This document shows positions 1 through 64,000 of a DNA stretch of 64,000 nucleotides, one piece after another (positions within the stretch are counted from its first letter, which is position 1; each line of letters begins with the position of its first letter). The DNA lies in NCBI RefSeq assembly GCF_037969725.1, contig NZ_CP150203.1, positions 4,356,001 to 4,420,000 of the forward strand, written 5' to 3'. The notes beneath the pieces are model-generated. The model had not been told where the DNA came from and ran no database searches. It saw nothing but the letters and a program-made list of their open reading frames with translations. The position numbers were made by a program, and so were the translations under genes. Source of the DNA: Paenibacillus sp. FSL W8-0426. Its GTDB lineage: Bacteria; Bacillota; Bacilli; Paenibacillales; Paenibacillaceae.

Positions 1-818
1 TAGAGTCTTAACCAAAATCGGAACATCTGGACCATCTCGCTGCCGTTTTCGGTAACCAGCTTGTCCTCACCTTCCGACGTCAACTCCAGCCCATCCCTGT
101 TTTCCCGGATAAGCCGATGGTGGTAGGCATAGTCGTAAATGAAAGCAAAACGGTCCGGGTAATCCTTGAATGAACGCCCGTATCCGAATCTCCATCCCGC
201 TTTTCCCACCAATGTCTCCCGGATGTGCAGATGTTCCATGATTTGCATCTGGGAACGGCGATACATCATGCCTTCGGCATTCAATGCGATGTCATGCCTC
301 GATACATATTGCAAAAACAGCTTGAGGTCCTCGGCAAGCAGATGATGCTCGTCCCTGTACATGGCGGGTTCATCCGTTGTTTCGATCCCCTCTTTTAAAT
401 GGGCTGCCAGCACGTCTCGAAATCTCGCCTTCAAATCCTGCGGAACCTGATACAGGTATTTGGTTTGTTGGGTGGTTCCGTTAAACAACCATCCGCTTTT
501 GCTGAACCGCACGATCAGGTCACGGGGACTCATGCCGGCATCGCCCTCCTGTTTCTCGAGCGATTGCCGGGCAATCGCAATGAGCTCCTCCATACCGAAA
601 TATTGGCGCGAATCAAACAGCAGCAGGTTTAAGAAACGTCGATTGGGCCAGTCCAGTTCGGAAACCTGCTTTTCAAAAAAAGGCCTGTTGCCCAATGTAG
701 TGAGAATGCTCTGGATGAGTTCATGTTTGGAATTGGGCTTGCATTTGCAGTTGTAATAATCCGCGATTCGGTTAAGCTGGCCGATATCGGCAAACGTTAG
801 CATATCCGCTAGATTCAT
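1..818 (-). CDS. Helicase-associated-domain-like protein, N-terminal 272 residues (runs off window)
   Basis: Open from an ATG at 818 to the window edge, so only the N-terminal 272 residues are visible and the stop lies outside. The protein begins MNLADMLTFADIGQLNRIAD and is rich in charged and aromatic residues, with no signal peptide or membrane segment. The opening, a short helix followed by a lysine-rich 'NCKCKPNSKHELIQSIL' stretch, resembles the SAP/helicase-associated (Helicase_C_3-type) proteins of Bacillales, but no catalytic motif is seen here. It is preceded by a spacer of about 200 bp that contains the terminator of the upstream phosphatase gene. The family call is tentative; it is clearly a real gene because the frame stays open for 818 bases with sensible composition. 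Confidence 0.55.
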   Translation of the reverse strand, partial: MNLADMLTFADIGQLNRIADYYNCKCKPNSKHELIQSILTTLGNRPFFEKQVSELDWPNRRFLNLLLFDSRQYFGMEELIAIARQSLEKQEGDAGMSPRDLIVRFSKSGWLFNGTTQQTKYLYQVPQDLKARFRDVLAAHLKEGIETTDEPAMYRDEHHLLAEDLKLFLQYVSRHDIALNAEGMMYRRSQMQIMEHLHIRETLVGKAGWRFGYGRSFKDYPDRFAFIYDYAYHHRLIRENRDGLELTSEGEDKLVTENGSEMVQMFRFWLRL

Positions 819-1020
819 GGGTCCATCGCCTCGCCGTTGACTACTGTCGGCTGATTCGGGGCCTGTAGTAGTTTGGTTTTGTAAACATCGTTGACGGAAT
901 TTCCATGATCTAAACCTGCAGTCGGCAAATCTTTCATTCTTTTTTTACTATTCTATGCTCAGATTTGGTTGCTCAGAAGAATATGGACCTCCCGATCCCA
1001 TGCTGAAGTGAAAAAGACAC

Positions 1021-1053
1021 AAAAAAACAACCTGAATGGGTTAGTCAGGTTGT
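1021..1053 (-). terminator. Rho-independent terminator of the histidine phosphatase gene
   Basis: A stem AACCTGA/TCAGGTT is followed on the minus strand by seven T residues. The stop codon of the phosphatase gene lies in the hairpin loop. Confidence 0.85.
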
Positions 1054-1640
1054 TTTACGGTATCCAATGTCAAATGACGTGTGCAATTGTACAGAAGCGG
1101 CGTCCAATCGTGCTTCTCTTTCTCAAGAATGGTCAAAGACAAGTTGCCGATTCGTTCCGAGTATCGATCCTTGAACAAAGCGGACAACAAATTGGCAAGC
1201 AGGGCACCGTGTGTTACGATCAGGATGTTTTTGTGCGGATGGGCACACCAGAGATCCTCCAAAAATGCAACTGCCCGCAGCTGAATATCGGCAACCTTCT
1301 CTTGTCCCAGATCCAGCGTCTCCCAGTCGGTACCCCAGCGGGAAACACGTTCTTCGGACGTAAGGCCCTCGATCTGGCCAAACCCTCTCTCTTTCAGGCG
1401 TGCATCCGGCTCAAGCATCGGCACATGGAGCATCCCGGACAAAATTTCACCCGTCTCCTGCGCGCGGGACAAGCCGCTTGTAATGATGTAATCCCATTGC
1501 TGTTCCTCTGCAAGCAGACGGCTCCCCAGCCGTTCTGCCTGCCTTTTGCCTTCGGCATTCAGGGGAATGTCCGTCTGTCCCTGAATGCGTCCTGCGGCAT
1601 TCCAATCGGTAAGACCGTGACGAATCAGCCCAATCCGCAT
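1041..1640 (-). CDS. Histidine phosphatase family protein (phosphoglycerate-mutase-like)
   Basis: A 199-residue cytoplasmic protein that opens MRIGLIRHGLTDWN. This carries the RHG catalytic motif with the phospho-accepting histidine near residue 8, and a second catalytic histidine sits in the 'IVTHGALLANLL' stretch. Length and motifs fit the alpha-ribazole phosphatase/CobC/PhoE-like group of the histidine phosphatase superfamily; the substrate cannot be told from sequence. I chose the ATG at 1640 because AGGG lies 8 bases upstream; an in-frame ATG at 1652 sits too close to its GGAGAA. It follows the anti-sigma gene by 23 bp, so it is probably the third gene of the sigma operon, and it ends in a strong terminator. 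Confidence 0.85.
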   Translation of the reverse strand: MRIGLIRHGLTDWNAAGRIQGQTDIPLNAEGKRQAERLGSRLLAEEQQWDYIITSGLSRAQETGEILSGMLHVPMLEPDARLKERGFGQIEGLTSEERVSRWGTDWETLDLGQEKVADIQLRAVAFLEDLWCAHPHKNILIVTHGALLANLLSALFKDRYSERIGNLSLTILEKEKHDWTPLLYNCTRHLTLDTVKQPD

Positions 1641-1663
1641 TTCATCCCTCATTTCTCCATTCG

Positions 1664-2314
1664 TTAGACAGCCGTCGTCTCGGGACCGGAACGCTGCTTC
1701 CGTTTGCTCGTCGTCCGATGCATGCGCCCAAGCGAGAACAACGCCATTCCAATGGCAAGCAAGGATAGCCCCATCCAATATTGAGGATAGGCAGGCCCCA
1801 TGCTTACGACCAGTGGTTCGACAATACTGCCCCGGTCCATACCGGACAGGCTGTACTGATACATCACGGATGAAGACGAATCTCCGCCCGCTACAGCCGT
1901 TTCCAGAATGCCCGTAGTGAGCACGCTTGGCTTCTCGGCTTCCGTTACATCCGGCTTAAACATGGCCATGTACAAAAAGCTGCACAGGAAAATGGCCATA
2001 AACGCGGCAATCCACAAAGACATGTGCTTTCGAAGTGCGGCAGAGAACCGGTTGACTTTCACCTCTTCAGGCAGCAGCCATGGAGACTCCGCATATATCC
2101 GGTCCATCACGTTGCGGTTGACTCGTTCCGCTTGCTGCTCCGTAACCGGCTCAGGTATGCTGTGCAACAATATCCGGGCTTCTTCCCAGACTTCGAACTG
2201 CTGCGAACATTCCTTGCATCCGGCTAAATGGGCATCGAACGCTAGCCGCTGAGGATGATTTTCCGGCAAATCCCAGATATAAGCAAACAGCTCCTGGGCT
2301 TCATCGCAATTCAT
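1664..2314 (-). CDS. Anti-sigma factor with zf-HC2 domain, single-pass membrane protein
   Basis: 216 residues. The N-terminus carries a putative zinc-binding anti-sigma (zf-HC2) module with the H-x3-C-x2-C pattern 'HLAGCKEC' around residues 29-36. A single hydrophobic segment near residues 100-118 would place the N-terminal sigma-binding domain in the cytoplasm, and a second hydrophobic stretch lies close to the C-terminus (about residues 180-195). The start overlaps the sigma-factor stop in an ATGA, so the two are translationally coupled, the usual arrangement for an ECF sigma and its cognate anti-sigma. Release of the sigma factor probably needs a signal acting on the external part. The signal is unknown. 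Confidence 0.85.
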   Translation of the reverse strand: MNCDEAQELFAYIWDLPENHPQRLAFDAHLAGCKECSQQFEVWEEARILLHSIPEPVTEQQAERVNRNVMDRIYAESPWLLPEEVKVNRFSAALRKHMSLWIAAFMAIFLCSFLYMAMFKPDVTEAEKPSVLTTGILETAVAGGDSSSSVMYQYSLSGMDRGSIVEPLVVSMGPAYPQYWMGLSLLAIGMALFSLGRMHRTTSKRKQRSGPETTAV

Positions 2315-2904
2315 CGGTTTTTCATCCCTTCATATGGCTCGTACACCGGTTCGAAGAAATAAGGCTCCAATTGGGATTTCACGCTGGATCTCGCTCTGAA
2401 CAACAGCGATTTCACGGAGCTGACGCTTTGTCCGAGAATGCTGGCGATTTCCTGATAGTCCAACTGATCATACTCACGAAGTATGATGGCCGAACGCTGC
2501 TTCTCAGGCAAATTGTTTATGGCATCTCTCACCAGCGTTACCCGTTCACTTCGCAACACGGCGTGCTCCGGAGCATTCTCCGAAGGAGCAACCGGAACTA
2601 CCCCGCTCTCTTCGAGCGGCACGTTGCCGCTGCGCTGTTTGCGAAGCTCGCTTAGCACCGTGTTGCGCGCGATGGTGTACAACCAAGTAGAGAAAGATGC
2701 ATCCACCTCGCGAAACGAGTGCAGGCTGCGAAACGCCTTATAAAATGTCTCAGAGCACAGATCCTCTGCAAGCAGCTCCATATTGGAACTCTTCAACATA
2801 TGATATACAAAAGCCAGTATTTTACGCTGATAACGGCGCATCAGCTCGGAATATAACTCCAGGTTACCTTCCTTGATTTCACGAATCAACTGGGAATCCG
2901 TCAT
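2311..2904 (-). CDS. ECF-type RNA polymerase sigma factor
   Basis: 197 residues with sigma region 2 at about residues 10-85 (including 'DLCSETFYKAFRSL' and 'FSTWLYTIARNTVL') and region 4 at about 120-175 ('LPEKQRSAIILREYDQLDYQEIASIL' split by a helix-turn-helix). No region 3 is present, as expected for group 4 sigma factors. The ATG at 2904 has GGAGG 12 bases upstream and lies about 50 bases downstream of a candidate self-recognised promoter. Longer in-frame starts at 2961 would begin at the presumed transcription start and are unlikely. It forms an operon with the anti-sigma factor. Which B. subtilis ECF sigma it resembles most cannot be decided by eye. Confidence 0.9.
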   Translation of the reverse strand: MTDSQLIREIKEGNLELYSELMRRYQRKILAFVYHMLKSSNMELLAEDLCSETFYKAFRSLHSFREVDASFSTWLYTIARNTVLSELRKQRSGNVPLEESGVVPVAPSENAPEHAVLRSERVTLVRDAINNLPEKQRSAIILREYDQLDYQEIASILGQSVSSVKSLLFRARSSVKSQLEPYFFEPVYEPYEGMKNR

Positions 2905-2963
2905 TTGAGTGCGACCCCTCCTCGCCCATCCATGTGCTTCTCCCCGTTCGACTCTACTCATTA

Positions 2964-2990
2964 TTACCGAACAGGCACAAAAAAGTTGCG
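2964..2990 (-). promoter_or_regulatory. Candidate autoregulated ECF promoter of the sigma/anti-sigma operon
   Basis: On the minus strand GCAAC is followed after 15 bases (starting with six T) by CGGTAA. An AAC -35 with a CG-containing -10 is the general form of ECF sigma promoters in Firmicutes. It lies directly upstream of the sigma gene. Confidence 0.5.
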
Positions 2991-3040
2991 GTATTCACCG
3001 CATGGAATATGCAAACCATGCCGAAGCATGGTCATTCGTC

Positions 3041-3069
3041 AATTTCCCCTATGTAATGGTAATTTCCCC
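3041..3069. repeat. Direct repeat AATTTCCCC, 20 bp apart, upstream of the sigma operon
   Basis: The 9-mer AATTTCCCC occurs at 3041-3049 and 3061-3069, spaced by 20 bp, close to two helical turns. It lies about 55-85 bp upstream of the candidate ECF -35 element and could be an activator site. Apart from this repeat, the candidate ECF promoter and the small-RNA unit, I see nothing else in 2991-3440. Confidence 0.35.
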
Positions 3070-3278
3070 AACGTTTCTACATAACAGTACATATTGTACA
3101 ACGGTCTGCAGCACTCTGGCAAATCCAGTGCTATCCAGTGCAGTCCGACCTGACATTTATATGCGGCCATTTTGGCGACCATAACCGCGATTTGCTCGGT
3201 TTTTGTTTCACACATTATTTAATGACGTAACATACCTGCTAAAAGGTTGCACATTTGCGAAATTTATTTTCTAAAAAC

Positions 3279-3306
3279 AAAAAAAAGACCGCTTACATAA
3301 GCGGCC
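3279..3306 (-). terminator. Terminator of the candidate small RNA
   Basis: The stem GGCCGCTTA/TAAGCGGTC is followed on the minus strand by eight T residues. It is not followed by T residues in the other direction. Confidence 0.9.
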
Positions 3307-3363
3307 ATTGCTCATTCCGAGCAATACAGTTATTGGATAGGAGTGGAGAGAAACCATACTGTA
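3279..3363 (-). ncRNA. Candidate small RNA gene, about 85 nt, with its own promoter and terminator
   Basis: A consensus sigma-A promoter (3369-3397) points to a start near 3363 and a strong terminator ends at 3279. Between them the transcript folds into three hairpins by eye. The first has a TACAGT/ACTGTA stem closing a 27-nt loop. The second is TTGCTC/GAGCAA with a GGAAT loop. The third is the terminator, GGCCGCTTATGTAAGCGGTC followed by eight T. The large loop is C-rich (CTCTCCACTCCTATCC) and complementary to Shine-Dalgarno-type sequences. No ribosome-binding site or plausible ORF is present. It is separate from tyrA, which has its own terminator at 3442-3463. Confidence 0.7.
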
Positions 3364-3368
3364 CTTTT

Positions 3369-3397
3369 ATTATATGTATCCGTTTTCATTTTGTCAA
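3369..3397 (-). promoter_or_regulatory. Consensus sigma-A promoter of the candidate small RNA
   Basis: TTGACA, exactly 17 bases, then TATAAT on the minus strand. Both hexamers match the consensus at every position. Confidence 0.9.
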
Positions 3398-3441
3398 CCC
3401 TTCGAGAAAAATTTGTTAAACTTCATTAAAACTTACAAAAG

Positions 3442-3463
3442 AAAAGAGGACCCGCGGGCCCCC
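3442..3463 (-). terminator. Terminator at the end of the aro-trp-hisC-tyrA supraoperon
   Basis: A GC-rich hairpin GGGGGCC-CGCG-GGTCCTC (two G-T pairs) followed by TTTT begins a few bases after the tyrA stop. Confidence 0.75.
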
Positions 3464-3466
3464 TTT

Positions 3467-4561
3467 TTATATCCATACCTGATATCCAAGCGAATCCAGC
3501 AGTGTCCGGGCACGCTCCATCTCCTCTTCCTGACGGAAAGAGAGGCGCATAATACCCGGTACGTCCACCCGGTTCTCGATGATTTCCATGTTGCTCAAGT
3601 TAATGTCATGCTTCCCGAGTTCAGTCGCGATTTTGCCGATCGCTCCGGGAGCATCCTGTACATCCGTATACAGATCGAACAACGGGGAAATCATGCCCTT
3701 TCGCCGTTCTGGCAGCACGCTGCGGAATTCGCGCGCCTCCCGGAATGCCTGCTCGATACGTTCGCCGTTATGCTCCTCCAGCATTTTGGTGAACGCCGCA
3801 ATCTGGCCATTCCAATCCTTGAGCAGTCCAAGGAGCACATCCCGATTGCTGAGCAGAATATCGCGCCACACGATGGCATCGCTGGAGGCAATGCGCGTAA
3901 TGTCCCGGAATCCGCCTGCTGCAAGCATTTTGTATAACGGATTCGATTCATTATACTCACGCACCTGATTCACCAGCGCAACGGCAATCACATGCGGCAG
4001 ATGGCTGATGGCTCCTACGATGTCGTCATGAAGCAGCGGCTCCACGCGGACGATCTGCGCCCTTGTGTATGCCAACAGCTCGGACAACCGCCCGTACGCC
4101 TCCTCGGGCACATGTGCCGAAGGGGTAAGGACATAGTAGGCGTTCTCGAAAAGCACGGCAGAAGCCGCCTCGACGCCCGCACGTTCCGACCCTGCCATCG
4201 GATGTCCGCCTATGAAGTAGGCGTCCTTCAAACGAAGATGCTCGGCGCAAGCCACAATGGAAGCCTTCGTGCTGCCAACATCGGTGATGATGCACCCTTT
4301 TTTCAACGGAAGGGCCGCAAGCTGCTTGAAATACGATTCCAGCAAACCTACAGGCACGCACAGGAAAATAAAGTCGGCATCCTTCACCGCGTCTTCCAAG
4401 GAGAGCGTGGCATCATCCACCACGCCGCTGGCTATGTACTTCTCCTTAAGCTCCGGCAAGTGGGCGTAGCCCACCACCGTCACGTCCGGCTTCCCCTTAA
4501 AGCAGAGTGCCAACGAACCTCCGATGAGTCCTACGCCGATCATTGCAATTTTACGTGTCAT
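3467..4561 (-). CDS. tyrA: Prephenate dehydrogenase with C-terminal ACT domain
   Basis: 364 residues. It oxidatively decarboxylates prephenate to 4-hydroxyphenylpyruvate with NAD, on the tyrosine branch. The N-terminus shows a Rossmann fold with GVGLIGGS near residues 8-15. The catalytic region includes the 'GGHPMAGSERAG' stretch that binds prephenate. The C-terminal part, from about residue 290, has the pattern of an ACT regulatory domain ('DLYTDVQDAPGAIGKIATEL'), which suggests feedback by tyrosine. GAGGAACC precedes the ATG. It lies 23 bp after hisC and is the last gene of the aromatic supraoperon, as in B. subtilis. Confidence 0.95.
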   Translation of the reverse strand: MTRKIAMIGVGLIGGSLALCFKGKPDVTVVGYAHLPELKEKYIASGVVDDATLSLEDAVKDADFIFLCVPVGLLESYFKQLAALPLKKGCIITDVGSTKASIVACAEHLRLKDAYFIGGHPMAGSERAGVEAASAVLFENAYYVLTPSAHVPEEAYGRLSELLAYTRAQIVRVEPLLHDDIVGAISHLPHVIAVALVNQVREYNESNPLYKMLAAGGFRDITRIASSDAIVWRDILLSNRDVLLGLLKDWNGQIAAFTKMLEEHNGERIEQAFREAREFRSVLPERRKGMISPLFDLYTDVQDAPGAIGKIATELGKHDINLSNMEIIENRVDVPGIMRLSFRQEEEMERARTLLDSLGYQVWI

Positions 4562-4584
4562 GGTTCCTCGCTATCCGCAGCCCG

Positions 4585-5685
4585 CTAAGGGCGAGCTACC
4601 GCTTTCTCCGCGAGGGTATTCTCGAGCGCCGCCACGAAAGCCCGGTTCTGTTCGGGCGTCCCGACAGATACACGAATGTAAGTAGGGTACAAGCGGAAGC
4701 CCGGTCGAACGATAATGCCTTGTTTAAGCAGGGATTGGAACGCTTCCTGGGTAGGCATGTCGAGATTCACCATAATAAAGTTCCCTTGCGACGGGAAATA
4801 CGGCAAACCCAGCCGCGTAAACTCTCCTTGCAAAAAGTCGCGCTCCGTCTGGTTGAGCGCAGAGCACTCCTGCACGAAAGCTTGGTCAGCCAAGGCGGCT
4901 GTTGCAGCGGCTTGACCGAAACGGGACGTATTGAACGGCTCCCGCACACGGTTGATCATGTCAATGACCTCAGGACGTCCCACCCCGTATCCGATGCGCA
5001 GGGAAGCGAGGCCGTAAATTTTGGAAAATGTACGCAAAATGACGAGATTCGGATAACGTTCCAGCATCGGGATGGACTGCGGATAAGCTTCATCCTTGAC
5101 AAATTCGTAGTACGCCTCATCCAGCACGACCATGACATGGGCAGGCACCCGGTTCAGGAAGGAAGTCAGTTCCGCATCGGTAACGATCGTACCTGTCGGG
5201 TTGTTGGGGTTGCACACCCAGACCACTTTGGTTTTATCATTGATTTTGGCGAGCATGGCTTCGAGATCATGCTTTCCATCCACAAGCGGCACTTCGATGC
5301 TTACCGCACCCTCGATGACGGCATTGCTTTTGTATACGGAAAACGTCTGGTCTGCCATAATCGTTTCGTCGCCTGGGAGGAAAAATGCCCGGGCGATCAA
5401 TGCGATGATTTCGTCCGAACCGCAGCCAAAAATCAAATGGTTGCTCGCAACGCCGAGATGTTTGGCGAGCGTGCTCGCCAACTCCGCCGAGCTGCCATCC
5501 GGGTAAATGCTAATGTTTGCAAATTCATTCTTAATCGCTTCAATCGCGGCAGGTGAACTGCCGTACGGATTTTCGTTGGAAGCGAGCTTGATGACTTTTT
5601 CGAGCCCCAGCTCACGCTTCACTTCTTCAACCGGTTTGCCTGGTTGGTATACAGGCAGATTGACAATCTGGGATTTCGGTTTCAA
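4585..5685 (-). CDS. hisC: Histidinol-phosphate / aromatic aminotransferase
   Basis: 366 residues from a TTG start. It is a PLP-dependent class I/II aminotransferase. In Bacillales HisC works in histidine synthesis and also transaminates prephenate-derived keto acids to phenylalanine and tyrosine, which explains its place next to tyrA. Visible motifs are 'ASNENPYG' near the N-terminus, 'NPNNPTG' and the PLP-lysine region 'FSKIYGLASLRIGY'. I chose the TTG at 5685 because AGGAGG sits 8 bases upstream; an upstream in-frame ATG at 5703 lacks a ribosome site and in fact overlaps this one. About 80 bp separate it from trpA, with no visible terminator, so co-transcription is likely. Confidence 0.95.
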   Translation of the reverse strand: MKPKSQIVNLPVYQPGKPVEEVKRELGLEKVIKLASNENPYGSSPAAIEAIKNEFANISIYPDGSSAELASTLAKHLGVASNHLIFGCGSDEIIALIARAFFLPGDETIMADQTFSVYKSNAVIEGAVSIEVPLVDGKHDLEAMLAKINDKTKVVWVCNPNNPTGTIVTDAELTSFLNRVPAHVMVVLDEAYYEFVKDEAYPQSIPMLERYPNLVILRTFSKIYGLASLRIGYGVGRPEVIDMINRVREPFNTSRFGQAAATAALADQAFVQECSALNQTERDFLQGEFTRLGLPYFPSQGNFIMVNLDMPTQEAFQSLLKQGIIVRPGFRLYPTYIRVSVGTPEQNRAFVAALENTLAEKAVARP

Positions 5686-5766
5686 TCCGACCGCCTCCTT
5701 CATGTTGTGCTTATAAACAGGAACGGCATGCCGAAGCATGCGCCACTAGAATCCCCTAGTCTCCTA

Positions 5767-6573
5767 CTAACCTTTTAATTGTGCCACAAAGTTGCGGATT
5801 TGCAACAGACCTTCCTCGCGCGTCTCGGCCTGCTTCAGCAAAGGAATGGCCTCTTCGACTTTGCGTACGATGGCGCTGCCCACGACAACCCCGTCGCAGA
5901 TGCGGGAAAAACGCGCAACTTGTTCGTGGCTCGAAATGCCGAAGCCTACGGCGACGGGAATGTCCGTGTAGCTTTTGACGGTCGAAATGAAGCTCTCGAT
6001 TCCGTCGAAGAAGGATGCCCGTTCCCCTGTAACGCCAAGGGAAGATACGCAATAGATAAATCCGCGAGCGCCGGACACGATGCGTTCGATCCGTGCGTTC
6101 GATGTCGGAGCGACGAGCGGAACGAGGTGGATGCCCGCGGCTTCCGATCTCCGGCGCATATCCTCGGATTCCTCGATCGGCAGATCGGGAATGATCAGAC
6201 CGCTGATTCCGTTATCGACCAATAGCTCGAAAAAAGCATCCAGCCCGGTTTGCAGTACCGGATTATAGTAGGTGAACAGCACGAATGGCATTTTGACGCC
6301 TTCTTCGCGTGCTCTCGCTGCGGTTTCAATGCAGGTGCGAATCGAAATTTGGCTCTGAAGCGCACGTTCCGATGCACGCTGGATGACAGGGCCATCGGCA
6401 AGCGGATCGGAGTAAGGCACGCCAAGTTCCAAAATATCGGCGCCTGCCCTTTCGAGCTCCTTGATGATGGCAACCGTAGTATCCAGATCAGGATCCCCTA
6501 CGGTCAGGAACGGAATCAGTGCGGTGCGTTTCTGCTCCTTCAGCTGTTGGAAGGTCTGGTCCATCAAGTTCAT
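5767..6573 (-). CDS. trpA: Tryptophan synthase alpha chain
   Basis: 268 residues, a TIM-barrel subunit that cleaves indole-3-glycerol phosphate to indole and glyceraldehyde 3-phosphate and channels indole to TrpB. The catalytic glutamate is in '[17 protein letters not shown]' and the second acidic residue in the '[11 protein letters not shown]' stretch. Start and trpB stop overlap as ATGA, so the two subunits are translationally coupled. GGGAGG precedes the start by 9 bases. It is the last gene of the trp block. Confidence 0.97.
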
Positions 6574-7769
6574 GCCAATTTACCTCCCGTATACTTCATG
6601 ATCGATTCGACGTCTTTGTCTCCACGCCCCGAGAGGCAGATCACGACGAGATCGTCCGCCGTCAATTCGGGCGCAAGCTTGATCACCTGGGCAATGGCAT
6701 GCGAGGATTCCAACGCCGGAATGATGCCTTCCGTGCGGCAAAGCAATTGCAGGGCATCCAGCGCCTCCTGATCCGTGATGGGAACGTACTGTGCCCGCTC
6801 GGCATCCTTCAAATACGCATGCTCGGGGCCAACGCCCGGATAGTCCAGCCCTGCCGAAATCGAATGCGCCGGCTGCACCTGGCCGTACTCGTCTTGGAGC
6901 AAATAACTCATGGAGCCCTGGAATACGCCATGCGTACCCTTGGTCATGGTCGCGGCATGGAACTCGGTCTCCACGCCTTTGCCGGCAGCTTCCACGCCCA
7001 CCAGCTTCACATTTTTGTCGTTAATGAACGGATAGAACATGCCGATGGCATTGCTGCCTCCGCCGACGGCGGCAACGATGACGTCCGGCAGCCGTCCTTC
7101 CAGCTCCTGAATCTGGCGACGCGTTTCGTCGCCGATGACACGCTGGAAGTTGCGAACCATCATCGGATACGGATGAGGCCCGACGACCGAACCGAGAACG
7201 TAAAACGTATCCTCCACGTTGCTGACCCAGTAACGCAGCGCTTCGTTGCCCGCGTCCTTCAGCGTTCGGGTACCCGATGTCACCGGGATGACCTCCGCAC
7301 CGAGCAATCGCATGCGGAATACGTTCAGCTGCTGCCGCTGCGTGTCTTCCTCGCCCATAAACACCTTACATTCAAGGCCGAGCAACGCGGCAACCGTAGC
7401 CGTTGCTACGCCGTGTTGTCCTGCGCCCGTTTCGGCGATGACTTTCTTTTTGCCCATCCGTTTGGCCAGCAATCCCTGTCCGAGGGCATTGTTGATTTTG
7501 TGCGCGCCCGTATGGTTCAGGTCCTCGCGTTTGAGGTAAATTTTCGGTCCGCCCAGATGGCGAGTCAGCTGCTCCGCAAAATACAAGGGGGTTTCCCGTC
7601 CGGAGTACTCGCTGAGCAAATAGTTCAGCTCCTTGTTGAACTCCTCGTCCTTCGAGAAGCGCTCGTAGGCTTCTTCGAGCTCAATCAGCGCGTTCATGAG
7701 CGTCTCAGGCACGAAGCGGCCTCCAAAAAGGCCGAAACGCCCGTTGTGATCTGGTAATGTATGTGTCAT
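6570..7769 (-). CDS. trpB: Tryptophan synthase beta chain
   Basis: 399 residues. It condenses indole with serine to tryptophan using PLP. The Schiff-base lysine is in '[13 protein letters not shown]' and the phosphate-binding loop is '[10 protein letters not shown]'. Length is typical for TrpB1. AAGGGTG precedes the ATG, and the start overlaps the trpF stop by ATGA, continuing the tight coupling seen from trpC to trpA. Confidence 0.97.
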
Positions 7770-8503
7770 GCCTGCTTCACCCTTTCTACAAATGCTGTTA
7801 TTTTTGCTATGTCCTTCACGCCGCCCGTCTCCACGCCGCTGGATACGTCAACCCCATCCGGTTGATAGGTCCGAATCAGGTCCTCTACGTTATCCGGCTG
7901 CAGTCCGCCCGCAACAAACCATTTGACGCCATTTTCCTTGCACCAGTCGGCATAAGCAGGGATTCGTTCCCAAGCAAAGGTTTTGCCCGATCCCCCGCCA
8001 TACATGGGGTCATGGGTATCCAATAAAACAGCGTCCACTGTTCCTTCGTATGGGGTCAAGGCGCGTACCGCCGAATCGTTCTCATCATCGCCTGAGCCAT
8101 CTTTCGGAAACGAAAACACCTTGAAAACCTCCGCTGCCCAGCGCTGCTTTACTTGGCGGCAAAATTCCGGCGTTTCCTGCCCATGCAGTTGAATGACGTC
8201 AAGGGGCGCCACATTCATAATATGTTCCAGCTCTTCCAGCGCAGGGTTTACAAATACCCCCGCCAATCCGGGTCGTTTCCCGGCCTTCCAGTCCATCAAA
8301 ACTTCGCGTAAATCAGCTGCCCGTTCCGGTTCAATGCGGCGGCGGGATTTGGCAAAGACAACACCAATGTAATCCACAGGCAAGTTTATCATTGATTTTA
8401 GCACTTCAACGTCCTGAAGTCCACAAATTTTTGCCGCCGTCGAAGCCTGCTGCTGCCCAATTCCTTCACGGCTCCCTGCTTCGCCTTGTATGTTTTCGGT
8501 CAT
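7766..8503 (-). CDS. trpF: Phosphoribosylanthranilate isomerase
   Basis: 245 residues, a TIM-barrel enzyme that converts N-(5-phosphoribosyl)anthranilate to the ribulose form. The catalytic cysteine is in 'AAKICGLQD' and the phosphate-binding loop in '[11 protein letters not shown]'. The first 22 residues, rich in Glu/Gly/Gln, extend beyond the usual TrpF start and look unstructured. The only well-coupled start is the ATG overlapping the trpC stop, so the extension is probably translated, although the ribosome site is weak. Confidence 0.95.
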
Positions 8504-9291
8504 GCTTTTGGACCCATAAGCTCGTATACCGCAGCTTCCACATCATCCTTGCGCATCAGATGCTCCCCGACCAAAATGCCGCTTACGCCGGCCGATTCCA
8601 GCGCCTGCAATCGATGAGGACCGTCAATGCCGCTTTCGCTGATCAGCGTAACACGCTCGGGAATCCTTTCCATCAATCGAAGAGTGGTGTCCAGGCTCGT
8701 TTCAAACGTCTTGAGATTGCGGTTGTTAATGCCTACCAGGGTCGCCTCGGGTAAACTTAACACTTGTTCCAGTTCCGCACGGTCATGGACCTCGATCAGC
8801 ACATCCAGCCCGATGCTCCGGGCAAAGCCAAGATATTGCTCCATCTGCTGTGACGTCAATATACTGGCGATCAGGAGAACGGCGTCTGCGCCAAGCAGCC
8901 TTGCTTCAGCGATTTGCCGCTCGTCAATGATGAAATCCTTGCGCAGGAGCGGAAGGTTCACTGCTTCCCGAATGGCCTGAAGGTACTCCCCGCTGCCCTG
9001 GAAATAAGAAACGTCCGTCAGTACGGAAATGCAATCCGCACCAGCCCGTTCATATGCCATCGCGATGTCCACCGGATGGAAATCCGGACGAATGAGTCCT
9101 TTGGAAGGCGATGCCTTCTTCACCTCCGCGATCAATCCCAGCTTGCGATGACGCCCTTTCGACAGCGCATGCTCGAATCCGCGCGTGGGCGGCAGCTTTT
9201 CGATCTGTTTCAGCGCTTCCTCCATGCGGAACGTTTTGCCTAGTTCTTCCACTTCCTGTTGTTTGGTAACTACGATGCGATCAAGATACAT
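8500..9291 (-). CDS. trpC: Indole-3-glycerol phosphate synthase
   Basis: 263 residues, a TIM barrel that closes the indole ring. 'LIAEVKKASPSKGLI' contains the catalytic lysine region, and 'ISESGI' and 'ILVGEHLM' are the C-terminal phosphate-binding motifs. GGAGG lies upstream of the ATG at 9291. The gene overlaps trpD by 11 bp and trpF by 4 bp. Confidence 0.97.
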   Translation of the reverse strand: MYLDRIVVTKQQEVEELGKTFRMEEALKQIEKLPPTRGFEHALSKGRHRKLGLIAEVKKASPSKGLIRPDFHPVDIAMAYERAGADCISVLTDVSYFQGSGEYLQAIREAVNLPLLRKDFIIDERQIAEARLLGADAVLLIASILTSQQMEQYLGFARSIGLDVLIEVHDRAELEQVLSLPEATLVGINNRNLKTFETSLDTTLRLMERIPERVTLISESGIDGPHRLQALESAGVSGILVGEHLMRKDDVEAAVYELMGPKA

Positions 9292-10372
9292 GACTGTACG
9301 CCTCCGTTGTGTGAATTAATTGATTCAGCTTCTCCGCAGCCCTGCCGGAATCGACGGCCCTCGCTGCCATAACGACGCCATCCGCAATCGAATCCGCAAA
9401 GCCTGATACGTAAATGCACGCTCCCGCGTTCAGCAAAACGACATCCCGGTAGGCGCTCCGTTCGCCTTGGAAGATCCGTTTAATGATTTCGGCATTCTGC
9501 ACCGCATCTCCCCCTAGAACCGCATCCAACTTGTGCAGGGGCAGTCCCATATCCCGTGGGTCGATGTCGTATGTTCTTACTTCGCCGCCCCGCAGCTCGG
9601 ATACCTGCGTCGGTGCCGAAATGCTGATTTCGTCCAGCCCGTCATGACTGGCAACAACCAACGCACGCTTCAGACCCAGACGATTCAGTACCTCGGCGAT
9701 CATCGGCGTGCGGCTCCGGTCGTAGAGACCGAGCAATTGGCGATCCGCTCCCGCCGGGTTCGTAAGCGGTCCAAGCATGTTGAAGATCGTCCTTACGCCG
9801 AGTTCCTTCCGAGGCCCTGCCGCATGTTTCATGGACGGATGGTAAACCTGGGCAAAACAGAAGCAGATGCCGATATCGTCAAGGCACTGGCGCGCCTGCT
9901 CTCCATTCAGGTGAATATTGACGCCAAGCGCCTCCAGCACGTCCGCGCTTCCTGCCCGGCCCGAAGCGGAGCGGTTGCCATGTTTGGCGACGCGTACGTT
10001 AACGGCTGAAGCGATGATCGCAGAGGCGGTGGAAATGTTGAATTTGTGAATGCCCGAACCGCCCGTTCCGCACGTATCCAGCAAGTTGCTGCCATTGGTG
10101 AGGATGCGTCCGCCCTGTCCGCGCATCGCTTCGGCGAAGCCCGTAATTTCGTCCACCGTTTCCCCTTTCATGCGCAATGCCATCAGCAGCCCGCCAATCT
10201 GAGCAGGAGTAGCTTCACCGCCCATGATCGAAGTCATCAGATCGCGCGCCTCCGCTTGCTCCAGATGTCGACCCTCCAAAATTTTGGTCAGCCCTTGCTT
10301 CATTCCTTCCGCAGTTGCGCCGGGCGCAACGCTGCTTTTCGAGTCATCGTTCATCACCGGATTCATGTTCAT
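9281..10372 (-). CDS. trpD: Anthranilate phosphoribosyltransferase
   Basis: 363 residues. It transfers phosphoribose from PRPP to anthranilate. The PRPP loop 'DTCGTGGSG' and the 'KHGNRSASGRAGSADVLEALG' region (split here by its conserved glycines) are typical. The N-terminus carries about 20 extra polar residues relative to many TrpD proteins. GAGGAG precedes the ATG at 10372 by 8 bases. The trpE stop is 16 bp away. There is no trpG in this operon; as in B. subtilis the glutaminase is presumably shared and encoded elsewhere. Confidence 0.96.
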   Translation of the reverse strand: MNMNPVMNDDSKSSVAPGATAEGMKQGLTKILEGRHLEQAEARDLMTSIMGGEATPAQIGGLLMALRMKGETVDEITGFAEAMRGQGGRILTNGSNLLDTCGTGGSGIHKFNISTASAIIASAVNVRVAKHGNRSASGRAGSADVLEALGVNIHLNGEQARQCLDDIGICFCFAQVYHPSMKHAAGPRKELGVRTIFNMLGPLTNPAGADRQLLGLYDRSRTPMIAEVLNRLGLKRALVVASHDGLDEISISAPTQVSELRGGEVRTYDIDPRDMGLPLHKLDAVLGGDAVQNAEIIKRIFQGERSAYRDVVLLNAGACIYVSGFADSIADGVVMAARAVDSGRAAEKLNQLIHTTEAYSHVS

Positions 10373-10388
10373 GTCGGTCTCTCCTCTC

Positions 10389-11957
10389 TCAGTTCGGCAT
10401 CGCTGCCGGAGTTACGAAATAGTCCGCGTTTGCCATATTGGCGTTGCCCAGTCTGTTCTTGGCGGGGAACATCGCTTCCGCCGTCCGAATCGCCGTGAGC
10501 AGGGCTTTGGCCTTGTTCACCGTCTCCTGGTACTCGTTCTCAGGCACGGAATCCCATACAATGCCGGCTCCGGCCTGCACGTAGGCTTTCCCTTTTTTGA
10601 AAATGATCGTCCGGATGGTGATGCAGGCATCCATATTGCCCGAGAAGCCCAGATAGCCGATCGCTCCGGCATAGGCTCCCCGAGCCTCTTTTTCCAGCTC
10701 TGCAATGATCTCCATCGCCCGCAGCTTGGGCGCGCCGGATACCGTTCCGGCCGGGAGGCAAGAGAGGAAGGCATCGAAGAAATCCTTGTCGTCCCGCAGT
10801 TCGCCTGCCACGTTGGACACCATATGCATGACGTGGGAGTACCGCTCAATCTCCATGAACATGTCGCATTTCACGCTGCCGAATTTGGAAACCCGCCCGA
10901 TGTCGTTCCGTCCCAAATCCACCAGCATCAGATGCTCCGCACGCTCCTTCTCGTCCTGCAGCAAATCGGCCGCCAAAGCACGATCCTCGGCTTCCGTGGC
11001 CCCTCTGGGACGGGTACCGGCGATCGGCCGCGTCTCCACGCGCGTTCCGTCTACCTTTACGAGCGCTTCCGGGGAAGTGCCCACGATGATCTCGTCATCC
11101 ATTTTCAAATAATACATGTACGGTGACGGGTTCAACGTCCGAAGCACGCGGTACACATGCAAAGGAGATACGTCGGTATCGATGTGGAAACGCTGCGACA
11201 GTACAACCTGGAAAATATCCCCTGCCCGAATGTACTCCTTGGCCCGATCCACATTCGCCATGAACTGTTCTTTCGTGACATTGGATTGAATATCACCGAG
11301 CTCCACATGACCCGGAATGGAACGCGGATTAAGATTTTCGCCCGGTCCTTGCTGCTGCAGCCGCTCTGCGGCCAACTCCAGCTTCTCCGACGTGCGTGCA
11401 TACGCTTCGCGGATCTCTTCGTCGGTCGCCCCATATTTCACATGTACGTTTCCTACCAGCAGCATCTGCTGCTTCACATGGTCGAACACTACGATCTGGT
11501 CGCAAAACATAAAACGGATGTCGTCCATATTCAGGTCATCCAGCGCATGTGCCGGAAGCTTCTCGTAATACTGAAGCAGGTCGTAGCCGAAAAATCCGAT
11601 GGCCCCGCCCGTGAACGGCGGCAGCTCATCGCTTTTGGGGCTGCGATACTTCCGCAGTAACGCCTTGAGCTCTTCTACCGGCTTGCCCGGCAGCTCCCGC
11701 GTCCGGCCAGCCTCTTCCACCACGATACGGCCTTTTTTCGCCGAAATCATCAGGAACGGATCCGTGCCGATGAAAGAATATCTCGCCCATTGGATCCCAC
11801 CTTCTACACTTTCCAGCAGGAATGCCCGGTCGTTGTCAGCAAATCTGCGGAAAATCCGAATCGGGGTCTCCATGTCTGCCAAAATCCGTTTGACGACCGG
11901 AATCAGATTATATTCATTCGACATTTTCAGCACTTGGTTCACGTTTGGCGTTATCAT
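10389..11957 (-). CDS. trpE: Anthranilate synthase component I
   Basis: 522 residues. It forms anthranilate from chorismate with the amidotransferase subunit. The N-terminal domain keeps the tryptophan feedback motif in 'FLLESVEGG'. The C-terminal chorismate-binding domain shows 'ETRPIAGTRPRG', 'LPAGTVSGAPK' and 'GAIGYLGF'. I chose the ATG at 11957 because AAAGGAC lies 8 bases upstream; the TTG at 11975 would place that ribosome site inside the gene. It is preceded by a 480-nt leader with a TRAP target and a terminator, so expression should depend on tryptophan. Confidence 0.97.
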   Translation of the reverse strand: MITPNVNQVLKMSNEYNLIPVVKRILADMETPIRIFRRFADNDRAFLLESVEGGIQWARYSFIGTDPFLMISAKKGRIVVEEAGRTRELPGKPVEELKALLRKYRSPKSDELPPFTGGAIGFFGYDLLQYYEKLPAHALDDLNMDDIRFMFCDQIVVFDHVKQQMLLVGNVHVKYGATDEEIREAYARTSEKLELAAERLQQQGPGENLNPRSIPGHVELGDIQSNVTKEQFMANVDRAKEYIRAGDIFQVVLSQRFHIDTDVSPLHVYRVLRTLNPSPYMYYLKMDDEIIVGTSPEALVKVDGTRVETRPIAGTRPRGATEAEDRALAADLLQDEKERAEHLMLVDLGRNDIGRVSKFGSVKCDMFMEIERYSHVMHMVSNVAGELRDDKDFFDAFLSCLPAGTVSGAPKLRAMEIIAELEKEARGAYAGAIGYLGFSGNMDACITIRTIIFKKGKAYVQAGAGIVWDSVPENEYQETVNKAKALLTAIRTAEAMFPAKNRLGNANMANADYFVTPAAMPN

Positions 11958-12011
11958 CAGATCACGTCCTTTCAAATTTGGGTGGCGAGGCGGTACGGTT
12001 AAAATAACAAC

Positions 12012-12039
12012 AAAAAAGCCTCTACCATCTGGTAGAGAC
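12012..12039 (-). terminator. trp operon attenuator (terminator upstream of trpE)
   Basis: The stem CTCTACC-AGAT-GGTAGAG is followed on the minus strand by GC and six T residues, 55 bases before the trpE start. It overlaps the end of a leader ORF: the codons TGG and TAG fall in its loop and 3' arm. Confidence 0.85.
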
Positions 12040-12291
12040 TTCGTTTATCTGCTGAATTTGATTAGGTGGCATTCCATTCGTGAACAGATCCATATACGTA
12101 CTGCAGCTGCAAAATAAGATACACAGGTCATGGGAAGAACGATACATCATTCCATCGTGTCCTACGGAATCCAGACGCCAGCTTCGTGATCCGTCAATCC
12201 TTACAATCCGACCCTCGATCCCAAAATTAGAAAAAGGTGTGCGGATTGTACAGACGAAAATGGTCCGAAATTGAACGCATCGTCCAAACAC
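12022..12291 (-). CDS. Possible leader ORF in the trp 5' region, 89 codons, ending in the attenuator hairpin
   Basis: The frame has no stop from 12342 to the TAG at 12022, over 100 codons in a region that is otherwise non-coding. The best start is a GTG at 12291 with CAGGG 8 bases upstream; an ATG at 12315 and a TTG at 12342 lack good ribosome sites. The product would be a basic, cysteine-containing polypeptide with two tryptophans, one internal and one as the very last residue (ending STRW). I recognise no family; it lacks the paired CxxC motifs of anti-TRAP. The stop codon lies inside the terminator stem, so a ribosome reaching the end would cover the hairpin. Whether it is translated is unknown. 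Confidence 0.4.
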   Translation of the reverse strand: MFGRCVQFRTIFVCTIRTPFSNFGIEGRIVRIDGSRSWRLDSVGHDGMMYRSSHDLCILFCSCSTYMDLFTNGMPPNQIQQINEVSTRW

Positions 12292-12377
12292 GCTTTTATC
12301 CCTGCTCTGTCTCATCTTGCAACCAGACGTACCGCGAATCAATTAACCGGATCCTTCCCCGGCAATCACCCGCTGGA

Positions 12378-12438
12378 CTCTGCTGCATGCTCCACTATCT
12401 CAACTAACCTCAGCTCAAACTCATACTCTACTCAACTG
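12378..12438 (-). promoter_or_regulatory. TRAP-binding site at the 5' end of the trp leader RNA
   Basis: Read on the minus strand, nine GAG or TAG triplets follow one another between 12433 and 12390 with gaps of 1-3 bases. A CAG flanks them on the 5' side and a CAG and a further GAG on the 3' side. The 11-subunit TRAP ring binds 11 such triplets spaced by 2-3 bases. The mtrB gene for TRAP is in this window. The run starts within a few bases of the predicted transcription start. Confidence 0.85.
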
Positions 12439-12444
12439 TTTATC

Positions 12445-12473
12445 ACTATACAGGAATGCGGAAGATTTGACAA
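12445..12473 (-). promoter_or_regulatory. Promoter of the trp operon between aroH and trpE
   Basis: TTGTCA, 17 bases, TATAGT on the minus strand, just downstream of the aroH stop. The predicted start is near 12438, so the TRAP site forms the 5' end of the RNA. Confidence 0.75.
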
Positions 12474-12481
12474 CCGCAATC

Positions 12482-12859
12482 TTACGAATTGGATGGTGCA
12501 ACCAGATCGGGGCGCAAAGCCTGCGCGCCGTTCAGGTACACATGATTGATTTCATGCTGTGCCTTTTCCGTATTTACATGCACCATAAAGCGGATGCATT
12601 GCGGCAAAGCACCGGCAACCGGCACCTCCAAAGCGCACATCAGCGGCACAAGCTCCCAGCCTTCCAATTGCCGAATCGCTTTGGCCGGGAATGCCGCATC
12701 CAAATCACCGGTCATCGTGATCCACACGCTGCAAATATCCTCCGGCACAATACCGTTGCGATCCACGATTTCGCGCAGCAATACCGCTGTTTCGCGCAAA
12801 ATCTCTTCTTCGTTGTTTTGCGTGACTGTCGTAGCCCCGCGGACTCCACGTGTTACCAT
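12482..12859 (-). CDS. aroH: Chorismate mutase, AroH type
   Basis: 125 residues, the monofunctional trimeric mutase that turns chorismate into prephenate. The sequence begins MVTRGVRGATTV and shares the arginine-rich start, 'FPAKAIRQLEGWELVPLMC' region (split by conserved Trp) and C-terminal 'HVYLNGAQALRPDL' with B. subtilis AroH. GGAGTG precedes the ATG. It lies 5 bp downstream of aroB and just upstream of the trp promoter. Confidence 0.95.
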   Translation of the reverse strand: MVTRGVRGATTVTQNNEEEILRETAVLLREIVDRNGIVPEDICSVWITMTGDLDAAFPAKAIRQLEGWELVPLMCALEVPVAGALPQCIRFMVHVNTEKAQHEINHVYLNGAQALRPDLVAPSNS

Positions 12860-12864
12860 TGGCT

Positions 12865-13959
12865 TTACACTCCTTTCTTGAGCAATTCAATAACGTCCCG
12901 AACCATGGCTACGGGAACGTCTTTTTCGATTCTTGCCGATCCGATGCGATCAGGTATGATAAAGACCATATGGCCTTCACGGAATTTCTTGTCATGCATC
13001 ATCGCATCCATTAAGGCATCCGTGTCCAAATGTTCCGGCATCGTCACCGGAAGGCGCAATGCGCGCAGCATGCGGGTTGTTTCCTCATGCAGCCCGGCCG
13101 GCGCACCCAGCTTCTCGCCCAGCAGCGCCGAACCCGCCATGCCGATCGAGATGGCCTCGCCATGCAAAAACTCGCCGTATCCGGCAATGGCTTCGATGGC
13201 ATGGCCGATCGTATGCCCCAGGTTCAACAGGGCACGCTCTCCGTTCTCCCGCTCGTCCTTGGATACGATTTCGGCTTTGATCGCACAGCCGCGTTCCAGG
13301 CCATAACCGAGTGCTTCCGCGTCGAGCGCGAGCAGCTTCTCCGCATTCTCCTCGCACCAGTGCGCGAAGGCTTCGTCGCGAATGAGCCCATGCTTCAGCA
13401 TTTCGGACAATCCGGCCGAAACGTCCCTCGGAGGCAGCGTCTGAAGCGTGTCCACATCGTACAGCACCAGTTCAGGCTGATGGAACGCGCCGATCATGTT
13501 TTTGGCTAGCGGATGGTTCACCGCCACCTTGCCGCCAACGCTGCTGTCATGCGCCAGAATCGTGGTCGGCACTTGGACGAACTTGACGCCGCGCATATAT
13601 GTAGCGGCTACAAATCCGGCCAAATCACCCACAACGCCGCCGCCGAGGGCAATGATCGCCGAGCTGCGATCCAGCTTGCCCTCGATGGCTGCCGTCATCA
13701 TATCCTGATAGACGGCCAGCGATTTGGACGTTTCGCCGGAAGGAACCACGGCTGAGACGACCGTAAATCCGGCGTCCTGGAGTACCTGTTCCAGTGCAGG
13801 CAGGTATCGTGGCCCTACTTTGTCATCGGTAATGATCAGCAGCGGGCTCTTTTTGGTCAGACCATACTGTTCGAAGAAACGCGGCGCCTGTCCGAGCAAA
13901 CCGCTGCCGATCAGGATCGGGTAAGAACGCTCGCCGAGCTGGACCGTTAGCTGGCGCAT
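12865..13959 (-). CDS. aroB: 3-dehydroquinate synthase
   Basis: 364 residues. It cyclises DAHP to 3-dehydroquinate with NAD and a divalent metal. The NAD-binding region reads 'GGGVVGDLAGFVAATYMRGV' and metal-ligand histidines lie in 'LNLGHTIGHAIE' and 'LHGEAISIGM'. The ATG at 13959 has GGAGAG upstream and is separated from the aroC stop by a single base; longer upstream frames run through aroC and are not real. Confidence 0.97.
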   Translation of the reverse strand: MRQLTVQLGERSYPILIGSGLLGQAPRFFEQYGLTKKSPLLIITDDKVGPRYLPALEQVLQDAGFTVVSAVVPSGETSKSLAVYQDMMTAAIEGKLDRSSAIIALGGGVVGDLAGFVAATYMRGVKFVQVPTTILAHDSSVGGKVAVNHPLAKNMIGAFHQPELVLYDVDTLQTLPPRDVSAGLSEMLKHGLIRDEAFAHWCEENAEKLLALDAEALGYGLERGCAIKAEIVSKDERENGERALLNLGHTIGHAIEAIAGYGEFLHGEAISIGMAGSALLGEKLGAPAGLHEETTRMLRALRLPVTMPEHLDTDALMDAMMHDKKFREGHMVFIIPDRIGSARIEKDVPVAMVRDVIELLKKGV

Positions 13960-13960
13960 C

Positions 13961-15130
13961 TTAGTAGCTCTCCAATTGTGCCTTGTAGCTCTCGTAATTC
14001 GAGCGGATCTCTTCCATGGAATCCCCGCCGAACTTCTCAAGGAACGCTTTGGCGATCTCCCATGCCACGACATGCTCCATCACCACGCTGGCTGCAGGAA
14101 CGGCACAAGCGTCCGAACGCTCGACTTGAGCGGTGAAAGCTTCTTTCGTATCGATATCCACGCTTTGCAGCGGTTTGTACAGCGTCGGGATCGGCTTCAT
14201 CACGCCGCGAACGACAACCGGCATGCCGTTGGTCATACCGCCCTCGAATCCGCCAAGACGGTTCGTCGCGCGGTGGTACCCGCGTTCCTCGCTGTAGAGG
14301 ATTTCGTCATGGACTTGCGAACCGCGGATCGTGCCTGCTTCAAAACCGATGCCGATTTCCACACCTTTGAATGCGTTGATCGACATAACGCCTTGGGCAA
14401 TGCGTGCATCCAGCTTGCGATCATACTGCACGTGGCTGCCCAATCCAACAGGAACACCTTCCACGATGCATTCCACGATGCCGCCGATGGAGTCGCCTTC
14501 TTTTTTGATCAAGTCGATGTACTCTTCCATCTTCTTCTCGGTTTCCTTGTCGGTCACTCGTACGGAAGAAGCCTCCGTAATTTCGATCAACTCGTCGATC
14601 GGCAGATCCTGGTATGGCGCTTCGATCTCGCCGATGCGCAGTACGCGGCCTGCCACCTTGATGCCGAATTCGGCCAGGAACTGGCGTGCCAACGCGCCGC
14701 AGGCGACACGTACCGTCGTTTCGCGCGCGCTGGAGCGCTCCAGCACGTTGCGCAGGTCTTTCAGGTTATATTTCAAACCGCCGTTCAAGTCGGCATGGCC
14801 CGGACGAGGACGGTGCACCCGGCGTTTTTCTTCGTCACTGCCCTCGATCGGTTCGATGTTCATAATGTTCTGCCAATGCTTCCAGTCGTTGTTCTGCACC
14901 ACAAGCGCAACCGGAGCTCCCGTCGTATATCCGTGGCGCACTCCGCCGACAAAGTTCGCCTGATCTTTTTCAATCTGCATCCGGCGTCCGCGTCCATACC
15001 CTTTTTGGCGACGGTGCAGCTGGAAATTCAGCTCTTCGAAATCAATATGCAAATTGCTTGGCAATCCTTCGATAATGGCGGTCAATTGGGGTCCGTGCGT
15101 TTCCCCTGCGGTTAAATAGCGTAAACTCAT
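13961..15130 (-). CDS. aroC: Chorismate synthase
   Basis: 389 residues. It makes chorismate from EPSP using reduced FMN. Motifs are '[11 protein letters not shown]' at the N-terminus, 'GRGRRMQIE' and '[19 protein letters not shown]'. AAAGGGGG precedes the ATG at 15130. It is the first gene of the aroC-aroB-aroH-trp supraoperon (B. subtilis aroF position) and has its own sigma-A promoter. Confidence 0.97.
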
Positions 15131-15192
15131 TTTACGTTCCCCCTTTAAACTGTTAAACTGCGCATTGCTAAAATCCCATAATTTCTTTGCTC

Positions 15193-15221
15193 ATTATAGT
15201 ATAGCTGACCGGCTTTGACAA
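15193..15221 (-). promoter_or_regulatory. sigma-A promoter of aroC
   Basis: TTGTCA, 17 bases, TATAAT on the minus strand about 60 bases upstream of the aroC start. Confidence 0.8.
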
Positions 15222-15351
15222 GAAAGTCCGCCTTTTCGCTGCATGTAAAGACAACATTCCGGCCGATCCGCGCCCGGTCGCTGCATCCAAGGAAATTCAG
15301 GCAACGGCTTATGTGCAAATAACCGCCCGGGCACATCGCAATGTGCAACCG

Positions 15352-15365
15352 AACGGTTAACCGTT
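15352..15365. repeat. 14-bp perfect palindrome AACGGTTAACCGTT between cheR and aroC
   Basis: It lies directly after the cheR stop. Beside it ATGTGCA occurs twice (15311 and 15341) and ATGTGC pairs with a GCACAT between the two copies. No T run follows, so it does not look like a terminator; an operator is possible. Confidence 0.4.
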
Positions 15366-15373
15366 GGCGAATC

Positions 15374-16165
15374 CTATTTTTTGCGATAAAAGAACGTTTC
15401 TGCCGTTTCCAAACCGTATTGTCCCGGGGAAAAAATCTGCTCCGTACTGCCTACGAAAAGAATGCCCCCCGGCCGCAGGCTGGCTGCGAACTTATGGTAC
15501 AGCAAGTTTTTCGCTTCCTCGGTAAAATAGATCATGACATTCCGGCACACGATCAAATCGTACCCTTCATCGAAACGGTCCGTCAGCAGATTCTGCTTCA
15601 TGAACTTGACGGAGCTTTTCAGCTTGTCGTCGATTCGATACATTAAGCCATCCTGACGGAAATATCGGCTTGCCACGTCTTGGGGAACATCCTTGAGCGA
15701 ACGCTCCATGTACCGACCTTCCTTGGCTTTGGCCAATGCACCTTCATCGAGGTCGCTTGCCGTGATGGAGCTGTCCTTCAACACGCCCAGAATGTCCAAA
15801 ATCATCGCAAGGGTGTAGGGCTCCTCTCCAGTGGAGCAAGCGGCACTCCACACTTTGACACGCCTTTTGGACCCGATCAGATCAGGCAAAATGTCGTCCC
15901 GCAGCACTTCCCAGCGGTTGGGGTTGCGCCAAAACTCCGAAACGTTGATGGTCATGCGATCCAAAAACTCATAAAAAAGTGCCTTGTCCTTCTGCATGGC
16001 GTCGAAAAATAACGCAAACGTATTAAACCCGTTTTTGTTGCGAAGCGTGGTCAGCCTTCTTTTCATCTGGCCTTCCTTGTATTGAGCAAGATCAATGCCT
16101 GTGCTCTCTTTGATTTTCCGGATAAATCCGGCGTAATCCTGATCCAATTGTTCCTGCTCCAGCAT
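15374..16165 (-). CDS. cheR: Chemotaxis protein methyltransferase
   Basis: 263 residues. It methylates glutamates of chemoreceptors with S-adenosylmethionine. The N-terminal helical CheR_N domain covers about residues 1-75, and the Rossmann-type methyltransferase follows with '[18 protein letters not shown]' as the SAM loop. Near the C-terminus '[12 protein letters not shown]' is typical. AGAAGGGTG precedes the ATG. It lies 24 bp after ndk, the same neighbour as in B. subtilis, and so is probably in one transcript with it. Confidence 0.95.
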
Positions 16166-16189
16166 CGTATCACCCTTCTGGCTAAAAAA

Positions 16190-16633
16190 TTACAACCAGG
16201 CTGCGATGCTCTTGTCGTACGCTACCAATTCCTCTGGTGCAAAGAAGTTCGCTGCTTCACGTTCGGCACTCTCCGGAGAGTCCGCCCCATGAATCAGATT
16301 ATGCGGCGTATGGCTGGCAAAATCCCCACGAATGGTCCCCGGGGCAGCTTCCTTCACATTGGTTTTGCCAATGACGATGCGCGCCAGGGACACGATGTCG
16401 TCCCCTTCCCAAACCATCGCAAAGACGGGGCCGGAAGTAATAAATCGGACGAGCTCATCGAAAAACGGCTTTCCTTCATGCTCCGCATAATGACGCTTGG
16501 CCTGCTCCTCGGTCATTTGCACCAATTTGCCTGCCACCATTTTAAACCCTTTGTCCTCCAGGCGGCTAACGATACGTCCGATCAAACCACGCTGCACGCC
16601 ATCCGGTTTCACCATCAAAAATGTACGATCCAC
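16190..16633 (-). CDS. ndk: Nucleoside diphosphate kinase
   Basis: 147 residues from a GTG start. It transfers the gamma-phosphate between nucleoside triphosphates and diphosphates. The sequence opens with '[18 protein letters not shown]' and carries the phospho-histidine in '[16 protein letters not shown]'. I chose the GTG at 16633 because GGAG sits 7 bases upstream and the length then equals the family norm; an earlier GTG at 16648 overlaps the ribosome site. A candidate promoter lies upstream (16694). Confidence 0.96.
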
Positions 16634-16693
16634 GGGATCACTCCTCACTCACGGCTCATAATTATTACCAAATATGTAGACGCAATCTTCTTG

Positions 16694-16723
16694 ATTGTAA
16701 CATAGATGTCCAATTCCTCCCAA
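16694..16723 (-). promoter_or_regulatory. Candidate promoter of ndk-cheR
   Basis: TTGGGA, 18 bases, TACAAT on the minus strand with a TGt extension before the -10. Confidence 0.5.
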
Positions 16724-16800
16724 TGAGAAACATCACATCCAAGTACATTTTTTGCGCCAGTAGTCGCCAAGAGGCAGGCCCGTAACGGTTCAATGGAAAA

Positions 16801-17775
16801 TTAATGAGTGCGTTTGACGACGAAATGCGCAATGTCGCGCAAATTTTTGCTGGTTTTGATCTTTGGCAGCTGATCCAGAGCATCGAGCGCTTTCTTCATA
16901 TATCGGTCAGCCAGTGCTTCGGCTTTAGCGATTCCTTGACTTTCGCGAATCATTCCAATCGCGTCCGATGCGCTTGCGCGCCCTTCTTCCTGTCTAACGC
17001 GCGAAATCTCGGCTAGCAGCGGCTCTCGCAAACGCTCTTCCTCCAAGGCATACAGGACCGGCAGCGTAATGTTGCCCTGCTTCATGTCGCTGCCTGGCGG
17101 TTTGCCCAATTGTTTTTCCGTTCCCACCAGGTCGAGCACGTCATCCTGAATCTGAAAGGCCATGCCCACATTGTATCCGTAAGTATAGAGCAGCGAGGAC
17201 ACTTGTTTAGGCGCGCGGGTAGCAAGCGCCCCAAGCTGACAGCTGACCGCGATCAGCAGTGCTGTTTTGCGACGGATGCGCAGCAAGTAATTGCGTACGC
17301 TTTGCCCGGTGTTGAAAAAGTCACGGATCTGTTCCATTTCGCCGATGGACATCTGCACCATGGCCTTGGCCAGAATACGATGAATTGCCGGATCGGACAG
17401 CCCGGCCGTCAATTGCAATGCTTTACCGTAGATATAGTCGCCGGTATACATGGCAATCCGGTTATCCCATTTTGATTTCACGGTTGGTTTACCGCGGCGC
17501 GTCTCCGCATTGTCAATCACATCATCATGCACCAATGAAGCGGAGTGGATCAATTCCAGCGGAACCGCAATCAATTTCAAGCGTTCAATGTCGTATGTAC
17601 CATACTTGCCGCCAAGCAGCACGAACACGGGACGCAAACGTTTCCCACCCGCTTTAAGCAAATGAAGGGATGTTTCGCTTAACAGCTGCTGCTCCCCTTC
17701 AACGCTGCGGTACAGTTCTTTTTCAATGTAATCCATATCCTTCTTCAGCAACCCGAAAATATCCAGTAGTTTCAT
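16801..17775 (-). CDS. hepT: Heptaprenyl diphosphate synthase, catalytic subunit (component II)
   Basis: 324 residues. It elongates farnesyl diphosphate with isopentenyl diphosphate to make the menaquinone side chain, working with HepS. Both aspartate-rich motifs are visible: 'LVHDDVIDNAETRRG' and 'FQIQDDVLDLVG'. 'KAGGKRLRP' near residue 44 is the usual substrate region. GGGTG precedes the ATG. The gap to ubiX is 347 bp, much wider than elsewhere in the cluster, so it may have its own promoter (a weak TTGACC, 19 bases, TATAAT match at 17969-17999). Confidence 0.94.
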   Translation of the reverse strand: MKLLDIFGLLKKDMDYIEKELYRSVEGEQQLLSETSLHLLKAGGKRLRPVFVLLGGKYGTYDIERLKLIAVPLELIHSASLVHDDVIDNAETRRGKPTVKSKWDNRIAMYTGDYIYGKALQLTAGLSDPAIHRILAKAMVQMSIGEMEQIRDFFNTGQSVRNYLLRIRRKTALLIAVSCQLGALATRAPKQVSSLLYTYGYNVGMAFQIQDDVLDLVGTEKQLGKPPGSDMKQGNITLPVLYALEEERLREPLLAEISRVRQEEGRASASDAIGMIRESQGIAKAEALADRYMKKALDALDQLPKIKTSKNLRDIAHFVVKRTH

Positions 17776-17968
17776 TCGTTCACCCGTGTCAGCGTATTGT
17801 CAGTCCCTAATTCCATGCTACCTTCCCTTCCAGCAGGTCGATGGGCAGACGACTTCAATGATCATCCGCCCGCCCTTCCTGCTTATGCTCATCCATGTTC
17901 GATCACGCCATTTCCCGCCGTCTGGCCGACACCGGGAATTAAACTCTGCGACGATTTCTGAAACAAAA

Positions 17969-17999
17969 ATTATACAGAAGCTGCCGGAGCATGGGTCAA
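17969..17999 (-). promoter_or_regulatory. Weak candidate promoter in the ubiX-hepT spacer
   Basis: TTGACC, 19 bases, TATAAT on the minus strand. The spacer is longer than ideal. The rest of the 17776-18122 gap holds a CCCGG/CCGGG hairpin without a T run (around 18042-18058) and nothing else that I can name. Confidence 0.4.
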
Positions 18000-18122
18000 G
18001 GCTGACTAAATACACTATACGCTGCTCAACTTTCACCCATACCCCGGAAAATCCGGGATTAAAACAGATCCGACCTCACGCTGCAACGGCATATCGCCCA
18101 TGCAAAAAAGGATATCTCCGGT

Positions 18123-18740
18123 TTAATCCCTTGAATCCGGTTCTCCCCATCTCCGGAACAACTGGTGTGGAATACGCAAGCTGTCCAACACCTTGCCCAC
18201 CAGAAACATGATCAAGTCGTCCATCGTTTGGGGTTTGTAATAAAAAGCCGGCATGGCCGGAATCATGCGCACGCCAAGGCGCGAAAGCTTGAGCATGTTT
18301 TCCAGATGGATCGCATGCAGCGGCGTCTCGCGCGGCACCAGAATGAGCGGCCTTCCTTCTTTCATCATGACATCCGCAGCGCGGGCCATCAGGTTATCGG
18401 AGGCGCCTTGCGCGATGGAAGAGAGCGTCCCCATGGAACACGGCATGACAATCATGCCGTCCGCCAGAAAAGAGCCGCTCGCAATCGAAGCTCCTATATC
18501 GCTTACCGGATGGTAGATCAGGGAACCGGAGCGGCCCCCAAACTTTTCGTCCAGGATCCGCTCGCGATTCGTTACTTCCCAATCCAGCTCTTCTTTTAGT
18601 ACGCGCCAGCCGGCGTTGGAGATCACCAGATGCACCTCGTAGCCCAGATCAAGCAGCGTTTCGATCAGCCTGATGCCGTAGATGCTGCCGCTGGCTCCCG
18701 TAATTCCGACAACAAGCCGTTTGTTGTCCAGTTGGAACAT
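18123..18740 (-). CDS. ubiX: UbiX-family flavin prenyltransferase
   Basis: 205 residues. The family attaches a dimethylallyl group to FMN, making the prenylated flavin cofactor for UbiD-type decarboxylases. Motifs are 'VGITGASGSIYGIRLIE' at the N-terminus, 'PCSMGTLSSIAQGASDNL' and 'LVPRETPLHAIHLENMLKLS' (split by conserved prolines). Its start follows the ubiA stop immediately. With a ubiA-like gene and menG next to it, it probably serves menaquinone formation by a UbiD-dependent route; no ubiD-like gene is in this window. Confidence 0.93.
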   Translation of the reverse strand: MFQLDNKRLVVGITGASGSIYGIRLIETLLDLGYEVHLVISNAGWRVLKEELDWEVTNRERILDEKFGGRSGSLIYHPVSDIGASIASGSFLADGMIVMPCSMGTLSSIAQGASDNLMARAADVMMKEGRPLILVPRETPLHAIHLENMLKLSRLGVRMIPAMPAFYYKPQTMDDLIMFLVGKVLDSLRIPHQLFRRWGEPDSRD

Positions 18741-19607
18741 TTATTTCACCGCCAGGTCGATCAAGGTAAACGTAAATACTACGATGCTCAGCACGCTGTT
18801 CATCGTAAAGAATGCGGTCTGAACCCGGCTCATGTCGTTCGGCGACACAATGTAGTGCTCATAGAACAAGATGCCATAAGTAATCAGCATGCCTGCGCCA
18901 TACCACCAGCTCAGATCGGTCATCAGAAGCAGCGCCAAAAATCCGACGGCGGTAATCACATGGAAAAACTTCGCGATCTGCAAAGATTTGTGCAGTCCGA
19001 AGCGCGAGGGAATGGAATGAAGTCCCTCGTCTTGGTCAAACTCAAGATCCTGGCACGCATAAATGATATCGAAACCTGCCGTCCAGAACACGATGGTGAC
19101 ATAGAACACGATGGCCGTCCAGTCCATGGTACCGGTCACGGCTACCCATCCGCCCAGCGGCGCCAGTCCGATCGTCATGCCCAGCACAACATGGCACAAC
19201 CACGTGAAGCGTTTGGTATAGGAATAAATGACGAGCATAAATACCGCGATTGGCAGCAGCTTCATCGAAAGCACGTTCAGGTTATATGAAGCCCAGAACA
19301 GCAAAATAAACGATACGATAACGAAAATGATGACTTCTCCGTTTTTCAACAACCCCGCGGGGATGGCACGCATCGCCGTCCGCGGATTTTTGCCGTCGAT
19401 CACCTGGTCGATCATGCGGTTAAGCCCGAAAGCGGCGCTTCTGGCACCGACCATCGCCAGCAGCACCCACATGATTTCGAGCCAGCTTGGAAACGTGTTG
19501 TTGACCACCATCGAGCCAAGGATGGCTCCCATGAAGGCAAATGGCAATGCAAAGAGCGTATGCTCGATTTTGATCATTTCTAAAAAGATGCGAATTTTCC
19601 TAAACAT
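18741..19607 (-). CDS. UbiA-family prenyltransferase (menaquinone ring prenylation)
   Basis: 288 residues with about eight hydrophobic membrane segments. The first aspartate-rich motif is 'GLNRMIDQVIDGKNPRT' and a second lies in 'ACQDLEFDQDEGLHSIPSRF'. It would attach the heptaprenyl chain to an aromatic acid in the membrane. The sequence looks like the UbiA/MqnP type rather than MenA, which uses 1,4-dihydroxy-2-naphthoate. The start at 19607 has AGGAGAA upstream and is 1 bp after menG. Placement between menG and ubiX supports a menaquinone role; MqnP function is inferred. Confidence 0.88.
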   Translation of the reverse strand: MFRKIRIFLEMIKIEHTLFALPFAFMGAILGSMVVNNTFPSWLEIMWVLLAMVGARSAAFGLNRMIDQVIDGKNPRTAMRAIPAGLLKNGEVIIFVIVSFILLFWASYNLNVLSMKLLPIAVFMLVIYSYTKRFTWLCHVVLGMTIGLAPLGGWVAVTGTMDWTAIVFYVTIVFWTAGFDIIYACQDLEFDQDEGLHSIPSRFGLHKSLQIAKFFHVITAVGFLALLLMTDLSWWYGAGMLITYGILFYEHYIVSPNDMSRVQTAFFTMNSVLSIVVFTFTLIDLAVK

Positions 19608-19608
19608 G

Positions 19609-20328
19609 CTAATTCTCCTTGGTCCCAATATGCAGTGCCGCGATGCCTCCGGTCAGGGGGTAGGCCTGCACTTTCTTTAATCCGGTTTCTTCGAAAATGT
19701 GCGCCAGTTCCTTTCTTCCCGGAAATAGCGCCAACGAATCCGGCAGCCATTTGTATTGTTCGTAACGCTTGGCAAACAACTTGGCAAGTCTCGGCAGCAC
19801 CTGTTCGAAATAAAAATAATAAATGCCCTTGAACGGCTGCCAGGTCGGCTTCGACAATTCAAGGCACACAACCATGCCGCCCGGTTTCGCGACGCGCTTC
19901 ATCTCCGACAGCACCTGTCTCAGGTCCGGCACGTTGCGCAGCCCGAAACCGATGGTGACATAATCGAACGAATTATCTTCGAAGGGGAGCGACATGGCGT
20001 TTCCCTGCACAAGCGTGATCTGATTCTGACGATTTGCGGCGTTCACTTTTCCCTGCCCGACCTGAAGCATGTTGTTGCTGAAATCCAGGCCGTGCATGTG
20101 CCCCGTTTCACTTGCCTCCGCCATGGCAAGGGTCCAGTCGCAAGTACCGCAACAAAGGTCCAGGCCGGTATCCCCTTTTGACATGTTCATTTTTTTCATC
20201 GTGAACTTGCGCCAGGCCTTGTGCCTGCGAAAACTCAAAATGTCGTTCATGATGTCGTATTTCCCGGCGATGCTCTCGAATACCGAATGGACGAATTCCT
20301 CTTTCGGTTTTGTCTCTGCGTTACCCAT
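19609..20328 (-). CDS. menG: Demethylmenaquinone methyltransferase
   Basis: 239 residues, a class I SAM methyltransferase (UbiE/MenG) that makes the last step to menaquinone. Motifs: 'SIAGKYDIMNDILSF' near residue 20, 'GLDLCCGTCDWTLAMAE' as the SAM loop (glycine loop somewhat altered), 'GLDFSNNML' and 'VTIGFGLRNVPD'. GGGGGAG precedes the ATG at 20328. The order hepS-menG-(ubiA-ubiX)-hepT matches B. subtilis hepS-menG-hepT with two inserted genes. Confidence 0.95.
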   Translation of the reverse strand: MGNAETKPKEEFVHSVFESIAGKYDIMNDILSFRRHKAWRKFTMKKMNMSKGDTGLDLCCGTCDWTLAMAEASETGHMHGLDFSNNMLQVGQGKVNAANRQNQITLVQGNAMSLPFEDNSFDYVTIGFGLRNVPDLRQVLSEMKRVAKPGGMVVCLELSKPTWQPFKGIYYFYFEQVLPRLAKLFAKRYEQYKWLPDSLALFPGRKELAHIFEETGLKKVQAYPLTGGIAALHIGTKEN

Positions 20329-20339
20329 TCGTCTCCCCC

Positions 20340-21200
20340 TCAATTCTCCCCCGCTGCCGCGCGCGAAGGCTGCAAATAGGCCAGGTAAGGCTCAAGAATC
20401 AAATGCACTTCCTCAAGCCCATGCTCTTTTGCGTCGTCCTGCAGCAGCAGTTGCACGCGGTTCACGGCACTGCGAAGCTTGTCCAGCAAAATGTCCTCGA
20501 CCCGATGTTTTTTCAGCATGTTGCTCCGAACGTCCGGTGCCGGGTCGGATTGGCGCAGTGCATGCCGTTCTTCGTTGGACCCTTGCTCATATACATGCCA
20601 GAAGGCATAACTGTGAACAAAATGGCCGTCGTTCAAACGATGCAGCTCCGTCACGATCGTTTCACAACGGCTAAACTCCTCAAGCAGGCATTCCCAGATC
20701 TTGCGATCCCCGGATTTGATCATATGCCCAAATGAAAGAAACAGCTGCATTTTCAGCTGCACCGTTTCACGCATGTATTCATCAGCAGAAACGAAAAATT
20801 TTTGCATCCGTGCATACAAACTCATCTTGCGAACATTGACTTCGGAAACCGCCCCGCTGAGCTTGCCGATCATCTCGATGCGCCCCGCATGGGCAAGGAG
20901 TTGATAGAAGCGGCTGCTTAAATAATCGCCGGCAAGCACATTCAGCTGCCTGGAGCGCATTTCCTGCTCTTTGCGTTCCCCGGCATCCGTATCGATCAGG
21001 TCATGCGTATCCATGGCCAATTGAACCAGCGACGTGGCGAGAGCGTACAGCTCGTCATGTCCCCTTTCATCCGTCCTTCCCACAAAAACCTGAAGCAGGC
21101 GCGCACGGCTATCCGGGAATGGCGGTATTTCCGTGTGCCGTCGAATCATGTCGTATTCGGTATATTTTTTTGCTAGTTCAGGTACGCGGTATGAATTCAT
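20340..21200 (-). CDS. hepS: Heptaprenyl diphosphate synthase, component I
   Basis: 286 residues, the non-catalytic partner of HepT. It lacks DDxxD motifs but contains the 'AMDTHDLIDTDAG' helix, a degenerate version, and 'LNVLAGDYLSSRFYQLLA', both typical of HepS/GerC1. GGAGGCTGAAA precedes the ATG. It begins the hep-men cluster, with an extended -10 promoter about 55 bases upstream. Confidence 0.9.
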   Translation of the reverse strand: MNSYRVPELAKKYTEYDMIRRHTEIPPFPDSRARLLQVFVGRTDERGHDELYALATSLVQLAMDTHDLIDTDAGERKEQEMRSRQLNVLAGDYLSSRFYQLLAHAGRIEMIGKLSGAVSEVNVRKMSLYARMQKFFVSADEYMRETVQLKMQLFLSFGHMIKSGDRKIWECLLEEFSRCETIVTELHRLNDGHFVHSYAFWHVYEQGSNEERHALRQSDPAPDVRSNMLKKHRVEDILLDKLRSAVNRVQLLLQDDAKEHGLEEVHLILEPYLAYLQPSRAAAGEN

Positions 21201-21254
21201 TTTCAGCCTCCGAGCCTTTCATTGTAAAACCCATTCTGCACTACAATCTTATAT

Positions 21255-21263
21255 ATTATAGCA
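21255..21263 (-). promoter_or_regulatory. Extended -10 promoter element of hepS
   Basis: TGCTATAAT on the minus strand; no good -35 hexamer is seen at the right distance. Confidence 0.45.
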
Positions 21264-21300
21264 TATGTTTCTTCGGCACGCACTGAATCCTGACATTCAT

Positions 21301-21852
21301 TTACCCTTGATTTGCCCTTTCGAATTGCTTCTTCCACAATGCCGTTTCCATGATATGGAACCATTCCTTCAAATTATCCGACAGCTTGGGGCTTGACCAG
21401 CCGCGCAGTTCGCCGATGGCACTTTCGGGCCATTGATTGCGCCGAATATCCGCAGCCAGCAGCAGATGCCGTTGACGGGTCCATTCGTCCTCGGCCAGAA
21501 CGCGGAGCAGCACCTGCTCCACGTTGGAGAAACCACCGAAAGACAGTTCGGCAACGTCTGCCATGCTGCCATAAATTTTTTGATATCCAATATCGGTGCC
21601 TGTGACCTTCAGGTCCAATTTCAATATCGATTTATCCCATTCTACTTTGGCGATCGGCGCAGCCAGCTGCATCGATGCCAAGGCGTCCACCAAGTTGTCC
21701 TGCGTAAGCTCGCGCGGCTGCTGGGCCGCGGTCACGGGCCGGGCATGCTCTCCTCCCAGCGTGCGATGCTGCATGGACTGCAAAGCCACAAGCAAAAAGA
21801 CGGCCGCAAAGGTTGCCAGAACCGAAGCAGTTACGATCAACCGCGGTTTCAT
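21301..21852 (-). CDS. Conserved-looking membrane-anchored protein of unknown function
   Basis: 183 residues. One hydrophobic segment (about residues 5-25) could be a signal anchor; there is no lipobox cysteine. The rest is a soluble domain of mixed helix and strand with several tryptophans near the C-terminus. I do not recognise the family. GAGGAGG precedes the ATG at 21852. It lies between mtrB and hepS, with the mtrB terminator upstream, so it is transcribed separately or from a local promoter. It would face outside if the segment is an uncleaved anchor. Confidence 0.7.
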   Translation of the reverse strand: MKPRLIVTASVLATFAAVFLLVALQSMQHRTLGGEHARPVTAAQQPRELTQDNLVDALASMQLAAPIAKVEWDKSILKLDLKVTGTDIGYQKIYGSMADVAELSFGGFSNVEQVLLRVLAEDEWTRQRHLLLAADIRRNQWPESAIGELRGWSSPKLSDNLKEWFHIMETALWKKQFERANQG

Positions 21853-21920
21853 ATATGCCTCCTCGTCCCTACATGATAGTGTAGTCTGTCCAGTAAAGGC
21901 TCATACCTCATTGTACAACG

Positions 21921-21942
21921 AAAAAAAGCAGGCTATGCCTGC
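21921..21942 (-). terminator. Terminator downstream of mtrB
   Basis: A perfect GCAGGC-ATA-GCCTGC hairpin followed by seven T on the minus strand, about 120 bp after the mtrB stop. Confidence 0.88.
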
Positions 21943-22063
21943 AATTTTCATCATTTTTGAAAGGTCAGAACTCCATCGTTCAGGTCGCTGAGCATACAAG
22001 GAAAACATGATGCATACCTGTGTCGATCCTTTGGAAAATCAGGATCTTAATACGCTTCTGTCA

Positions 22064-22285
22064 TTACTCGGACTGAAGCTCGCCATGCTTGGTGATCAAC
22101 GTGGCTTTGCCGCGGATTTTAATCGCCGAGGTATGGTTCGTGAACTGGGCAATCATGACCTCACCCTTGTCCAACTTCTCGGTGTGGTGGAAACGCGTGT
22201 CCTGTCCACGGGTCAACCCGATGACCTGCACGCCGTTCTCCTCTGCCTTGATAACGATATAATCACTACCGGTTGGATGGTCCAT
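22064..22285 (-). CDS. mtrB: Trp RNA-binding attenuation protein (TRAP)
   Basis: 73 residues, start ATG at 22285. An 11-mer ring that binds tryptophan between subunits and then GAG/TAG repeats in RNA. With this start the numbering equals the B. subtilis protein, and the RNA-contacting residues Lys37, Lys56 and Arg58 and the loop Thr30 region are all kept ('[20 protein letters not shown]', 'TSAIKIRGK'). AGAGGGG precedes the start. An in-frame extension to 22453 has no ribosome site and overlaps the divergent gene. The folE (mtrA) gene that usually precedes mtrB in Bacillus is absent here. The likely target is the trp leader at 12378-12438. Confidence 0.97.
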
Positions 22286-22322
22286 GGCGTAACGTCCCCT
22301 CTCTCCTGGTTCAATAGCGTTA

Positions 22323-22351
22323 ATGATGGGCAACAACGATTCATTTGTCAA
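22323..22351 (-). promoter_or_regulatory. Candidate promoter of mtrB
   Basis: TTGACA, 17 bases, CATCAT on the minus strand, giving a 5' end about 30 bases before the mtrB start. Confidence 0.6.
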
Positions 22352-22451
22352 CCCGTTGCTTGCCTTTCTGGAATCTCGTCGTTTTGGAGCGATGCAATTC
22401 TCCCCCCAAGGGCATACTACGATCAGCCTCAAAGGGAAAGGAGCAAACGAC

Positions 22452-22607
22452 ATGAAATATGACCCTGCACCGCTTTCGGAAGAACATGTTCACAAGCTTC
22501 GGGAGCTGGAGCGGCAATTCACCGAAGTTACTGGCGAACCGCTGGTTCTGGTAGCTTATGCTCCGCAAGCCGAAGACAAAAGCAAGCTCCCCGATTCAGG
22601 CCGCTGA
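22452..22607 (+). CDS. Small 51-residue protein divergent from mtrB
   Basis: ATG at 22452 with AAAGGAG 8 bases upstream. The product begins [20 protein letters not shown] and is acidic, mostly helical in the first half ('[20 protein letters not shown]' region) and ends in a short polar tail. No membrane segment or metal motif is seen and I do not recognise a family. It is one of only two plus-strand genes in the window, divergent from mtrB and convergent with hbs, with which it shares a bidirectional terminator. The excellent ribosome site and own terminator make it likely real. Confidence 0.75.
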
Positions 22608-22643
22608 AGGCTCTGCGCGGACGGATTCAAAGGCAAAAGAAAA

Positions 22644-22669
22644 GGCCGTGAACAAGTCACGGTCTTTTT
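22644..22669. terminator. Bidirectional terminator between hbs and the small plus-strand gene
   Basis: The stem GGCCGTGA/TCACGGTC has T runs on both sides: five T on the plus strand and TTTTCTTTT on the minus strand. Confidence 0.85.
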
Positions 22670-22695
22670 GCTGGCATATGGAATATGTAGAAATC

Positions 22696-22968
22696 TTATT
22701 TAATTCCGTCTTTGAGCGCTTTGCCTGGTTTGAACGCAGGAATTTTGCTCGCAGGAATTTCGATTTCTTCCCCCGTTTGCGGGTTGCGTCCTTTACGTGC
22801 AGAACGCTCGCGCACTTCGAAGTTCCCGAAGCCCACCAATTGCACCTTGTCTCCGTTCTGCAAAGCCTCGGAGATCGCTTCGAATACGGCATCAACCGCT
22901 TTCGTTACATCCTTTTTGGACAATTCAGTCGCTTCGGCCACGTGGTTAATCAGGTCCGATTTATTCAT
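22696..22968 (-). CDS. hbs: DNA-binding protein HU
   Basis: 90 residues, the nucleoid protein that binds and bends DNA as a dimer. It starts [20 protein letters not shown], and shows the '[21 protein letters not shown]' arm region (the proline-tipped beta arm) and the C-terminal '[11 protein letters not shown]'. A textbook AGGAGGTG lies 7 bases before the ATG at 22968, which excludes the upstream in-frame extension. A consensus promoter lies just upstream. Gene order hbs-mtrB is as in B. subtilis. Confidence 0.97.
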
Positions 22969-23027
22969 TATTTTCACCTCCTGGATCAATATCCTGAATG
23001 TTATACTGTGTTTCCGTTTTATAGCGA

Positions 23028-23056
23028 AATATACGTTCATCCGCAAAAAATGTCAA
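23028..23056 (-). promoter_or_regulatory. sigma-A promoter of hbs
   Basis: TTGACA, 17 bases, TATATT on the minus strand, about 60 bases upstream of the start. Confidence 0.85.
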
Positions 23057-23122
23057 TCCCATCTCTGCTTCACAAACGAAAATCTGCGCTTCCGGTAGAC
23101 AGTCATTTCCGGCAATGAGATC

Positions 23123-23145
23123 GCCTGAAATCAAGCATTTCAGGC
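23123..23145. other. 9-bp perfect inverted repeat after the sugar-ABC operon, no T run
   Basis: GCCTGAAAT-CAAGC-ATTTCAGGC lies about 40 bp past the permease stop. It is not followed by T residues in either direction, so termination here would be weak or Rho-dependent; it may act as a 3' stabilising hairpin. Confidence 0.45.
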
Positions 23146-23184
23146 GCCGAACAAATTTTATACTAATACAGACAGCCCACAATT

Positions 23185-24171
23185 TCAAGTCCGGTTGCGG
23201 TTCAGTACGTAAAATGTAACAGCCAAAGCCAGCACGAGTACGCCGCCTTTGACGATATCGTGAGCAAAATACTGCACGTTCATCATGGTCAGGCCGTTGA
23301 CCAGCACGCCAATCAGCACTGAACCGATAAATGTGCCAATGACGTTGGGTTTGCCGGCTCCGAATACCGAAAAACCGACAAATACGGCAGCAACGGATTC
23401 CATCAGCAGCGGCGAACCCGCATCGATCTGGCCCGAACCTACTTTGGAAGCGTACAGAATGCCGCCAATCGCGGCAAATACGCCGGCAGCCACATAAGCA
23501 AGCGTCCTCACCTTTTTCACTTTGATGCCCGAAAGTCTGGCCGCTTCTTCATTGCCGCCCGTCACATACATCTGCCGTCCATACTTGGTATACGTCAGGA
23601 AAATGTGCACGCCAACCACCGCGATGATCAGCAGAATGACCGATATCGGCATGCCGAGCCATTTGCCCTGCCCAAGCTGCAGGAAAGTCGGATCCATCTC
23701 GCCTGCAGCCTTGCTGCCGTCGGGGAACTGCATATGATTATAAATGGTATATCCCTGAGCATACGTCTTGTGAATGCCGCCGATGATATACATCATGGCC
23801 AGCGTGGCGAGCAAGTCCGGAATGCGCAGTTTTACAATGAGTAGTGCATTCAGCAGTCCGATTATCGCCCCAAGCACCAGCGGGACAATGATAACGACCG
23901 CGAGCGGCTGTTGATACCAAATCATGAGCGAGGCCGTGACTACCGTCGTCAATGAAACTGTAGCGCCTACGGACAGATCAAAACCGTCCACAATGAGAGA
24001 TAAGGTTACGCCGATCGCAACAAAGGTTACGATTGAGATGGAACCTAAAATATCCGTCATATTGCTGTACGTAAAAAAATAAGGCAGGCGTATGCCAAAA
24101 AAGGCTATAACCGCAATAATAACGATAATCGCTCCGTACCGGAACGCGAAATCCATAGTTTTATCCTTCAT
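23185..24171 (-). CDS. Sugar ABC transporter permease (ribose/RbsC family)
   Basis: 328 residues with about nine to ten hydrophobic segments. The 'VDGFDLSVGATVSLTTVV' and 'LLATLAMMYIIGGI' regions and 'GGNEEAARLSGI' (the cytoplasmic EAA-like loop that contacts the ATPase) identify the BPD_transp_2 family of monosaccharide permeases. The ATG at 24171 has AGAGGTG upstream and overlaps the ATPase gene by 11 bp. It is the last gene of a three-gene transporter operon. The sugar is unknown. Confidence 0.92.
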   Translation of the reverse strand: MKDKTMDFAFRYGAIIVIIAVIAFFGIRLPYFFTYSNMTDILGSISIVTFVAIGVTLSLIVDGFDLSVGATVSLTTVVTASLMIWYQQPLAVVIIVPLVLGAIIGLLNALLIVKLRIPDLLATLAMMYIIGGIHKTYAQGYTIYNHMQFPDGSKAAGEMDPTFLQLGQGKWLGMPISVILLIIAVVGVHIFLTYTKYGRQMYVTGGNEEAARLSGIKVKKVRTLAYVAAGVFAAIGGILYASKVGSGQIDAGSPLLMESVAAVFVGFSVFGAGKPNVIGTFIGSVLIGVLVNGLTMMNVQYFAHDIVKGGVLVLALAVTFYVLNRNRT

Positions 24172-25684
24172 GTCGCACCTCTTGTCCACCGCTTGCGTAA
24201 TATAGCAGTTGTTCTTGATTGGCTTCTCCCCGCTTGAAATGCTTCACGATCGTTCCTTCGCACATGACGGCGATGGTATCTCCGATGCCCAGCCCTTCGT
24301 CCAACTCGCAGGTAAAATAAATGATGGCTTTGCCGGCTTGCGCCAGTTCGTTGATCAACTTGAAAATATCGCTTTTGGCGCCGATGTCCACGCCTTTGGT
24401 CGGCTCGTCGAAGACGAACACTTCCGCATCCGTATTCAGCCATTTGCCGATCGCTACCTTCTGCTGATTGCCGCCGCTTAAATATTTGACCTCCTGGCGC
24501 ACCGAAGCCGTTTTGATGCCAAGCTGAGCCACCAGGGATTCCGCATTTGCCCGTTCCTGCTTCCGGCTTACAAAACCCAATGTGCTAAGACGACCAAGCA
24601 AGGGCAAGCTCAAATTCCGTTCCACATTTTCATGGATCAGGATGCCCTGCTTGCGGCGTTCCTCGGGAACGGAAACGATCCCTGACGCCGCTGCGTCAGC
24701 AGGCTGTGATAATCGCAGCTTTCGCCCATCCAAAAAGATTTCGCCTGCCTCGAACTTGTCCGCTCCGATAAGCAGCCTCGAACACTCCGTTTTACCGGCT
24801 CCGACCAGGCCGACGACAGCAAGCACTTCACCCCTTCGGACCGAAAGGTCCACCCCTTTAACTTTGAGGCCTCGACGCAATCCTCTGGCCTCCAACAGCA
24901 CTTCTCCCAGCGGCACTTCTGTTTTGGGAAATTCCTCGTCAAAGGTTTTGCCCAGCATTTGCCCCACCAGGTCGTGAATCGTCACCTCCTGCGCATTGCC
25001 TGTGAACACATGCTGCCCGTCCCGCATGACCGTTACACGGTCACAGTGAGCGGTAACCTCGACCAATCGATGCGTAATGAAAATGCAGGCGACACCGCGA
25101 TCCTTCAAATGATGCACGATCCGGAAAAACGCATCCGTCTCTTCTTGGCTGAGCGGGGCTGTCGGTTCGTCAAAAATAATGACTTTGGCGTCCTGAACCA
25201 AAATTCTCGCCAGCAAAATCATCTGTTTTTCCGCAAGCGTGAGCTCGGCTACTTTTTTGTGCAAATCGATGCTTGCCCCAAGCTGTTTCAAAACTTCCCC
25301 GGCCCGCTGCTGCTGCTTTCGCGGACTGCTCCACCACCCCCGCGAAGAGGATGCCAACTGATCCAGCATAATATTCTCCGCGGCAGTCAACTGAGGCACC
25401 AGCGCGGCATCGACCTCTTGATACACGCAGTGGATTCCGTTTGCCTTGGCATCGCCTGGCGAAGCCAGCCGAAGACGTTGCCCATTCAGCGTGATCGAAC
25501 CGCGATCCATCTGGTACGCGCCGGACAACATTTTCATCAGCGTGCTTTTTCCGGCTCCGTTGGCGCCAAGCAATGCATGGATTTCCCCGCCACGGACGGA
25601 AAAATCAACGTCCTTCAGTGCAGGCACGCCCGCAAATTGCTTGCTGACCTGTTCCATTTGAAGCAAAATTGGCGCATCTGTCAT
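24161..25684 (-). CDS. Sugar ABC transporter ATP-binding protein (duplicated domains, RbsA family)
   Basis: 507 residues with two ATPase domains. The first has Walker A 'GANGAGKST', signature 'LTLAEKQM' and Walker B 'VIIFDEPTAPLS'. The second has a degenerate Walker A 'GLVGAGKTE', signature 'LSGGNQQK' and 'VFVFDEPTKGVD'. One good and one altered catalytic site is normal for RbsA/MglA/XylG. The ATG at 25684 follows GGAGG by 9 bases. An intrinsic terminator lies between it and the binding-protein gene, so it is probably expressed at a lower level by read-through. Confidence 0.93.
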   Translation of the reverse strand: MTDAPILLQMEQVSKQFAGVPALKDVDFSVRGGEIHALLGANGAGKSTLMKMLSGAYQMDRGSITLNGQRLRLASPGDAKANGIHCVYQEVDAALVPQLTAAENIMLDQLASSSRGWWSSPRKQQQRAGEVLKQLGASIDLHKKVAELTLAEKQMILLARILVQDAKVIIFDEPTAPLSQEETDAFFRIVHHLKDRGVACIFITHRLVEVTAHCDRVTVMRDGQHVFTGNAQEVTIHDLVGQMLGKTFDEEFPKTEVPLGEVLLEARGLRRGLKVKGVDLSVRRGEVLAVVGLVGAGKTECSRLLIGADKFEAGEIFLDGRKLRLSQPADAAASGIVSVPEERRKQGILIHENVERNLSLPLLGRLSTLGFVSRKQERANAESLVAQLGIKTASVRQEVKYLSGGNQQKVAIGKWLNTDAEVFVFDEPTKGVDIGAKSDIFKLINELAQAGKAIIYFTCELDEGLGIGDTIAVMCEGTIVKHFKRGEANQEQLLYYASGGQEVRHEG

Positions 25685-25773
25685 GATGCTTAACCTCCTA
25701 TCGCCTATGGCTCCCATAAGGAGTCTTTCTTTATTGTGAATTTTTCATCTATTGAACTTGTCATATATGATTG

Positions 25774-25796
25774 AAAAAAACGCGCCTTGCGGCGCG
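25774..25796 (-). terminator. Intra-operon terminator between the binding-protein and ATPase genes
   Basis: CGCGCC-GCAA-GGCGCG followed by seven T on the minus strand, just past the binding-protein stop. No promoter is obvious between it and the ATPase gene. Confidence 0.88.
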
Positions 25797-25812
25797 CTCC
25801 TGTTACGCTGCT

Positions 25813-26910
25813 TTATTTCGCAGTGATGCCATATTCCTTCATCCAGTCCTTGATGCCCTGCGTGCTTCCGCCCCAGCCCTCCACATATTCGGACAGCTCC
25901 GAAGTAGAGATTTGCTGATCAGGCAGCGCATCACGCTGCACATACACGGGATTCAGCACGACCTTGTCCTCGGTCTCGTCCCCGTTCAGCTTCTGGTAGG
26001 CGTAACGGACCTGGACGCGCCCGATGTCTGTCGGGTCTACGGCCGCGGAGGCCACCCAAGGATTTTTCGGATCCTGAATCATTTGCAAATCCTCGTCGCT
26101 CATATCGATGCCGTATACTTTAATTTCGTCGCGGCCTGCTTGCTGGATCGCACGTGCCGCTCCTTTGGCAAACTCATCCCAAGCGGCCCATACCGCCGTG
26201 ATCTCGCCTTTTGGATATTGTTTCAGAATGGCTTCCATTTTGGCCTGCGTATCCAGCGCCGGGTTTTGCGCGGAACCAAACGTTGCGATTTCCTTGATAT
26301 CCGGATTCGCTTCCATGAATGTTCCGTATGCCAGCTGGCGCCGCTCCATTGGCGCAAATCCCGCCACCCAAACTTTAACGATGTTCCCCTGGCCGTTGAT
26401 ATCCTTCTTCATCTGTTCCAGCGTCAGCTCGGCCATTTTTTGGTCATCCTGGGACATTACCGTGGCACCAGGGACGTTGATGTCTGCATCAAAAACGACG
26501 ATCGGAATGTTTTGTTCCACGGCCTTTTTGACACCGGGTTCCAACAACGCATCGCCATGGTCTGTCAGGATGGCATCGAATTTCTGATTGATGGCGCTGT
26601 CCAGCAGCGATACCATTTTGGCTTTGTCGTTATCCGCCACGAACGTGGTCAGCTCGCCGCCGAATTTCTCGATTTCTTCCTTCACGCCCTGTACGTATTG
26701 CTGCGAGAAGGTTCCCGTATTAAACTCCATGATCAGTGCGATGCGTTTCCCGCTTAACGGCCCCGTAACCGCTTCGGTTTGAGGCTTGTCCCCTTCAGTC
26801 CCAGACGCTGTGGTCGAAGCCGGTTCTTTTTTGATTCCGCATGCGGATAGAGCCAGTGCAAGCACCAATACAAGCCCGAACCATGCCCATTTTACCGTTT
26901 TCGTTTTCAT
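25813..26910 (-). CDS. Sugar-binding lipoprotein of an ABC transporter (Peripla_BP_4 / RbsB-like)
   Basis: 365 residues. The N-terminus is a lipoprotein signal ending in the lipobox LSAC near residue 24, followed by a Thr/Glu-rich linker. The mature part resembles periplasmic-binding-protein type 1 receptors: it opens 'SGKRIALIMEFNTGTFSQQY' and has 'IPIVVFDADINVPGATVMSQ' in the hinge region, and 'AVWAAWDEFAKGA'. It would capture a sugar outside the cell and pass it to the permease. GGGGG precedes the ATG. The operon has a sigma-A promoter with a CRP/FNR-like palindrome just after the start site. Confidence 0.9.
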   Translation of the reverse strand: MKTKTVKWAWFGLVLVLALALSACGIKKEPASTTASGTEGDKPQTEAVTGPLSGKRIALIMEFNTGTFSQQYVQGVKEEIEKFGGELTTFVADNDKAKMVSLLDSAINQKFDAILTDHGDALLEPGVKKAVEQNIPIVVFDADINVPGATVMSQDDQKMAELTLEQMKKDINGQGNIVKVWVAGFAPMERRQLAYGTFMEANPDIKEIATFGSAQNPALDTQAKMEAILKQYPKGEITAVWAAWDEFAKGAARAIQQAGRDEIKVYGIDMSDEDLQMIQDPKNPWVASAAVDPTDIGRVQVRYAYQKLNGDETEDKVVLNPVYVQRDALPDQQISTSELSEYVEGWGGSTQGIKDWMKEYGITAK

Positions 26911-26938
26911 GTCTATATCCCCCTGTTCTCACTCGCTG

Positions 26939-26954
26939 TGTGACCTGGATCACA
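26939..26954 (-). promoter_or_regulatory. CRP/FNR-family operator-like palindrome downstream of the sugar-ABC promoter
   Basis: TGTGA-N6-TCACA, a perfect match to the consensus recognised by CRP and FNR-family regulators. Its centre is about 14 bases downstream of the predicted start, a position that usually means repression. Confidence 0.6.
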
Positions 26955-26967
26955 ATAGTTGAGTATT

Positions 26968-26996
26968 AATATAACGACTAATTCCAAGCATGTAAA
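26968..26996 (-). promoter_or_regulatory. sigma-A promoter of the sugar ABC transporter operon
   Basis: TTTACA, 17 bases, TATATT on the minus strand. Confidence 0.75.
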
Positions 26997-27087
26997 TAGG
27001 TTTTAGTAATTTAAAGCTAGAAACCACTACATTTTTTCTTTTCACACTCTTTCATATCCAGTACAACCAAAATCATGAAACGAACGA

Positions 27088-27121
27088 CAAAAAAGATCGC
27101 AAGGATCATCCTCGCGATCTT
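27088..27121 (-). terminator. Terminator of spoIVA
   Basis: A long AGATCGC...GCGATCT hairpin followed by six T on the minus strand. Confidence 0.88.
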
Positions 27122-27127
27122 TCCAAC

Positions 27128-28606
27128 TTACAGTATGATGGCAATCAGTCCACCCGAGCCTTCGTTGATGATACGGCCGAGCGTTTCCTGGAGCTTGTAG
27201 CGGGCATTGTCCGGCATCATGGCAATTTTGCCCTGGATCCCCTCCCGCACGATCGAATGCAGGGAACGGCCAAACATGTCTGAATCCCATACCTTGATCG
27301 GATCGTTCTCGAAGTCCTGCATCAAATACCTGACGAGTTCCTCGCTCTGCTTCTCCGTACCGATAATCGGCGCGAACTCGGACTCCACGTCAACGCGGAT
27401 CATATGAATCGACGGGGCAGTTGCCTTCAAGCGAACGCCGAATTTCGTGCCTTGGCGGATCAGTTCCGGTTCATCCAGTGCCATCTCGGCGAGAGATGGC
27501 GCCGCAATGCCGTAACCGGTCGTTTTGACCATCTCGAGCGCTTCGGCGAAGCGATCGTATTCCCGCTTGGCATGGGTGAACTCCTGCATCAGCTGCAATA
27601 AATGGTCTTTGCCCCGGATTTCGATCCCGACGACTTCGTATAGGATTTGATCGTACAGCTCATCCGGAGCGTACAAGTCGATTTCCGCCACGCCCTGCCC
27701 CATGTTCATGCCGCTGAGGCCCGCACGGTCAATGAATTCATACTCCATGAATTGCGACACGACGCGGTCCACGTCCCGCAATCTGCGGATATCTTTGACG
27801 GTGTCGCGCACCGAGTTTTCATAGTTGCTGCGCAGCCAGTGGTTCTCATTCAGCACCATGACCCAGCTGGGAAGGTTCACGTTGACTTCATGCACCGGGA
27901 ATTCGTACAACACTTCACGAAGAACTCCCGTGACATCATCCTCCGTCATCGTCGCCGCGCTGAGGGTCATGACCGGAATGTCGTACTTGGCCGCGAGCTC
28001 GGAACGCAGCTGCAGTGTCTCGTCGCTGCGAGGACGCGTCGAGTTGATGACCAGGACGAACGGTTTGCCCACTTCTTTCAGTTCGGCAATGACCCTTTCT
28101 TCGGACTCGACATAGGAACTGCGGGGAATTTCCGCAATCGTGCCGTCCGTAGTAACGACGACGCCAAGCGTCGAATGTTCCTGGATCACCTTGCGCGTGC
28201 CGATTTCGGCCGCTTCCTGGAACGGAATGGGCTCTTCGAACCAAGGCGTGGAGATCATTCTTGGCCCGTTTTCGTCTTCGTAACCTTTGGCCCCTTCCAC
28301 AGCATATCCTACGCAGTCGACGAGCCGAACATTGACTTCCAGCCCTTCCGTCACCTTAATCTGAACCGCGTTATTCGGCACGAATTTAGGTTCGGTCGTC
28401 ATAATCGTTTTACCCGCAGCGCTTTGAGGCAATTCATCCACTGCCCGGGCACGATCCGCTTCATTCGTGATGTTGGGCAGTACGATCGTTTCCATGAAAC
28501 GTTTGATAAATGTTGATTTCCCCGTCCGGACCGCGCCAACAACCCCGAGATAGATGTCCCCTCCGGTCCGCTCGGCAATGTCCTTAAAAATGTCCACTTT
28601 CTCCAA
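27128..28606 (-). CDS. spoIVA: Spore coat morphogenetic ATPase SpoIVA
   Basis: 492 residues from a TTG start, the same length as the B. subtilis protein. It polymerises on the forespore surface using ATP and is the base of the coat and needed for the cortex. The N-terminus is the TRAFAC-type domain with Walker A 'GAVRTGKST' at about residue 24 and Walker B 'VRLVDCVGYAVEG'. The middle and the C-terminal domain follow, ending 'GSGGLIAIIL'. The TTG has GGGAGGGG upstream. The frame stays open for 60 codons further upstream but has no ribosome site. A sigma-E-type promoter lies 190 bases upstream. Confidence 0.97.
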   Translation of the reverse strand: MEKVDIFKDIAERTGGDIYLGVVGAVRTGKSTFIKRFMETIVLPNITNEADRARAVDELPQSAAGKTIMTTEPKFVPNNAVQIKVTEGLEVNVRLVDCVGYAVEGAKGYEDENGPRMISTPWFEEPIPFQEAAEIGTRKVIQEHSTLGVVVTTDGTIAEIPRSSYVESEERVIAELKEVGKPFVLVINSTRPRSDETLQLRSELAAKYDIPVMTLSAATMTEDDVTGVLREVLYEFPVHEVNVNLPSWVMVLNENHWLRSNYENSVRDTVKDIRRLRDVDRVVSQFMEYEFIDRAGLSGMNMGQGVAEIDLYAPDELYDQILYEVVGIEIRGKDHLLQLMQEFTHAKREYDRFAEALEMVKTTGYGIAAPSLAEMALDEPELIRQGTKFGVRLKATAPSIHMIRVDVESEFAPIIGTEKQSEELVRYLMQDFENDPIKVWDSDMFGRSLHSIVREGIQGKIAMMPDNARYKLQETLGRIINEGSGGLIAIIL

Positions 28607-28803
28607 TGAAATCCCCTCCCTAAAATACTCCGAAGGAAAAATGCTAAAGAGCATCCGCTTCGTTTTTTCAATCAGAAGACTGAAATCCCTGCAACGGTAG
28701 AGCCGCCTTTGTGAGTGCCCGGAAGTCGTCCGCCGCCGAACATTGCATTCTGATGAAACCGGTGAAAGCGGCGTTAACTCGTACATGCAATTGGACTAGT
28801 ATC

Positions 28804-28832
28804 ATCTTATGTATCCGTATGCAGCAATATGA
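28804..28832 (-). promoter_or_regulatory. Candidate sigma-E promoter of spoIVA
   Basis: TCATATT, 14 bases, CATAAGAT on the minus strand, a good fit to the mother-cell sigma-E consensus. The leader to the TTG start would be about 190 nt; the 28607-28803 stretch contains nothing else that I recognise. Confidence 0.65.
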
Positions 28833-28945
28833 CGCGTTTTTTCATTTTTTGTCCAACCCCTTTTCGCGGGATTAAGGCCTCTTTTCGGAGTATGACGCCT
28901 TAATTTCAATCTACTTTATGAGACTGGTCGTGCTTTTATGCGAAA

Positions 28946-28980
28946 TTAAAAAGAGATACCCCTAACACAGGAATATCTCT
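28946..28980 (-). terminator. Terminator of the yphF-like lipoprotein gene
   Basis: AGAGATA...TATCTCT with a long stem, followed by five T on the minus strand. Confidence 0.82.
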
Positions 28981-28992
28981 ATCAGAATTGAA

Positions 28993-29775
28993 TTATTCTA
29001 TTAGTCTGGCAACAGGCGTATTATTCTCCCATACATAGGCTACCGATTTGACCGGAACAAAATAGGAATGCTCCAACAGGACCTCCCGGGCATCTTCGGT
29101 CTCCGCCGGAGCTTTGCCCTCTTTCTCCACGGCCTGCATAATGTCAAAGGCATAGTCCACGTATACATTTCCCGCTTCATCCATGATGAACGGCAGCTCC
29201 TGGCCGGAGTACACGCTGTTCAACTTCACTTCCGTTGTCTCAGGGCGCCCAGCCTTTTGCATATCCACCGCAAACAGTCCGTCGTACAGTTCTTCTCCTC
29301 TCGGCAGCTCATTGTTATGCTGCGCCTTGTATCGGTCCACCATCCGCTGCACGTCATTCACCTTCTGCACGGTTTGCAGATCCATGACCTTGACTGCAGG
29401 CTCCGTTTCTTCGTTTTGAATCAAAAAGTAAGCGCTGCCGCCATTCTCAAACGCGGTCACCGGGATATCTTCCAGATACCCTTGCTGCTTTAATTTGGAT
29501 AAATCCACTCTGAATTTTTCATATTTCGGGGTGCTCATGTCCGCATTCAACATCGGGAGAACCCCCTGGTCCTGCTGAAAAGCCTCCACGGCATCCTGAA
29601 TGCGGTTTACGCTTTCACGGTAAGCCGTTTTGGGCTCGGTAACAGCCTGGGAAGGGTACATGCATCCGCTCAAGGCAAAACCGCTCAGTATGAATAAAAG
29701 CATTGCAAAGGTGGTCTGTCGCCCCAGACCTGACCTCCCATGACTCTTTGCATGTTTAATCCAATCGATGATCAT
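28993..29775 (-). CDS. Lipoprotein of unknown function, YphF position
   Basis: 260 residues. A hydrophobic N-terminal stretch runs to the lipobox LSGC near residue 37, preceded by a longer than usual basic region 'KHAKSHGRSGLGRQ'. The mature part is acidic, with a helical segment containing 'ESVNRIQDAVEAFQQDQGVLP'-like heptads, and resembles no enzyme I know. The ATG at 29775 has GAGGAGGG upstream. It lies between spoIVA and gpsA as yphF does in B. subtilis, so it is probably the same gene, but this rests on position and lipoprotein character. Confidence 0.7.
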   Translation of the reverse strand: MIIDWIKHAKSHGRSGLGRQTTFAMLLFILSGFALSGCMYPSQAVTEPKTAYRESVNRIQDAVEAFQQDQGVLPMLNADMSTPKYEKFRVDLSKLKQQGYLEDIPVTAFENGGSAYFLIQNEETEPAVKVMDLQTVQKVNDVQRMVDRYKAQHNNELPRGEELYDGLFAVDMQKAGRPETTEVKLNSVYSGQELPFIMDEAGNVYVDYAFDIMQAVEKEGKAPAETEDAREVLLEHSYFVPVKSVAYVWENNTPVARLIE

Positions 29776-29837
29776 GTGCACCCTCCTCGAATCTGATGCA
29801 TGGCTTCGTGTCTGCCCCTCTTCATGAAGTGAGACGT

Positions 29838-30188
29838 TTACAACCAATCGTCTTCTTGCCTTTGCCGTTCCAATTGTTTGCGGATCGCTGCCTTCAGCGG
29901 ATCTTCAGGTACATGTACTTCTACATCATGTCTCACTTTTGCCTGACATGCCAAACGCGTTCCCTGTTCCAGCAGCATTCCCAATTTTCGCTTCTCTGCA
30001 TCAGCCGGAGGCTCAAGCCCCTTGAGCTGTTCTGCATCTACCCTCACTTTGCACATCAAGCATGCGGCTTTGCCGTCACAACGAGTCGTTATTTTTATGC
30101 CTGCACGTCGCGCCGCACTTAGCAGGTTCGTGCCGGATCTGACCCGAATGCTTTTGTTTTGAGGCAGAAAAGTAACCGTCTGATCCAT
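29838..30188 (-). CDS. 2Fe-2S ferredoxin
   Basis: 116 residues. The four cluster cysteines are in C-x5-C-x2-C ('CDGKAACLMC', about residues 38-47) and a later 'LACQAKV'. This spacing is that of adrenodoxin/vertebrate-type and related bacterial ferredoxins. The C-terminus is a charged helix rich in Arg and Gln. GGGGGGAG precedes the ATG at 30188. It sits 12 bp after the nucleotidyltransferase-like gene, probably in one transcript with it and with the yphE-like gene. The redox partner is unknown. Confidence 0.88.
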   Translation of the reverse strand: MDQTVTFLPQNKSIRVRSGTNLLSAARRAGIKITTRCDGKAACLMCKVRVDAEQLKGLEPPADAEKRKLGMLLEQGTRLACQAKVRHDVEVHVPEDPLKAAIRKQLERQRQEDDWL

Positions 30189-30199
30189 ATGTCTCCCCC

Positions 30200-30817
30200 C
30201 TAAATGCTCCATGCAAAACCAATAAGCTCCTGCACCTGCTCCCGAAAAAGGTTTGTCCACACATTTTGCTTGCCGAGCTCATCCAGCAGCGGCTGGTGCT
30301 TTTGCGGTTGTTTTCGAATCGCTTGGGCTATCGGTTCATACCGATCGGCCCGGCCTCGAAGCAGGTTGAACAGCAATTCGTGCGCAAGGGGCATCAAATG
30401 AACATGATGCGAGCCCAACCGAACGGACGGCGCATGGAATGCAAGTACACGTTCGATTTCGGTTCGATACCAATTGTTGCGTGACCACATCTCAAATCCG
30501 CCGACCAGCTCCATTGCGCACGCTCCGACTTGATAATGGCTTAACAGGGAAGCGTAGGGTCCCGTTGTATCCACAGCAGGTTCGTCCAATTTCCGTCCAG
30601 GCGCCACGCCATGAAGTTGTTTTGCTGCGGCAATATCCGCATAAATATCAATATCCCTTGGAGCCTGATTCAGCTCTACTTCTTGCAACAGCAGCCCGCA
30701 GCTGCCTCCTAACAACCAGGTGTACGGTTGGTTGATCCAAGCCGCGGCCGTTTCCAGCAAAGCGGCGTGCAGATCAGGATATCGAGTCGTTAGACCCTCC
30801 GTTTCATGTGCTCCCAT
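30200..30817 (-). CDS. Nucleotidyltransferase-fold protein of unknown function
   Basis: 205 residues, cytoplasmic. 'LLGGSCGLLLQEV' followed by 'RDIDIYADI' has the GG/S-x(n)-DxD layout of the minimal nucleotidyltransferase superfamily, as in AbiEii-like or tRNA-nucleotidyltransferase-related proteins. A histidine-rich 'GSHHVHLMPLAHELLFNLLRGR' follows, reminiscent of catalytic-site extensions. The substrate is unknown. It is followed closely by the ferredoxin gene and preceded by the small membrane protein gene with a 92-bp gap. No partner toxin or antitoxin is next to it. Confidence 0.65.
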   Translation of the reverse strand: MGAHETEGLTTRYPDLHAALLETAAAWINQPYTWLLGGSCGLLLQEVELNQAPRDIDIYADIAAAKQLHGVAPGRKLDEPAVDTTGPYASLLSHYQVGACAMELVGGFEMWSRNNWYRTEIERVLAFHAPSVRLGSHHVHLMPLAHELLFNLLRGRADRYEPIAQAIRKQPQKHQPLLDELGKQNVWTNLFREQVQELIGFAWSI

Positions 30818-30909
30818 CCGTCAGCCTTCCCTTCTTCATCCGTATTCATTGTGCCAACTCCCATGATGTGCGTATGCGGATGCAATGCCGGGCATGTCAG
30901 GCATGCCCG

Positions 30910-31089
30910 TCAAATCAAGGCAGCCATTCCACCGATAAACCCAATCAGCATGACCAGAAACGCGATTAACGACAGTATGCCCCGTACAATGCCTTTGGTT
31001 CTGGCCCTTGCAAAAGTAATCAGGAAAACCGACAAGCCCATAATTAGAATGGCCACCAATGACAGCCACATCTTGTCCATTGCGCTCAT
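30910..31089 (-). CDS. Small membrane protein of the DUF2768 / YphE type
   Basis: 59 residues, ATG at 31089 with GGGGAG 9 bases upstream. It begins MSAMDKMWLSLVAILIMGLS and has two membrane segments separated by a short basic loop 'RARTKGIVRGI'. The pattern of a lone KMW start, SR-like basic turn and second hydrophobic helix fits DUF2768 proteins, encoded beside gpsA in B. subtilis (yphE). Its length is typical. Two longer overlapping reading frames in the same place are rejected because this one has the ribosome site and the membrane pattern. Confidence 0.8.
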   Translation of the reverse strand: MSAMDKMWLSLVAILIMGLSVFLITFARARTKGIVRGILSLIAFLVMLIGFIGGMAALI

Positions 31090-31184
31090 GTTCAGCGTCT
31101 CCCCTTCGATCCGTCATTCATCACTGAAAGTGACAATTGCACACATTATATCATGAAACATCGCTCATCTTTCCAAAAAAAAGA

Positions 31185-31216
31185 CAAAAAAACAAACCGG
31201 AATGATCCGGCCTGTT
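31185..31216 (-). terminator. Terminator of spoVIF
   Basis: A GCCGGA-TCAT-TCCGG-centred hairpin followed by eight T on the minus strand. Confidence 0.85.
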
Positions 31217-31252
31217 TTGTCTCGTAAAACGATCCGCGTACGCAGAATCGAT

Positions 31253-31528
31253 TTATTGTTTTTTCATCATCATCTTCATCAAAGCTTCCATGTTGCTTGG
31301 GTTTAGTCCGCTCTTTTTGACTGCACTCACGATCTCCTTCACCGTATCTTCCGATACCGGAACCTTGGCCATGGCGGATACTTGCTTGATCAATTGGCGA
31401 AGCTGGGCCTCATTCTGCATCGTGGTTGGTTTAACCGTGCTTGCCAGTTTCTTGACGGCACCTTCCGTAATCGTTTTGCCCGTTTTTTTATTGATCGCTT
31501 TCAGTGCATCCTTGGAAATGTTGCTCAT
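31253..31528 (-). CDS. spoVIF: Stage VI sporulation protein F
   Basis: 91 residues, basic, all helical, beginning MSNISKDALKAINKKTGKTI and ending in a methionine/lysine-rich tail. The 'KLASTVKPTTMQNEAQLRQL' and 'VPVSEDTVKEIVSAVKKSG' helices resemble SpoVIF (YjcC), which is needed for late coat assembly in the mother cell. GGAGGGGAG precedes the ATG at 31528. A sigma-K-like promoter lies just upstream, matching the known sigma-K control of spoVIF. It follows gpsA. Confidence 0.8.
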   Translation of the reverse strand: MSNISKDALKAINKKTGKTITEGAVKKLASTVKPTTMQNEAQLRQLIKQVSAMAKVPVSEDTVKEIVSAVKKSGLNPSNMEALMKMMMKKQ

Positions 31529-31559
31529 TCGTCTCCCCTCCTCCGGCAATACTCATGTG

Positions 31560-31588
31560 CATTATATGAGTCCACCAGGTAAAGGGTG
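31560..31588 (-). promoter_or_regulatory. Candidate sigma-K promoter of spoVIF
   Basis: AC, 17 bases, CATATAATG on the minus strand; the last base differs from the CATANNNTA consensus. A sigma-A reading of the same TATAAT is possible, with a poor -35. Confidence 0.5.
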
Positions 31589-31638
31589 AATAAGCTTCCA
31601 CTACGCAGTCCGCGGCCCCCTTGTCTTATTCAGATCCA

Positions 31639-32679
31639 TCAGGAATGCCATTGCTCCCACGTTTCGAGTTTCATGCTCTCCATCTCCGTTTTGGGATCCC
31701 GTCCCATCAATGCCTCAACCGCATCGCGGGGCTCCCGTCCTTGGAACAGAACATGGTACAGCTGATCGGCAATCGGCATTTGCACGCCGTACTTTTCGGA
31801 AATAAAATAGGCGGCCTTTGTGGTTCGAATCCCTTCGACAACCATGCCCATTGAGGCGAGCACGTCATCCAGCTTTTTGCCCTGACCCAGCAGCGAGCCA
31901 GCTCGCCAATTCCGGCTATGTTGGCTCGTGGCCGTGACGACAAGGTCGCCAACACCCGCCAAGCCGGAGAAGGTCAGCGGATTGGCTCCCATTTCAACGC
32001 CGATTCTCGTAATTTCGGCGAGTCCGCGCGTAAGAAGAGCGGCTTTGGCGTTATCGCCAAACTCCAGTCCGTCGGACATGCCTGCGCCAAGAGCGATGAT
32101 GTTTTTGAAAGCCCCGGCAAGCTCCACGCCAAGCATATCCCGATTCGTATACACGCGGAAAAACGAGTTCATGAACAACGCCTGGGCAGCTTCAGCCGCT
32201 TTCTGATTCAGGGAGGCAACAACGACCGTTGTAGGGCAACGCTTCACCACTTCCTCGGCATGGCTTGGCCCTGACAGTACGACAATGTTTCCTTCCTCGC
32301 ATTCCAGTTCCTCGGCGATGACCGTGGACATGCGTTTCAGCGACTCGGTCTCAAAGCCTTTGGTTGCATGGATAATTAACATTTCGGGTCGATAATATGC
32401 CTTAAGTTGGTGGGTCACCGAGCGCATTGCTGAAGACGGAGCTACGATCAACACCGCGGATGCACCTTCGACAGCCTCTGCCATGATTGTCGTCGCCCGA
32501 ATGTTCGGCGGGAGCTGTGCGCCAGGCAAATAGCGTGAATTCACATGCGTATCGTTAATTTCGGCAGCGTGTTCCTCGCTGCGCGTCCACATGACCACAT
32601 TCAACTGGTTGGCTGCCAAAACGCTGGCAAGCGCGGTTCCCCAGCTGCCTGCTACGAGAACGGCAACTTTTTTAGACAA
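31639..32679 (-). CDS. gpsA: Glycerol-3-phosphate dehydrogenase (NAD(P)+)
   Basis: 346 residues from a TTG start. It makes glycerol 3-phosphate for phospholipid synthesis. The N-terminal dinucleotide fold reads VAVLVAGSWGTALA, where the first glycine of the usual GAGSWGT is valine. The C-terminal domain has 'GVELAGAFKNIIALGAGMSDG' with the catalytic lysine. GGAGGG precedes the TTG at 32679 and there is no better start. It overlaps plsY by 8 bp, so precursor synthesis and acylation are co-expressed. Confidence 0.94.
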   Translation of the reverse strand: MSKKVAVLVAGSWGTALASVLAANQLNVVMWTRSEEHAAEINDTHVNSRYLPGAQLPPNIRATTIMAEAVEGASAVLIVAPSSAMRSVTHQLKAYYRPEMLIIHATKGFETESLKRMSTVIAEELECEEGNIVVLSGPSHAEEVVKRCPTTVVVASLNQKAAEAAQALFMNSFFRVYTNRDMLGVELAGAFKNIIALGAGMSDGLEFGDNAKAALLTRGLAEITRIGVEMGANPLTFSGLAGVGDLVVTATSQHSRNWRAGSLLGQGKKLDDVLASMGMVVEGIRTTKAAYFISEKYGVQMPIADQLYHVLFQGREPRDAVEALMGRDPKTEMESMKLETWEQWHS

Positions 32680-33295
32680 CGCGTTTCCCTCCTCCGGCGT
32701 TTTTCGATCCCAATTTGTTTTCTTGTCCCTTCGCCAGCTTGACAATATTCGTACGATGCCTCCAGAAGGCGAAAAGGCAAATAATCAGGCTGCCCCAGAA
32801 CATCGTTATGGAGTACCCGGGGAATACCAGAATGAAAATCGGAGTCAACGCCACGAAAATGAGCGAGCCGAGCGAAACGTAACGCGTGAATACGATGGAA
32901 AGGATCGCAATGATTCCCGCGCACAATGCGGGTGGAAAGGCCAATGTCGCCAATACACCGATCGCCGTGGCAATGCCTTTCCCGCCACGAAAACGGAAAT
33001 AGAGAGGCCAATTATGCCCAGCAATTGCTGCGATACCTGCAAATGCAGGCGTCCACTCCGAACCGTTTCCAAGCCATATCCCAAGCCATACAGCCACAAT
33101 CCCTTTGACCACGTCCAGCAACAGTACAAGAATGGCAGGGCCTTTGCCCAAGATGCGAAGTGTATTGGTCGCACCCGCATTGCCGCTTCCGTGCTGCCGA
33201 ATGTCAATGCCCCGGATTGCTTTTGCCAGCAGGACACTAAAGCTGATTGAACCTAGCAAATAACTCAGGACAATCGCTGCGATTTGTAAGATCAC
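32672..33295 (-). CDS. plsY: Acyl-phosphate:glycerol-3-phosphate acyltransferase
   Basis: 207 residues from a GTG start, with five or more membrane segments. It acylates glycerol 3-phosphate using acyl phosphate. The conserved cytoplasmic loops are 'GSGNAGATNTLRILGKG' and 'FRGGKGIATAIGVL', with 'AGHNWPLYFRF' between them. GGGGAG precedes the GTG. It lies between der and gpsA, the normal Bacillales arrangement. Confidence 0.95.
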   Translation of the reverse strand: MILQIAAIVLSYLLGSISFSVLLAKAIRGIDIRQHGSGNAGATNTLRILGKGPAILVLLLDVVKGIVAVWLGIWLGNGSEWTPAFAGIAAIAGHNWPLYFRFRGGKGIATAIGVLATLAFPPALCAGIIAILSIVFTRYVSLGSLIFVALTPIFILVFPGYSITMFWGSLIICLFAFWRHRTNIVKLAKGQENKLGSKNAGGGKRVV

Positions 33296-33306
33296 AAACT
33301 TCTCCC

Positions 33307-34629
33307 CTAACTTTCGTCGGACTTCCTCCGAGTAAATATGCGGATTGGCGTGCCTTCAAAGTCGAACGCACCGCGGATTTTGTTTTCGAGGTAGCGCTCA
33401 TACGAGAAGTGCATCAATTCCGGATCGTTCACGAAAATAACCATGGTCGGCGGTTTGACGGCAACCTGCGTCACATAGTTGATTCTCATGCGGCGTCCTT
33501 TGTCCGTAGGCGGCGGATTGATGGCAACTGCATCGGATACGACGTCGTTAAGCAGATGCGTTTGTACACGCATAGCGTGCTGTTGCGCTACATGCTGCAC
33601 AACCGGCAGCAATTTTTGTAAGCGTTGTTTTGTTTTGGCTGACAAAAATACCACGGGAGCATACGTCATGAAGAGGAAATGATCCCGAATCTTTTTCTCG
33701 AATTCATGCATGGTTTTATCGGTTTTGTCCACGACATCCCATTTGTTGACAACGAAGAGGGAAGCCTTACCGGCTTCGAATGCATAACCGGCTATATGCT
33801 TGTCTTGCTCGATGATGCCTTCCTCGCCGTTGATGACCACAAGAACGACATCCGCACGCTCAATGGCGCGCATGGCGCGCATCACGCTGTATTTTTCCGT
33901 GGTCTCGTACACTTTGCCGCGTTTGCGCATACCTGCCGTATCGATCAACACATAGCGCTGCCCATCTTTTTCAAAAGGAGTATCGATGGCATCGCGTGTC
34001 GTGCCGGCAACGTCACTGACAATGACCCGTTCTTCACCCAGGATGGCATTAACAAGCGAAGATTTCCCAACGTTCGGACGTCCGATCAAGGCTACGCGAA
34101 TGACATCGTCATCGTATTGATCGTCCTCCAGTTCGGGCAAATTCTCCACGATGGCATCCAGCAAATCGCCAATACCTGTACCGTGGCTGCCGGATACTCC
34201 GATAGGGTCGCCGAAACCGAATGAATAAAATTCATAAATCAGCTCGCTTCGCCCGATATTATCTACTTTGTTGACGGCTACAACGATGGGTTTGCCCGAG
34301 CGGTACAGCATTTGCGCAACTTCCTCATCGGCTTGAGTCACGCCGGTTTTCGCATCACACATGAATACGATAACATCCGCTTCTTCAATGGCGAGCTCTG
34401 CCTGCATCCGGATGGACTTAATAATAACGTCCTCGCCATCAATTTCGATACCACCTGTATCGATAATGCTGAATGGTTTGCCGTTCCATTCCCCGATGCC
34501 GTAAATACGGTCACGGGTAATTCCCGGCTTGTCTTCCACAATGGCCAACCTGTCGCCGATGATCCGATTAAAAATCGTGGATTTGCCCACGTTCGGCCGA
34601 CCGACAATCGCCACAACGGGTCTTGCCAT
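33307..34629 (-). CDS. der: Ribosome-associated GTPase Der (EngA)
   Basis: 440 residues with two consecutive GTPase domains and a KH-like C-terminal domain. G1 motifs are 'GRPNVGKST' (residue 9) and 'GRPNVGKSS' (about 182); NKxD appears as 'NKVD' and 'NKWD'. It assists 50S subunit assembly. GGAGTGG precedes the ATG at 34629. An upstream ATG in frame overlaps the promoter and is not used. The 9-base stretch around the ribosome site is complementary to the loop of the candidate small RNA at 3279-3363. Confidence 0.96.
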
Positions 34630-34663
34630 ACATTCCACTCCTCTTGTCCATACTTCGATACCC

Positions 34664-34672
34664 ATCATAGCA
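34664..34672 (-). promoter_or_regulatory. Extended -10 promoter element of der
   Basis: TGCTATGAT on the minus strand, about 40 bases upstream of der. TTAGCC, 18 bases upstream, is a weak -35. Confidence 0.5.
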
Positions 34673-34827
34673 AAAAACACATGTCTTGGCTAACTTTTCA
34701 TCACATTGTATCTGAAGGAAAAATGCCTCGGCTAATGGTTTTTCAGTAAGGGAATCCACGGTTATCGGAAGTCCCCTCGCCTTCCATGATGCGAATTTCA
34801 GTACGTTGTTTTTTTTATATAACGACA

Positions 34828-34855
34828 ATCGGCGAACCCTAGCGGGCTCGCCGAT
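34828..34855. terminator. Terminator-like hairpin after the S1-homologue gene
   Basis: A 12-bp stem ATCGGCGAGCCC-GCTA-GGGTTCGCCGAT (one G-T pair) followed by an imperfect T-rich stretch on the minus strand. The rest of 34673-34915 holds nothing else that I can name. Confidence 0.6.
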
Positions 34856-34915
34856 CTTGCTTTATTGTTCAGCAAAATATGCAGTATAAACTAAGAACCA
34901 TGCATCGATTAAAGC

Positions 34916-36130
34916 TTATTTGAATTTGCTGAGTTTGTCGCCGAACAGTTCGCCAAGCGTAGTGCTCATGCCTTGATTGCTCAAGGAAACGTTCGGGTTG
35001 TTGATTTCTTCACGCGGTGCGCTGTTTTTCGCAGGTCTTTCTGCTTTTGGCGCTGGAGCAGGAGCTTCTTCCGTTTCTTTGATGCTCAAGCTTACACGTT
35101 GTTCGGCAGGGTTCATTTCCAAAATTTTGACTTGAACTTCCTGACCTTCTTTCAGTACTTCATGCGGTGTTCCGATGTGTTTGTGGGAGATTTGCGAAAT
35201 ATGCACAAGTCCTTCAACACCTGGAGCAATCTCAACGAAAGCACCGAAATCAACCAAACGTTTAACCACACCAGTTACGATGTCGCTAGCGTTGAATTTG
35301 TCGCCGGCAGTTTCCCAAGGTCCTGGTTGCGCCGCTTTGATGCTCAAGCTGATTTTGCCTTTTTCCGGATCAACTTTCAGCACTTTTACGGTCACTTTGT
35401 CGCCTTCGGAAAGAACGTCGGATGGTTTGTCCACATGAGTCCAAGCCAGCTCGGAAACGTGAACCAGACCGTCTACGCCGCCAACGTCAACAAATGCACC
35501 AAATTGAGTCAGGCGCTGCACAGTACCTTCGATGACTTGGCCTTCTTGCAGGCTTGCCATAACTTGTGCTTTGTTAGCTTCGAATTCAGCTTCAAGCACA
35601 TCCTTTTGGGACAGGATCACTTTGTTGTTTTCGCGGTCAAGTTCTTTGACTTTAACGCGCAGCGTGCGTCCTTTGTAATCGCTGAAATCTTCAACGAAGT
35701 GACGCTCAACCATGGAAGCCGGGATGAAACCGCGAACGCCCACGTCAGCAACCAGTCCGCCTTTAACGACGTCAGCCACAACAATTTCGAATACATCCTG
35801 ATCTTCAAAGTGCTTCTGCAGTTGATCCCAAGCATTTTCGCTGTCGATCGCGCGTTTGGACAGTACGAGCTTTTCTTTCTCGTCGTCGATGCTAAGAACT
35901 TTAGCTTCAACTTCTTGTCCTACTTCAACGGCTTCGGATGCGCTGCCCACATGCAAGGAAGACAATTCGCGGATTGGAATGATACCGTCATATTTATATC
36001 CAATGCTCACATAAGCTTGGTTATCTTCCAATTTGACGATGGTTCCTTTAACCGTATCTCCTTTTTTCAAGGAAACGAATTGATCCAACTCATCTTGGGT
36101 TGCTTCTTGATTCTTGATTTCTTCCGACAT
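34916..36130 (-). CDS. ypfD: 30S ribosomal protein S1 homologue (YpfD)
   Basis: 404 residues with four S1 RNA-binding domains in tandem (about 18-90, 105-175, 190-260, 278-348), each with a G-x-V-x(n)-F/Y-G-A-F-V-type core, for example 'FGAFVDVGGVDGLVHVSELA'. It ends in a low-complexity Ala/Pro/Glu tail. GGAGGG precedes the ATG at 36130. Bacillales S1 homologues have four domains rather than the six of enterobacterial RpsA and are less strictly needed for initiation. It lies downstream of plsC/cmk as in B. subtilis. Confidence 0.94.
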   Translation of the reverse strand: MSEEIKNQEATQDELDQFVSLKKGDTVKGTIVKLEDNQAYVSIGYKYDGIIPIRELSSLHVGSASEAVEVGQEVEAKVLSIDDEKEKLVLSKRAIDSENAWDQLQKHFEDQDVFEIVVADVVKGGLVADVGVRGFIPASMVERHFVEDFSDYKGRTLRVKVKELDRENNKVILSQKDVLEAEFEANKAQVMASLQEGQVIEGTVQRLTQFGAFVDVGGVDGLVHVSELAWTHVDKPSDVLSEGDKVTVKVLKVDPEKGKISLSIKAAQPGPWETAGDKFNASDIVTGVVKRLVDFGAFVEIAPGVEGLVHISQISHKHIGTPHEVLKEGQEVQVKILEMNPAEQRVSLSIKETEEAPAPAPKAERPAKNSAPREEINNPNVSLSNQGMSTTLGELFGDKLSKFK

Positions 36131-36205
36131 GTCAAATACCCTCCTCAATTCAAAAACCCCATTATATTCAAACCTGCCTTGGCAGAGTTCAAAACACTTT
36201 CAGCA

Positions 36206-36217
36206 CTGAACGTTCAG
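36206..36217. repeat. 12-bp perfect palindrome CTGAACGTTCAG upstream of the S1-homologue gene
   Basis: Located between plsC and ypfD. It lacks the N4 spacer of a LexA box and no known operator is matched. Confidence 0.3.
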
Positions 36218-36272
36218 GCTTAGCTTCCCTCAGCCCCCTGAAATCATGCATTCAGTCGTTCCAAGCAGACCT

Positions 36273-36860
36273 TTATTGGCTCGGTTTGCCTGTCCGCACC
36301 ATCTCGTTGATTTTGGACATGATTTTCTCGGTCGCCCTTTCCAGCGCATCGCCGGCTTGGTCGTCCTTGAATTCTTCCAAATCGACAGGTGCTCCATACA
36401 CAACTTTCATTTTACGAAATAATTTATAATTGCCAATAATAGCAGCCGGAATGACCGTTGCGCCACTCCGGAGAGCAAAACTTGCCGCTCCCTTTTTTCC
36501 GATCCCGCCGTCATTGTGACGACTGCCCGAAGGAAAAATTCCCAACACTTCCCCATCGCGCAAAATATTCAGCGACGTTTTGATGGACTCTTTGCTAACG
36601 CCCCCGCGCTTGACGGGAAAAGCGCCAACCGCCCGAATGACTTTACCTAAGACCGGGATGTCAAACAGCTCGCTTTTGGCCATAAAACGCACTTGACGAT
36701 GGATCATGATCCCTACGGTCGGCGGATCGAAATTGCTGATATGGTTGGAGCATAATAATACGCCGCCTTCGCGGGGAATGTTTTCCCGTCCGACTGCTTC
36801 CAGCCGAAACATGATGGCGTACAGGATCCGCAGAACCGTTTTTGCAAAGGTGTAAATCAT
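36273..36860 (-). CDS. plsC: 1-acyl-sn-glycerol-3-phosphate acyltransferase
   Basis: 195 residues with one N-terminal membrane segment. The acyltransferase motifs are 'SNHISNFDPP' (HX4D), 'FMAKSELF' and 'FPSGSRHNDGG', a serine variant of the usual FPEGTRS, followed by 'VIPAAIIG'. It makes phosphatidic acid from lysophosphatidic acid. GGAGAGG precedes the ATG at 36860, which overlaps cmk by 4 bp (ATGA). Confidence 0.93.
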   Translation of the reverse strand: MIYTFAKTVLRILYAIMFRLEAVGRENIPREGGVLLCSNHISNFDPPTVGIMIHRQVRFMAKSELFDIPVLGKVIRAVGAFPVKRGGVSKESIKTSLNILRDGEVLGIFPSGSRHNDGGIGKKGAASFALRSGATVIPAAIIGNYKLFRKMKVVYGAPVDLEEFKDDQAGDALERATEKIMSKINEMVRTGKPSQ

Positions 36861-37561
36861 AGACCTACCTCTCCTCTGGCCATTGTGCAATAAGCAACAA
36901 TTTTGTCAACCACTTCACGGATGCTCATTTCGGTTGTATCCAGAACTATGGCGTCCTCGGCACAACGAAGCGGCGAAATTTCCCGCTCTGCATCCAGTTT
37001 GTCACGGGTGGCAATATCTTGTTCCAGTTGCTGCAATGTCAATCCATCTGAAGGGTCCAGCTCCTTGAAGCGCCGAAGAGCTCGCTCCTGTACGCTTGCG
37101 GTCATGAAAATCTTCACTTCTGCATCCGGCAGCACCGTTGTTCCGATATCGCGTCCATCCATCACGACGCCCTTGCGCAAAGCCATTTGCCGCTGGGTAT
37201 CCACGAGTTGTGCACGCAGCCCCTCGATTTGCGCATATCGGGACACGATTCCCGTTACTTCACGAGAGCGGATTTCCATCGTTACATCTTCCCCATTACA
37301 GAACACTTTCTGTCCGGAGGGGTCCGGTTGTAAATCAATGCTCAGCTCGCGGGCTTCCCGAAGTACCTCCGGCACGTTGTCCGGCATGATGTCATGCCGC
37401 AGCATGTGCAGAGTTACCGCACGGTACATTGCGCCGGTATCGACGTAAACATACGCTAGCGTTTCTGCGACCAAGCGGGCTACGGTGCTTTTACCGGCAC
37501 CAGCAGGTCCGTCAATCGCAACGTTCATCTTCCCGTTCTCTGATGTGTTCTGGCTTGCCAA
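36857..37561 (-). CDS. cmk: Cytidylate kinase
   Basis: 234 residues from a TTG start. It phosphorylates CMP and dCMP. The P-loop 'AIDGPAGAGKSTVARLVA' sits near residues 15-32, with 'DTGAMYRAVT' and 'VMDGRDIGTTVLPDAEVKIF' after it. I chose the TTG at 37561 because GAGGAGG lies 9 bases upstream; the ATG 11 codons later has a poor ribosome site. It precedes plsC in one operon. Confidence 0.92.
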   Translation of the reverse strand: MASQNTSENGKMNVAIDGPAGAGKSTVARLVAETLAYVYVDTGAMYRAVTLHMLRHDIMPDNVPEVLREARELSIDLQPDPSGQKVFCNGEDVTMEIRSREVTGIVSRYAQIEGLRAQLVDTQRQMALRKGVVMDGRDIGTTVLPDAEVKIFMTASVQERALRRFKELDPSDGLTLQQLEQDIATRDKLDAEREISPLRCAEDAIVLDTTEMSIREVVDKIVAYCTMARGEVGL

Positions 37562-37701
37562 CGGGGCATTCCTCCTCAAACGATAAGCTTCAAAAAACGC
37601 CAAAATAATGCATTCTGCTGAAGCCGGACCGCGATTAGCGGCAGTTTATCTTGCAATATCAGCAAGCATAAGCGCTCGGGCTTGTTTCTTGTCTGATATT
37701 T

Positions 37702-37722
37702 AAAAAACACAGGCATTGCCTG
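37702..37722 (-). terminator. Terminator of ypfB
   Basis: GCAGGC-AAT-GCCTGT followed by six T on the minus strand. It lies just downstream of the cmk promoter, too close to the start of that transcript to stop it. Confidence 0.7.
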
Positions 37723-37732
37723 CATCGTGAAA

Positions 37733-37761
37733 ATTATACCACACTATGCACATGGATGCAA
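37733..37761 (-). promoter_or_regulatory. Promoter of cmk-plsC
   Basis: TTGCAT, 17 bases, TATAAT with a TGG extension on the minus strand. Confidence 0.7.
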
Positions 37762-37773
37762 AAACAGGCAAGT

Positions 37774-37998
37774 TCAATGGCCTTGAACCTCGGCTGGATC
37801 CTGCATGCGGACGGGCGTGCCCTCCATACGGCCGATCGGGGTCAGGTACTTATTCAACCAAGGCACCTGCATCAGCAATTGATACGCGACGAGAAGTACC
37901 ACAAGTATGCCGATCAGTTTAAGAGCCCCTTTTTCCATTCGGTCCGACAGTTCGCAATACAGCCTTACACGGCGATGAGATGTATGGTCTCGTTCCAA
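37774..37998 (-). CDS. ypfB: Small membrane protein, YpfB (DUF5359) type
   Basis: 74 residues from a TTG start that has GGGGG 7 bases upstream. A basic N-terminus 'SHRRVRLYCELSDRMEKG' is followed by one hydrophobic helix (about residues 26-45) and an outer C-terminal tail. Position between ypfA and cmk fits B. subtilis ypfB. Its function is unknown. The family call rests on position, size and single membrane span. Confidence 0.75.
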   Translation of the reverse strand: MERDHTSHRRVRLYCELSDRMEKGALKLIGILVVLLVAYQLLMQVPWLNKYLTPIGRMEGTPVRMQDPAEVQGH

Positions 37999-38074
37999 GG
38001 CTAATCCCCCGTTTTTCTTTTACGTTGCCCGGCGGAACTCCTTTTTATTCCAACGCGCGAAACACGCAGAAGCT

Positions 38075-38728
38075 TTATTTGGTTCGATACTCAAGCTGCC
38101 GCTCAAAGCAAAATTTAATGATTTTCTGCCGTTCGGAATCCGTGATCTGGGTGAATTTGAGCATGTGCAGCAGCCTCCCGCTTTCCAGCGTTTTGATCCG
38201 AACCACCTCGGCTTCGAACGGGACGTGTTCGATCGTGGAATTGCGGTAAGGGATGAGCAGCCAGCAATTCAGCTTCTGTCCTTCCGAAATGGAGAACCCG
38301 GATTCGCCAAAAATGGATAGACCGCCTCCGCCAATGTCATCGGTAAGGGCCACCGCCCGGTTCAAATCCTCTGCCTGGATGGCGATTTCAAGGCTGGCGC
38401 GAACGCGCAAGAAGCTGCGACGCTGAATTTTGGTAATATCGTCCGCTTGCGGCTTGCGAATTCTTACCAATCGGACGACGTCTTCCTCAAAGCCGGTTAC
38501 GTAAGTATTGAAAAAATGCCGCACGCCTTCTTCATTCATGTAATAAATCGACAACTCTTCACCAAAATAGAGCCTTTTCAGTCGGCTGCTACCCTGCTGC
38601 ATCGGGACCTCGATCAAAAAACTGTTCTGGTCTTCGTCGGCGATGCGGGATTTGAATTCCTTGCCGGCTTCTTTCTCGTCTGCAGACGCAATCTGAATAT
38701 ATAGAACTTCATTGATTTTGGGATACAA
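38075..38728 (-). CDS. ypfA: PilZ-domain protein, flagellar brake YpfA/MotI type
   Basis: 217 residues. An N-terminal YcgR-like domain of about 95 residues is followed by a PilZ domain that starts at RRSFLRVR, the RxxxR c-di-GMP-binding motif. The second motif, usually D/NxSxxG, reads DDIGGGGL here, with serine replaced by glycine. In B. subtilis YpfA/MotI binds c-di-GMP and stops flagellar rotation. The TTG at 38728 has AAGGTGG upstream. An extended -10 promoter lies about 45 bases upstream. Confidence 0.88.
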   Translation of the reverse strand: MYPKINEVLYIQIASADEKEAGKEFKSRIADEDQNSFLIEVPMQQGSSRLKRLYFGEELSIYYMNEEGVRHFFNTYVTGFEEDVVRLVRIRKPQADDITKIQRRSFLRVRASLEIAIQAEDLNRAVALTDDIGGGGLSIFGESGFSISEGQKLNCWLLIPYRNSTIEHVPFEAEVVRIKTLESGRLLHMLKFTQITDSERQKIIKFCFERQLEYRTK

Positions 38729-38774
38729 GCTGTCACCGCCACCTTAGCCTTATAATCTTCGTATGTACGAAAGT

Positions 38775-38805
38775 ATTATACCATGATGCTTCTCACATTG
38801 GACAA
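38775..38805 (-). promoter_or_regulatory. Promoter of ypfA-ypfB
   Basis: TATAAT with a TGG extension on the minus strand; TTGTCC 19 bases upstream is a weak -35. Confidence 0.55.
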
Positions 38806-38832
38806 CAAAAAAACAGGCCCGAAAAGGCCTGT
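38806..38832 (-). terminator. Terminator of ypeB
   Basis: ACAGGCC-TTTTC-GGGCCTGT followed by seven T on the minus strand. Confidence 0.9.
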
Positions 38833-38852
38833 CATTTTGTCTTATGCTCAAT

Positions 38853-40202
38853 TCAACGCGTTGCAGCGTTAATAGGTTTGATTTGTTCGATCGCTTCTTC
38901 AACACCGTTATCGGCATTTAAGTAAATGCGGTACTTGGAGCCATTGATCCGGCCGCCGTATTCGTAGCACAATACTTCCTTGCCGTCATCGTTTTTGATC
39001 AACGCTTTGCGGGCGTAATTGACCTTGAAATCCGGATTTAGCTTTTCGCGCGTCTGTTTTGCGGTCATGCTGGCTTTGGGAATCTGGCGCTTGTCATTGT
39101 GCTCATACACGAAATCGCTAGCCTGGAAACCAGTCACATCACCGTTGTCGAGACCTACGCGAACGGCCATCTTCTCAGGATAGATCAACGTGTCCCCGTC
39201 CTGGCGCACAAATGTCAAATTTCCCATGTTTCCGAATTCGTCATAGTTCACGGCCTTCATATTTTTGTATCCTTTATTGGTGAGGAAGCGCTCTGCCTTC
39301 GCCACGGCTTCCTGGCGTGAAATCTTTTTCGTTCCCACCGGACGGGTGTCATTATATGAAATCAGCAGGCCGCCATTACGGGTGAAGTCCATAGTTACCC
39401 TTTTGTCTTTGGCGTGTTCGACCGTGGCGGTGTAAGATTCCCATTCCGTCCCTTTGCCGTTTTCTTGAACTTGAACCTTGCTGGCGTCCGCGTCGGCAAA
39501 CTTGGCAGCCTTTTCTTTGATTTGTTCTTTGGTCATGGGCGGACCGCTCAGTTTTTTTACCGTGCGTTTGGAATAGATGCTGGCCACCGACGGTCCCCAA
39601 TCCAGTTCAGGGTACTCACCAACTTTTTTGTCAACGGTACGGAAGCCATCCACGATGGTGTTGTCCATCGCTTTTTCCTCCGTGGCCATGGCGGTTTCAG
39701 CGTCCATCCAGCGCAACCGGTTCGAGATGACTTTTTGTTGAACGTCTTGCAAATTTTTTGTGATCTCGGATGAATTTTCATACAATCGTTTCAAATTCCC
39801 GATTTCTTTCTCCGACAGCGGCTCTTTCGATAAGTCCCTCATGGATGTCTTGTAGGCAAAATTCGAAATGCGGGACAGAAAGTCTTCGGTTTGATTGAAC
39901 GGCAGCATGGTCAAAGGAAGCTGGTTGATCTCATTCTGCGCTTCGCTCGTAAGCCTCCATACGTTCATCAAGCCTTTGCGATGCATTCCATGCGAGGTCG
40001 AATGAACCGCTAACGTATTGCCGATCTCGGAATGCAGCTTGTCCATATGAAAAGACAGATCGTGAAAAGCACGCTGATACTGGTTTTCCGCTTTGATCAG
40101 TATCGCGTTTTTTTCCTGATTCTCTTGGTAGCCCCACACCAGGGCACCGATCAACAGGATCGCGCATACCGGGAACATGACTGAGCTTAGACGTTTATAC
40201 AT
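38853..40202 (-). CDS. ypeB: Germination protein YpeB
   Basis: 449 residues. It has an N-terminal membrane anchor (about 8-27), a long helical domain and repeated PepSY-like domains in the C-terminal half ('MTKEQIKEKAAKFAD' and 'ISRQEAVAKAERFLTNKGY' begin two of them). In Bacillus YpeB protects and localises the cortex-lytic enzyme SleB in spores. GGAGAC precedes the ATG at 40202. SleB, normally the partner upstream, is not encoded here; a 53-residue protein gene occupies the spot. Confidence 0.95.
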   Translation of the reverse strand: MYKRLSSVMFPVCAILLIGALVWGYQENQEKNAILIKAENQYQRAFHDLSFHMDKLHSEIGNTLAVHSTSHGMHRKGLMNVWRLTSEAQNEINQLPLTMLPFNQTEDFLSRISNFAYKTSMRDLSKEPLSEKEIGNLKRLYENSSEITKNLQDVQQKVISNRLRWMDAETAMATEEKAMDNTIVDGFRTVDKKVGEYPELDWGPSVASIYSKRTVKKLSGPPMTKEQIKEKAAKFADADASKVQVQENGKGTEWESYTATVEHAKDKRVTMDFTRNGGLLISYNDTRPVGTKKISRQEAVAKAERFLTNKGYKNMKAVNYDEFGNMGNLTFVRQDGDTLIYPEKMAVRVGLDNGDVTGFQASDFVYEHNDKRQIPKASMTAKQTREKLNPDFKVNYARKALIKNDDGKEVLCYEYGGRINGSKYRIYLNADNGVEEAIEQIKPINAATR

Positions 40203-40280
40203 CGGTATAGTCTCCTTTCTTCTGGACCACTGTCTATATTGTGGATCGAAGAAAGGGCTCTTATGCATCGAATTCCAGTA

Positions 40281-40442
40281 CTAGGCCAGAGAACTGTCAC
40301 CAACCTCTTCAATTTCGAATTGATCGCGGTTATCGCAGAGGCATTGCTTGAATCCCGTCTCGATTTTCCCCCGCTCCCTCTTGCCCCTTAACGTGAATCG
40401 CTCTCCGCACCGTTGGCATCTGATTTTGATTTTGATCCTCAT
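40281..40442 (-). CDS. 53-residue zinc-ribbon-like protein in the sleB position
   Basis: ATG at 40442 with GGAGAG 9 bases upstream. The protein begins with a basic strand (MRIKIKIRCQRCGERF), carries a CxxC knuckle at about residues 9-12 and a CxC at about 34-36, then an acidic tail. It may bind one zinc. No family is recognised. It lies between prsW and ypeB, where sleB is found in B. subtilis, and its stop is about 80 bp before ypeB, so it may be the first gene of the ypeB transcript. Confidence 0.7.
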   Translation of the reverse strand: MRIKIKIRCQRCGERFTLRGKRERGKIETGFKQCLCDNRDQFEIEEVGDSSLA

Positions 40443-40480
40443 GACTTTTGACTCTCCGTTTCCACTCTTTCAAACTCCCG

Positions 40481-40540
40481 GGCATTAAAAAACACACCGA
40501 GGCTCCGTAACGCGTTAAGCGTTCCATGCCACCAGTGTGT
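40481..40540 (-). terminator. Terminator of prsW
   Basis: A long hairpin with ACACAC/GTGTGT at its base, an AACGC-TTAAC-GCGTT tip, and six T after it on the minus strand. Confidence 0.8.
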
Positions 40541-40548
40541 CCAAATAT

Positions 40549-41241
40549 TCACAATTTAACCTCTTCCTCCCGCTTCAAATAACGGAAAGGTGAGCGGTTG
40601 TTTGCCCGCGTAATCTTGCCAATGGCCCCGTACCACAACCCTGCCATCAACGGTGCAATGAACCATAACCAATTGTTCACCATCGTGTTCATGATGACGT
40701 CGTACAGCGAATGCCAAAAGAACGGAAGGATCAGGGATAGTGCAAGAAACCAGCGTTTCCTGTCTGGCGTGAACTTGGCCCTGCCCAGGTAATACCCCAT
40801 AATGACCGCGAACATCGCATGCCCCGATACCGGCAGCAATGCTCTAAGGAACATGACGGATACGGAGGCGTTGCCCGCAAAAGCGTATAACACGTTCTCT
40901 ACCGTAGCAAACCCAAGCGAAACTGCCACGGAGTACAAAATGCCGTCATAAGGCTCGTCGAATTCGGTATGGTTATAAATAATGTGGTAAATCACAAACC
41001 ATTTGACGAATTCTTCGACCCCGCCTGAAATGACGATAGCTTCAAGGTAAGGGTTTTCGCCGAGCCACATCATCATGCCTCGCTGAATAATCATGACGGG
41101 CAGTACCATCAGGACCCCCATGATGAACACGCGCAGCACCATATGAAGCGGCTCGGAATCATAACGATCTTTCAAATAAAAATATGTTAACAAGGCGAGA
41201 CCCGGAGCTACTGCTGCCGCTAAAACCGAAAACAAAAGCAC
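40549..41241 (-). CDS. prsW: Intramembrane protease PrsW
   Basis: 230 residues from a GTG start, with about seven to eight membrane segments. The active-site motifs of the PrsW family (in the larger CPBP clan) are visible: 'GGVEEFVKWFVIYH', 'PVSGHAMFAVIMGYYLG' and 'FFWHSLYDVIMN'. In B. subtilis it makes the first cut of the anti-sigma RsiW. GGGAGGG precedes the GTG. The RsiW equivalent is not nearby; the anti-sigma factor at 1664-2314 is one candidate substrate, purely by inference. Confidence 0.93.
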   Translation of the reverse strand: MLLFSVLAAAVAPGLALLTYFYLKDRYDSEPLHMVLRVFIMGVLMVLPVMIIQRGMMMWLGENPYLEAIVISGGVEEFVKWFVIYHIIYNHTEFDEPYDGILYSVAVSLGFATVENVLYAFAGNASVSVMFLRALLPVSGHAMFAVIMGYYLGRAKFTPDRKRWFLALSLILPFFWHSLYDVIMNTMVNNWLWFIAPLMAGLWYGAIGKITRANNRSPFRYLKREEEVKL

Positions 41242-41283
41242 CGAAATTCCCTCCCCTGACTAAGACGCGTATACAACTGGAAC

Positions 41284-41898
41284 TTAATCCTGACGTTTAA
41301 AATGCGTGCAGATCACTTCAATGGCCTGCTCAGGCATGACCACTTTTCCGTATTCTTCCATCACTGCCGGAGTAACGGAAGAGCCTTCGCCGAATTCGGC
41401 GAGCAGCGCGATCAATGCCGCATGTTTATTCGAATCAACTTCGTCTGGTTCAAAATGCAGGAACCAGCGATCCTTATAAGAGTATAGTCTTCCTGCATTC
41501 GTAACATGCTCACGAAGCATATGAGCCGCTTCGATCAGTACCTCGAAATCTTTGAACGCATACACGATGGAATCGCTCTGCTCCAGAGTAACTTCCATTT
41601 CGTATACTTCCTCAGGCAGATCATCTTCATGACCTGAGCCATATTGCTGCGGATCGTATTTCCCACGGGTCACAATGACAACCATGCCTTGAGCGGGAAG
41701 TGCAAACACTTCAACGGCAAGCGGACCTGTAGCATCGAATCCAAGCTCGGAATAGGCCTGATCCATCATCTCGGTGAACAGTTCATGAACCTTGGGTATT
41801 TCCTGCCACATATCTTCTTTTTGTATTCCGCGCTCGCTCAGATCGTCAAAGGTCAGGAAAATCCGTATCTTATCGTGACTTAAACGTTCTATTTTCAT
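41284..41898 (-). CDS. mecB: Adaptor protein MecA/MecB (YpbH)
   Basis: 204 residues. The N-terminal substrate-binding part begins MKIERLSHDKIRIFLTFDDL, a typical MecA opening; an acidic linker at about residue 95 ('HEDDLPEEVYE') leads into the C-terminal domain that binds ClpC. It delivers proteins to ClpCP. GGGGAG precedes the ATG at 41898. Chromosomal position next to prsW fits the paralogue ypbH (mecB) of B. subtilis; the sequence alone does not separate mecA from mecB. Confidence 0.85.
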   Translation of the reverse strand: MKIERLSHDKIRIFLTFDDLSERGIQKEDMWQEIPKVHELFTEMMDQAYSELGFDATGPLAVEVFALPAQGMVVIVTRGKYDPQQYGSGHEDDLPEEVYEMEVTLEQSDSIVYAFKDFEVLIEAAHMLREHVTNAGRLYSYKDRWFLHFEPDEVDSNKHAALIALLAEFGEGSSVTPAVMEEYGKVVMPEQAIEVICTHFKRQD

Positions 41899-42024
41899 AC
41901 AGGATCTCCCCTTTATAAGCAAGTCTTATAACAGATTATGAAGCACCAAACAATATGTGCTGAAAATAAATCTATGTAGACATGTTATCATTTTATGCCT
42001 TCAATTGCACGAAGTAAAATCGAC

Positions 42025-42066
42025 AAAAAAAGAATCAATCCACAAAAATAAAGCTGTGGTTGATTC
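42025..42066 (-). terminator. Terminator of the small membrane protein gene 42084-42434
   Basis: GAATCAA-CCACA...TGTGG-TTGATTC stem followed by seven T on the minus strand. Confidence 0.85.
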
Positions 42067-42083
42067 CCAATCCGAATTTACGA

Positions 42084-42434
42084 TTATAATCCGGGAATTG
42101 TCGTGTTGGTTTGGCTCAAGATCTGCTCTACTTCACGTTTGACATCCGGATTTGTTCGTATGAAATCCATGAGCATGCCCATGTTCTCTTCTTTTTCTTT
42201 CGGAGATACGGTTCTGGCGGTTTTTTTCGCCGAATTCCGATCAGAGTCGTGGTGCCCGTTCTGTTTGGCACTGAACCCATCCATGCCGGGGAACGTCATT
42301 TCCATCATTTTGTGCTTGGCCTGATCCATCATGCGGGAAGAACCGGAGGAAAACATCGGGATTTTGCCCTTGGCCAGCCAGGAACTAGCCACAGCTCCAA
42401 TGACCACTCCAAATAAAAAGGATGACGCCTTCAT
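42084..42434 (-). CDS. Small membrane-anchored protein, YtxH-like layout, function unknown
   Basis: 116 residues. One N-terminal membrane helix ('SFLFGVVIGAVASSWLA') is followed by a hydrophilic, methionine-rich and then Lys/Glu-rich tail, ending in a short helix. The layout resembles YtxH/small-stress membrane proteins, but no signature is seen. GGAGG precedes the ATG at 42434. It is separated by about 90 bp from the next gene upstream and has its own terminator. Confidence 0.75.
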   Translation of the reverse strand: MKASSFLFGVVIGAVASSWLAKGKIPMFSSGSSRMMDQAKHKMMEMTFPGMDGFSAKQNGHHDSDRNSAKKTARTVSPKEKEENMGMLMDFIRTNPDVKREVEQILSQTNTTIPGL

Positions 42435-42520
42435 CAAACCAACCTCCTCATTTTGTAAAAGCAAGAGTATTGTTTGCGTGAAGACGCCAACTCATTCTGC
42501 ATAAAAACAGGAAAATGCCA

Positions 42521-42985
42521 TTATGAAGGCCACCAAGGCAAGAACGTGCTTGGCGCAGGTGCCCCCTTAATCCCCCACCATACCAAGCTGATGGTCAACA
42601 TCACAAAGATAAAAATGAGCGAGTTGACAAAACGTTTGCTGAAACGTAAACGTCTGGACGGATGCAACTGGGTACGCGTCGGCAGCTCTTCAGCGACAAC
42701 CGTCGACTCCTCATCCCCGTTCGCTTGTTTTGTTTTTTTGGAACGAGCAGGAATTCGACTTGGAAGCACAGGGCTTTCCAAAGAAGAGGCAAGCGCCTTG
42801 CGCTTTGATCTCGGCACGGATATGGAAGTCAATTGCACTTGGCCTGCTTCCTCAGCGATCACGGCTGTTTCGACGACAGAGACCACCTCGTGAGGTTCGA
42901 GCAAGCGATCTTGCGACTTGCTTTTCTCCGATTGGCGAGTACGCTGACTGCCATATGTCTTTATTCTGCTTAACTGCTGATTCAT
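42521..42985 (-). CDS. Tail-anchored membrane protein of unknown function
   Basis: 154 residues. The first 110 are hydrophilic and rich in Ser, Arg, Lys and Glu, probably disordered; a single hydrophobic helix follows near residues 120-140 ('SLIFIFVMLTISLVWWGI') with a short tail. GGAGGGG precedes the ATG, which overlaps the CPBP protease stop (ATGA), so the two are coupled. It might assist or be cleaved by that protease. I recognise no family. Confidence 0.7.
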   Translation of the reverse strand: MNQQLSRIKTYGSQRTRQSEKSKSQDRLLEPHEVVSVVETAVIAEEAGQVQLTSISVPRSKRKALASSLESPVLPSRIPARSKKTKQANGDEESTVVAEELPTRTQLHPSRRLRFSKRFVNSLIFIFVMLTISLVWWGIKGAPAPSTFLPWWPS

Positions 42986-43575
42986 GATCCCCTCCGAAAA
43001 CGTATGGCTAGACCGGACACCAGATCAATGACAAAATGACACAAGATCGGTGCCCACAGGGTTCCGGATTGTATGTAGATGTATCCCAACCCATAGCTCG
43101 AAACAAATACCCATCCCGTTGGAATCCAATGGCGTAAATAGCGAATGTGGATCACTGCAAAAACGATGCTGGTCCAATAAGGCCCGATCGCATGCTGGAT
43201 TGCACCACGAAACAACAATTCTTCACATATCGCGACGATGGCCGCGATGCATATGATGTGCCACACCGGGCGATGTTTGAAAAGCATCTCATTGATTCCG
43301 CCGTCGTCCATGCTTTCCTGTGGAATGACATAGGAAAGCACAAGATCCATCACAAGCATCACGCCGGCCAAACCAAGCCCCCACCAGACAAAATGGATTT
43401 GTTCAGGCAAAGCCAGCACTTCCAGCAAGTTTCTTTTTTGCAACAAAACCCAGATGACCCCGATAACCAATGTCAAACCTTGCGTAAAATACAGATTCAC
43501 CAAGAGCAAACGTTCGGTGAGCTGCTGCGGCTGCACTTTTTGAAACTTGAATTTGCGAAACTTCGGCTTTTTCAT
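42982..43575 (-). CDS. CPBP family intramembrane metalloprotease
   Basis: 197 residues, basic N-terminus and about five to six membrane helices. The CPBP (Abi/CaaX) signature is 'AICEELLFRGAIQHAI' with the paired glutamates, then 'FAVIHIRYLRH' and 'CHFVIDLVSG' supplying the other active-site residues. I start at the ATG 43575, which has AAAGGAC upstream; the ATG at 43602 is possible. A sigma-A promoter lies upstream. Its substrate is unknown. It is divergent from the serA T-box. Confidence 0.85.
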   Translation of the reverse strand: MKKPKFRKFKFQKVQPQQLTERLLLVNLYFTQGLTLVIGVIWVLLQKRNLLEVLALPEQIHFVWWGLGLAGVMLVMDLVLSYVIPQESMDDGGINEMLFKHRPVWHIICIAAIVAICEELLFRGAIQHAIGPYWTSIVFAVIHIRYLRHWIPTGWVFVSSYGLGYIYIQSGTLWAPILCHFVIDLVSGLAIRFRRGS

Positions 43576-43637
43576 CCTGGATGCATGTCCTTTTGATTTC
43601 ATATTTGTCGTAACAAACCATGTTTGCCCAACTGGAT

Positions 43638-43666
43638 AGTATACTAAATGATATCCAAAAAAACAA
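43638..43666 (-). promoter_or_regulatory. sigma-A promoter of the CPBP protease gene
   Basis: TTGTTT, 17 bases, TATACT on the minus strand. Confidence 0.65.
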
Positions 43667-43853
43667 TTCGATTCAAGACCTGCCTCAAGTCCCGGTTTTT
43701 CGGGATTTTCGGCCAAAAAGAACGATGGCTCATCCATTTTCACTTCCCCAAAAAAACAAACCCTTATTTAATTGTTCGAATAATGTCTTATCATGGTTTC
43801 TAATCCTTGTTACATCGACAATATCCGCATCTCCATGAAAATGTTCAAGCCTA

Positions 43854-43883
43854 TTGACATGCTCATGTCAGCCATGATACATT
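43854..43883 (+). promoter_or_regulatory. Promoter of the T-box-serA transcript
   Basis: TTGACA, 18 bases, TACATT on the plus strand. Predicted start near 43890. Confidence 0.7.
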
Positions 43884-43894
43884 ATGAAAAAATT

Positions 43895-44168
43895 AGTCAA
43901 GCCAAACACGATGATGGAAAAAAGACATTGCATTGTACATTCAGAGAGCCGATGGTTGGTGCAAATCGGTGGCAGGCAAATGTTCTTGAGCGCTCCTGAG
44001 TTGCTGCGTTGAAATTGGAGTAGGTGCAGCCGGTTAAGACCCGTTAACCTCTTCGGTCTATATGACCGCTAAGACTGTCGTTGCGAAGCGACGGTGAATT
44101 AGGGTGGTACCACGAATAACTCTCGTCCCTTATTGCGCAAGCAGTATGTGGATTGGGAGTTTTTTTGA
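43895..44168 (+). promoter_or_regulatory. T-box riboswitch upstream of serA
   Basis: Stem I features are 'CAGAGAG' at 43939, 'GGTTGGTG' and the 'GGAGTAGG' segment at the 3' side. The T-box sequence AGGGTGGTACCACG (44102-44115) is followed by a terminator stem (44118-44160) and seven T. The UGGN bulge reads TGGT, which pairs with an A discriminator base. The bases before GAGTAGG read GAA-ATT-G, so AUU (Ile) or UUG (Leu) are the visible specifier candidates; a serine codon is not obvious. From 44169 to the serA start I see no gene. Confidence 0.9.
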
Positions 44169-44340
44169 TTTCGCATGAAGAATAGCAGATATGGTCACCA
44201 TCCTATTTTCTATACCCGCCTTCTCTACTGCGACACCGCGTTGTCGAGCGGAAGAATCCATCCGGTTTTAAGGAAAAGACCTTTTTGATAGGGACTGGAC
44301 CTTGACGATCATAGATAACCATTTCAAGGAGGAAGAAACC

Positions 44341-45936
44341 ATGTACAAAGTGTTAGTATCAGACCCGATCAGCGATCTGGGAATTCAGCAGCTGGTGGAA
44401 GCAAATGATGTGGTAGTTGAGAAAAAGACCGGGCTTAGCGAAGACGAGCTGGTTGCCATCATTGGCGAATATGACGCTCTCCTCGTTCGCAGCCAGACGC
44501 GTGTAACGGAACGCATCATGGAAGCAGGCTCGAATCTCAAGGTGATCGGACGTGCCGGCGTTGGCGTCGACAATATCGACCTTCAAGCCGCAACTCAACG
44601 CGGAATCATCGTGATTAATGCACCTGACGGCAATACCATCACAACCTGTGAACACACATTCGCAATGATGATGGCTTTGGCACGCCATATCCCGCAGGCC
44701 TATGCCAAAACGATACAAGGTACATGGGATCGCAAAACCTTCCTTGGCGTCGAATTGCGCAACAAAACGCTCGGCGTGCTGGGAATGGGAAGAATCGGCA
44801 GCGAGGTGGCCAAACGCGCCAAAGCGTTCGGCATGGATATTCTTGCTTATGATCCGTTCCTGACTGAAGAACGCGCGGAGAAACTTCAAGTCAAGCTGGC
44901 AAGCGTGGATGACATTATCCGCAATGCGGATTTCATGACGGTTCATACGCCGTTGACGCCGGAAACCCGCCACATGATTTCCAGACCACAATTTGAAGTC
45001 ATGAAAAAAGGAATGCGCGTGATCAACTGTGCCCGTGGCGGAGTCATTGATGAAATGGCGCTGGTTGAAGCGATCGATCAAGGCATCGTAGCCGGTGCGG
45101 CATTCGACGTCTTTGAAGTGGAACCGCCAGCTGCAGACCACCCGTTTCTGAACCATCCAAACATCATCGTGACACCGCATTTGGGAGCTTCGACCGTTGA
45201 GGCCCAAGAAAACGTAGCGATTGACGTTTCGGAGCAGGTTTTGCATATTTTGCGCAACGAGCCGTTTAAAAATGCGGTAAACATGCCAGCCGTGGCTCCA
45301 TCCGTCATGAACAAATTGCAGCCATACTTCAAACTTGGCGAGACCCTTGGCAGCTTCGCCGCTCAAATCACGCAGCAAGCCGTTCAGGAAATTCGCGTCG
45401 AATATGCCGGCGATTTGGCAGAGGTGGACATCTCTCCTCTAACTCGCTACATTGTCAAAGGCGTGCTTGCAAGACATCTCGGACCGGAGGCCAACATCGT
45501 CAATTCCATGCATTTGGCTAAAACGCGCGATCTTAACGTCGTCGTAAGCCAAACGTCGAAAACCAAAGGTTTCACAAACCTGATCACGGTAACGCTCGTA
45601 ACGACCCAGGATGCACAAGAGCGGCGCGTGGCAGGCACCTTGCTCGCAGGCTACGGCGAACGCATTGTCCGTTTGGACAAATTCCCGGTAGATATCGCTC
45701 CGGAAAGCCATCAAATCCTTATTTCGCATAACGATAAGCCTGGGATTATCGGACGTGTCGGCACACTGCTTGGTCAAAATGATGTGAATATCGCCTCCAT
45801 GCAGGTTGGACGCCAAATCATCGGCGGCGAGGCCATCATGATTCTGACGGTCGACAAGGAAGTGCCGAAAGAGGTGCTCGTCCAGCTGACTGCACTGCCG
45901 GAATTGAATACGGCGGTAGAGATTGTGTTGGAGTAG
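44341..45936 (+). CDS. serA: D-3-phosphoglycerate dehydrogenase
   Basis: 531 residues. It starts serine synthesis by oxidising 3-phosphoglycerate with NAD. The substrate domain has 'GRAGVGVDNID', the NAD domain 'GVLGMGRIGSEVAKRA', and the catalytic region 'NCARGGVIDE' and 'TPHLGASTVEAQ'. An intervening domain and a C-terminal ACT domain (from about residue 455, 'HQILISHNDKPGIIGRVG') follow, so serine feedback is likely. AAGGAGG precedes the ATG at 44341 by 8 bases. It is a single-gene unit on the plus strand with a T-box leader and a terminator. Confidence 0.97.
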   Translation: MYKVLVSDPISDLGIQQLVEANDVVVEKKTGLSEDELVAIIGEYDALLVRSQTRVTERIMEAGSNLKVIGRAGVGVDNIDLQAATQRGIIVINAPDGNTITTCEHTFAMMMALARHIPQAYAKTIQGTWDRKTFLGVELRNKTLGVLGMGRIGSEVAKRAKAFGMDILAYDPFLTEERAEKLQVKLASVDDIIRNADFMTVHTPLTPETRHMISRPQFEVMKKGMRVINCARGGVIDEMALVEAIDQGIVAGAAFDVFEVEPPAADHPFLNHPNIIVTPHLGASTVEAQENVAIDVSEQVLHILRNEPFKNAVNMPAVAPSVMNKLQPYFKLGETLGSFAAQITQQAVQEIRVEYAGDLAEVDISPLTRYIVKGVLARHLGPEANIVNSMHLAKTRDLNVVVSQTSKTKGFTNLITVTLVTTQDAQERRVAGTLLAGYGERIVRLDKFPVDIAPESHQILISHNDKPGIIGRVGTLLGQNDVNIASMQVGRQIIGGEAIMILTVDKEVPKEVLVQLTALPELNTAVEIVLE

Positions 45937-45960
45937 TCATTCATATTGTATTTTTAGGAA

Positions 45961-45994
45961 AAGAGTCGACCCTTCAAAGGTTCGACTCTTTTTT
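45961..45994 (+). terminator. Terminator of serA
   Basis: AAGAGTCGA...TCGACTCTT stem followed by six T on the plus strand. Confidence 0.9.
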
Positions 45995-46032
45995 GTGTTC
46001 CACGTTGAACAAGATTAAACGGTAGCGTTCAA

Positions 46033-46062
46033 CAAAAAAACACCCCTGGAAGAGAGGGTGTT
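46033..46062 (-). terminator. Terminator of resD-resE
   Basis: ACACCC...GGGTGT hairpin followed by seven T on the minus strand. Confidence 0.85.
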
Positions 46063-46131
46063 TTCGCATTTATTGTATAAAGACTGCTCATGGGTAGGGA
46101 TTCTACCGAATTTTGCAGTTCTTTCGGGAAT

Positions 46132-47598
46132 TCAAACAAGCAGAATAAACTCGGTTCCTTTCCCAAGCGCGCTGTTGACGGTAATCGAGCCTTGATGGGC
46201 ATCAACGATATTCTTCACGATGGCGAGGCCAAGCCCCGTCCCTACGCTTTCGCCGCGTACACGCGCTTTGTCCGCCTTGTAAAACCGCTCAAATATAAAC
46301 GGGACATCCGATGGCGGTATGCCGGCTCCTTCGTCGCGAATGACAATCTTGGCTGATTTGGTTCGATTGTCTGTCAGTGCGCCAGCCTCAATGTATACAT
46401 TTTTGCCCGAAGGCGTGTGGCGAAAGGCATTGTCGAGCAGATTGGTGAACACTTGCTCCAACCGATCTTCGTCCGCCTCGTGAAGCGTGATGACAGGCTG
46501 CTCGCAGCGCAAATGAAGCTGAATCCCCTGTTCCTTTGCACGTACCGAAAACTTGCGGTATATCCGTTCCAATAACTCGACCAGATTGATTTCCCTCATG
46601 GCCATATCGGTGTGTCCCGCATCCATGCGGGCCAGATCCAAGAGATCCTTGACCAATCTGCCCATACGCAGCGATTCGTCGTGGATAACTTGGATCAATT
46701 CTTCGCTTTCTTCCGGCGAAGCCGCCATCCCGTCTAACAAAGCCTCACTATACCCTTGCATCATGGATAAAGGAGTACGGATTTCGTGAGACACGTTCGC
46801 GACAAAATCGCGGCGCATCTTTTCCATCCTGACTTCCTCGGTAACGTCCCTAAGTACGGCAACCGCTCCTCGAACCACGCTGTCCTCGTACAGCGGGGCC
46901 ATCTGCACGGACCAGACGCCCTGCTGGACATGAACGTTCGAACTCTGATCCTCGCCATCTTCCATCACTTTCTTGAACAAAGGGATCAACGGCTCGGGAA
47001 CATCCCGGGATGAAGCGCCCCTATGTGCCGGTTCGCCTGCCTCCTCTTCTCCGGCCCAGTCCAGCGACTCCCACGCCTGCATAATCTTCTCTCCAGGCGG
47101 GTTGGTCAATATAATCTTGCCTTCGCCGTCAAATGTCACGACTGCATCCGTCATGCTCCTCAGGACGCTGGCCAAATGCTCCTTTTCATGATTCAGGTTG
47201 CGAATGTTGTCTTCCAATTGTGCCGCCATGTGATTGAACGTGTTGGCGAGCTCTCCGATTTCGTCGCTCGTAACCAGAGACAAACGCGTGCCATAGTTTC
47301 CCTTTCGAATGGCATTGGCCGCCTGAATCAGCTGCTGCATCGGCTGCGTGATTTTCGTAAACAAAAAGAGCGCAAAAAATGTCGTCAAGCTGAATCCGAT
47401 GATGCAGACATAAGTAAACAGACGTTTGATGTCACGCGACTCGGATTCCGCAAAATTGGTATCGATATAAGGCAGCAAAAAAAGACCTAACGCAATAAGT
47501 ACACAACCCACAAGGCTAATAATGGTTAGCCACAGCTTCCCGACCAGTGACCTCCAGAAAGCGAAACTACTTCGGAACTTCCAGTTTATACCCGACAC
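46132..47598 (-). CDS. resE: Sensor histidine kinase ResE
   Basis: 488 residues with two membrane segments near residues 22-45 and 62-83 and only a short external loop, then HAMP (about 85-138), a PAS-like domain, and the HisKA/HATPase core. The phosphorylated histidine is in 'FVANVSHEIRTPLSMM'; ATP motifs are 'NLLDNAFRHT', 'DEGAGIP' and 'GTGLGLAIVK'. It senses redox/oxygen limitation and phosphorylates ResD. No start codon with a good ribosome site is present; the GTG at 47598 overlaps resD by 32 bp, so translation is probably coupled. Confidence 0.9.
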   Translation of the reverse strand: MSGINWKFRSSFAFWRSLVGKLWLTIISLVGCVLIALGLFLLPYIDTNFAESESRDIKRLFTYVCIIGFSLTTFFALFLFTKITQPMQQLIQAANAIRKGNYGTRLSLVTSDEIGELANTFNHMAAQLEDNIRNLNHEKEHLASVLRSMTDAVVTFDGEGKIILTNPPGEKIMQAWESLDWAGEEEAGEPAHRGASSRDVPEPLIPLFKKVMEDGEDQSSNVHVQQGVWSVQMAPLYEDSVVRGAVAVLRDVTEEVRMEKMRRDFVANVSHEIRTPLSMMQGYSEALLDGMAASPEESEELIQVIHDESLRMGRLVKDLLDLARMDAGHTDMAMREINLVELLERIYRKFSVRAKEQGIQLHLRCEQPVITLHEADEDRLEQVFTNLLDNAFRHTPSGKNVYIEAGALTDNRTKSAKIVIRDEGAGIPPSDVPFIFERFYKADKARVRGESVGTGLGLAIVKNIVDAHQGSITVNSALGKGTEFILLV

Positions 47599-48283
47599 CC
47601 CAAACGGTCGTAATCATCGCTGCCGACTCCGGCGATACTTTGTTCAATTTCTCGCGCAAGCGCTTGACATGTGTATCGACGGTACGAAGATCACCGAAAA
47701 ATTCGTAATTCCAAACATCTTTAAGCAGTTCTTCTCTGGAGAATACCTTGTCGGGCGATGTTGCCAGATAATGCAACAATTCGTATTCTTTCGGCGTCAG
47801 ACTGATCTCTTCCCCGCCGGCTGTCACGCGATGTGCATCGTGTTCGATGACCAGATGAGGGAAGACGATATTGTTGCTGGAATTGCTTTCTTTGGACAGG
47901 TAAGCCGTCGCGGAAGAACGTCGCAGGATCGCTTTTACCCGGTAAATGACTTCACGCGGGCTAAACGGTTTAACGACATAATCATCGGCTCCGACCTCAA
48001 AGCCCTGTACCCGGTTAATCTCTTCTCCCTTGGCCGTAAGCATCAAGACGGGGGTCGACTTGACCTGTCGCAAACGGGTGCATACTTCCACACCATCCAT
48101 GCCTGGCAGCATGACGTCCAACAGAATCAACCCATATTCCCCTGAAGTCGCTTTTCGCAGCGCCGTTTCCCCATCCTCGGCTTCATCGATTTCATATCCT
48201 TCTTTTTCAAGATACATCTTTAACAGTCTGCGGATTCGCTCTTCGTCATCCACGACCAGAATGCGGTTCTCATTTTCTGCCAT
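47567..48283 (-). CDS. resD: Response regulator ResD
   Basis: 238 residues: receiver domain with phospho-Asp in 'LILLDVMLPGMDG' and Lys in 'VVKPFSPRE', and OmpR-type winged helix at about 135-235 ('RTVDTHVKRLREKL'). With ResE it controls aerobic and anaerobic respiration genes. The ATG at 48283 has AGGGGCTGG upstream. About 150 bp separate it from resC; that gap holds an inverted repeat and a -10-like CATAAT, so resDE can be expressed independently of resABC. Confidence 0.94.
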   Translation of the reverse strand: MAENENRILVVDDEERIRRLLKMYLEKEGYEIDEAEDGETALRKATSGEYGLILLDVMLPGMDGVEVCTRLRQVKSTPVLMLTAKGEEINRVQGFEVGADDYVVKPFSPREVIYRVKAILRRSSATAYLSKESNSSNNIVFPHLVIEHDAHRVTAGGEEISLTPKEYELLHYLATSPDKVFSREELLKDVWNYEFFGDLRTVDTHVKRLREKLNKVSPESAAMITTVWGVGYKLEVPK

Positions 48284-48329
48284 TCCAAAATCCAGCCCCT
48301 TTGCAATAACTGCTTATCCACTTCTATTA

Positions 48330-48347
48330 TGTTCGACTTTGCGAACA
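48330..48347. promoter_or_regulatory. Inverted repeat TGTTCG-N6-CGAACA upstream of resD
   Basis: A perfect 6-6-6 repeat that abuts a CATAAT -10-like element on the minus strand. It is the reverse of the LexA arrangement (CGAAC-N4-GTTCG) and matches no operator I know. Confidence 0.45.
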
Positions 48348-48436
48348 ATATTTGAATGCCCCGATTGAACGCAGGAGCCGCATGTGTATTCCATCGTTTC
48401 TTGCCGGAACGTAGAGCAAACGCCCGACTTTTCGTC

Positions 48437-49699
48437 CTAGTCCGCTCCAGCGTAGGAATGAAGGCCGGCAATAATCAAGTTCACGCCGACCAGCGTAAAC
48501 ATGACGACCAAAAATCCCAGTACTGCAAGCCATGCCGATTTCCGCCCCTGCCATCCGCGGGATAAACGCAAATGCAGATAAGCGCTATAGTATAGCCAGG
48601 TAATGAGCGCCCATACCTCTTTGGGATCCCACCCCCAAAACCGGCTCCAGGCAATCTGTGCCCAGATCATCGCGAAGATCAATGCCCCAAGCGTGAAAAT
48701 CGGAAAACCGATCGCGATGGCCCGATAGCTGATCTCGTCCAGATCGTCCGCATCGATGCCGTCCAACAGCGGTTGCAAAGCTTGTCCTAACGGCCTTCTT
48801 ACAATCAGTCGGATGATGCCGTAGAGAATCAGGCCAACGATGATGGACCAAACTACGGTGTTTAGTTTGCGTCCCGCATTGACCCCGTTCATCCAGGATG
48901 GTGTCTCCAGCAGCGGTTGCTTCATGCCGAGAAACGGTTTCATGCTCTCCACTTCACTATTGTATGGTCCAAAAATGGGGGGCATGCGATAAATCACTTT
49001 ATCTATTGTACTATTTTCCTGTACCTCTGTGTCAATGGCAGCAGGCTTTTGCACGAATACTGCTTCATATCCCGCACCGCGAAACGCGAAAACCACGCCG
49101 ATAAAACCAATCACAACGACGATGGTTACCATCGTGAACTCGACCCAGCCGCGCTGGCGGCGCGAGTTTTTGTCTTTGCCGCTGAAATCTACGGTGCGCA
49201 GCAAATACATGAAGCCGGCGGCGAAACCGACGGCGAAAAATGCCTCGCCGAGCGCAGCCAGCGTTACATGAATTTTCAGCCAGATCGACTGCAGCGCAGG
49301 AATCAGCGGCTGCACCTCCTGCGGAAACACGGCGGCATAGGCCATGATGAGGATGGTCAGCGGCAAAGCGAACAAACCAAGCAAAGATTTGCGGTAAATC
49401 GCATAGACGACGATGAACGCAACCATGATCATCATGGATAGAAAGCTCATGAACTCGTACATGTTGCTGACGGGAATATGTCCCGCCCCCATCCAGCGGG
49501 TCGCAAAAAATGCCAAGTGGGCGATCAGTGCAACGATGGAAGCAACGAAAGCCCTTTTGCCCCACTGCGCAACATGCTTTTCGGGTTCGCGATTGCTCCA
49601 TTTCTTGCCCATTACGGCGACGGCATATAACAAAAACGCTGCACAATACAGAAAAAAGGATACGATAAATGCATCGCTGCTGAAATCCAATAAGCTCAT
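48437..49699 (-). CDS. resC: Cytochrome c biogenesis protein ResC (CcsA/CcsB family)
   Basis: 420 residues with eight or more membrane segments and the haem-handling tryptophan-rich motif 'WSRFWGWDPKEVWALI'. With ResB it forms the system II machinery that carries haem outside and attaches it to apocytochrome c. It overlaps resB by 4 bp. It has an external loop around residues 215-270 as usual for the family. Confidence 0.94.
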   Translation of the reverse strand: MSLLDFSSDAFIVSFFLYCAAFLLYAVAVMGKKWSNREPEKHVAQWGKRAFVASIVALIAHLAFFATRWMGAGHIPVSNMYEFMSFLSMMIMVAFIVVYAIYRKSLLGLFALPLTILIMAYAAVFPQEVQPLIPALQSIWLKIHVTLAALGEAFFAVGFAAGFMYLLRTVDFSGKDKNSRRQRGWVEFTMVTIVVVIGFIGVVFAFRGAGYEAVFVQKPAAIDTEVQENSTIDKVIYRMPPIFGPYNSEVESMKPFLGMKQPLLETPSWMNGVNAGRKLNTVVWSIIVGLILYGIIRLIVRRPLGQALQPLLDGIDADDLDEISYRAIAIGFPIFTLGALIFAMIWAQIAWSRFWGWDPKEVWALITWLYYSAYLHLRLSRGWQGRKSAWLAVLGFLVVMFTLVGVNLIIAGLHSYAGAD

Positions 49700-51369
49700 G
49701 CCCGATTCCCCCCGTTATCCAACGACTTTTCGTGCGCCTCCAGATTCATATGCTGTAAAATGGCAGCAACTTCACGCCGGAAACCGAACCAGTTTTTATT
49801 CGTGTGTCCCCCGAGCGTAAGCCGGCCGTCGTCGATGCGTATCCATATGCGGCGGTGGTTCCAATAAAATCCCATAATCAAACCAAGCATAATAATTGCG
49901 GCCCCGACCCAAACGAAGGGCATTGCTTTGTCGACACGAATGTTCAAGTAGCTTATCGATGGGATGATGTCAACGTTGTCCATGCTGTCCACTTCCAGCC
50001 GCAGCGGCACCTCTCCACCGACAAGCTGTTTGTTGATTTCGTCCTGCTGAAACCGCTGCTGGTCGATCTGTTTTGGAAAATACAAATACTGGATGCCGTC
50101 ATCCGGAAGCTCCGGGCCCGCAATGTGCAATAAAAAAGCGGGTGCATTCGGCGATGGTGATTTGGATATCGGCTCGCCCTGCTCGTCAAGCGCGAAATCC
50201 ATAAATTTTTTCCTGACCTCGATCGTATACGGCCCAGCTTCAAATTGTTGCTGTGTATCCACCATATCCAGCTTAATCGAGCCGAACTTTTCACCTGTCG
50301 ATGCGCTGACCAGCTCCGGGGTAACCGAACGAAGGGTCGGAGTTAAATCATAATCGAATTGATATGCCTTCAAGCCCTTGTAATTCAAAGGGTCATTCAC
50401 CCTGATATCATGCCTCGCAACCTCGACGAGCCGGGGTTCCTTGGTTAAATCGGAACAATCGGCCGTACATTCGTACAAGACCGCTTTGGTTTCAAACAGT
50501 TTCGGCACGGTTTTGTTCAAGTTGCGGAACTGCTCCGGCACCTCGTTCTCATCGTAAAATTCCACCGTAAACTTCTCGTTCTTCAAGTACATGGACGTAT
50601 TGGGGATTTTTCGGATCTCCCCTTCCGGAAAAGCGACATGCTCGTCCAGATTCAGACCAGGCAAACCTCGCGCAAGCACGGCCAGCAAAAAAATGATCAA
50701 GCCGATATGAATGACATAAGGTCCCCATCGGCTGAATCGCTGCTTCTCGGCAAGCAATGCACCGCCTTCGGTGTGTACGCGATATCCTTTCTTTTTCAGC
50801 GGCGTAACCGCTTTCGTAATCCAATCTTCGGCAGCCTCATCAATGTGGCCTTGGTAGGTGAGTCGTTGCCTCGTCAGAAACTGCATATGTTTACGTATTT
50901 TTTGCTTGTTCAGCGCCTTGTACAGCGGAAGGACCCGGTCAAGGCTGCATATAACCAGCGAAGCACCGATCATGACAAGCAGCAGAATGAACCACCATGA
51001 CTCATATGTATGGGATAACCCCAGCAAATAATAAACATGCCCCAATTGCCCGTAGGTTTCTTTGTAATACACGGAAGGATCGATATTAAGAAAAGTGCTT
51101 TCCTGAGGATAAATCGTTCCCAGCATCGAGCCGAGCAGCGTGAGCACGATCAAATACACAGCGATCTTGACGGATGAAAAAAAGTTCCAAACGCGATCGA
51201 TGATATTGGGATTCTTTCGTTGTGAACGTCTCGCCATGCCGTCATAACGCATCTCGAGCACTTCGTTCGATTGGGCTTCCGCCTCCAGCAGCGGCTTTCC
51301 GCATGCTTCGCACAACACGGTGCCGGTCGGATTCTGGTGTCCGCATTCGCATTTCGTATTTTGGAACAC
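49696..51369 (-). CDS. resB: Cytochrome c biogenesis protein ResB
   Basis: 557 residues from a GTG start. The N-terminus carries a zinc-ribbon knuckle pair (CxC at 8-10 and CxxC at 20-23) that is also found in Bacillus ResB. Three membrane segments lie before a large external domain (about 240-480), and a final segment near 490 precedes a cytoplasmic tail that ends 'GHTNKNWFGF' and beyond. It works with ResC in haem delivery. GGAGG precedes the GTG. Confidence 0.94.
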   Translation of the reverse strand: MFQNTKCECGHQNPTGTVLCEACGKPLLEAEAQSNEVLEMRYDGMARRSQRKNPNIIDRVWNFFSSVKIAVYLIVLTLLGSMLGTIYPQESTFLNIDPSVYYKETYGQLGHVYYLLGLSHTYESWWFILLLVMIGASLVICSLDRVLPLYKALNKQKIRKHMQFLTRQRLTYQGHIDEAAEDWITKAVTPLKKKGYRVHTEGGALLAEKQRFSRWGPYVIHIGLIIFLLAVLARGLPGLNLDEHVAFPEGEIRKIPNTSMYLKNEKFTVEFYDENEVPEQFRNLNKTVPKLFETKAVLYECTADCSDLTKEPRLVEVARHDIRVNDPLNYKGLKAYQFDYDLTPTLRSVTPELVSASTGEKFGSIKLDMVDTQQQFEAGPYTIEVRKKFMDFALDEQGEPISKSPSPNAPAFLLHIAGPELPDDGIQYLYFPKQIDQQRFQQDEINKQLVGGEVPLRLEVDSMDNVDIIPSISYLNIRVDKAMPFVWVGAAIIMLGLIMGFYWNHRRIWIRIDDGRLTLGGHTNKNWFGFRREVAAILQHMNLEAHEKSLDNGGNRA

Positions 51370-51383
51370 GACTAGACCTCCTG

Positions 51384-51911
51384 TCAGGGCTGATTGGCCA
51401 GTTGCGAAATTTTCGCGTCAAGCGTGTTCAGATCAAGCTGACCGATGTGAATGGTCGAGATTTTGCCCGTATTCGATACAAAAAACGTGGTTGGCATCGG
51501 CGATATGCCATAATTCCGGATCGAAGTTTTGTCGCGGTCGAGCATAATCGGGAATGTAATGCCAAGCTGCTGCACGAAATTTTCAACGGTCATCCGATCC
51601 TCGCCAGCATTAATGCCGATGAATTGAACGCCTTTGTCTTTCCATTTGTCCGCTTGAGCTTGAAGGGCAGGCATTTCTTTGACGCAAGGCTCGCACCAAG
51701 TTCCCCAGAAATTAATGACCAAGGCCTTCCCTTCATACTCATCGGACGCATGTACCTGACCATCCAGGCCCAGCAATTCAAAAGAAGGAGCCTTGTCTCC
51801 TTCTCTCGGCTTGCCGTTCGAGCCGGATACGGACGTGGAAATGGCGTATCCGCCCAACACCAGGATCAATAACAAAATGACGATTTGCACCGTTCTTCTT
51901 GATTTCCCCAT
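51384..51911 (-). CDS. resA: Thiol-disulfide oxidoreductase ResA
   Basis: 175 residues. One N-terminal membrane anchor (about 8-27), then a thioredoxin fold facing outside with the active site WCEPC, as in Bacillus ResA, and the cis-proline in 'PMPTTFFV'. It reduces apocytochrome c cysteines before haem attachment. GGGGAG precedes the ATG at 51911. It heads the resA-resB-resC operon with a 14-bp gap to resB. Confidence 0.95.
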   Translation of the reverse strand: MGKSRRTVQIVILLLILVLGGYAISTSVSGSNGKPREGDKAPSFELLGLDGQVHASDEYEGKALVINFWGTWCEPCVKEMPALQAQADKWKDKGVQFIGINAGEDRMTVENFVQQLGITFPIMLDRDKTSIRNYGISPMPTTFFVSNTGKISTIHIGQLDLNTLDAKISQLANQP

Positions 51912-52050
51912 GTGCCGCTCCCCTTTTGAATGACTGGTTCTTCCCATGCTTTTTCCTGTTCATCGATATTTCTGTGAACATCCTATGAACAATTATAACG
52001 AATTTCGTCACAAATCCGCGGCGGTTTTATGAATTTTGTGTGTCCTTCGT

Positions 52051-52800
52051 TTACCTTTTTTTCATTTTTTTGGCTGGTTCCGATTTAGCGAGCTGGATCA
52101 GGTTGTTCACCTCTTCTTTGGTAAGCGGACGCGTGAGCCCTCTCTTCAGGTTTTGCAGCAAAATGCCGCCAAACGCAATCCGCTTCAGCCGGGTCACCGG
52201 ATGGTTGATCGCTTCGAACATACGTCTGACTTGACGGTTACGGCCTTCGTAGATCGTAATCGAAATGACAGCCTCTTTGCCATTCGGGTCCACATCCTTG
52301 TATTCCACTTCAGCAGGTGCGGTCATCCCGTCTTCGAGCATGATGCCGTCCCTTAATTTCTCCAATTCGCTGCCGTGCGGCACACCTTTCACCGTAGCGA
52401 GGTACGTTTTGGGAACATGGTGCTTCGGATGCGTCAGCAAGTGGGCAAACTCACCGTCATTGGTCAGGATCAGCAGCCCTTCGGTATCGTAATCCAGACG
52501 GCCTACAGGATAGACCCGTTCCTTCACACCTTTGAGATAATCGGATACGATTTTGCGGCCCTCCGGATCGGATGCGCTTGTAATGACGCCTTTCGGTTTG
52601 TTCATCAGCAAGTACACTTTCTTCTCGCTGCGGATCGGTTTGCCGTTTACCGTGATAATATCCTCGTCGGGGTTCGCTTTCGTACCCAGTTCGGTTACGA
52701 CCTCCCCGTTAACTTCAACCTTGCCGGACAGGATCAGTTCCTCGCTTTTGCGGCGGGATGCAATTCCTGCCTGTGCAATAATTTTTTGTAATCTTTCCAT
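52051..52800 (-). CDS. rluB: 23S rRNA pseudouridine synthase (RluB family)
   Basis: 249 residues. An S4 domain (about 1-60, 'ERLQKIIAQAGIASRRKSEE') is followed by the RsuA-type catalytic domain with the active aspartate in 'VGRLDYDTEGLLILTNDG'. It modifies a helix 89-90 uridine of 23S rRNA. The ATG at 52800 has GAGGTG 11 bases upstream; an ATG 3 codons earlier is too close to it. It precedes resA by 139 bp, as in B. subtilis. Confidence 0.93.
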   Translation of the reverse strand: MERLQKIIAQAGIASRRKSEELILSGKVEVNGEVVTELGTKANPDEDIITVNGKPIRSEKKVYLLMNKPKGVITSASDPEGRKIVSDYLKGVKERVYPVGRLDYDTEGLLILTNDGEFAHLLTHPKHHVPKTYLATVKGVPHGSELEKLRDGIMLEDGMTAPAEVEYKDVDPNGKEAVISITIYEGRNRQVRRMFEAINHPVTRLKRIAFGGILLQNLKRGLTRPLTKEEVNNLIQLAKSEPAKKMKKR

Positions 52801-52921
52801 GTTTGTCATGTCACCTCACCCTAATGATACCCATCAAGGGCAGAAATCACAAGAAATATCCGTTCGAATGGCAAACTGGATATCGCTCATGCTTTCTATT
52901 CTTCTCATAATGCTGCCAAAT

Positions 52922-52963
52922 AAAAAACCCGCCTTCAAGCTCCTGCATAGGAACAGGCTTGAA
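52922..52963 (-). terminator. Probable terminator of the serine protease gene
   Basis: TTCAAGC...GCTTGAA hairpin, then GGCGGG and six T on the minus strand. The six-base gap before the T run makes it less certain. Confidence 0.5.
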
Positions 52964-53020
52964 AAACGAGTCTTTTCCGGACCAGCTCAATATGGTGCCG
53001 CCAAATCGATCAGAAATCGT

Positions 53021-53842
53021 TTAGTTCACTTTTCCTTGCACAACCACCGTTTTTTTGGATGAAGCGGCGGATGCGCCACCGTTAATAAAGGACTGCAGCG
53101 TTTTTGATGTGATGTAATAGGTGCGTCCCCCGTACGTAAAGGTCATCATCCCGACAACCTGGTTGTTCTGATTAAGCACCGGGCCGCCGGAATTTCCTTG
53201 AGCCATCGCTTTCACAATGCTGCCGATGCCCTTTTTGCCCGGAACGTCCGTTGCGGCTGTATCGGCTACACGGCTCTTGGCAATCGTGTTATAGGTGGAA
53301 GGAAACTCCTCTCCTAACAACAACAAATCGCCGTCCGGATTTTCCGGAAAACCGATCGTGTAAACGATCTGGTTGTCTTTGGCATTGGCGAACGTAACCG
53401 GCTGTGCATCCAGCGGTTTCTCCAACTTCAGCAGGGCCATATCCGTCACCGGGTCGGTCTTGATAATGTCCGCTTTGATGGGTTGTTCCGGATCGGCCGG
53501 ACTGGCAACGGATAACGTCGCCTCATCGCCTTTCGGAAGCTCCGCATAATCCTGCACCACATGATAGTTGGTCAACACCATATCTTTAGCAACCAGGATG
53601 GACGTACCGACATCGTAATAAACCGCGTCAGGCTCGTCCTGTTTGATCCATCGAACGTTCACAACAGGAAAAGAGTCGGCCGAGATCGCCAGCTTTTCGC
53701 GCAGTTGTTGATCGAAATAACCCGTAAAATGAATGGTGCTTGTGGACTGGGCGGCAGCCATGCCCGTTTGGCCCGCAAGCAGCGCCATTGCAACCATTCC
53801 CGACATGCCGAATCGAAGCACACGTTTCCATTGGTTCTGCAT
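53021..53842 (-). CDS. Secreted trypsin-like serine protease
   Basis: 273 residues with a signal peptide ending near AAAQS (about residue 31). The trypsin fold carries the catalytic His in 'VLTNYHVV', Asp in 'DMALLKL' and Ser in 'AQGNSGGPVL'. The triad and the lack of a PDZ domain suggest a small S1C/HtrA-like extracellular protease. GGAGGAG precedes the ATG. It lies between rluB and spmB and is not part of the usual B. subtilis order. Confidence 0.85.
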   Translation of the reverse strand: MQNQWKRVLRFGMSGMVAMALLAGQTGMAAAQSTSTIHFTGYFDQQLREKLAISADSFPVVNVRWIKQDEPDAVYYDVGTSILVAKDMVLTNYHVVQDYAELPKGDEATLSVASPADPEQPIKADIIKTDPVTDMALLKLEKPLDAQPVTFANAKDNQIVYTIGFPENPDGDLLLLGEEFPSTYNTIAKSRVADTAATDVPGKKGIGSIVKAMAQGNSGGPVLNQNNQVVGMMTFTYGGRTYYITSKTLQSFINGGASAASSKKTVVVQGKVN

Positions 53843-53909
53843 CTGTTGTTCTCCTCCCCCGCGCTATCCATCTAGCATATCTGATATATCGGAAGAGAAG
53901 CAACATTTT

Positions 53910-54452
53910 TTAACCAAACACAATCAAACAGATAGCAAGCGCAGCGATGAATCCGACAACGTCGGAAAAGAGCCCCACTTTAAGAGCATACCGGCCATTT
54001 CGTATGCCCACCGCTCCAAAATAGACGGTCAACACATACAACGTCGTGTCCGTGCTTCCCTGGATGGTCGAAGCCATTCTGCCAATCATGGAGTCGGGCC
54101 CATAGGTTTTGATCAGATCTGTCGTAAAAGCAAGTGATCCCGTGCCGGTCAGCGGGCGCAAAATGCCCAGCGGCAGCACTTCGCCCGGGACCCCCATCCA
54201 GGAAAACAGCGGGGCGATCAGGCTGATGACGAAATCGAGCGCACCCGAAGCGCGAAACACGCTGATGGCTACCATCATGCCCACCAAATGCGGAATGATG
54301 CTGATCGCCGTTCCGAATCCCTCTTTGGCTCCATCAACAAAGGATTCATAAACCGGTACCTTTTTGGCGAACGCATATAATGGTATAAACGCGATGATAA
54401 CCGGAATGGCCCAGACCGAAATCCAGTTGATGAAGGTTAACACAAGACTCAT
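53910..54452 (-). CDS. spmB: Spore maturation protein SpmB
   Basis: 180 residues with several membrane segments and the SpmB/nucleoside recognition gate-type layout ('PHLVGMMVAISVFRASGAL', 'GTGSLAFTTDLIKTYGPDS'). It is needed for spore-core dehydration, working with SpmA. The ATG overlaps the spmA stop. A GTG three codons later has AAAGG at 9 bases and could be the true start. Confidence 0.9.
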   Translation of the reverse strand: MSLVLTFINWISVWAIPVIIAFIPLYAFAKKVPVYESFVDGAKEGFGTAISIIPHLVGMMVAISVFRASGALDFVISLIAPLFSWMGVPGEVLPLGILRPLTGTGSLAFTTDLIKTYGPDSMIGRMASTIQGSTDTTLYVLTVYFGAVGIRNGRYALKVGLFSDVVGFIAALAICLIVFG

Positions 54453-55075
54453 CCTTTCATGAGTGGTTTGCCGCCTGAATGCACGTTTGGCGGTCTTTTC
54501 ATCGCTCTTCTCCTGTACCATCGATCCGCCCCGAGCGCAGCCACAGTCGCGATCACGGTGGCCATCAACGTTGTGCCTACAATCTCGGTCGCGTTCGCCG
54601 AATGATAATTCAGCCTGATCGCGATGAGCGTGGTCGGAATAATCGTTATGCTTGCCGTATTCAATGCCAGCAGCGTGCACATGGCCGGAGAAGCCGTCTG
54701 TTTGTCTGGATTAAGCTCCTGCAGCTCCTGCATCGCCTTGATGCCCATCGGGGTTGCCGCATTCCCCAGTCCCAGCAAGTTGGCACTCATATTGGACAGG
54801 ATATATCCCATTGCCGGATGATTGCGAGGCACGTCCGGAAACAGGAACGCGACGACAGGGCCTAACAATTTCGCGATTCTGCCGAGCAATCCGGCATCCT
54901 CCGCCATTTTCATCATGCCCATCCAGAAGACGAGCACGCTGATCAGTCCCAAACATACCGTGACGCCCGTTGCCGCCCCATCGAATGCCGCCTGGGTAAC
55001 CACTTCAATATTGCCTTTAGCGGCTGCAAACGCAAATCCCGTCACAATCATCAGCAGCCAAATGATATTAATCAC
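54449..55075 (-). CDS. spmA: Spore maturation protein SpmA
   Basis: 208 residues from a GTG start with GGAGG 7 bases upstream. Four or five membrane helices carry the gate-domain motifs 'GLISVLVFWMGMMKMAEDAG' and 'NMSANLLGLGNAATPMGIKA'. It is needed with SpmB for spore-core dehydration. It follows dacB by about 50 bp in one operon, as in B. subtilis. Confidence 0.92.
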   Translation of the reverse strand: MINIIWLLMIVTGFAFAAAKGNIEVVTQAAFDGAATGVTVCLGLISVLVFWMGMMKMAEDAGLLGRIAKLLGPVVAFLFPDVPRNHPAMGYILSNMSANLLGLGNAATPMGIKAMQELQELNPDKQTASPAMCTLLALNTASITIIPTTLIAIRLNYHSANATEIVGTTLMATVIATVAALGADRWYRRRAMKRPPNVHSGGKPLMKG

Positions 55076-55126
55076 AAGCTGGCCTCCTTTCCAAAAACGA
55101 TTTTCGTTTTGCTGGCTTGCACCATA

Positions 55127-56305
55127 TCACGGGGACAATAATCGGCTAATCACGGCTTTCCATGCCGACGACCAGGCCTTGGATCCGGTTTCTTCTGCAA
55201 AAGCGGCATCGTCCAGCTGCGGCTCCTTGGGAATATAGCTGCCTTTGCGATAGACCGGAATCGAACCGATCTGTCGCCCCTCGAGTTCGATCTGAATGCG
55301 GCCCGCCAGACCAAATGCCGGATCGGAAGATGCCCCCTCTCCTCCAGACTTCGGTTGGCTCTGCAGCACAAGACGTTTGTTCAAAGCTCCTTTTTCGCCC
55401 TCCGCAAGCGGATATTTGAAGCTGCGACCTGTAATCACATCGGTTCCTTCCACTTGCTGTTCCCTCTTGGCAATCTCAACCAGCGGGAAATGTTTAAATC
55501 CGAAGTCCAGCATGCGAGCATGGTCGTTCCAGTCGTCGCCGTCATTCAAGGTAACGGCAGCAAGCTGCTGCCCATTGCGCGTGGCCGAACTGACCAAGCA
55601 CCGGAATGCCTTTTTGGTATACCCCGTTTTGACGCCGTCGGCCCCTTCGTACAATCGGAGCATCTTGTTTTTGTTATGCCACGAATAATCCCAGCTCTCA
55701 TTCGGGTTCGGGGCAGATTTTTGTTCGGTGGCCACAATCCGCTTGAAAACCGGGTTCTGCAGCGCATATGCCGTCAAGCGGGCCATATCGCTCGCGGTAG
55801 AATAATGCCCATCGGCGTCCAATCCATGCGGATTCATGAAATGCGTGCCCCTTAATCCGATTTCCTCCGCTTTTTGGTTCATCATCAGCACGAACCCTTC
55901 TTCCGAACCGCCCACATGCTCCGCAATGGCCGTGGCCGCATCATTTCCCGACCGGAGCATCAAGCCGTACAACATGTTTTCGAGCGACATTTCCTCTCCC
56001 AACTTGAGGTATATGGAGGAGCCTTCTTTGCCGAATGCGGCTGCACTCACCTTGACTTTGTCATCCAGCTTCCCGTTTTCGATCGCCACGATTGCGGTCA
56101 TGATTTTGGTCAAACTGGCGATCCGCATCTGTTTATCCCCCTCCTTGCTGAACAAAATCCGCCCGGAAGTCACATCGATCAGCGCTGCGCTCTCCGCGTG
56201 CGTCGACGGTTTGGACAGCTCTTCGGCCATCTCCGCTCGAATCCATGACGGCCATGCCAGCAGGGGGATAAGTATTAACACAATCACTTTTAATCCATTT
56301 CGCAT
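55127..56305 (-). CDS. dacB: Sporulation D-alanyl-D-alanine carboxypeptidase
   Basis: 392 residues with an N-terminal signal peptide. The penicillin-binding motifs are SLTK (SxxK), SGN and KTG ('GADGVKTGYTKKA'), so it is an active-site serine carboxypeptidase. The C-terminal beta domain follows. In B. subtilis DacB (PBP5*) trims spore cortex cross-links under sigma-E. I start at the ATG 56305 with GGAGG 7 bases upstream; the ATG two codons earlier is too close. Confidence 0.93.
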   Translation of the reverse strand: MRNGLKVIVLILIPLLAWPSWIRAEMAEELSKPSTHAESAALIDVTSGRILFSKEGDKQMRIASLTKIMTAIVAIENGKLDDKVKVSAAAFGKEGSSIYLKLGEEMSLENMLYGLMLRSGNDAATAIAEHVGGSEEGFVLMMNQKAEEIGLRGTHFMNPHGLDADGHYSTASDMARLTAYALQNPVFKRIVATEQKSAPNPNESWDYSWHNKNKMLRLYEGADGVKTGYTKKAFRCLVSSATRNGQQLAAVTLNDGDDWNDHARMLDFGFKHFPLVEIAKREQQVEGTDVITGRSFKYPLAEGEKGALNKRLVLQSQPKSGGEGASSDPAFGLAGRIQIELEGRQIGSIPVYRKGSYIPKEPQLDDAAFAEETGSKAWSSAWKAVISRLLSP

Positions 56306-56387
56306 GTTCATTCCTCCGGGTACTTGGAATCTTGTACTAGCCTATGTTTTGTCCACATGAAGTATGTCCCATCCCTTAAAATACAGC

Positions 56388-56421
56388 AAAAATCCCTGCC
56401 GCGGCCGAAGCTGCGACAGGG
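56388..56421 (-). terminator. Terminator of ytfJ
   Basis: CCCTGTCGC...GCGGCAGGG hairpin followed by ATTTTT on the minus strand. Confidence 0.8.
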
Positions 56422-56459
56422 CACTGTTTTAAATCAAGCCATGCCTTGAATCAAGGGTA

Positions 56460-56936
56460 TTAATTATACGCTGTGCCTTCCGACGTAACCGTTACCCGGG
56501 TATGCTCCTCGTCCGCGTTGCCACGAATCATGCTCTGAATGCGATCCAGCATGTGAGGTGCGGAATCGATGATCTTCTCGAACAGATGCGTGGAGTTGTC
56601 CAGCGGCACGATATGAACGCCTTGCTTGCCCACGACCAGAAACGCGATCGGACGGATGGAGACGCCTCCGCCGCTGCCTCCGCCAAACGGTGAAGCAACT
56701 GTCGCAGATTGTGCATGCTCCGTTTTGGCTCCGGAATTAGAGCTGTGCGATCGGTCGCCGTTCACATTAAAATCGCTCCCGCCCGCAGCAAAACCGAAGC
56801 CTACCTTGCTGATGGGCAAGATGACGGTTCCATCCGGCGTTTCGACGGCATCGCCAACAATCGTGTTGACATCCACCATCGCCTTGATGTTTTCCATTGC
56901 AGTTTCCATTAAACCTTGTATTGGATGATCGGACAT
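56460..56936 (-). CDS. ytfJ: Sporulation protein YtfJ (GerW family)
   Basis: 158 residues. The GerW/YtfJ family shows 'VVGDAVETPDGTVILPISKVGFGFAAGG' (with the conserved glycine run) and then a Ser/Gly-rich 'PFGGGSGGGVSIRPIAFLVV'. B. subtilis YtfJ is a forespore protein involved in germination. GGAGGG precedes the ATG at 56936. It follows ytfI, probably from the same forespore promoter. Confidence 0.92.
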   Translation of the reverse strand: MSDHPIQGLMETAMENIKAMVDVNTIVGDAVETPDGTVILPISKVGFGFAAGGSDFNVNGDRSHSSNSGAKTEHAQSATVASPFGGGSGGGVSIRPIAFLVVGKQGVHIVPLDNSTHLFEKIIDSAPHMLDRIQSMIRGNADEEHTRVTVTSEGTAYN

Positions 56937-57069
56937 TTTGATTCCCTCCACTTTCATTTTGAACTAGGTTCAGCCTAACCCTATTCTCTCCAGACCCAGA
57001 TGAACTTATGTACAGCATCAATTGGGTGAATACGAATGCACTTCCTCCTGTATTTTACAGGCATGTTCG

Positions 57070-57798
57070 CTATACCCGGGAATCTCCCCGTTGCCGGTTT
57101 ACTCTCCGTTGGCCGTGTCTCCGCTGCTTTAACAGCCTCATCCACATACGCCATCCTCCCCGAACAACAAGGACTCTGGTCGTTAGCCTTATGCCTGCAA
57201 CAACGATTGACCATATTTTTATTTTCATACGGCAATCCAAATCCGTGCGGAACTCCATTTCGTCACTCCACTCGGGAATAATGTCCAGTTGAGGCGGCTG
57301 ATCGAAGCGGATCTGGTAAGACAAAAAACCAACGATACCGGATTTGACCCCCCATAACCAGCCTGTGAGCATCGCCGTATGCGCTGCGTCCCCCAGACTG
57401 ACCCGGGTTGTCCAAATAAATCGAATCATATGTACTCGTTCCAGCGTTTGCCTGATCCATTGTTTTAATTCAGCCGTACTTCTAAGCATGACGCTGACAT
57501 CGTCGCTCCATTTTTCGATTTTGCGTTTGTTTACCCGCTCGCTTCCTTTATTTTCGTTACGGGTCGTGTTCGCTCTCTGCTCCGTTTTCACAAGAAAGCC
57601 TTCCTTCATATTCTTGAAAACGATGGAGGGGATCTCATAATTCAAGCGGATCAGACCATATAGGAGCCGTACGTTGAATCGGGCAAAATCATCGCTCTTA
57701 TGTTTACTGAATGAGACGTGGATATGAACATTCGAGACGAGAACTGCAGCAAGCAGCAGCACGACCGCCGCACCGATTCCTCCGAGCCAAATTAACAC
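57070..57798 (-). CDS. ytfI: DUF2953 membrane protein (YtfI type)
   Basis: 242 residues from a GTG start. One N-terminal membrane segment (about 2-22) and a cytoplasmic or intermembrane region with an NVRLLYGLIRLNYEIP-type DUF2953 opening. The middle part is basic and helical. It sits beside ytfJ as in B. subtilis, where both are sporulation genes. I chose the GTG at 57798 because GGAGG is 8 bases upstream and a sigma-G-like promoter lies about 30 bases before it. Confidence 0.85.
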   Translation of the reverse strand: MLIWLGGIGAAVVLLLAAVLVSNVHIHVSFSKHKSDDFARFNVRLLYGLIRLNYEIPSIVFKNMKEGFLVKTEQRANTTRNENKGSERVNKRKIEKWSDDVSVMLRSTAELKQWIRQTLERVHMIRFIWTTRVSLGDAAHTAMLTGWLWGVKSGIVGFLSYQIRFDQPPQLDIIPEWSDEMEFRTDLDCRMKIKIWSIVVAGIRLTTRVLVVRGGWRMWMRLLKQRRHGQRRVNRQRGDSRV

Positions 57799-57834
57799 AG
57801 GCCTTACCTCCAAGCCCTCGATTCTTTTCCAGTT

Positions 57835-57863
57835 TAGTATGCACCGCAAATAGGAAAAAATTC
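57835..57863 (-). promoter_or_regulatory. Candidate forespore (sigma-G/F) promoter of ytfI-ytfJ
   Basis: GAATT, 17 bases, CATACTA on the minus strand, close to the sigma-G consensus. Confidence 0.5.
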
Positions 57864-57907
57864 ACTGGACACGTTAAAATCCCGCTGCACGAAAAAGGTT
57901 TTCGCAT

Positions 57908-57933
57908 AAAAAAAAGGCTCCAGTGCTGGAGCC
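57908..57933 (-). terminator. Terminator of scpB
   Basis: GGCTCCAG-CA-CTGGAGCC hairpin followed by eight or more T on the minus strand. Confidence 0.9.
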
Positions 57934-57975
57934 GATCCAATATTGCCGCCATTTTTAATTGGTTTGCTTCGTTCG

Positions 57976-58653
57976 TTAATCCGATTCTTTCATATCGGGC
58001 TCGTTTTCCGCATCGCTCCGATCATTCGATGTTTCCGTTCCTTCTTCCATGCTCTGCTCCAGGCTGTCGAGCTCGGATTGCTGCGCATCCAGCTTGTCAA
58101 ACAGCATCTGGGTCTCTTCTTCCAGATTGTCCGTATCTTCAAACAGCCCCGGCTCCGGCAATTCGCTGAGCGAACCCAAGCCAAAGTAATCCAAAAAAGC
58201 TCTCGTCGTCCCATACAGAATAGGCCTTCCGATCGCTTCAGCGCGTCCCACTTCCACGATCAGATCCTTGTTCACCAGGGTGTGGATGGCCCTCTCCGAC
58301 TTTACGCCGCGAATCTCCTCAATCTCCACCCTCGTAATCGGCTGGCGATATGCAACGATGGCGAGCGTTTCGAGTGCCGCTTGGGAAAGGGTCGTTCGTG
58401 CCGGCGAGTAGGCCAGTTTCTCGAAATAGACAGCATGTTCGGGCAGTGTCCCCAATTGAACCATGCCTGCAATTTTCAAAATTTGCACGCCTCTGCCATG
58501 CTCCGCAAATTCTGTTTTCATCTCTTCGATGGCATCCGATATCCGTTCTTCCGATACGTCCACGATTTCAGAGATTTGTTTGATGCTCAGGCCTTCCTCC
58601 CCGGACAGAAACAACAGGCCTTCAATAATCGACTTCAATTTCGGAAAATCCAT
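57976..58653 (-). CDS. scpB: Segregation and condensation protein B
   Basis: 225 residues with two winged-helix domains ('IIEGLLFLSGEEGLSIKQIS' and 'TLAIVAYRQPITRVEIEEIRG'), followed by a long acidic tail from about residue 170. It is the kleisin-binding partner in the SMC-ScpAB complex. It overlaps scpA by 32 bp, and AGGAGAAG lies upstream. Confidence 0.95.
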   Translation of the reverse strand: MDFPKLKSIIEGLLFLSGEEGLSIKQISEIVDVSEERISDAIEEMKTEFAEHGRGVQILKIAGMVQLGTLPEHAVYFEKLAYSPARTTLSQAALETLAIVAYRQPITRVEIEEIRGVKSERAIHTLVNKDLIVEVGRAEAIGRPILYGTTRAFLDYFGLGSLSELPEPGLFEDTDNLEEETQMLFDKLDAQQSELDSLEQSMEEGTETSNDRSDAENEPDMKESD

Positions 58654-59422
58654 GATTCCTTGCTTCTCCTCTCCACTCCATCACAATGTCCTCAAATGTC
58701 CGCTCCTGGTAACAGACAATTTGTTTCATCTTCATCAGCTCAAGCACCGCCAGAAACGTCACGACAATTTCATGGCGGTACGTCTGTCCCTCCAACAATC
58801 CGGAGAACAGCATCCTGCCTCCCGGCTCCAGCTTCTTAAAAACCTGTACCACGTCCCGAATCCGGTCTTTGACCGAAATTTCATCACGCTGAATCCGGGC
58901 TACCGTCGTTCGCTTCTCCGCCTTGCGCAGGGCACGTTGAAAAGCTGCAATCAGGTCGGCCGCATGCAATCCCTCCACCGGGTTCGATTCGGTCTCCAAA
59001 GGCATGTACGGGCGCAGATCCTCAGGCTCTTTCGAGAAAATAAGGCTGCGCTCCCATTCCCGTTCATGAAGATGCCGCGCAATGCCTTTGTATTTGCGAT
59101 ATTCTATCAGACGTGCAACCAATTCAGCACGTGGATCATAATCATCGTCCTGCCCATAATCATAATCTTCGAAGTCCTCGATCACCGGCGGTTTCGGCAG
59201 CAACAGCTTGCTCTTGATGGACAGCAGTGTCGCTGCCATGACAAGAAACTCGCTCGTAATATCCAACTCCAGCTCCTGCATAGAATGCAAATATGCCATG
59301 TATTGGTCCGTAATATCGCTGATGGGGATATCCTGGATATCAATTTCGGCCTTGTCGATCAAGTGCAGCAGCAGATCAAGCGGCCCTTCAAAGGTCTCCA
59401 GTTTGTAGGTAACTACCGTCAC
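58622..59422 (-). CDS. scpA: Segregation and condensation protein A (kleisin)
   Basis: 266 residues from a GTG start with AGGAGG 9 bases upstream. It opens MTVVTYKLETFEGPLDLLLH, the family signature, with an acidic linker near residue 88 ('EDYDYGQDDDYDP') and a C-terminal winged helix that binds the SMC head. It joins SMC and ScpB in chromosome condensation. Confidence 0.95.
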   Translation of the reverse strand: MTVVTYKLETFEGPLDLLLHLIDKAEIDIQDIPISDITDQYMAYLHSMQELELDITSEFLVMAATLLSIKSKLLLPKPPVIEDFEDYDYGQDDDYDPRAELVARLIEYRKYKGIARHLHEREWERSLIFSKEPEDLRPYMPLETESNPVEGLHAADLIAAFQRALRKAEKRTTVARIQRDEISVKDRIRDVVQVFKKLEPGGRMLFSGLLEGQTYRHEIVVTFLAVLELMKMKQIVCYQERTFEDIVMEWRGEARNHGFSEIEVDY

Positions 59423-59525
59423 GAAACGAATCCTCCTGCAAAAAAAATACAAAACCCCGCTAAGCCGCCGAAATCCGGTCTCCCGTTTTCGTCTGCGCAA
59501 AGCAGGGCACTACATTAACTAAGCA

Positions 59526-59993
59526 CTATTTTAGCTGATTCGTCAAGTTCGCCATCTCAATTGCCGCCGTAGCCGCATCCCATCCTTTGTTCCCGGCTTT
59601 GGTTCCGGCACGTTCGATGGCCTGTTCGATATTTTCCGTCGTTACCAAGCCAAAGATCGTAGGTACGCCTGTTTTGAGGTTGATCGCCGCAACCCCTTTG
59701 GCCATTTCGTTGCAAACATAATCATAATGGGTGGTTGAGCCCCGAATGACCGTGCCCAGCGTAATCACGGCGTCGTATTTGCCGCTTTCGGCCATTTTTT
59801 GGGCAATCAGCGGAATTTCGAATGCGCCCGGTACCCAGGCTACATCGATCTCCTCGTCTTTTACGCCATGGCGTTTGAACGCATCAAGCGCTCCGCTCAG
59901 CAGTTTGCTCGTGATGAATTCGTTAAAACGACCTACAACGACTCCGTATTTTAATCCCTCGGATACTAAATGTCCTTCAAAAATGTTAGGCAT
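59526..59993 (-). CDS. ribH: 6,7-dimethyl-8-ribityllumazine synthase
   Basis: 155 residues. It condenses 5-amino-6-ribitylaminouracil with dihydroxybutanone phosphate and forms 60-mer capsids in Bacillales. Motifs are '[18 protein letters not shown]', '[13 protein letters not shown]' and the catalytic histidine in '[11 protein letters not shown]'. GGGGAG precedes the ATG. No ribT follows. The 103-bp gap to scpA has no clear terminator, though a T-rich stretch is present. Confidence 0.97.
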
Positions 59994-60079
59994 GCTGTCA
60001 TCTCCCCAAAATTGTTTTTCATATTGTGCCGCCGCCGCTGGCGCAGCCCTGATTTTTCCCGTTTTCTGGCTTGCTGCAA

Positions 60080-61324
60080 TTAAATTTCGTTCTTTTCCTC
60101 ATTTTGCTCGATGTCGTCGAATTTGAGCATGTGGCCCAGCTTCGCTTGTTTCGTGTGCAAATAAGCCGTATTGTCCTCGTTCTCCTGCATCTGGATCGGC
60201 ACGCGTTCAACGACTTCGAGTCCGTAGCCTTCAAGGCCTTTGATTTTGCGAGGATTGTTCGTAAGCAGCCTGATTTGGCGCACGCCCAGATCCTTCAGGA
60301 TTTGCGCTCCGATGCCGTAATCACGCAAATCTGCCGCAAAACCAAGTTTCAGGTTGGCATCGACCGTATCCAAACCTTCCTCCTGCAGTTTGTAAGCCTT
60401 CAATTTATTGATCAACCCGATTCCGCGGCCCTCCTGGCGCATGTAGAGAAGAACCCCGTTGCCCTCCTCATTGATCTGATTGAGGGCCGCATCGAACTGT
60501 GGTCCGCAATCGCAGCGATGGGAGTGGAATACGTCGCCTGTCAGACACTCCGAGTGCACCCTTACCAATACAGGCTTGGAAGAGTCGATTTCACCCTTGA
60601 CCAGAGCCACATGCTCTTTATTATCCACCGCATTGGTATAAGCAACTGCCTGGAATTCGCCGAAGTCGGTAGGCATGCGTACGGCTACCTCGCGCTGAAC
60701 CAGCTTTTCTTTTTCGTTGCGATACTTGATCATATCCTGAATGCTGATCAGCTTCAAATCATGCTTGCGGGCAATTTCTTGCAGGTCGGGCAGTCTCGCC
60801 ATCGTGCCATCTTCCTTGATGACTTCACAGATGACGCCCGCAGGATAAGCGCCGCACATGATGGCCAGATCTACCGCGGCTTCGGTATGCCCGGCACGAC
60901 GCAGCACGCCCCCATCCTTGGCGATGAGCGGGAACATATGTCCCGGCTTTCGGAAATCGCCGCTTTTGGCATTCGGATCGATCAGTCCTTTAACCGTAAT
61001 GGAACGTTCATGCGCCGAAATGCCTGTCGTGGTGTCTGTATGATCGACCGAAACGGTAAAGGCCGTGCCGTGGAAATCGGTGTTTTGCTGCACCATCGGC
61101 TTCAGGTCGAGCTCATCTGCCCGTTGTTGCGTAATCGGCACGCAGACAAGCCCGCGGCCTTCCGTAATCATGAAATTAATCACTTCAGGCGTTGCTTTCT
61201 CCGCCAAGGCGATGAAGTCTCCTTCATTCTCCCGGTCCTCGTCATCTACCACGATAACCGGTTTGCCTCGCATGAGATCGTAGATTGCTTCCTCAATGGT
61301 GTCCAGTATGGATTGATCGGACAT
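60080..61324 (-). CDS. ribBA: Bifunctional DHBP synthase / GTP cyclohydrolase II
   Basis: 414 residues. The N-terminal RibB half (1-205) has the acidic metal loop '[13 protein letters not shown]' and '[13 protein letters not shown]'. The C-terminal RibA half (from about 207) has the zinc cysteines in '[18 protein letters not shown]' and '[10 protein letters not shown]'. It supplies both precursors of riboflavin. The second of two adjacent ATGs (61324) fits the ribosome site GGGAGG best. Confidence 0.97.
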
Positions 61325-61357
61325 CATTCCACCTCCCGGTTCTGTTGTCTATATCTT

Positions 61358-62026
61358 TCATGCGAATCCATGATTCGCCAAAAATTGTTCGCTGATGCTC
61401 TGTGGTTTCTCTGAAGGCGCTGCCTGAGTACCTCTGCCGTATTGGAGTAAATGGTCCACGTATTTCCCCAAAATGTCACATTCGATATTCATGGAGTCGC
61501 CCGTTTTTTTGTAATTCAACACCGTCTCCCCGATGGTATGGGGAATGATCGACACCGTAAAAGACGTTTGCATCGTCTGAACCACCGTCAGGCTGATCCC
61601 GTCCAAAGTGACGGAACCCTTCGGAATCAAATATTTGAACAATCCTGGATCATCCGGATGAATTTCGAATACAACCGCATTCTGATCGCGCGTCATTCGG
61701 ACAATCGTACCCGTACCGTCCACATGGCCCTGCACGATATGGCCTCCGAAACGTCCCCCGGATTGCATAGCCCGTTCCAGGTTGACCCTGCTGCCGGACT
61801 GGAGCTTATCCAGGTTGGTGTGACGGTACGTTTCCGGCATGACGTCAGCGGTAAAACCTCCGCCTTCAAGCGTTGTCGCAGTCAGGCATACGCCGTTAAC
61901 GGCAACGCTGTCGCCGATTTTCAGGTCATCCATAATGAGGGAAGCGCCAACGTTCAGCACCATCGCTTCGCCTTTTCGACCGATCCGTCGGATGTGGCCG
62001 ACTTCTTCCACCAAGCCGGTAAACAT
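61358..62026 (-). CDS. ribE: Riboflavin synthase alpha subunit
   Basis: 222 residues made of two lumazine-binding repeats, the first opening with MFTGLVEEVG and the second with 'HIVQGHVDGTGTIV'. It dismutates two lumazine molecules to riboflavin. GGAGG precedes the ATG. It lies 24 bp after ribD. Confidence 0.97.
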   Translation of the reverse strand: MFTGLVEEVGHIRRIGRKGEAMVLNVGASLIMDDLKIGDSVAVNGVCLTATTLEGGGFTADVMPETYRHTNLDKLQSGSRVNLERAMQSGGRFGGHIVQGHVDGTGTIVRMTRDQNAVVFEIHPDDPGLFKYLIPKGSVTLDGISLTVVQTMQTSFTVSIIPHTIGETVLNYKKTGDSMNIECDILGKYVDHLLQYGRGTQAAPSEKPQSISEQFLANHGFA

Positions 62027-62050
62027 GCTGCGGCCTCCTTCCTGATTACG

Positions 62051-63154
62051 TTATTCAGCCCAGACCGGAATTCCGCCGATGCTGATATTATCCCCCACTT
62101 GCTCGATTTCCAATTGGCACAGCTGGATCGCCTGGCTCATACGCTCGACGCCCTCGAAGCGGAAGCTTCCTGGCGTGTCGTATCCGCCAACGATTTTGGG
62201 GGCAATGAACATGAGCAGCCGATCCACCAGTTTGGCCTCTAACATCGCACCGTTCAGCGTGCCGCCGCCTTCAAGCAAAATCGAACCGATCTCCCGTTCT
62301 CCGAGCTTGCTGAGCGCGTTCAACAGATCCACACGCGGCCCAGGCCCGCAGCGAATGATCTCCACGCCATAAGCTTCAAGCCGTTCGGCCGCTTCTTGAC
62401 TTGCTTCATCGGTTGTCAGTACCCAGGTCGGCGCCAATCCATCCTTTACCAATTTGGAAGTCAAAGGAAGACGCAATTTCGAGTCAACCACGATCCGTAC
62501 CGGGTTGATCCCTTCCACCTGCAAGCGTGTCGTCAGTTCCGGGTCGTCTGCGATCACCGTATCGACGCCGACCATGATGCCTTGATGACGGTGGCGGAGG
62601 GCGTGAACGATCTCACGCGCGGATTCATTGGAAATCCATTTGCTGTCCCCGCTGCGGGTTGCGATTTTTCCATCCAGCGTGGAAGCGGTTTTTAACGTGA
62701 CAAACGGCAATCCTGTCGTAATATATTTGATGAATTTTTCGTTCAGTCGTCTTCCACGCTCGCGCAGAACCCCGACCTCTACTTCAATGCCCTGCTGGCG
62801 AAGCATGGATATGCCTCTGCCGGATACTTGCGGATTCGGATCTTCGCAGCATACTACGACGCGTTTCACCTTTTCATGAATGAGTCGTTCGCTGCACGGC
62901 GGAGTTTTGCCATAATGGCTGCACGGCTCCAACGTGACGTAAACGGTACTTCCTTCCGCATCGCTGCCAGCCATATTCAGCGCATGAACCTCCGCATGGC
63001 CCGTGCCGCGCTTCAGATGACTTCCGAGACCGACTACGCGGCCGTCTTTCACAACGACACAACCTACAACCGGGTTGATTCCCGTCTGTCCTTGCGCCCG
63101 TTCTGCCATATCCAGTGCAAGCGCCATATAAAATTCGTCGTTAATCATTTCCAA
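62051..63154 (-). CDS. ribD: Bifunctional pyrimidine deaminase/reductase
   Basis: 367 residues from a TTG start with GGGTG 7 bases upstream; a later ATG is two codons in. The deaminase half has zinc ligands in 'GHAEVHAL' and 'EPCSHYGKTPPC', the reductase half 'KTASTLDGKIAT' and 'LLEGGGTLNGAML'. It carries out two middle steps of riboflavin synthesis. It is the first gene after the FMN riboswitch. Confidence 0.97.
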   Translation of the reverse strand: MEMINDEFYMALALDMAERAQGQTGINPVVGCVVVKDGRVVGLGSHLKRGTGHAEVHALNMAGSDAEGSTVYVTLEPCSHYGKTPPCSERLIHEKVKRVVVCCEDPNPQVSGRGISMLRQQGIEVEVGVLRERGRRLNEKFIKYITTGLPFVTLKTASTLDGKIATRSGDSKWISNESAREIVHALRHRHQGIMVGVDTVIADDPELTTRLQVEGINPVRIVVDSKLRLPLTSKLVKDGLAPTWVLTTDEASQEAAERLEAYGVEIIRCGPGPRVDLLNALSKLGEREIGSILLEGGGTLNGAMLEAKLVDRLLMFIAPKIVGGYDTPGSFRFEGVERMSQAIQLCQLEIEQVGDNISIGGIPVWAE

Positions 63155-63233
63155 GTCAGTTCACCCCGCTATGTCTAATATGTCAGGAATAGCCTGTTCA
63201 ATGAGGCTGCGTTCAGCCAATCATGCAAAATCC

Positions 63234-63269
63234 AAAAAATCCCCATCGAACAGTCTGTTCAATGGGGAT
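63234..63269 (-). terminator. Expression-platform terminator of the FMN riboswitch
   Basis: ATCCCCAT...ATGGGGAT stem followed by six T on the minus strand, about 80 bases before ribD. Another hairpin, ATCCGCT/AGCGGAT, lies at 63277-63296, between aptamer and terminator. Confidence 0.85.
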
Positions 63270-63528
63270 GATGAGAGATCCGCTGCTACTAGCGGATGGA
63301 ACGTTGATACATGGGTACCCGAAAACAAAGGCTCTGCGGATTCAAGCAAGTGAAAATCGACACATGCCCAAAGATAGAATCCCCGTCAAAGCTGCAGTGA
63401 TTTCTCTAAAGTCATTTCGCATATGGTTGAAGGCAGCACAAGAAAAATTCTCGTAACTGTCTGCATTTTCGCATAACGAACAGTACCATGCACAACATTT
63501 TGCCAAACGCGGCCATAGACCGCATCCG

Positions 63529-63677
63529 CTCCTTCTCCCATCCAGACTATACTGTCGGTTCTGGAATCGCACCAGATCAGCCGTCTGCCTTGGCAAACGG
63601 GTCACGGACTTTGCAGCACGCATCATTGTGGTGCGCTGCATCACCGCCGGTAGGGAATTGCACCCTGCCCCGAAGGA
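63529..63677 (-). promoter_or_regulatory. FMN riboswitch (RFN element)
   Basis: On the minus strand the conserved parts are in order: GGGGCAGGGTG, CCCTACCGGCGGT (with one insert), AGTCCGTGAC, ACGGCTGATCTGGTG, CCGACAGT and AGTCTGGATGGGAG. FMN binding should favour the terminator at 63234-63269. The roughly 260 bases between aptamer and terminator are longer than usual. Confidence 0.95.
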
Positions 63678-63697
63678 ATGTTGTTTTGTTAATTTGG

Positions 63698-63726
63698 ATG
63701 TTAGCACTTTAACGGTAAAAAATCAA
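63698..63726 (-). promoter_or_regulatory. Promoter of the rib operon
   Basis: TTGATT, 17 bases, TAACAT with TGC before the -10, on the minus strand, just upstream of the riboswitch. Confidence 0.65.
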
Positions 63727-63929
63727 TCGTTTTTTATTCCTTTTTGTCATATACTAACTTTTAATAAGCAATGAATACTGGCAGGACATTTAGCCGTTAC
63801 CAGATTGTGGCTCCTTTCCTTCCTCTATTGCGGTCCATTCAACCTCTGAGATGAGCGACAGTTTAAATTTCAGGAAAACACCAGCTTGCCAAATGTTTCA
63901 AATCTTTTGCGCGTTGAAAAGGAACGCGT

Positions 63930-64000
63930 TCAGGCTCCGGCATCCGAGATGCCGGGCACGGCATATCCCTTGCCACCCGTCTGACCCAGCTTGTCGAATC
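63930..64000 (-). CDS. C-terminal 23 residues of an unidentified protein (starts beyond window)
   Basis: An open frame enters from the right edge and stops at TGA 63930-63932. The last residues read FDKLGQTGGKGYAVPGISDA followed by GA. The composition is protein-like, but too little is visible to name a family. It lies upstream of the rib operon and transcribes in the same direction. I see nothing I can name between its stop and the rib promoter. Confidence 0.4.
   Translation of the reverse strand, partial: FDKLGQTGGKGYAVPGISDAGA

What the first reader, a model, noticed from the sequence alone, without database searches (positions are those of the whole stretch)
3279..3397. Undescribed small RNA candidate with consensus promoter and C-rich loop
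A perfect sigma-A promoter drives about 85 nt that fold into three hairpins and end in a strong terminator, independent of the neighbouring tyrA terminator. The 27-nt loop exposes CTCTCCACTCCTATCC. C-rich loops of this kind, as in Firmicute sRNAs such as RoxS/RsaE and FsrA, bind Shine-Dalgarno regions. In this window 9 bases (TCCACTCCT) are complementary to the der ribosome site (34634-34642) and 8 bases (CTCCTATC) to that of the sugar-ABC ATPase gene (25695-25702).
Basis: partly seen in the sequence, partly recalled or inferred. Interest (0 to 1): 0.75.

Follow-up and report, generated by a model that had tools for sequence, protein, structure and literature searches.

The report
Catabolite-controlled small RNA of Bacilli
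Next to tyrA lies a gene for a small RNA, its core kept almost unchanged across much of a class of bacteria, that appears to be switched by the cell's glucose-sensing repressor and to block production of sugar-uptake proteins; the public RNA-family library searched here has no match for it.

Summary
On the minus strand (3364-3279) a perfect sigma-A promoter drives ~85 nt ending in a terminator. It was found in 75 of 75 genus, 394 of 394 family and 294 of 296 order genomes, and at E<=1e-3 in 24 further families of Bacilli, often near hisC/tyrA. GGUUUCUCUCCACUCCUAUC is nearly invariant; two 3' hairpins vary in sequence. The RNA is not CsfG and reaches no Rfam gathering score. Its conserved part mirrors a ribosome site plus start codon; the closest matches lie on sugar-uptake genes: PTS lactose/cellobiose IIA here (19 of 20 bases) and in another genus (20 of 20). 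Der and the in-window sugar-ABC gene are chance-level. Likely mechanism: a CcpA-repressed sRNA that blocks translation of sugar-uptake mRNAs, working like RsaI. No transcript, CcpA binding or pairing was measured.

The parts
3392..3397 (-). -35 box TTGACA
   Evidence: kept with few changes in the order loci aligned
3374..3389 (-). predicted CcpA site (cre) ATGAAAACGGATACAT, filling the promoter spacer and touching the -10
   Evidence: 1 match in window, 0.23 expected; 60 of 63 distinct promoters of the order match perfectly, 3 with one mismatch
3369..3374 (-). -10 box TATAAT
3279..3364 (-). small RNA (predicted start 3364-3362, end in the U tract 3286-3279)
3336..3355 (-). near-invariant segment GGTTTCTCTCCACTCCTATC, reverse complement of a ribosome site; its 5' extension CAGTAT complements a start codon with one G-U pair
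   Evidence: mean unpaired probability 0.63-0.99 for UUUCUCUCCACUCCUAU over 50 sequences
   Evidence: formed in 3 of 9 relatives folded
3307..3325 (-). middle hairpin, sequence variable
   Evidence: predicted in 50 of 50 sequences
3279..3306 (-). intrinsic terminator hairpin and U tract
3442..3467 (-). terminator of the upstream gene tyrA (context, not part of the RNA)
3467..4561 (-). tyrA, prephenate dehydrogenase (context)
   Evidence: Pfam PDH_N, PDH_C; found on many of the relatives' stretches

Best explanation
A trans-acting base-pairing small RNA, ancestral to much of class Bacilli, under carbon catabolite control. Glucose-activated CcpA sits on the cre between -35 and -10 (in other lineages within the transcribed part, as a roadblock) and shuts the gene; when preferred sugar runs out the ~85-nt RNA is made. 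Its 5' single-stranded segment is a mirror image of a ribosome-binding site plus AUG and pairs over up to ~20 nt with the Shine-Dalgarno-to-start region of mRNAs for other sugar-uptake systems (here the PTS lactose/cellobiose IIA gene; elsewhere sugar ABC permeases and glycosidases), blocking translation so that only strongly induced operons are expressed. Shown: conservation, promoter and terminator sequences, cre pattern, complementarity. Inferred: transcription, CcpA binding and its sign, duplex formation, translational repression, physiological logic.
For: Conservation 75/75, 394/394, 294/296; 24 further families at E<=1e-3; hisC/tyrA on many of the same stretches. Cre: 60 of 63 distinct promoters perfect in the order, variation almost confined to degenerate positions; over all 117 named and 40 other class/order loci 115 of 144 distinct windows, shuffles mean 3.8, max 9; 104 of 133 without those bearing the order's spacer motif; earlier subset 86 of 116 copies vs 170 of 3877 background windows. 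Targets: AGGAGTGGAGAGAAACCATG at <=2 mismatches, 11 non-self sites in the (cut) listing for 98 genomes vs 1 for a permuted control; 41 of 60 fetched sites vs 5 of 30 control loci open an ORF >=60 aa with an in-frame stop within 35 codons upstream. PTS IIA of this genome: -37.2 kcal/mol vs 180 own-genome ribosome sites mean -13.8, sd 4.6, lowest -28.6. Carbohydrate uptake/hydrolysis domains in 16 of 49 targets vs about 15 of 145 own-genome genes.
Against: No RNA, CcpA or binding data. Target sites are patchy: the PTS IIA protein has a homologue at E<=1e-30 in only 4 of 75 genus genomes, own genome and a same-species one included, and in the other two the pairing is weaker (-24.1, -26.3). Strong sites also lie on AIR-synthase-like, CheR, NMT1-type binding-protein and ABC-ATPase genes. 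With the looser test (start codon and ORF >=60) the target/control contrast is 49 of 60 vs 15 of 30, and the 60 were picked from 68 listed for having a start codon. Among 80 named loci 13 show no cre, all 5 Aneurinibacillus, both Melghirimyces and the one Kroppenstedtia among them. A CcpA gene was not searched for. Blocking alternative sugar uptake when glucose is gone is not the intuitive sign, though RsaI has it.
Confidence: 0.66

Rival explanations
1. The RNA is CcpA-controlled but its main targets are not sugar-uptake genes; it is a general anti-Shine-Dalgarno RNA acting on many ribosome sites in starvation, and the sugar matches reflect the abundance of such genes in Paenibacillus.
For: Sites occur on many unrelated genes; the genome is rich in ABC permeases (7 of 145); enrichment modest after collapsing orthologues.
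Against: The three listed non-self sites with at most 1 mismatch are two PTS IIA genes and a sugar-type ABC permease; invariance over 20-24 nt exceeds what a generic C-rich anti-SD seems to need.
Confidence: 0.2
2. The conserved segment is a DNA operator or protein-binding site, and the transcript is incidental or serves to titrate an RNA-binding protein.
For: Three lineages (L092, L101, L129) carry the complement GGAGTGGAGAG or close to it inside the promoter spacer, as an inverted-repeat operator would; such invariance is unusual for sRNAs.
Against: The segment shifts relative to the -10 in L106-L109 while a terminator still follows it; hairpins with different sequences follow in 50 of 50 order RNAs; long ribosome-site complements exist.
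Confidence: 0.08
3. A leader or attenuator of the downstream sigma-factor gene, or the 3' end of the tyrA transcript.
For: Same strand as both neighbours; a sigma-factor gene often follows in the order.
Against: Own promoter and terminator, and tyrA has its own terminator; a sigma homologue was found on 7 of 20 class and 9 of 80 named stretches only; second copies elsewhere in some genomes (L241, L242, L243).
Confidence: 0.04
4. A small leaderless or dual-function mRNA (AUG GUU UCU CUC CAC UCC UAU...).
For: An AUG precedes the segment in the order.
Against: The AUG is absent in several lineages (L106-L108, L242, L243), third codon positions are as fixed as the others, and the frame diverges after the seventh codon; no ribosome site in front.
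Confidence: 0.02

Closest known systems
RsaI / RsaOG of Staphylococcus aureus
   Same: Stand-alone sRNA repressed by CcpA when glucose is plentiful, blocks translation of a sugar-uptake mRNA (glcU_2) by pairing with its Shine-Dalgarno site (PMC9266662, passages seen).
   Different: No Rfam match; RsaI has G-rich regions that bind other sRNAs, this RNA has no GGG run; RsaI is described as conserved in Staphylococcus but not in Bacilli (PMC8216469, passages).
CsfG of Bacillus subtilis (RF00516 'ylbH leader', modelled on the opposite strand)
   Same: CU-rich conserved stretches; [quoted passage not shown]
   Different: 6 of 6 genomes searched hold a separate RF00516 element over cut-off (this genome at C1:2241154-2241280, 71 bits) with another sequence; here only 19.5 bits vs 50, on the opposite strand.
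RosA of B. subtilis
   Same: sRNA repressed by CcpA (PMC8216469 passages).
   Different: RosA is a G-rich sponge for RoxS/FsrA, 92-225 nt (PMC8464778 passages); this one is C/U-rich.
RoxS/RsaE and FsrA
   Same: C-rich regions that pair with ribosome sites (PMC8216469, PMC8464778 passages).
   Different: No Rfam match; the segment lacks a CCC run; a cre instead of ResD/Rex or Fur control.
SR1 of B. subtilis
   Same: Sigma-A promoter, silent in glycolytic conditions, operator in the promoter spacer (PMC8464778 passage).
   Different: SR1 is 205 nt, its spacer operator binds CcpN, and it encodes a small protein; no Rfam match here.

Membership tests
CsfG (RF00516) | Covariance-model match above gathering score | tested here: not met
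   19.5 bits (gathering 50), on the opposite strand; true match lies elsewhere in the genome
CsfG (RF00516) | Location between ylbG and ylbH | tested here: not met
   Neighbours are tyrA and a sigma-factor gene
CsfG (RF00516) | Sigma-F/sigma-G forespore promoter | not tested
   Sigma-F/G consensus was not scanned for; a 12 of 12 sigma-A promoter is present
RsaI/RsaOG | Rfam match | tested here: not met
   No match at gathering score in the window or in 19 loci from outside the order
RsaI/RsaOG | Repression by CcpA | tested here: inconclusive
   cre predicted and recurrent; no binding or expression data
RsaI/RsaOG | G-rich regions binding other sRNAs | tested here: not met
   No GGG run in the window's RNA (sequence)
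RsaI/RsaOG | Shine-Dalgarno pairing to a sugar-uptake mRNA | tested here: inconclusive
   Predicted for PTS IIA and ABC permeases, not measured
RoxS/RsaE | Rfam match and C-run motif | tested here: not met
   no CCC in the conserved segment (motif recalled)
FsrA | Rfam match | tested here: not met
   a Fur box was not scanned for
CcpA regulon member | cre box at a position that can block transcription | tested here: met
   Between -35 and -10 here; upstream or downstream of the segment elsewhere
CcpA regulon member | Glucose- and ccpA-dependent expression | not testable with these tools
   No expression data

The most novel reading that the evidence does not exclude
The RNA is the ancestral RNA arm of carbon catabolite control in Bacilli: a segment held nearly fixed because it mirrors a whole ribosome site and start codon, while (i) the cre wanders between promoter and transcribed part but control is kept, and (ii) in each lineage different sugar-uptake genes evolve ~20-nt matching ribosome sites to join its regulon.
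Probability: 0.45. Interest if true: 0.85.

Novelty: new member of a known kind. Interest (0 to 1): 0.72.

Why it matters
A 2021 review counts five trans-encoded sRNAs of B. subtilis with identified targets (PMC8464778, passage). This one is found in nearly every genome of an order examined and in two dozen more families, has no Rfam match, and comes with a predicted signal (CcpA) and exact predicted targets, so the role of an RNA layer in catabolite repression becomes directly testable outside Staphylococcus and B. subtilis. Its conservation gives an unusually clean system for asking why an sRNA seed can be frozen while its targets turn over.

Tried and rejected
CsfG: first suspected from the CU-rich segment and its breadth; rejected because the real RF00516 element is elsewhere in the same genomes with another sequence. 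Rfam weak hits around the locus are below gathering score. In-window targets (der, sugar-ABC): chance level. RNAalifold on the MAFFT alignment did not align the terminators (6 pairs); the hairpins were instead counted per sequence, which is biased because each stem comes from its own predicted fold. Model R1, built from that weak structure, was used once, at phylum level with strict filters: 5 of 299 genomes, all of the own family; it says little about Bacilli outside the order. One search timed out and was redone more simply. One stretch (L244) was fetched at wrong coordinates and holds no copy; L256 holds no copy and L251 and L254 only 3-mismatch copies; these four do not enter the cre counts. 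Names were used for 80 of the 117; all 117 entered the later cre count.

Not done: CcpA gene search; sigma-F/G scan; Fur-box scan; target search outside Paenibacillaceae.

Full report
THE OBSERVATION. The RNA is on the minus strand. TTGACA (3397-3392), 17 nt and TATAAT (3374-3369) match the sigma-A consensus at 12 of 12 bases; a stem of 8 pairs (3306-3287) with 8 T follows; tyrA, upstream on the same strand, has its own terminator at 3467-3442. The 85-nt RNA folds at -25.2 kcal/mol, below all 200 shuffles. Rfam has nothing there at gathering score; with a permissive threshold only sub-threshold hits appear.

CONSERVATION. A DNA search with 126 bases found it in 75 of 75 genomes of the genus, 394 of 394 of the family in 19 of 19 genera and 294 of 296 of the order in 47 of 48 genera (the misses are a 1.4-Mb genome and one 81% complete). 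At class level (299 genomes) I counted, from the cut listing, 24 families outside the order with matches at E<=1e-3 that cover the segment; weaker matches in that call are at chance level. In a phylum draw of 299 genomes only 5, all of the own family, matched a covariance model under strict filters. Named carriers include Fictibacillus, Shouchella, Halalkalibacter, Pseudalkalibacillus, Aneurinibacillus, Marinococcus and Melghirimyces. Homologues of window proteins on the fetched stretches point to a shared locus: tyrA on 44 of 50 genus stretches, 28 of 30 family stretches and 15 of 20 class stretches; hisC on 54 and tyrA on 50 of 80 named stretches (stretches are 0.7 to 8 kb and not all centred, so absences say little).

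ANATOMY. Across 50 distinct RNAs from genus and family, A5 to T28 (AGTATGGTTTCTCTCCACTCCTAT) is invariant and the flanking C and CC nearly so. Outside the order GGTTTCTCTCCACTCCTATC stays while the bases before it change and its distance to the -10 shifts. Two hairpins follow in all 50, with 19 and 23 distinct arm pairs; since each stem is taken from that sequence's own predicted fold, full pairing is partly built in, but arms shuffled among sequences pair at only 0.46 and 0.56.

CONTROL BY CcpA (inferred). The promoter spacer is a perfect WTGNNARCGNWWWCAW (recalled consensus), the only one in the window. In 63 distinct promoters of the order 60 match perfectly and 3 miss one base; variation falls almost only on the degenerate positions 1, 4, 7, 10 and 16. 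Outside the order the spacer is not conserved, yet TGNAANCGNTNNCA with at most one mismatch recurs within -75 to +110 of the segment: 86 of 116 copies against 170 of 3877 windows of the same stretches (80 of 117 named loci used), and, with all 117, 115 of 144 distinct windows against shuffles averaging 3.8 and at most 9, or 104 of 133 after dropping windows with the order's spacer motif. Among 80 named loci it is upstream of the segment in 8, downstream in 46 (in the examples I looked at, in the terminator hairpin), on both sides in 13, on neither in 13. Sites between the promoter boxes or in the transcribed part normally mean repression; the sign is inference. That CcpA is encoded here was not tested.

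TARGETS (predicted). The reverse complement of the segment with its 5' extension reads as a ribosome site and, with one G-U pair, a start codon: AGGAGTGGAGAGAAACCATG. In 98 family genomes this gave 183 matches at up to 3 mismatches, about 98 of them the RNA gene itself (seen in every genome listed; the listing was cut); a permuted, Shine-Dalgarno-like control gave 44 and the reversed pattern 23. At up to 2 mismatches the listing shows 11 non-self sites against 1. Of 68 non-self sites listed I fetched 60, leaving out 8 without ATG; 49 of the 60 carry a start codon with an ORF of at least 60 codons, 41 of them with an in-frame stop within 35 codons upstream; for the 30 control loci the figures are 15 and 5. 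A weaker pattern in 16 genomes gave 44 matches against 16 for its reverse.

The best sites: PTS lactose/cellobiose IIA in another genus, 20 of 20; the same gene family in this genome, 19 of 20, -37.2 kcal/mol, in a row with PTS IIB, PTS IIC and a family-1 glycosidase; a sugar-type ABC permease, 19 of 20, -41.3; a family-4 alpha-galactosidase and a second permease, 18 of 20. Among 180 ribosome sites from 20 stretches of this genome the mean is -13.8, sd 4.6, lowest -28.6. BPD_transp_1 includes permeases for other solutes in both sets. Against: other strong sites lie on AIR-synthase-like, CheR, NMT1-type and ABC-ATPase genes, and the PTS IIA protein has a homologue at E<=1e-30 in only 4 of 75 genus genomes (own and a same-species genome included), with weaker pairing in the other two.

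MECHANISM. With glucose, CcpA blocks the promoter (or, elsewhere, elongation). Without it the RNA is made and pairs from Shine-Dalgarno to AUG with sugar-uptake mRNAs. Since CcpA commonly also represses such operons (recalled), the RNA would set a threshold: an operon must be induced strongly by its own sugar to be translated. RsaI has the same sign: repressed by CcpA, it blocks glcU_2 translation at the Shine-Dalgarno site (PMC9266662, passages).

KNOWN OR NEW. It is not CsfG, and not RsaI, RosA, RoxS, FsrA or SR1 by Rfam or by the features compared. Searches for the segment in print (0 papers), for Paenibacillus with small RNA, CcpA and cre site (0), for Paenibacillus sRNA with Northern blot (6, none on such an RNA by title), small regulatory RNA (26, 20 listed), P. 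polymyxa sRNA (57, 10 listed) and CcpA with small RNA, catabolite repression, base-pairing and Firmicutes (3) showed no description in the listings; the library lacks most subscription journals, and the CsfG paper itself was not held. As a kind it is a base-pairing, CcpA-linked sRNA, hence a new member of a known kind; its breadth and the mirror-RBS segment are the unusual part.

Noticed in passing
L092 (G557), L101 (G586), L129 (Caldalkalibacillus mannanilyticus), promoter spacers: The spacer carries GGAGTGGAGAG, GGAGTGGAGG or CAGTGGAGAGG, the complement of the RNA's own conserved segment, some tens of nt upstream of it. Unexplained; would fit an operator or self-pairing.
   Followed up: no
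L032 (G038:C111, about 30.9 kb): A rearranged partial copy of the RNA about 5 kb from the intact one, with a GATAGGAGTCTCCACTCCTATC palindrome and a similar terminator.
   Followed up: partly
L241 (G740), L243 (G708), L242 (G551): Second copies of the segment with a promoter-like stretch and a terminator of their own, so the RNA is a small multi-copy family in some Bacilli.
   Followed up: partly
L045, L047, L056, L057, L063, L064, L069, L071 and others, just upstream of the -35: A further cre-like box (such as ATGAAAACGCTTAT or AGAAAACGCTTTAAA) directly before TTGACA in several lineages; a script with a narrow window counted one with at most 1 mismatch in 8 of 63 promoters.
   Followed up: partly
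G000:C1:2241154-2241280: The true CsfG/ylbH element (RF00516, 71 bits) of this genome.
   Followed up: yes
L264, L267 (G007, G018): Genes that look like gcvT (by recall) whose ribosome site GGATAGGAGTGGA is a 13-nt complement of the RNA; other recurrent sites lie before motA-like (L270, L290) and response-regulator (L278, L281, L282) genes.
   Followed up: no
window 43902-44133 (+) and 63526-63681 (-): A T-box leader and an FMN riboswitch.
   Followed up: no
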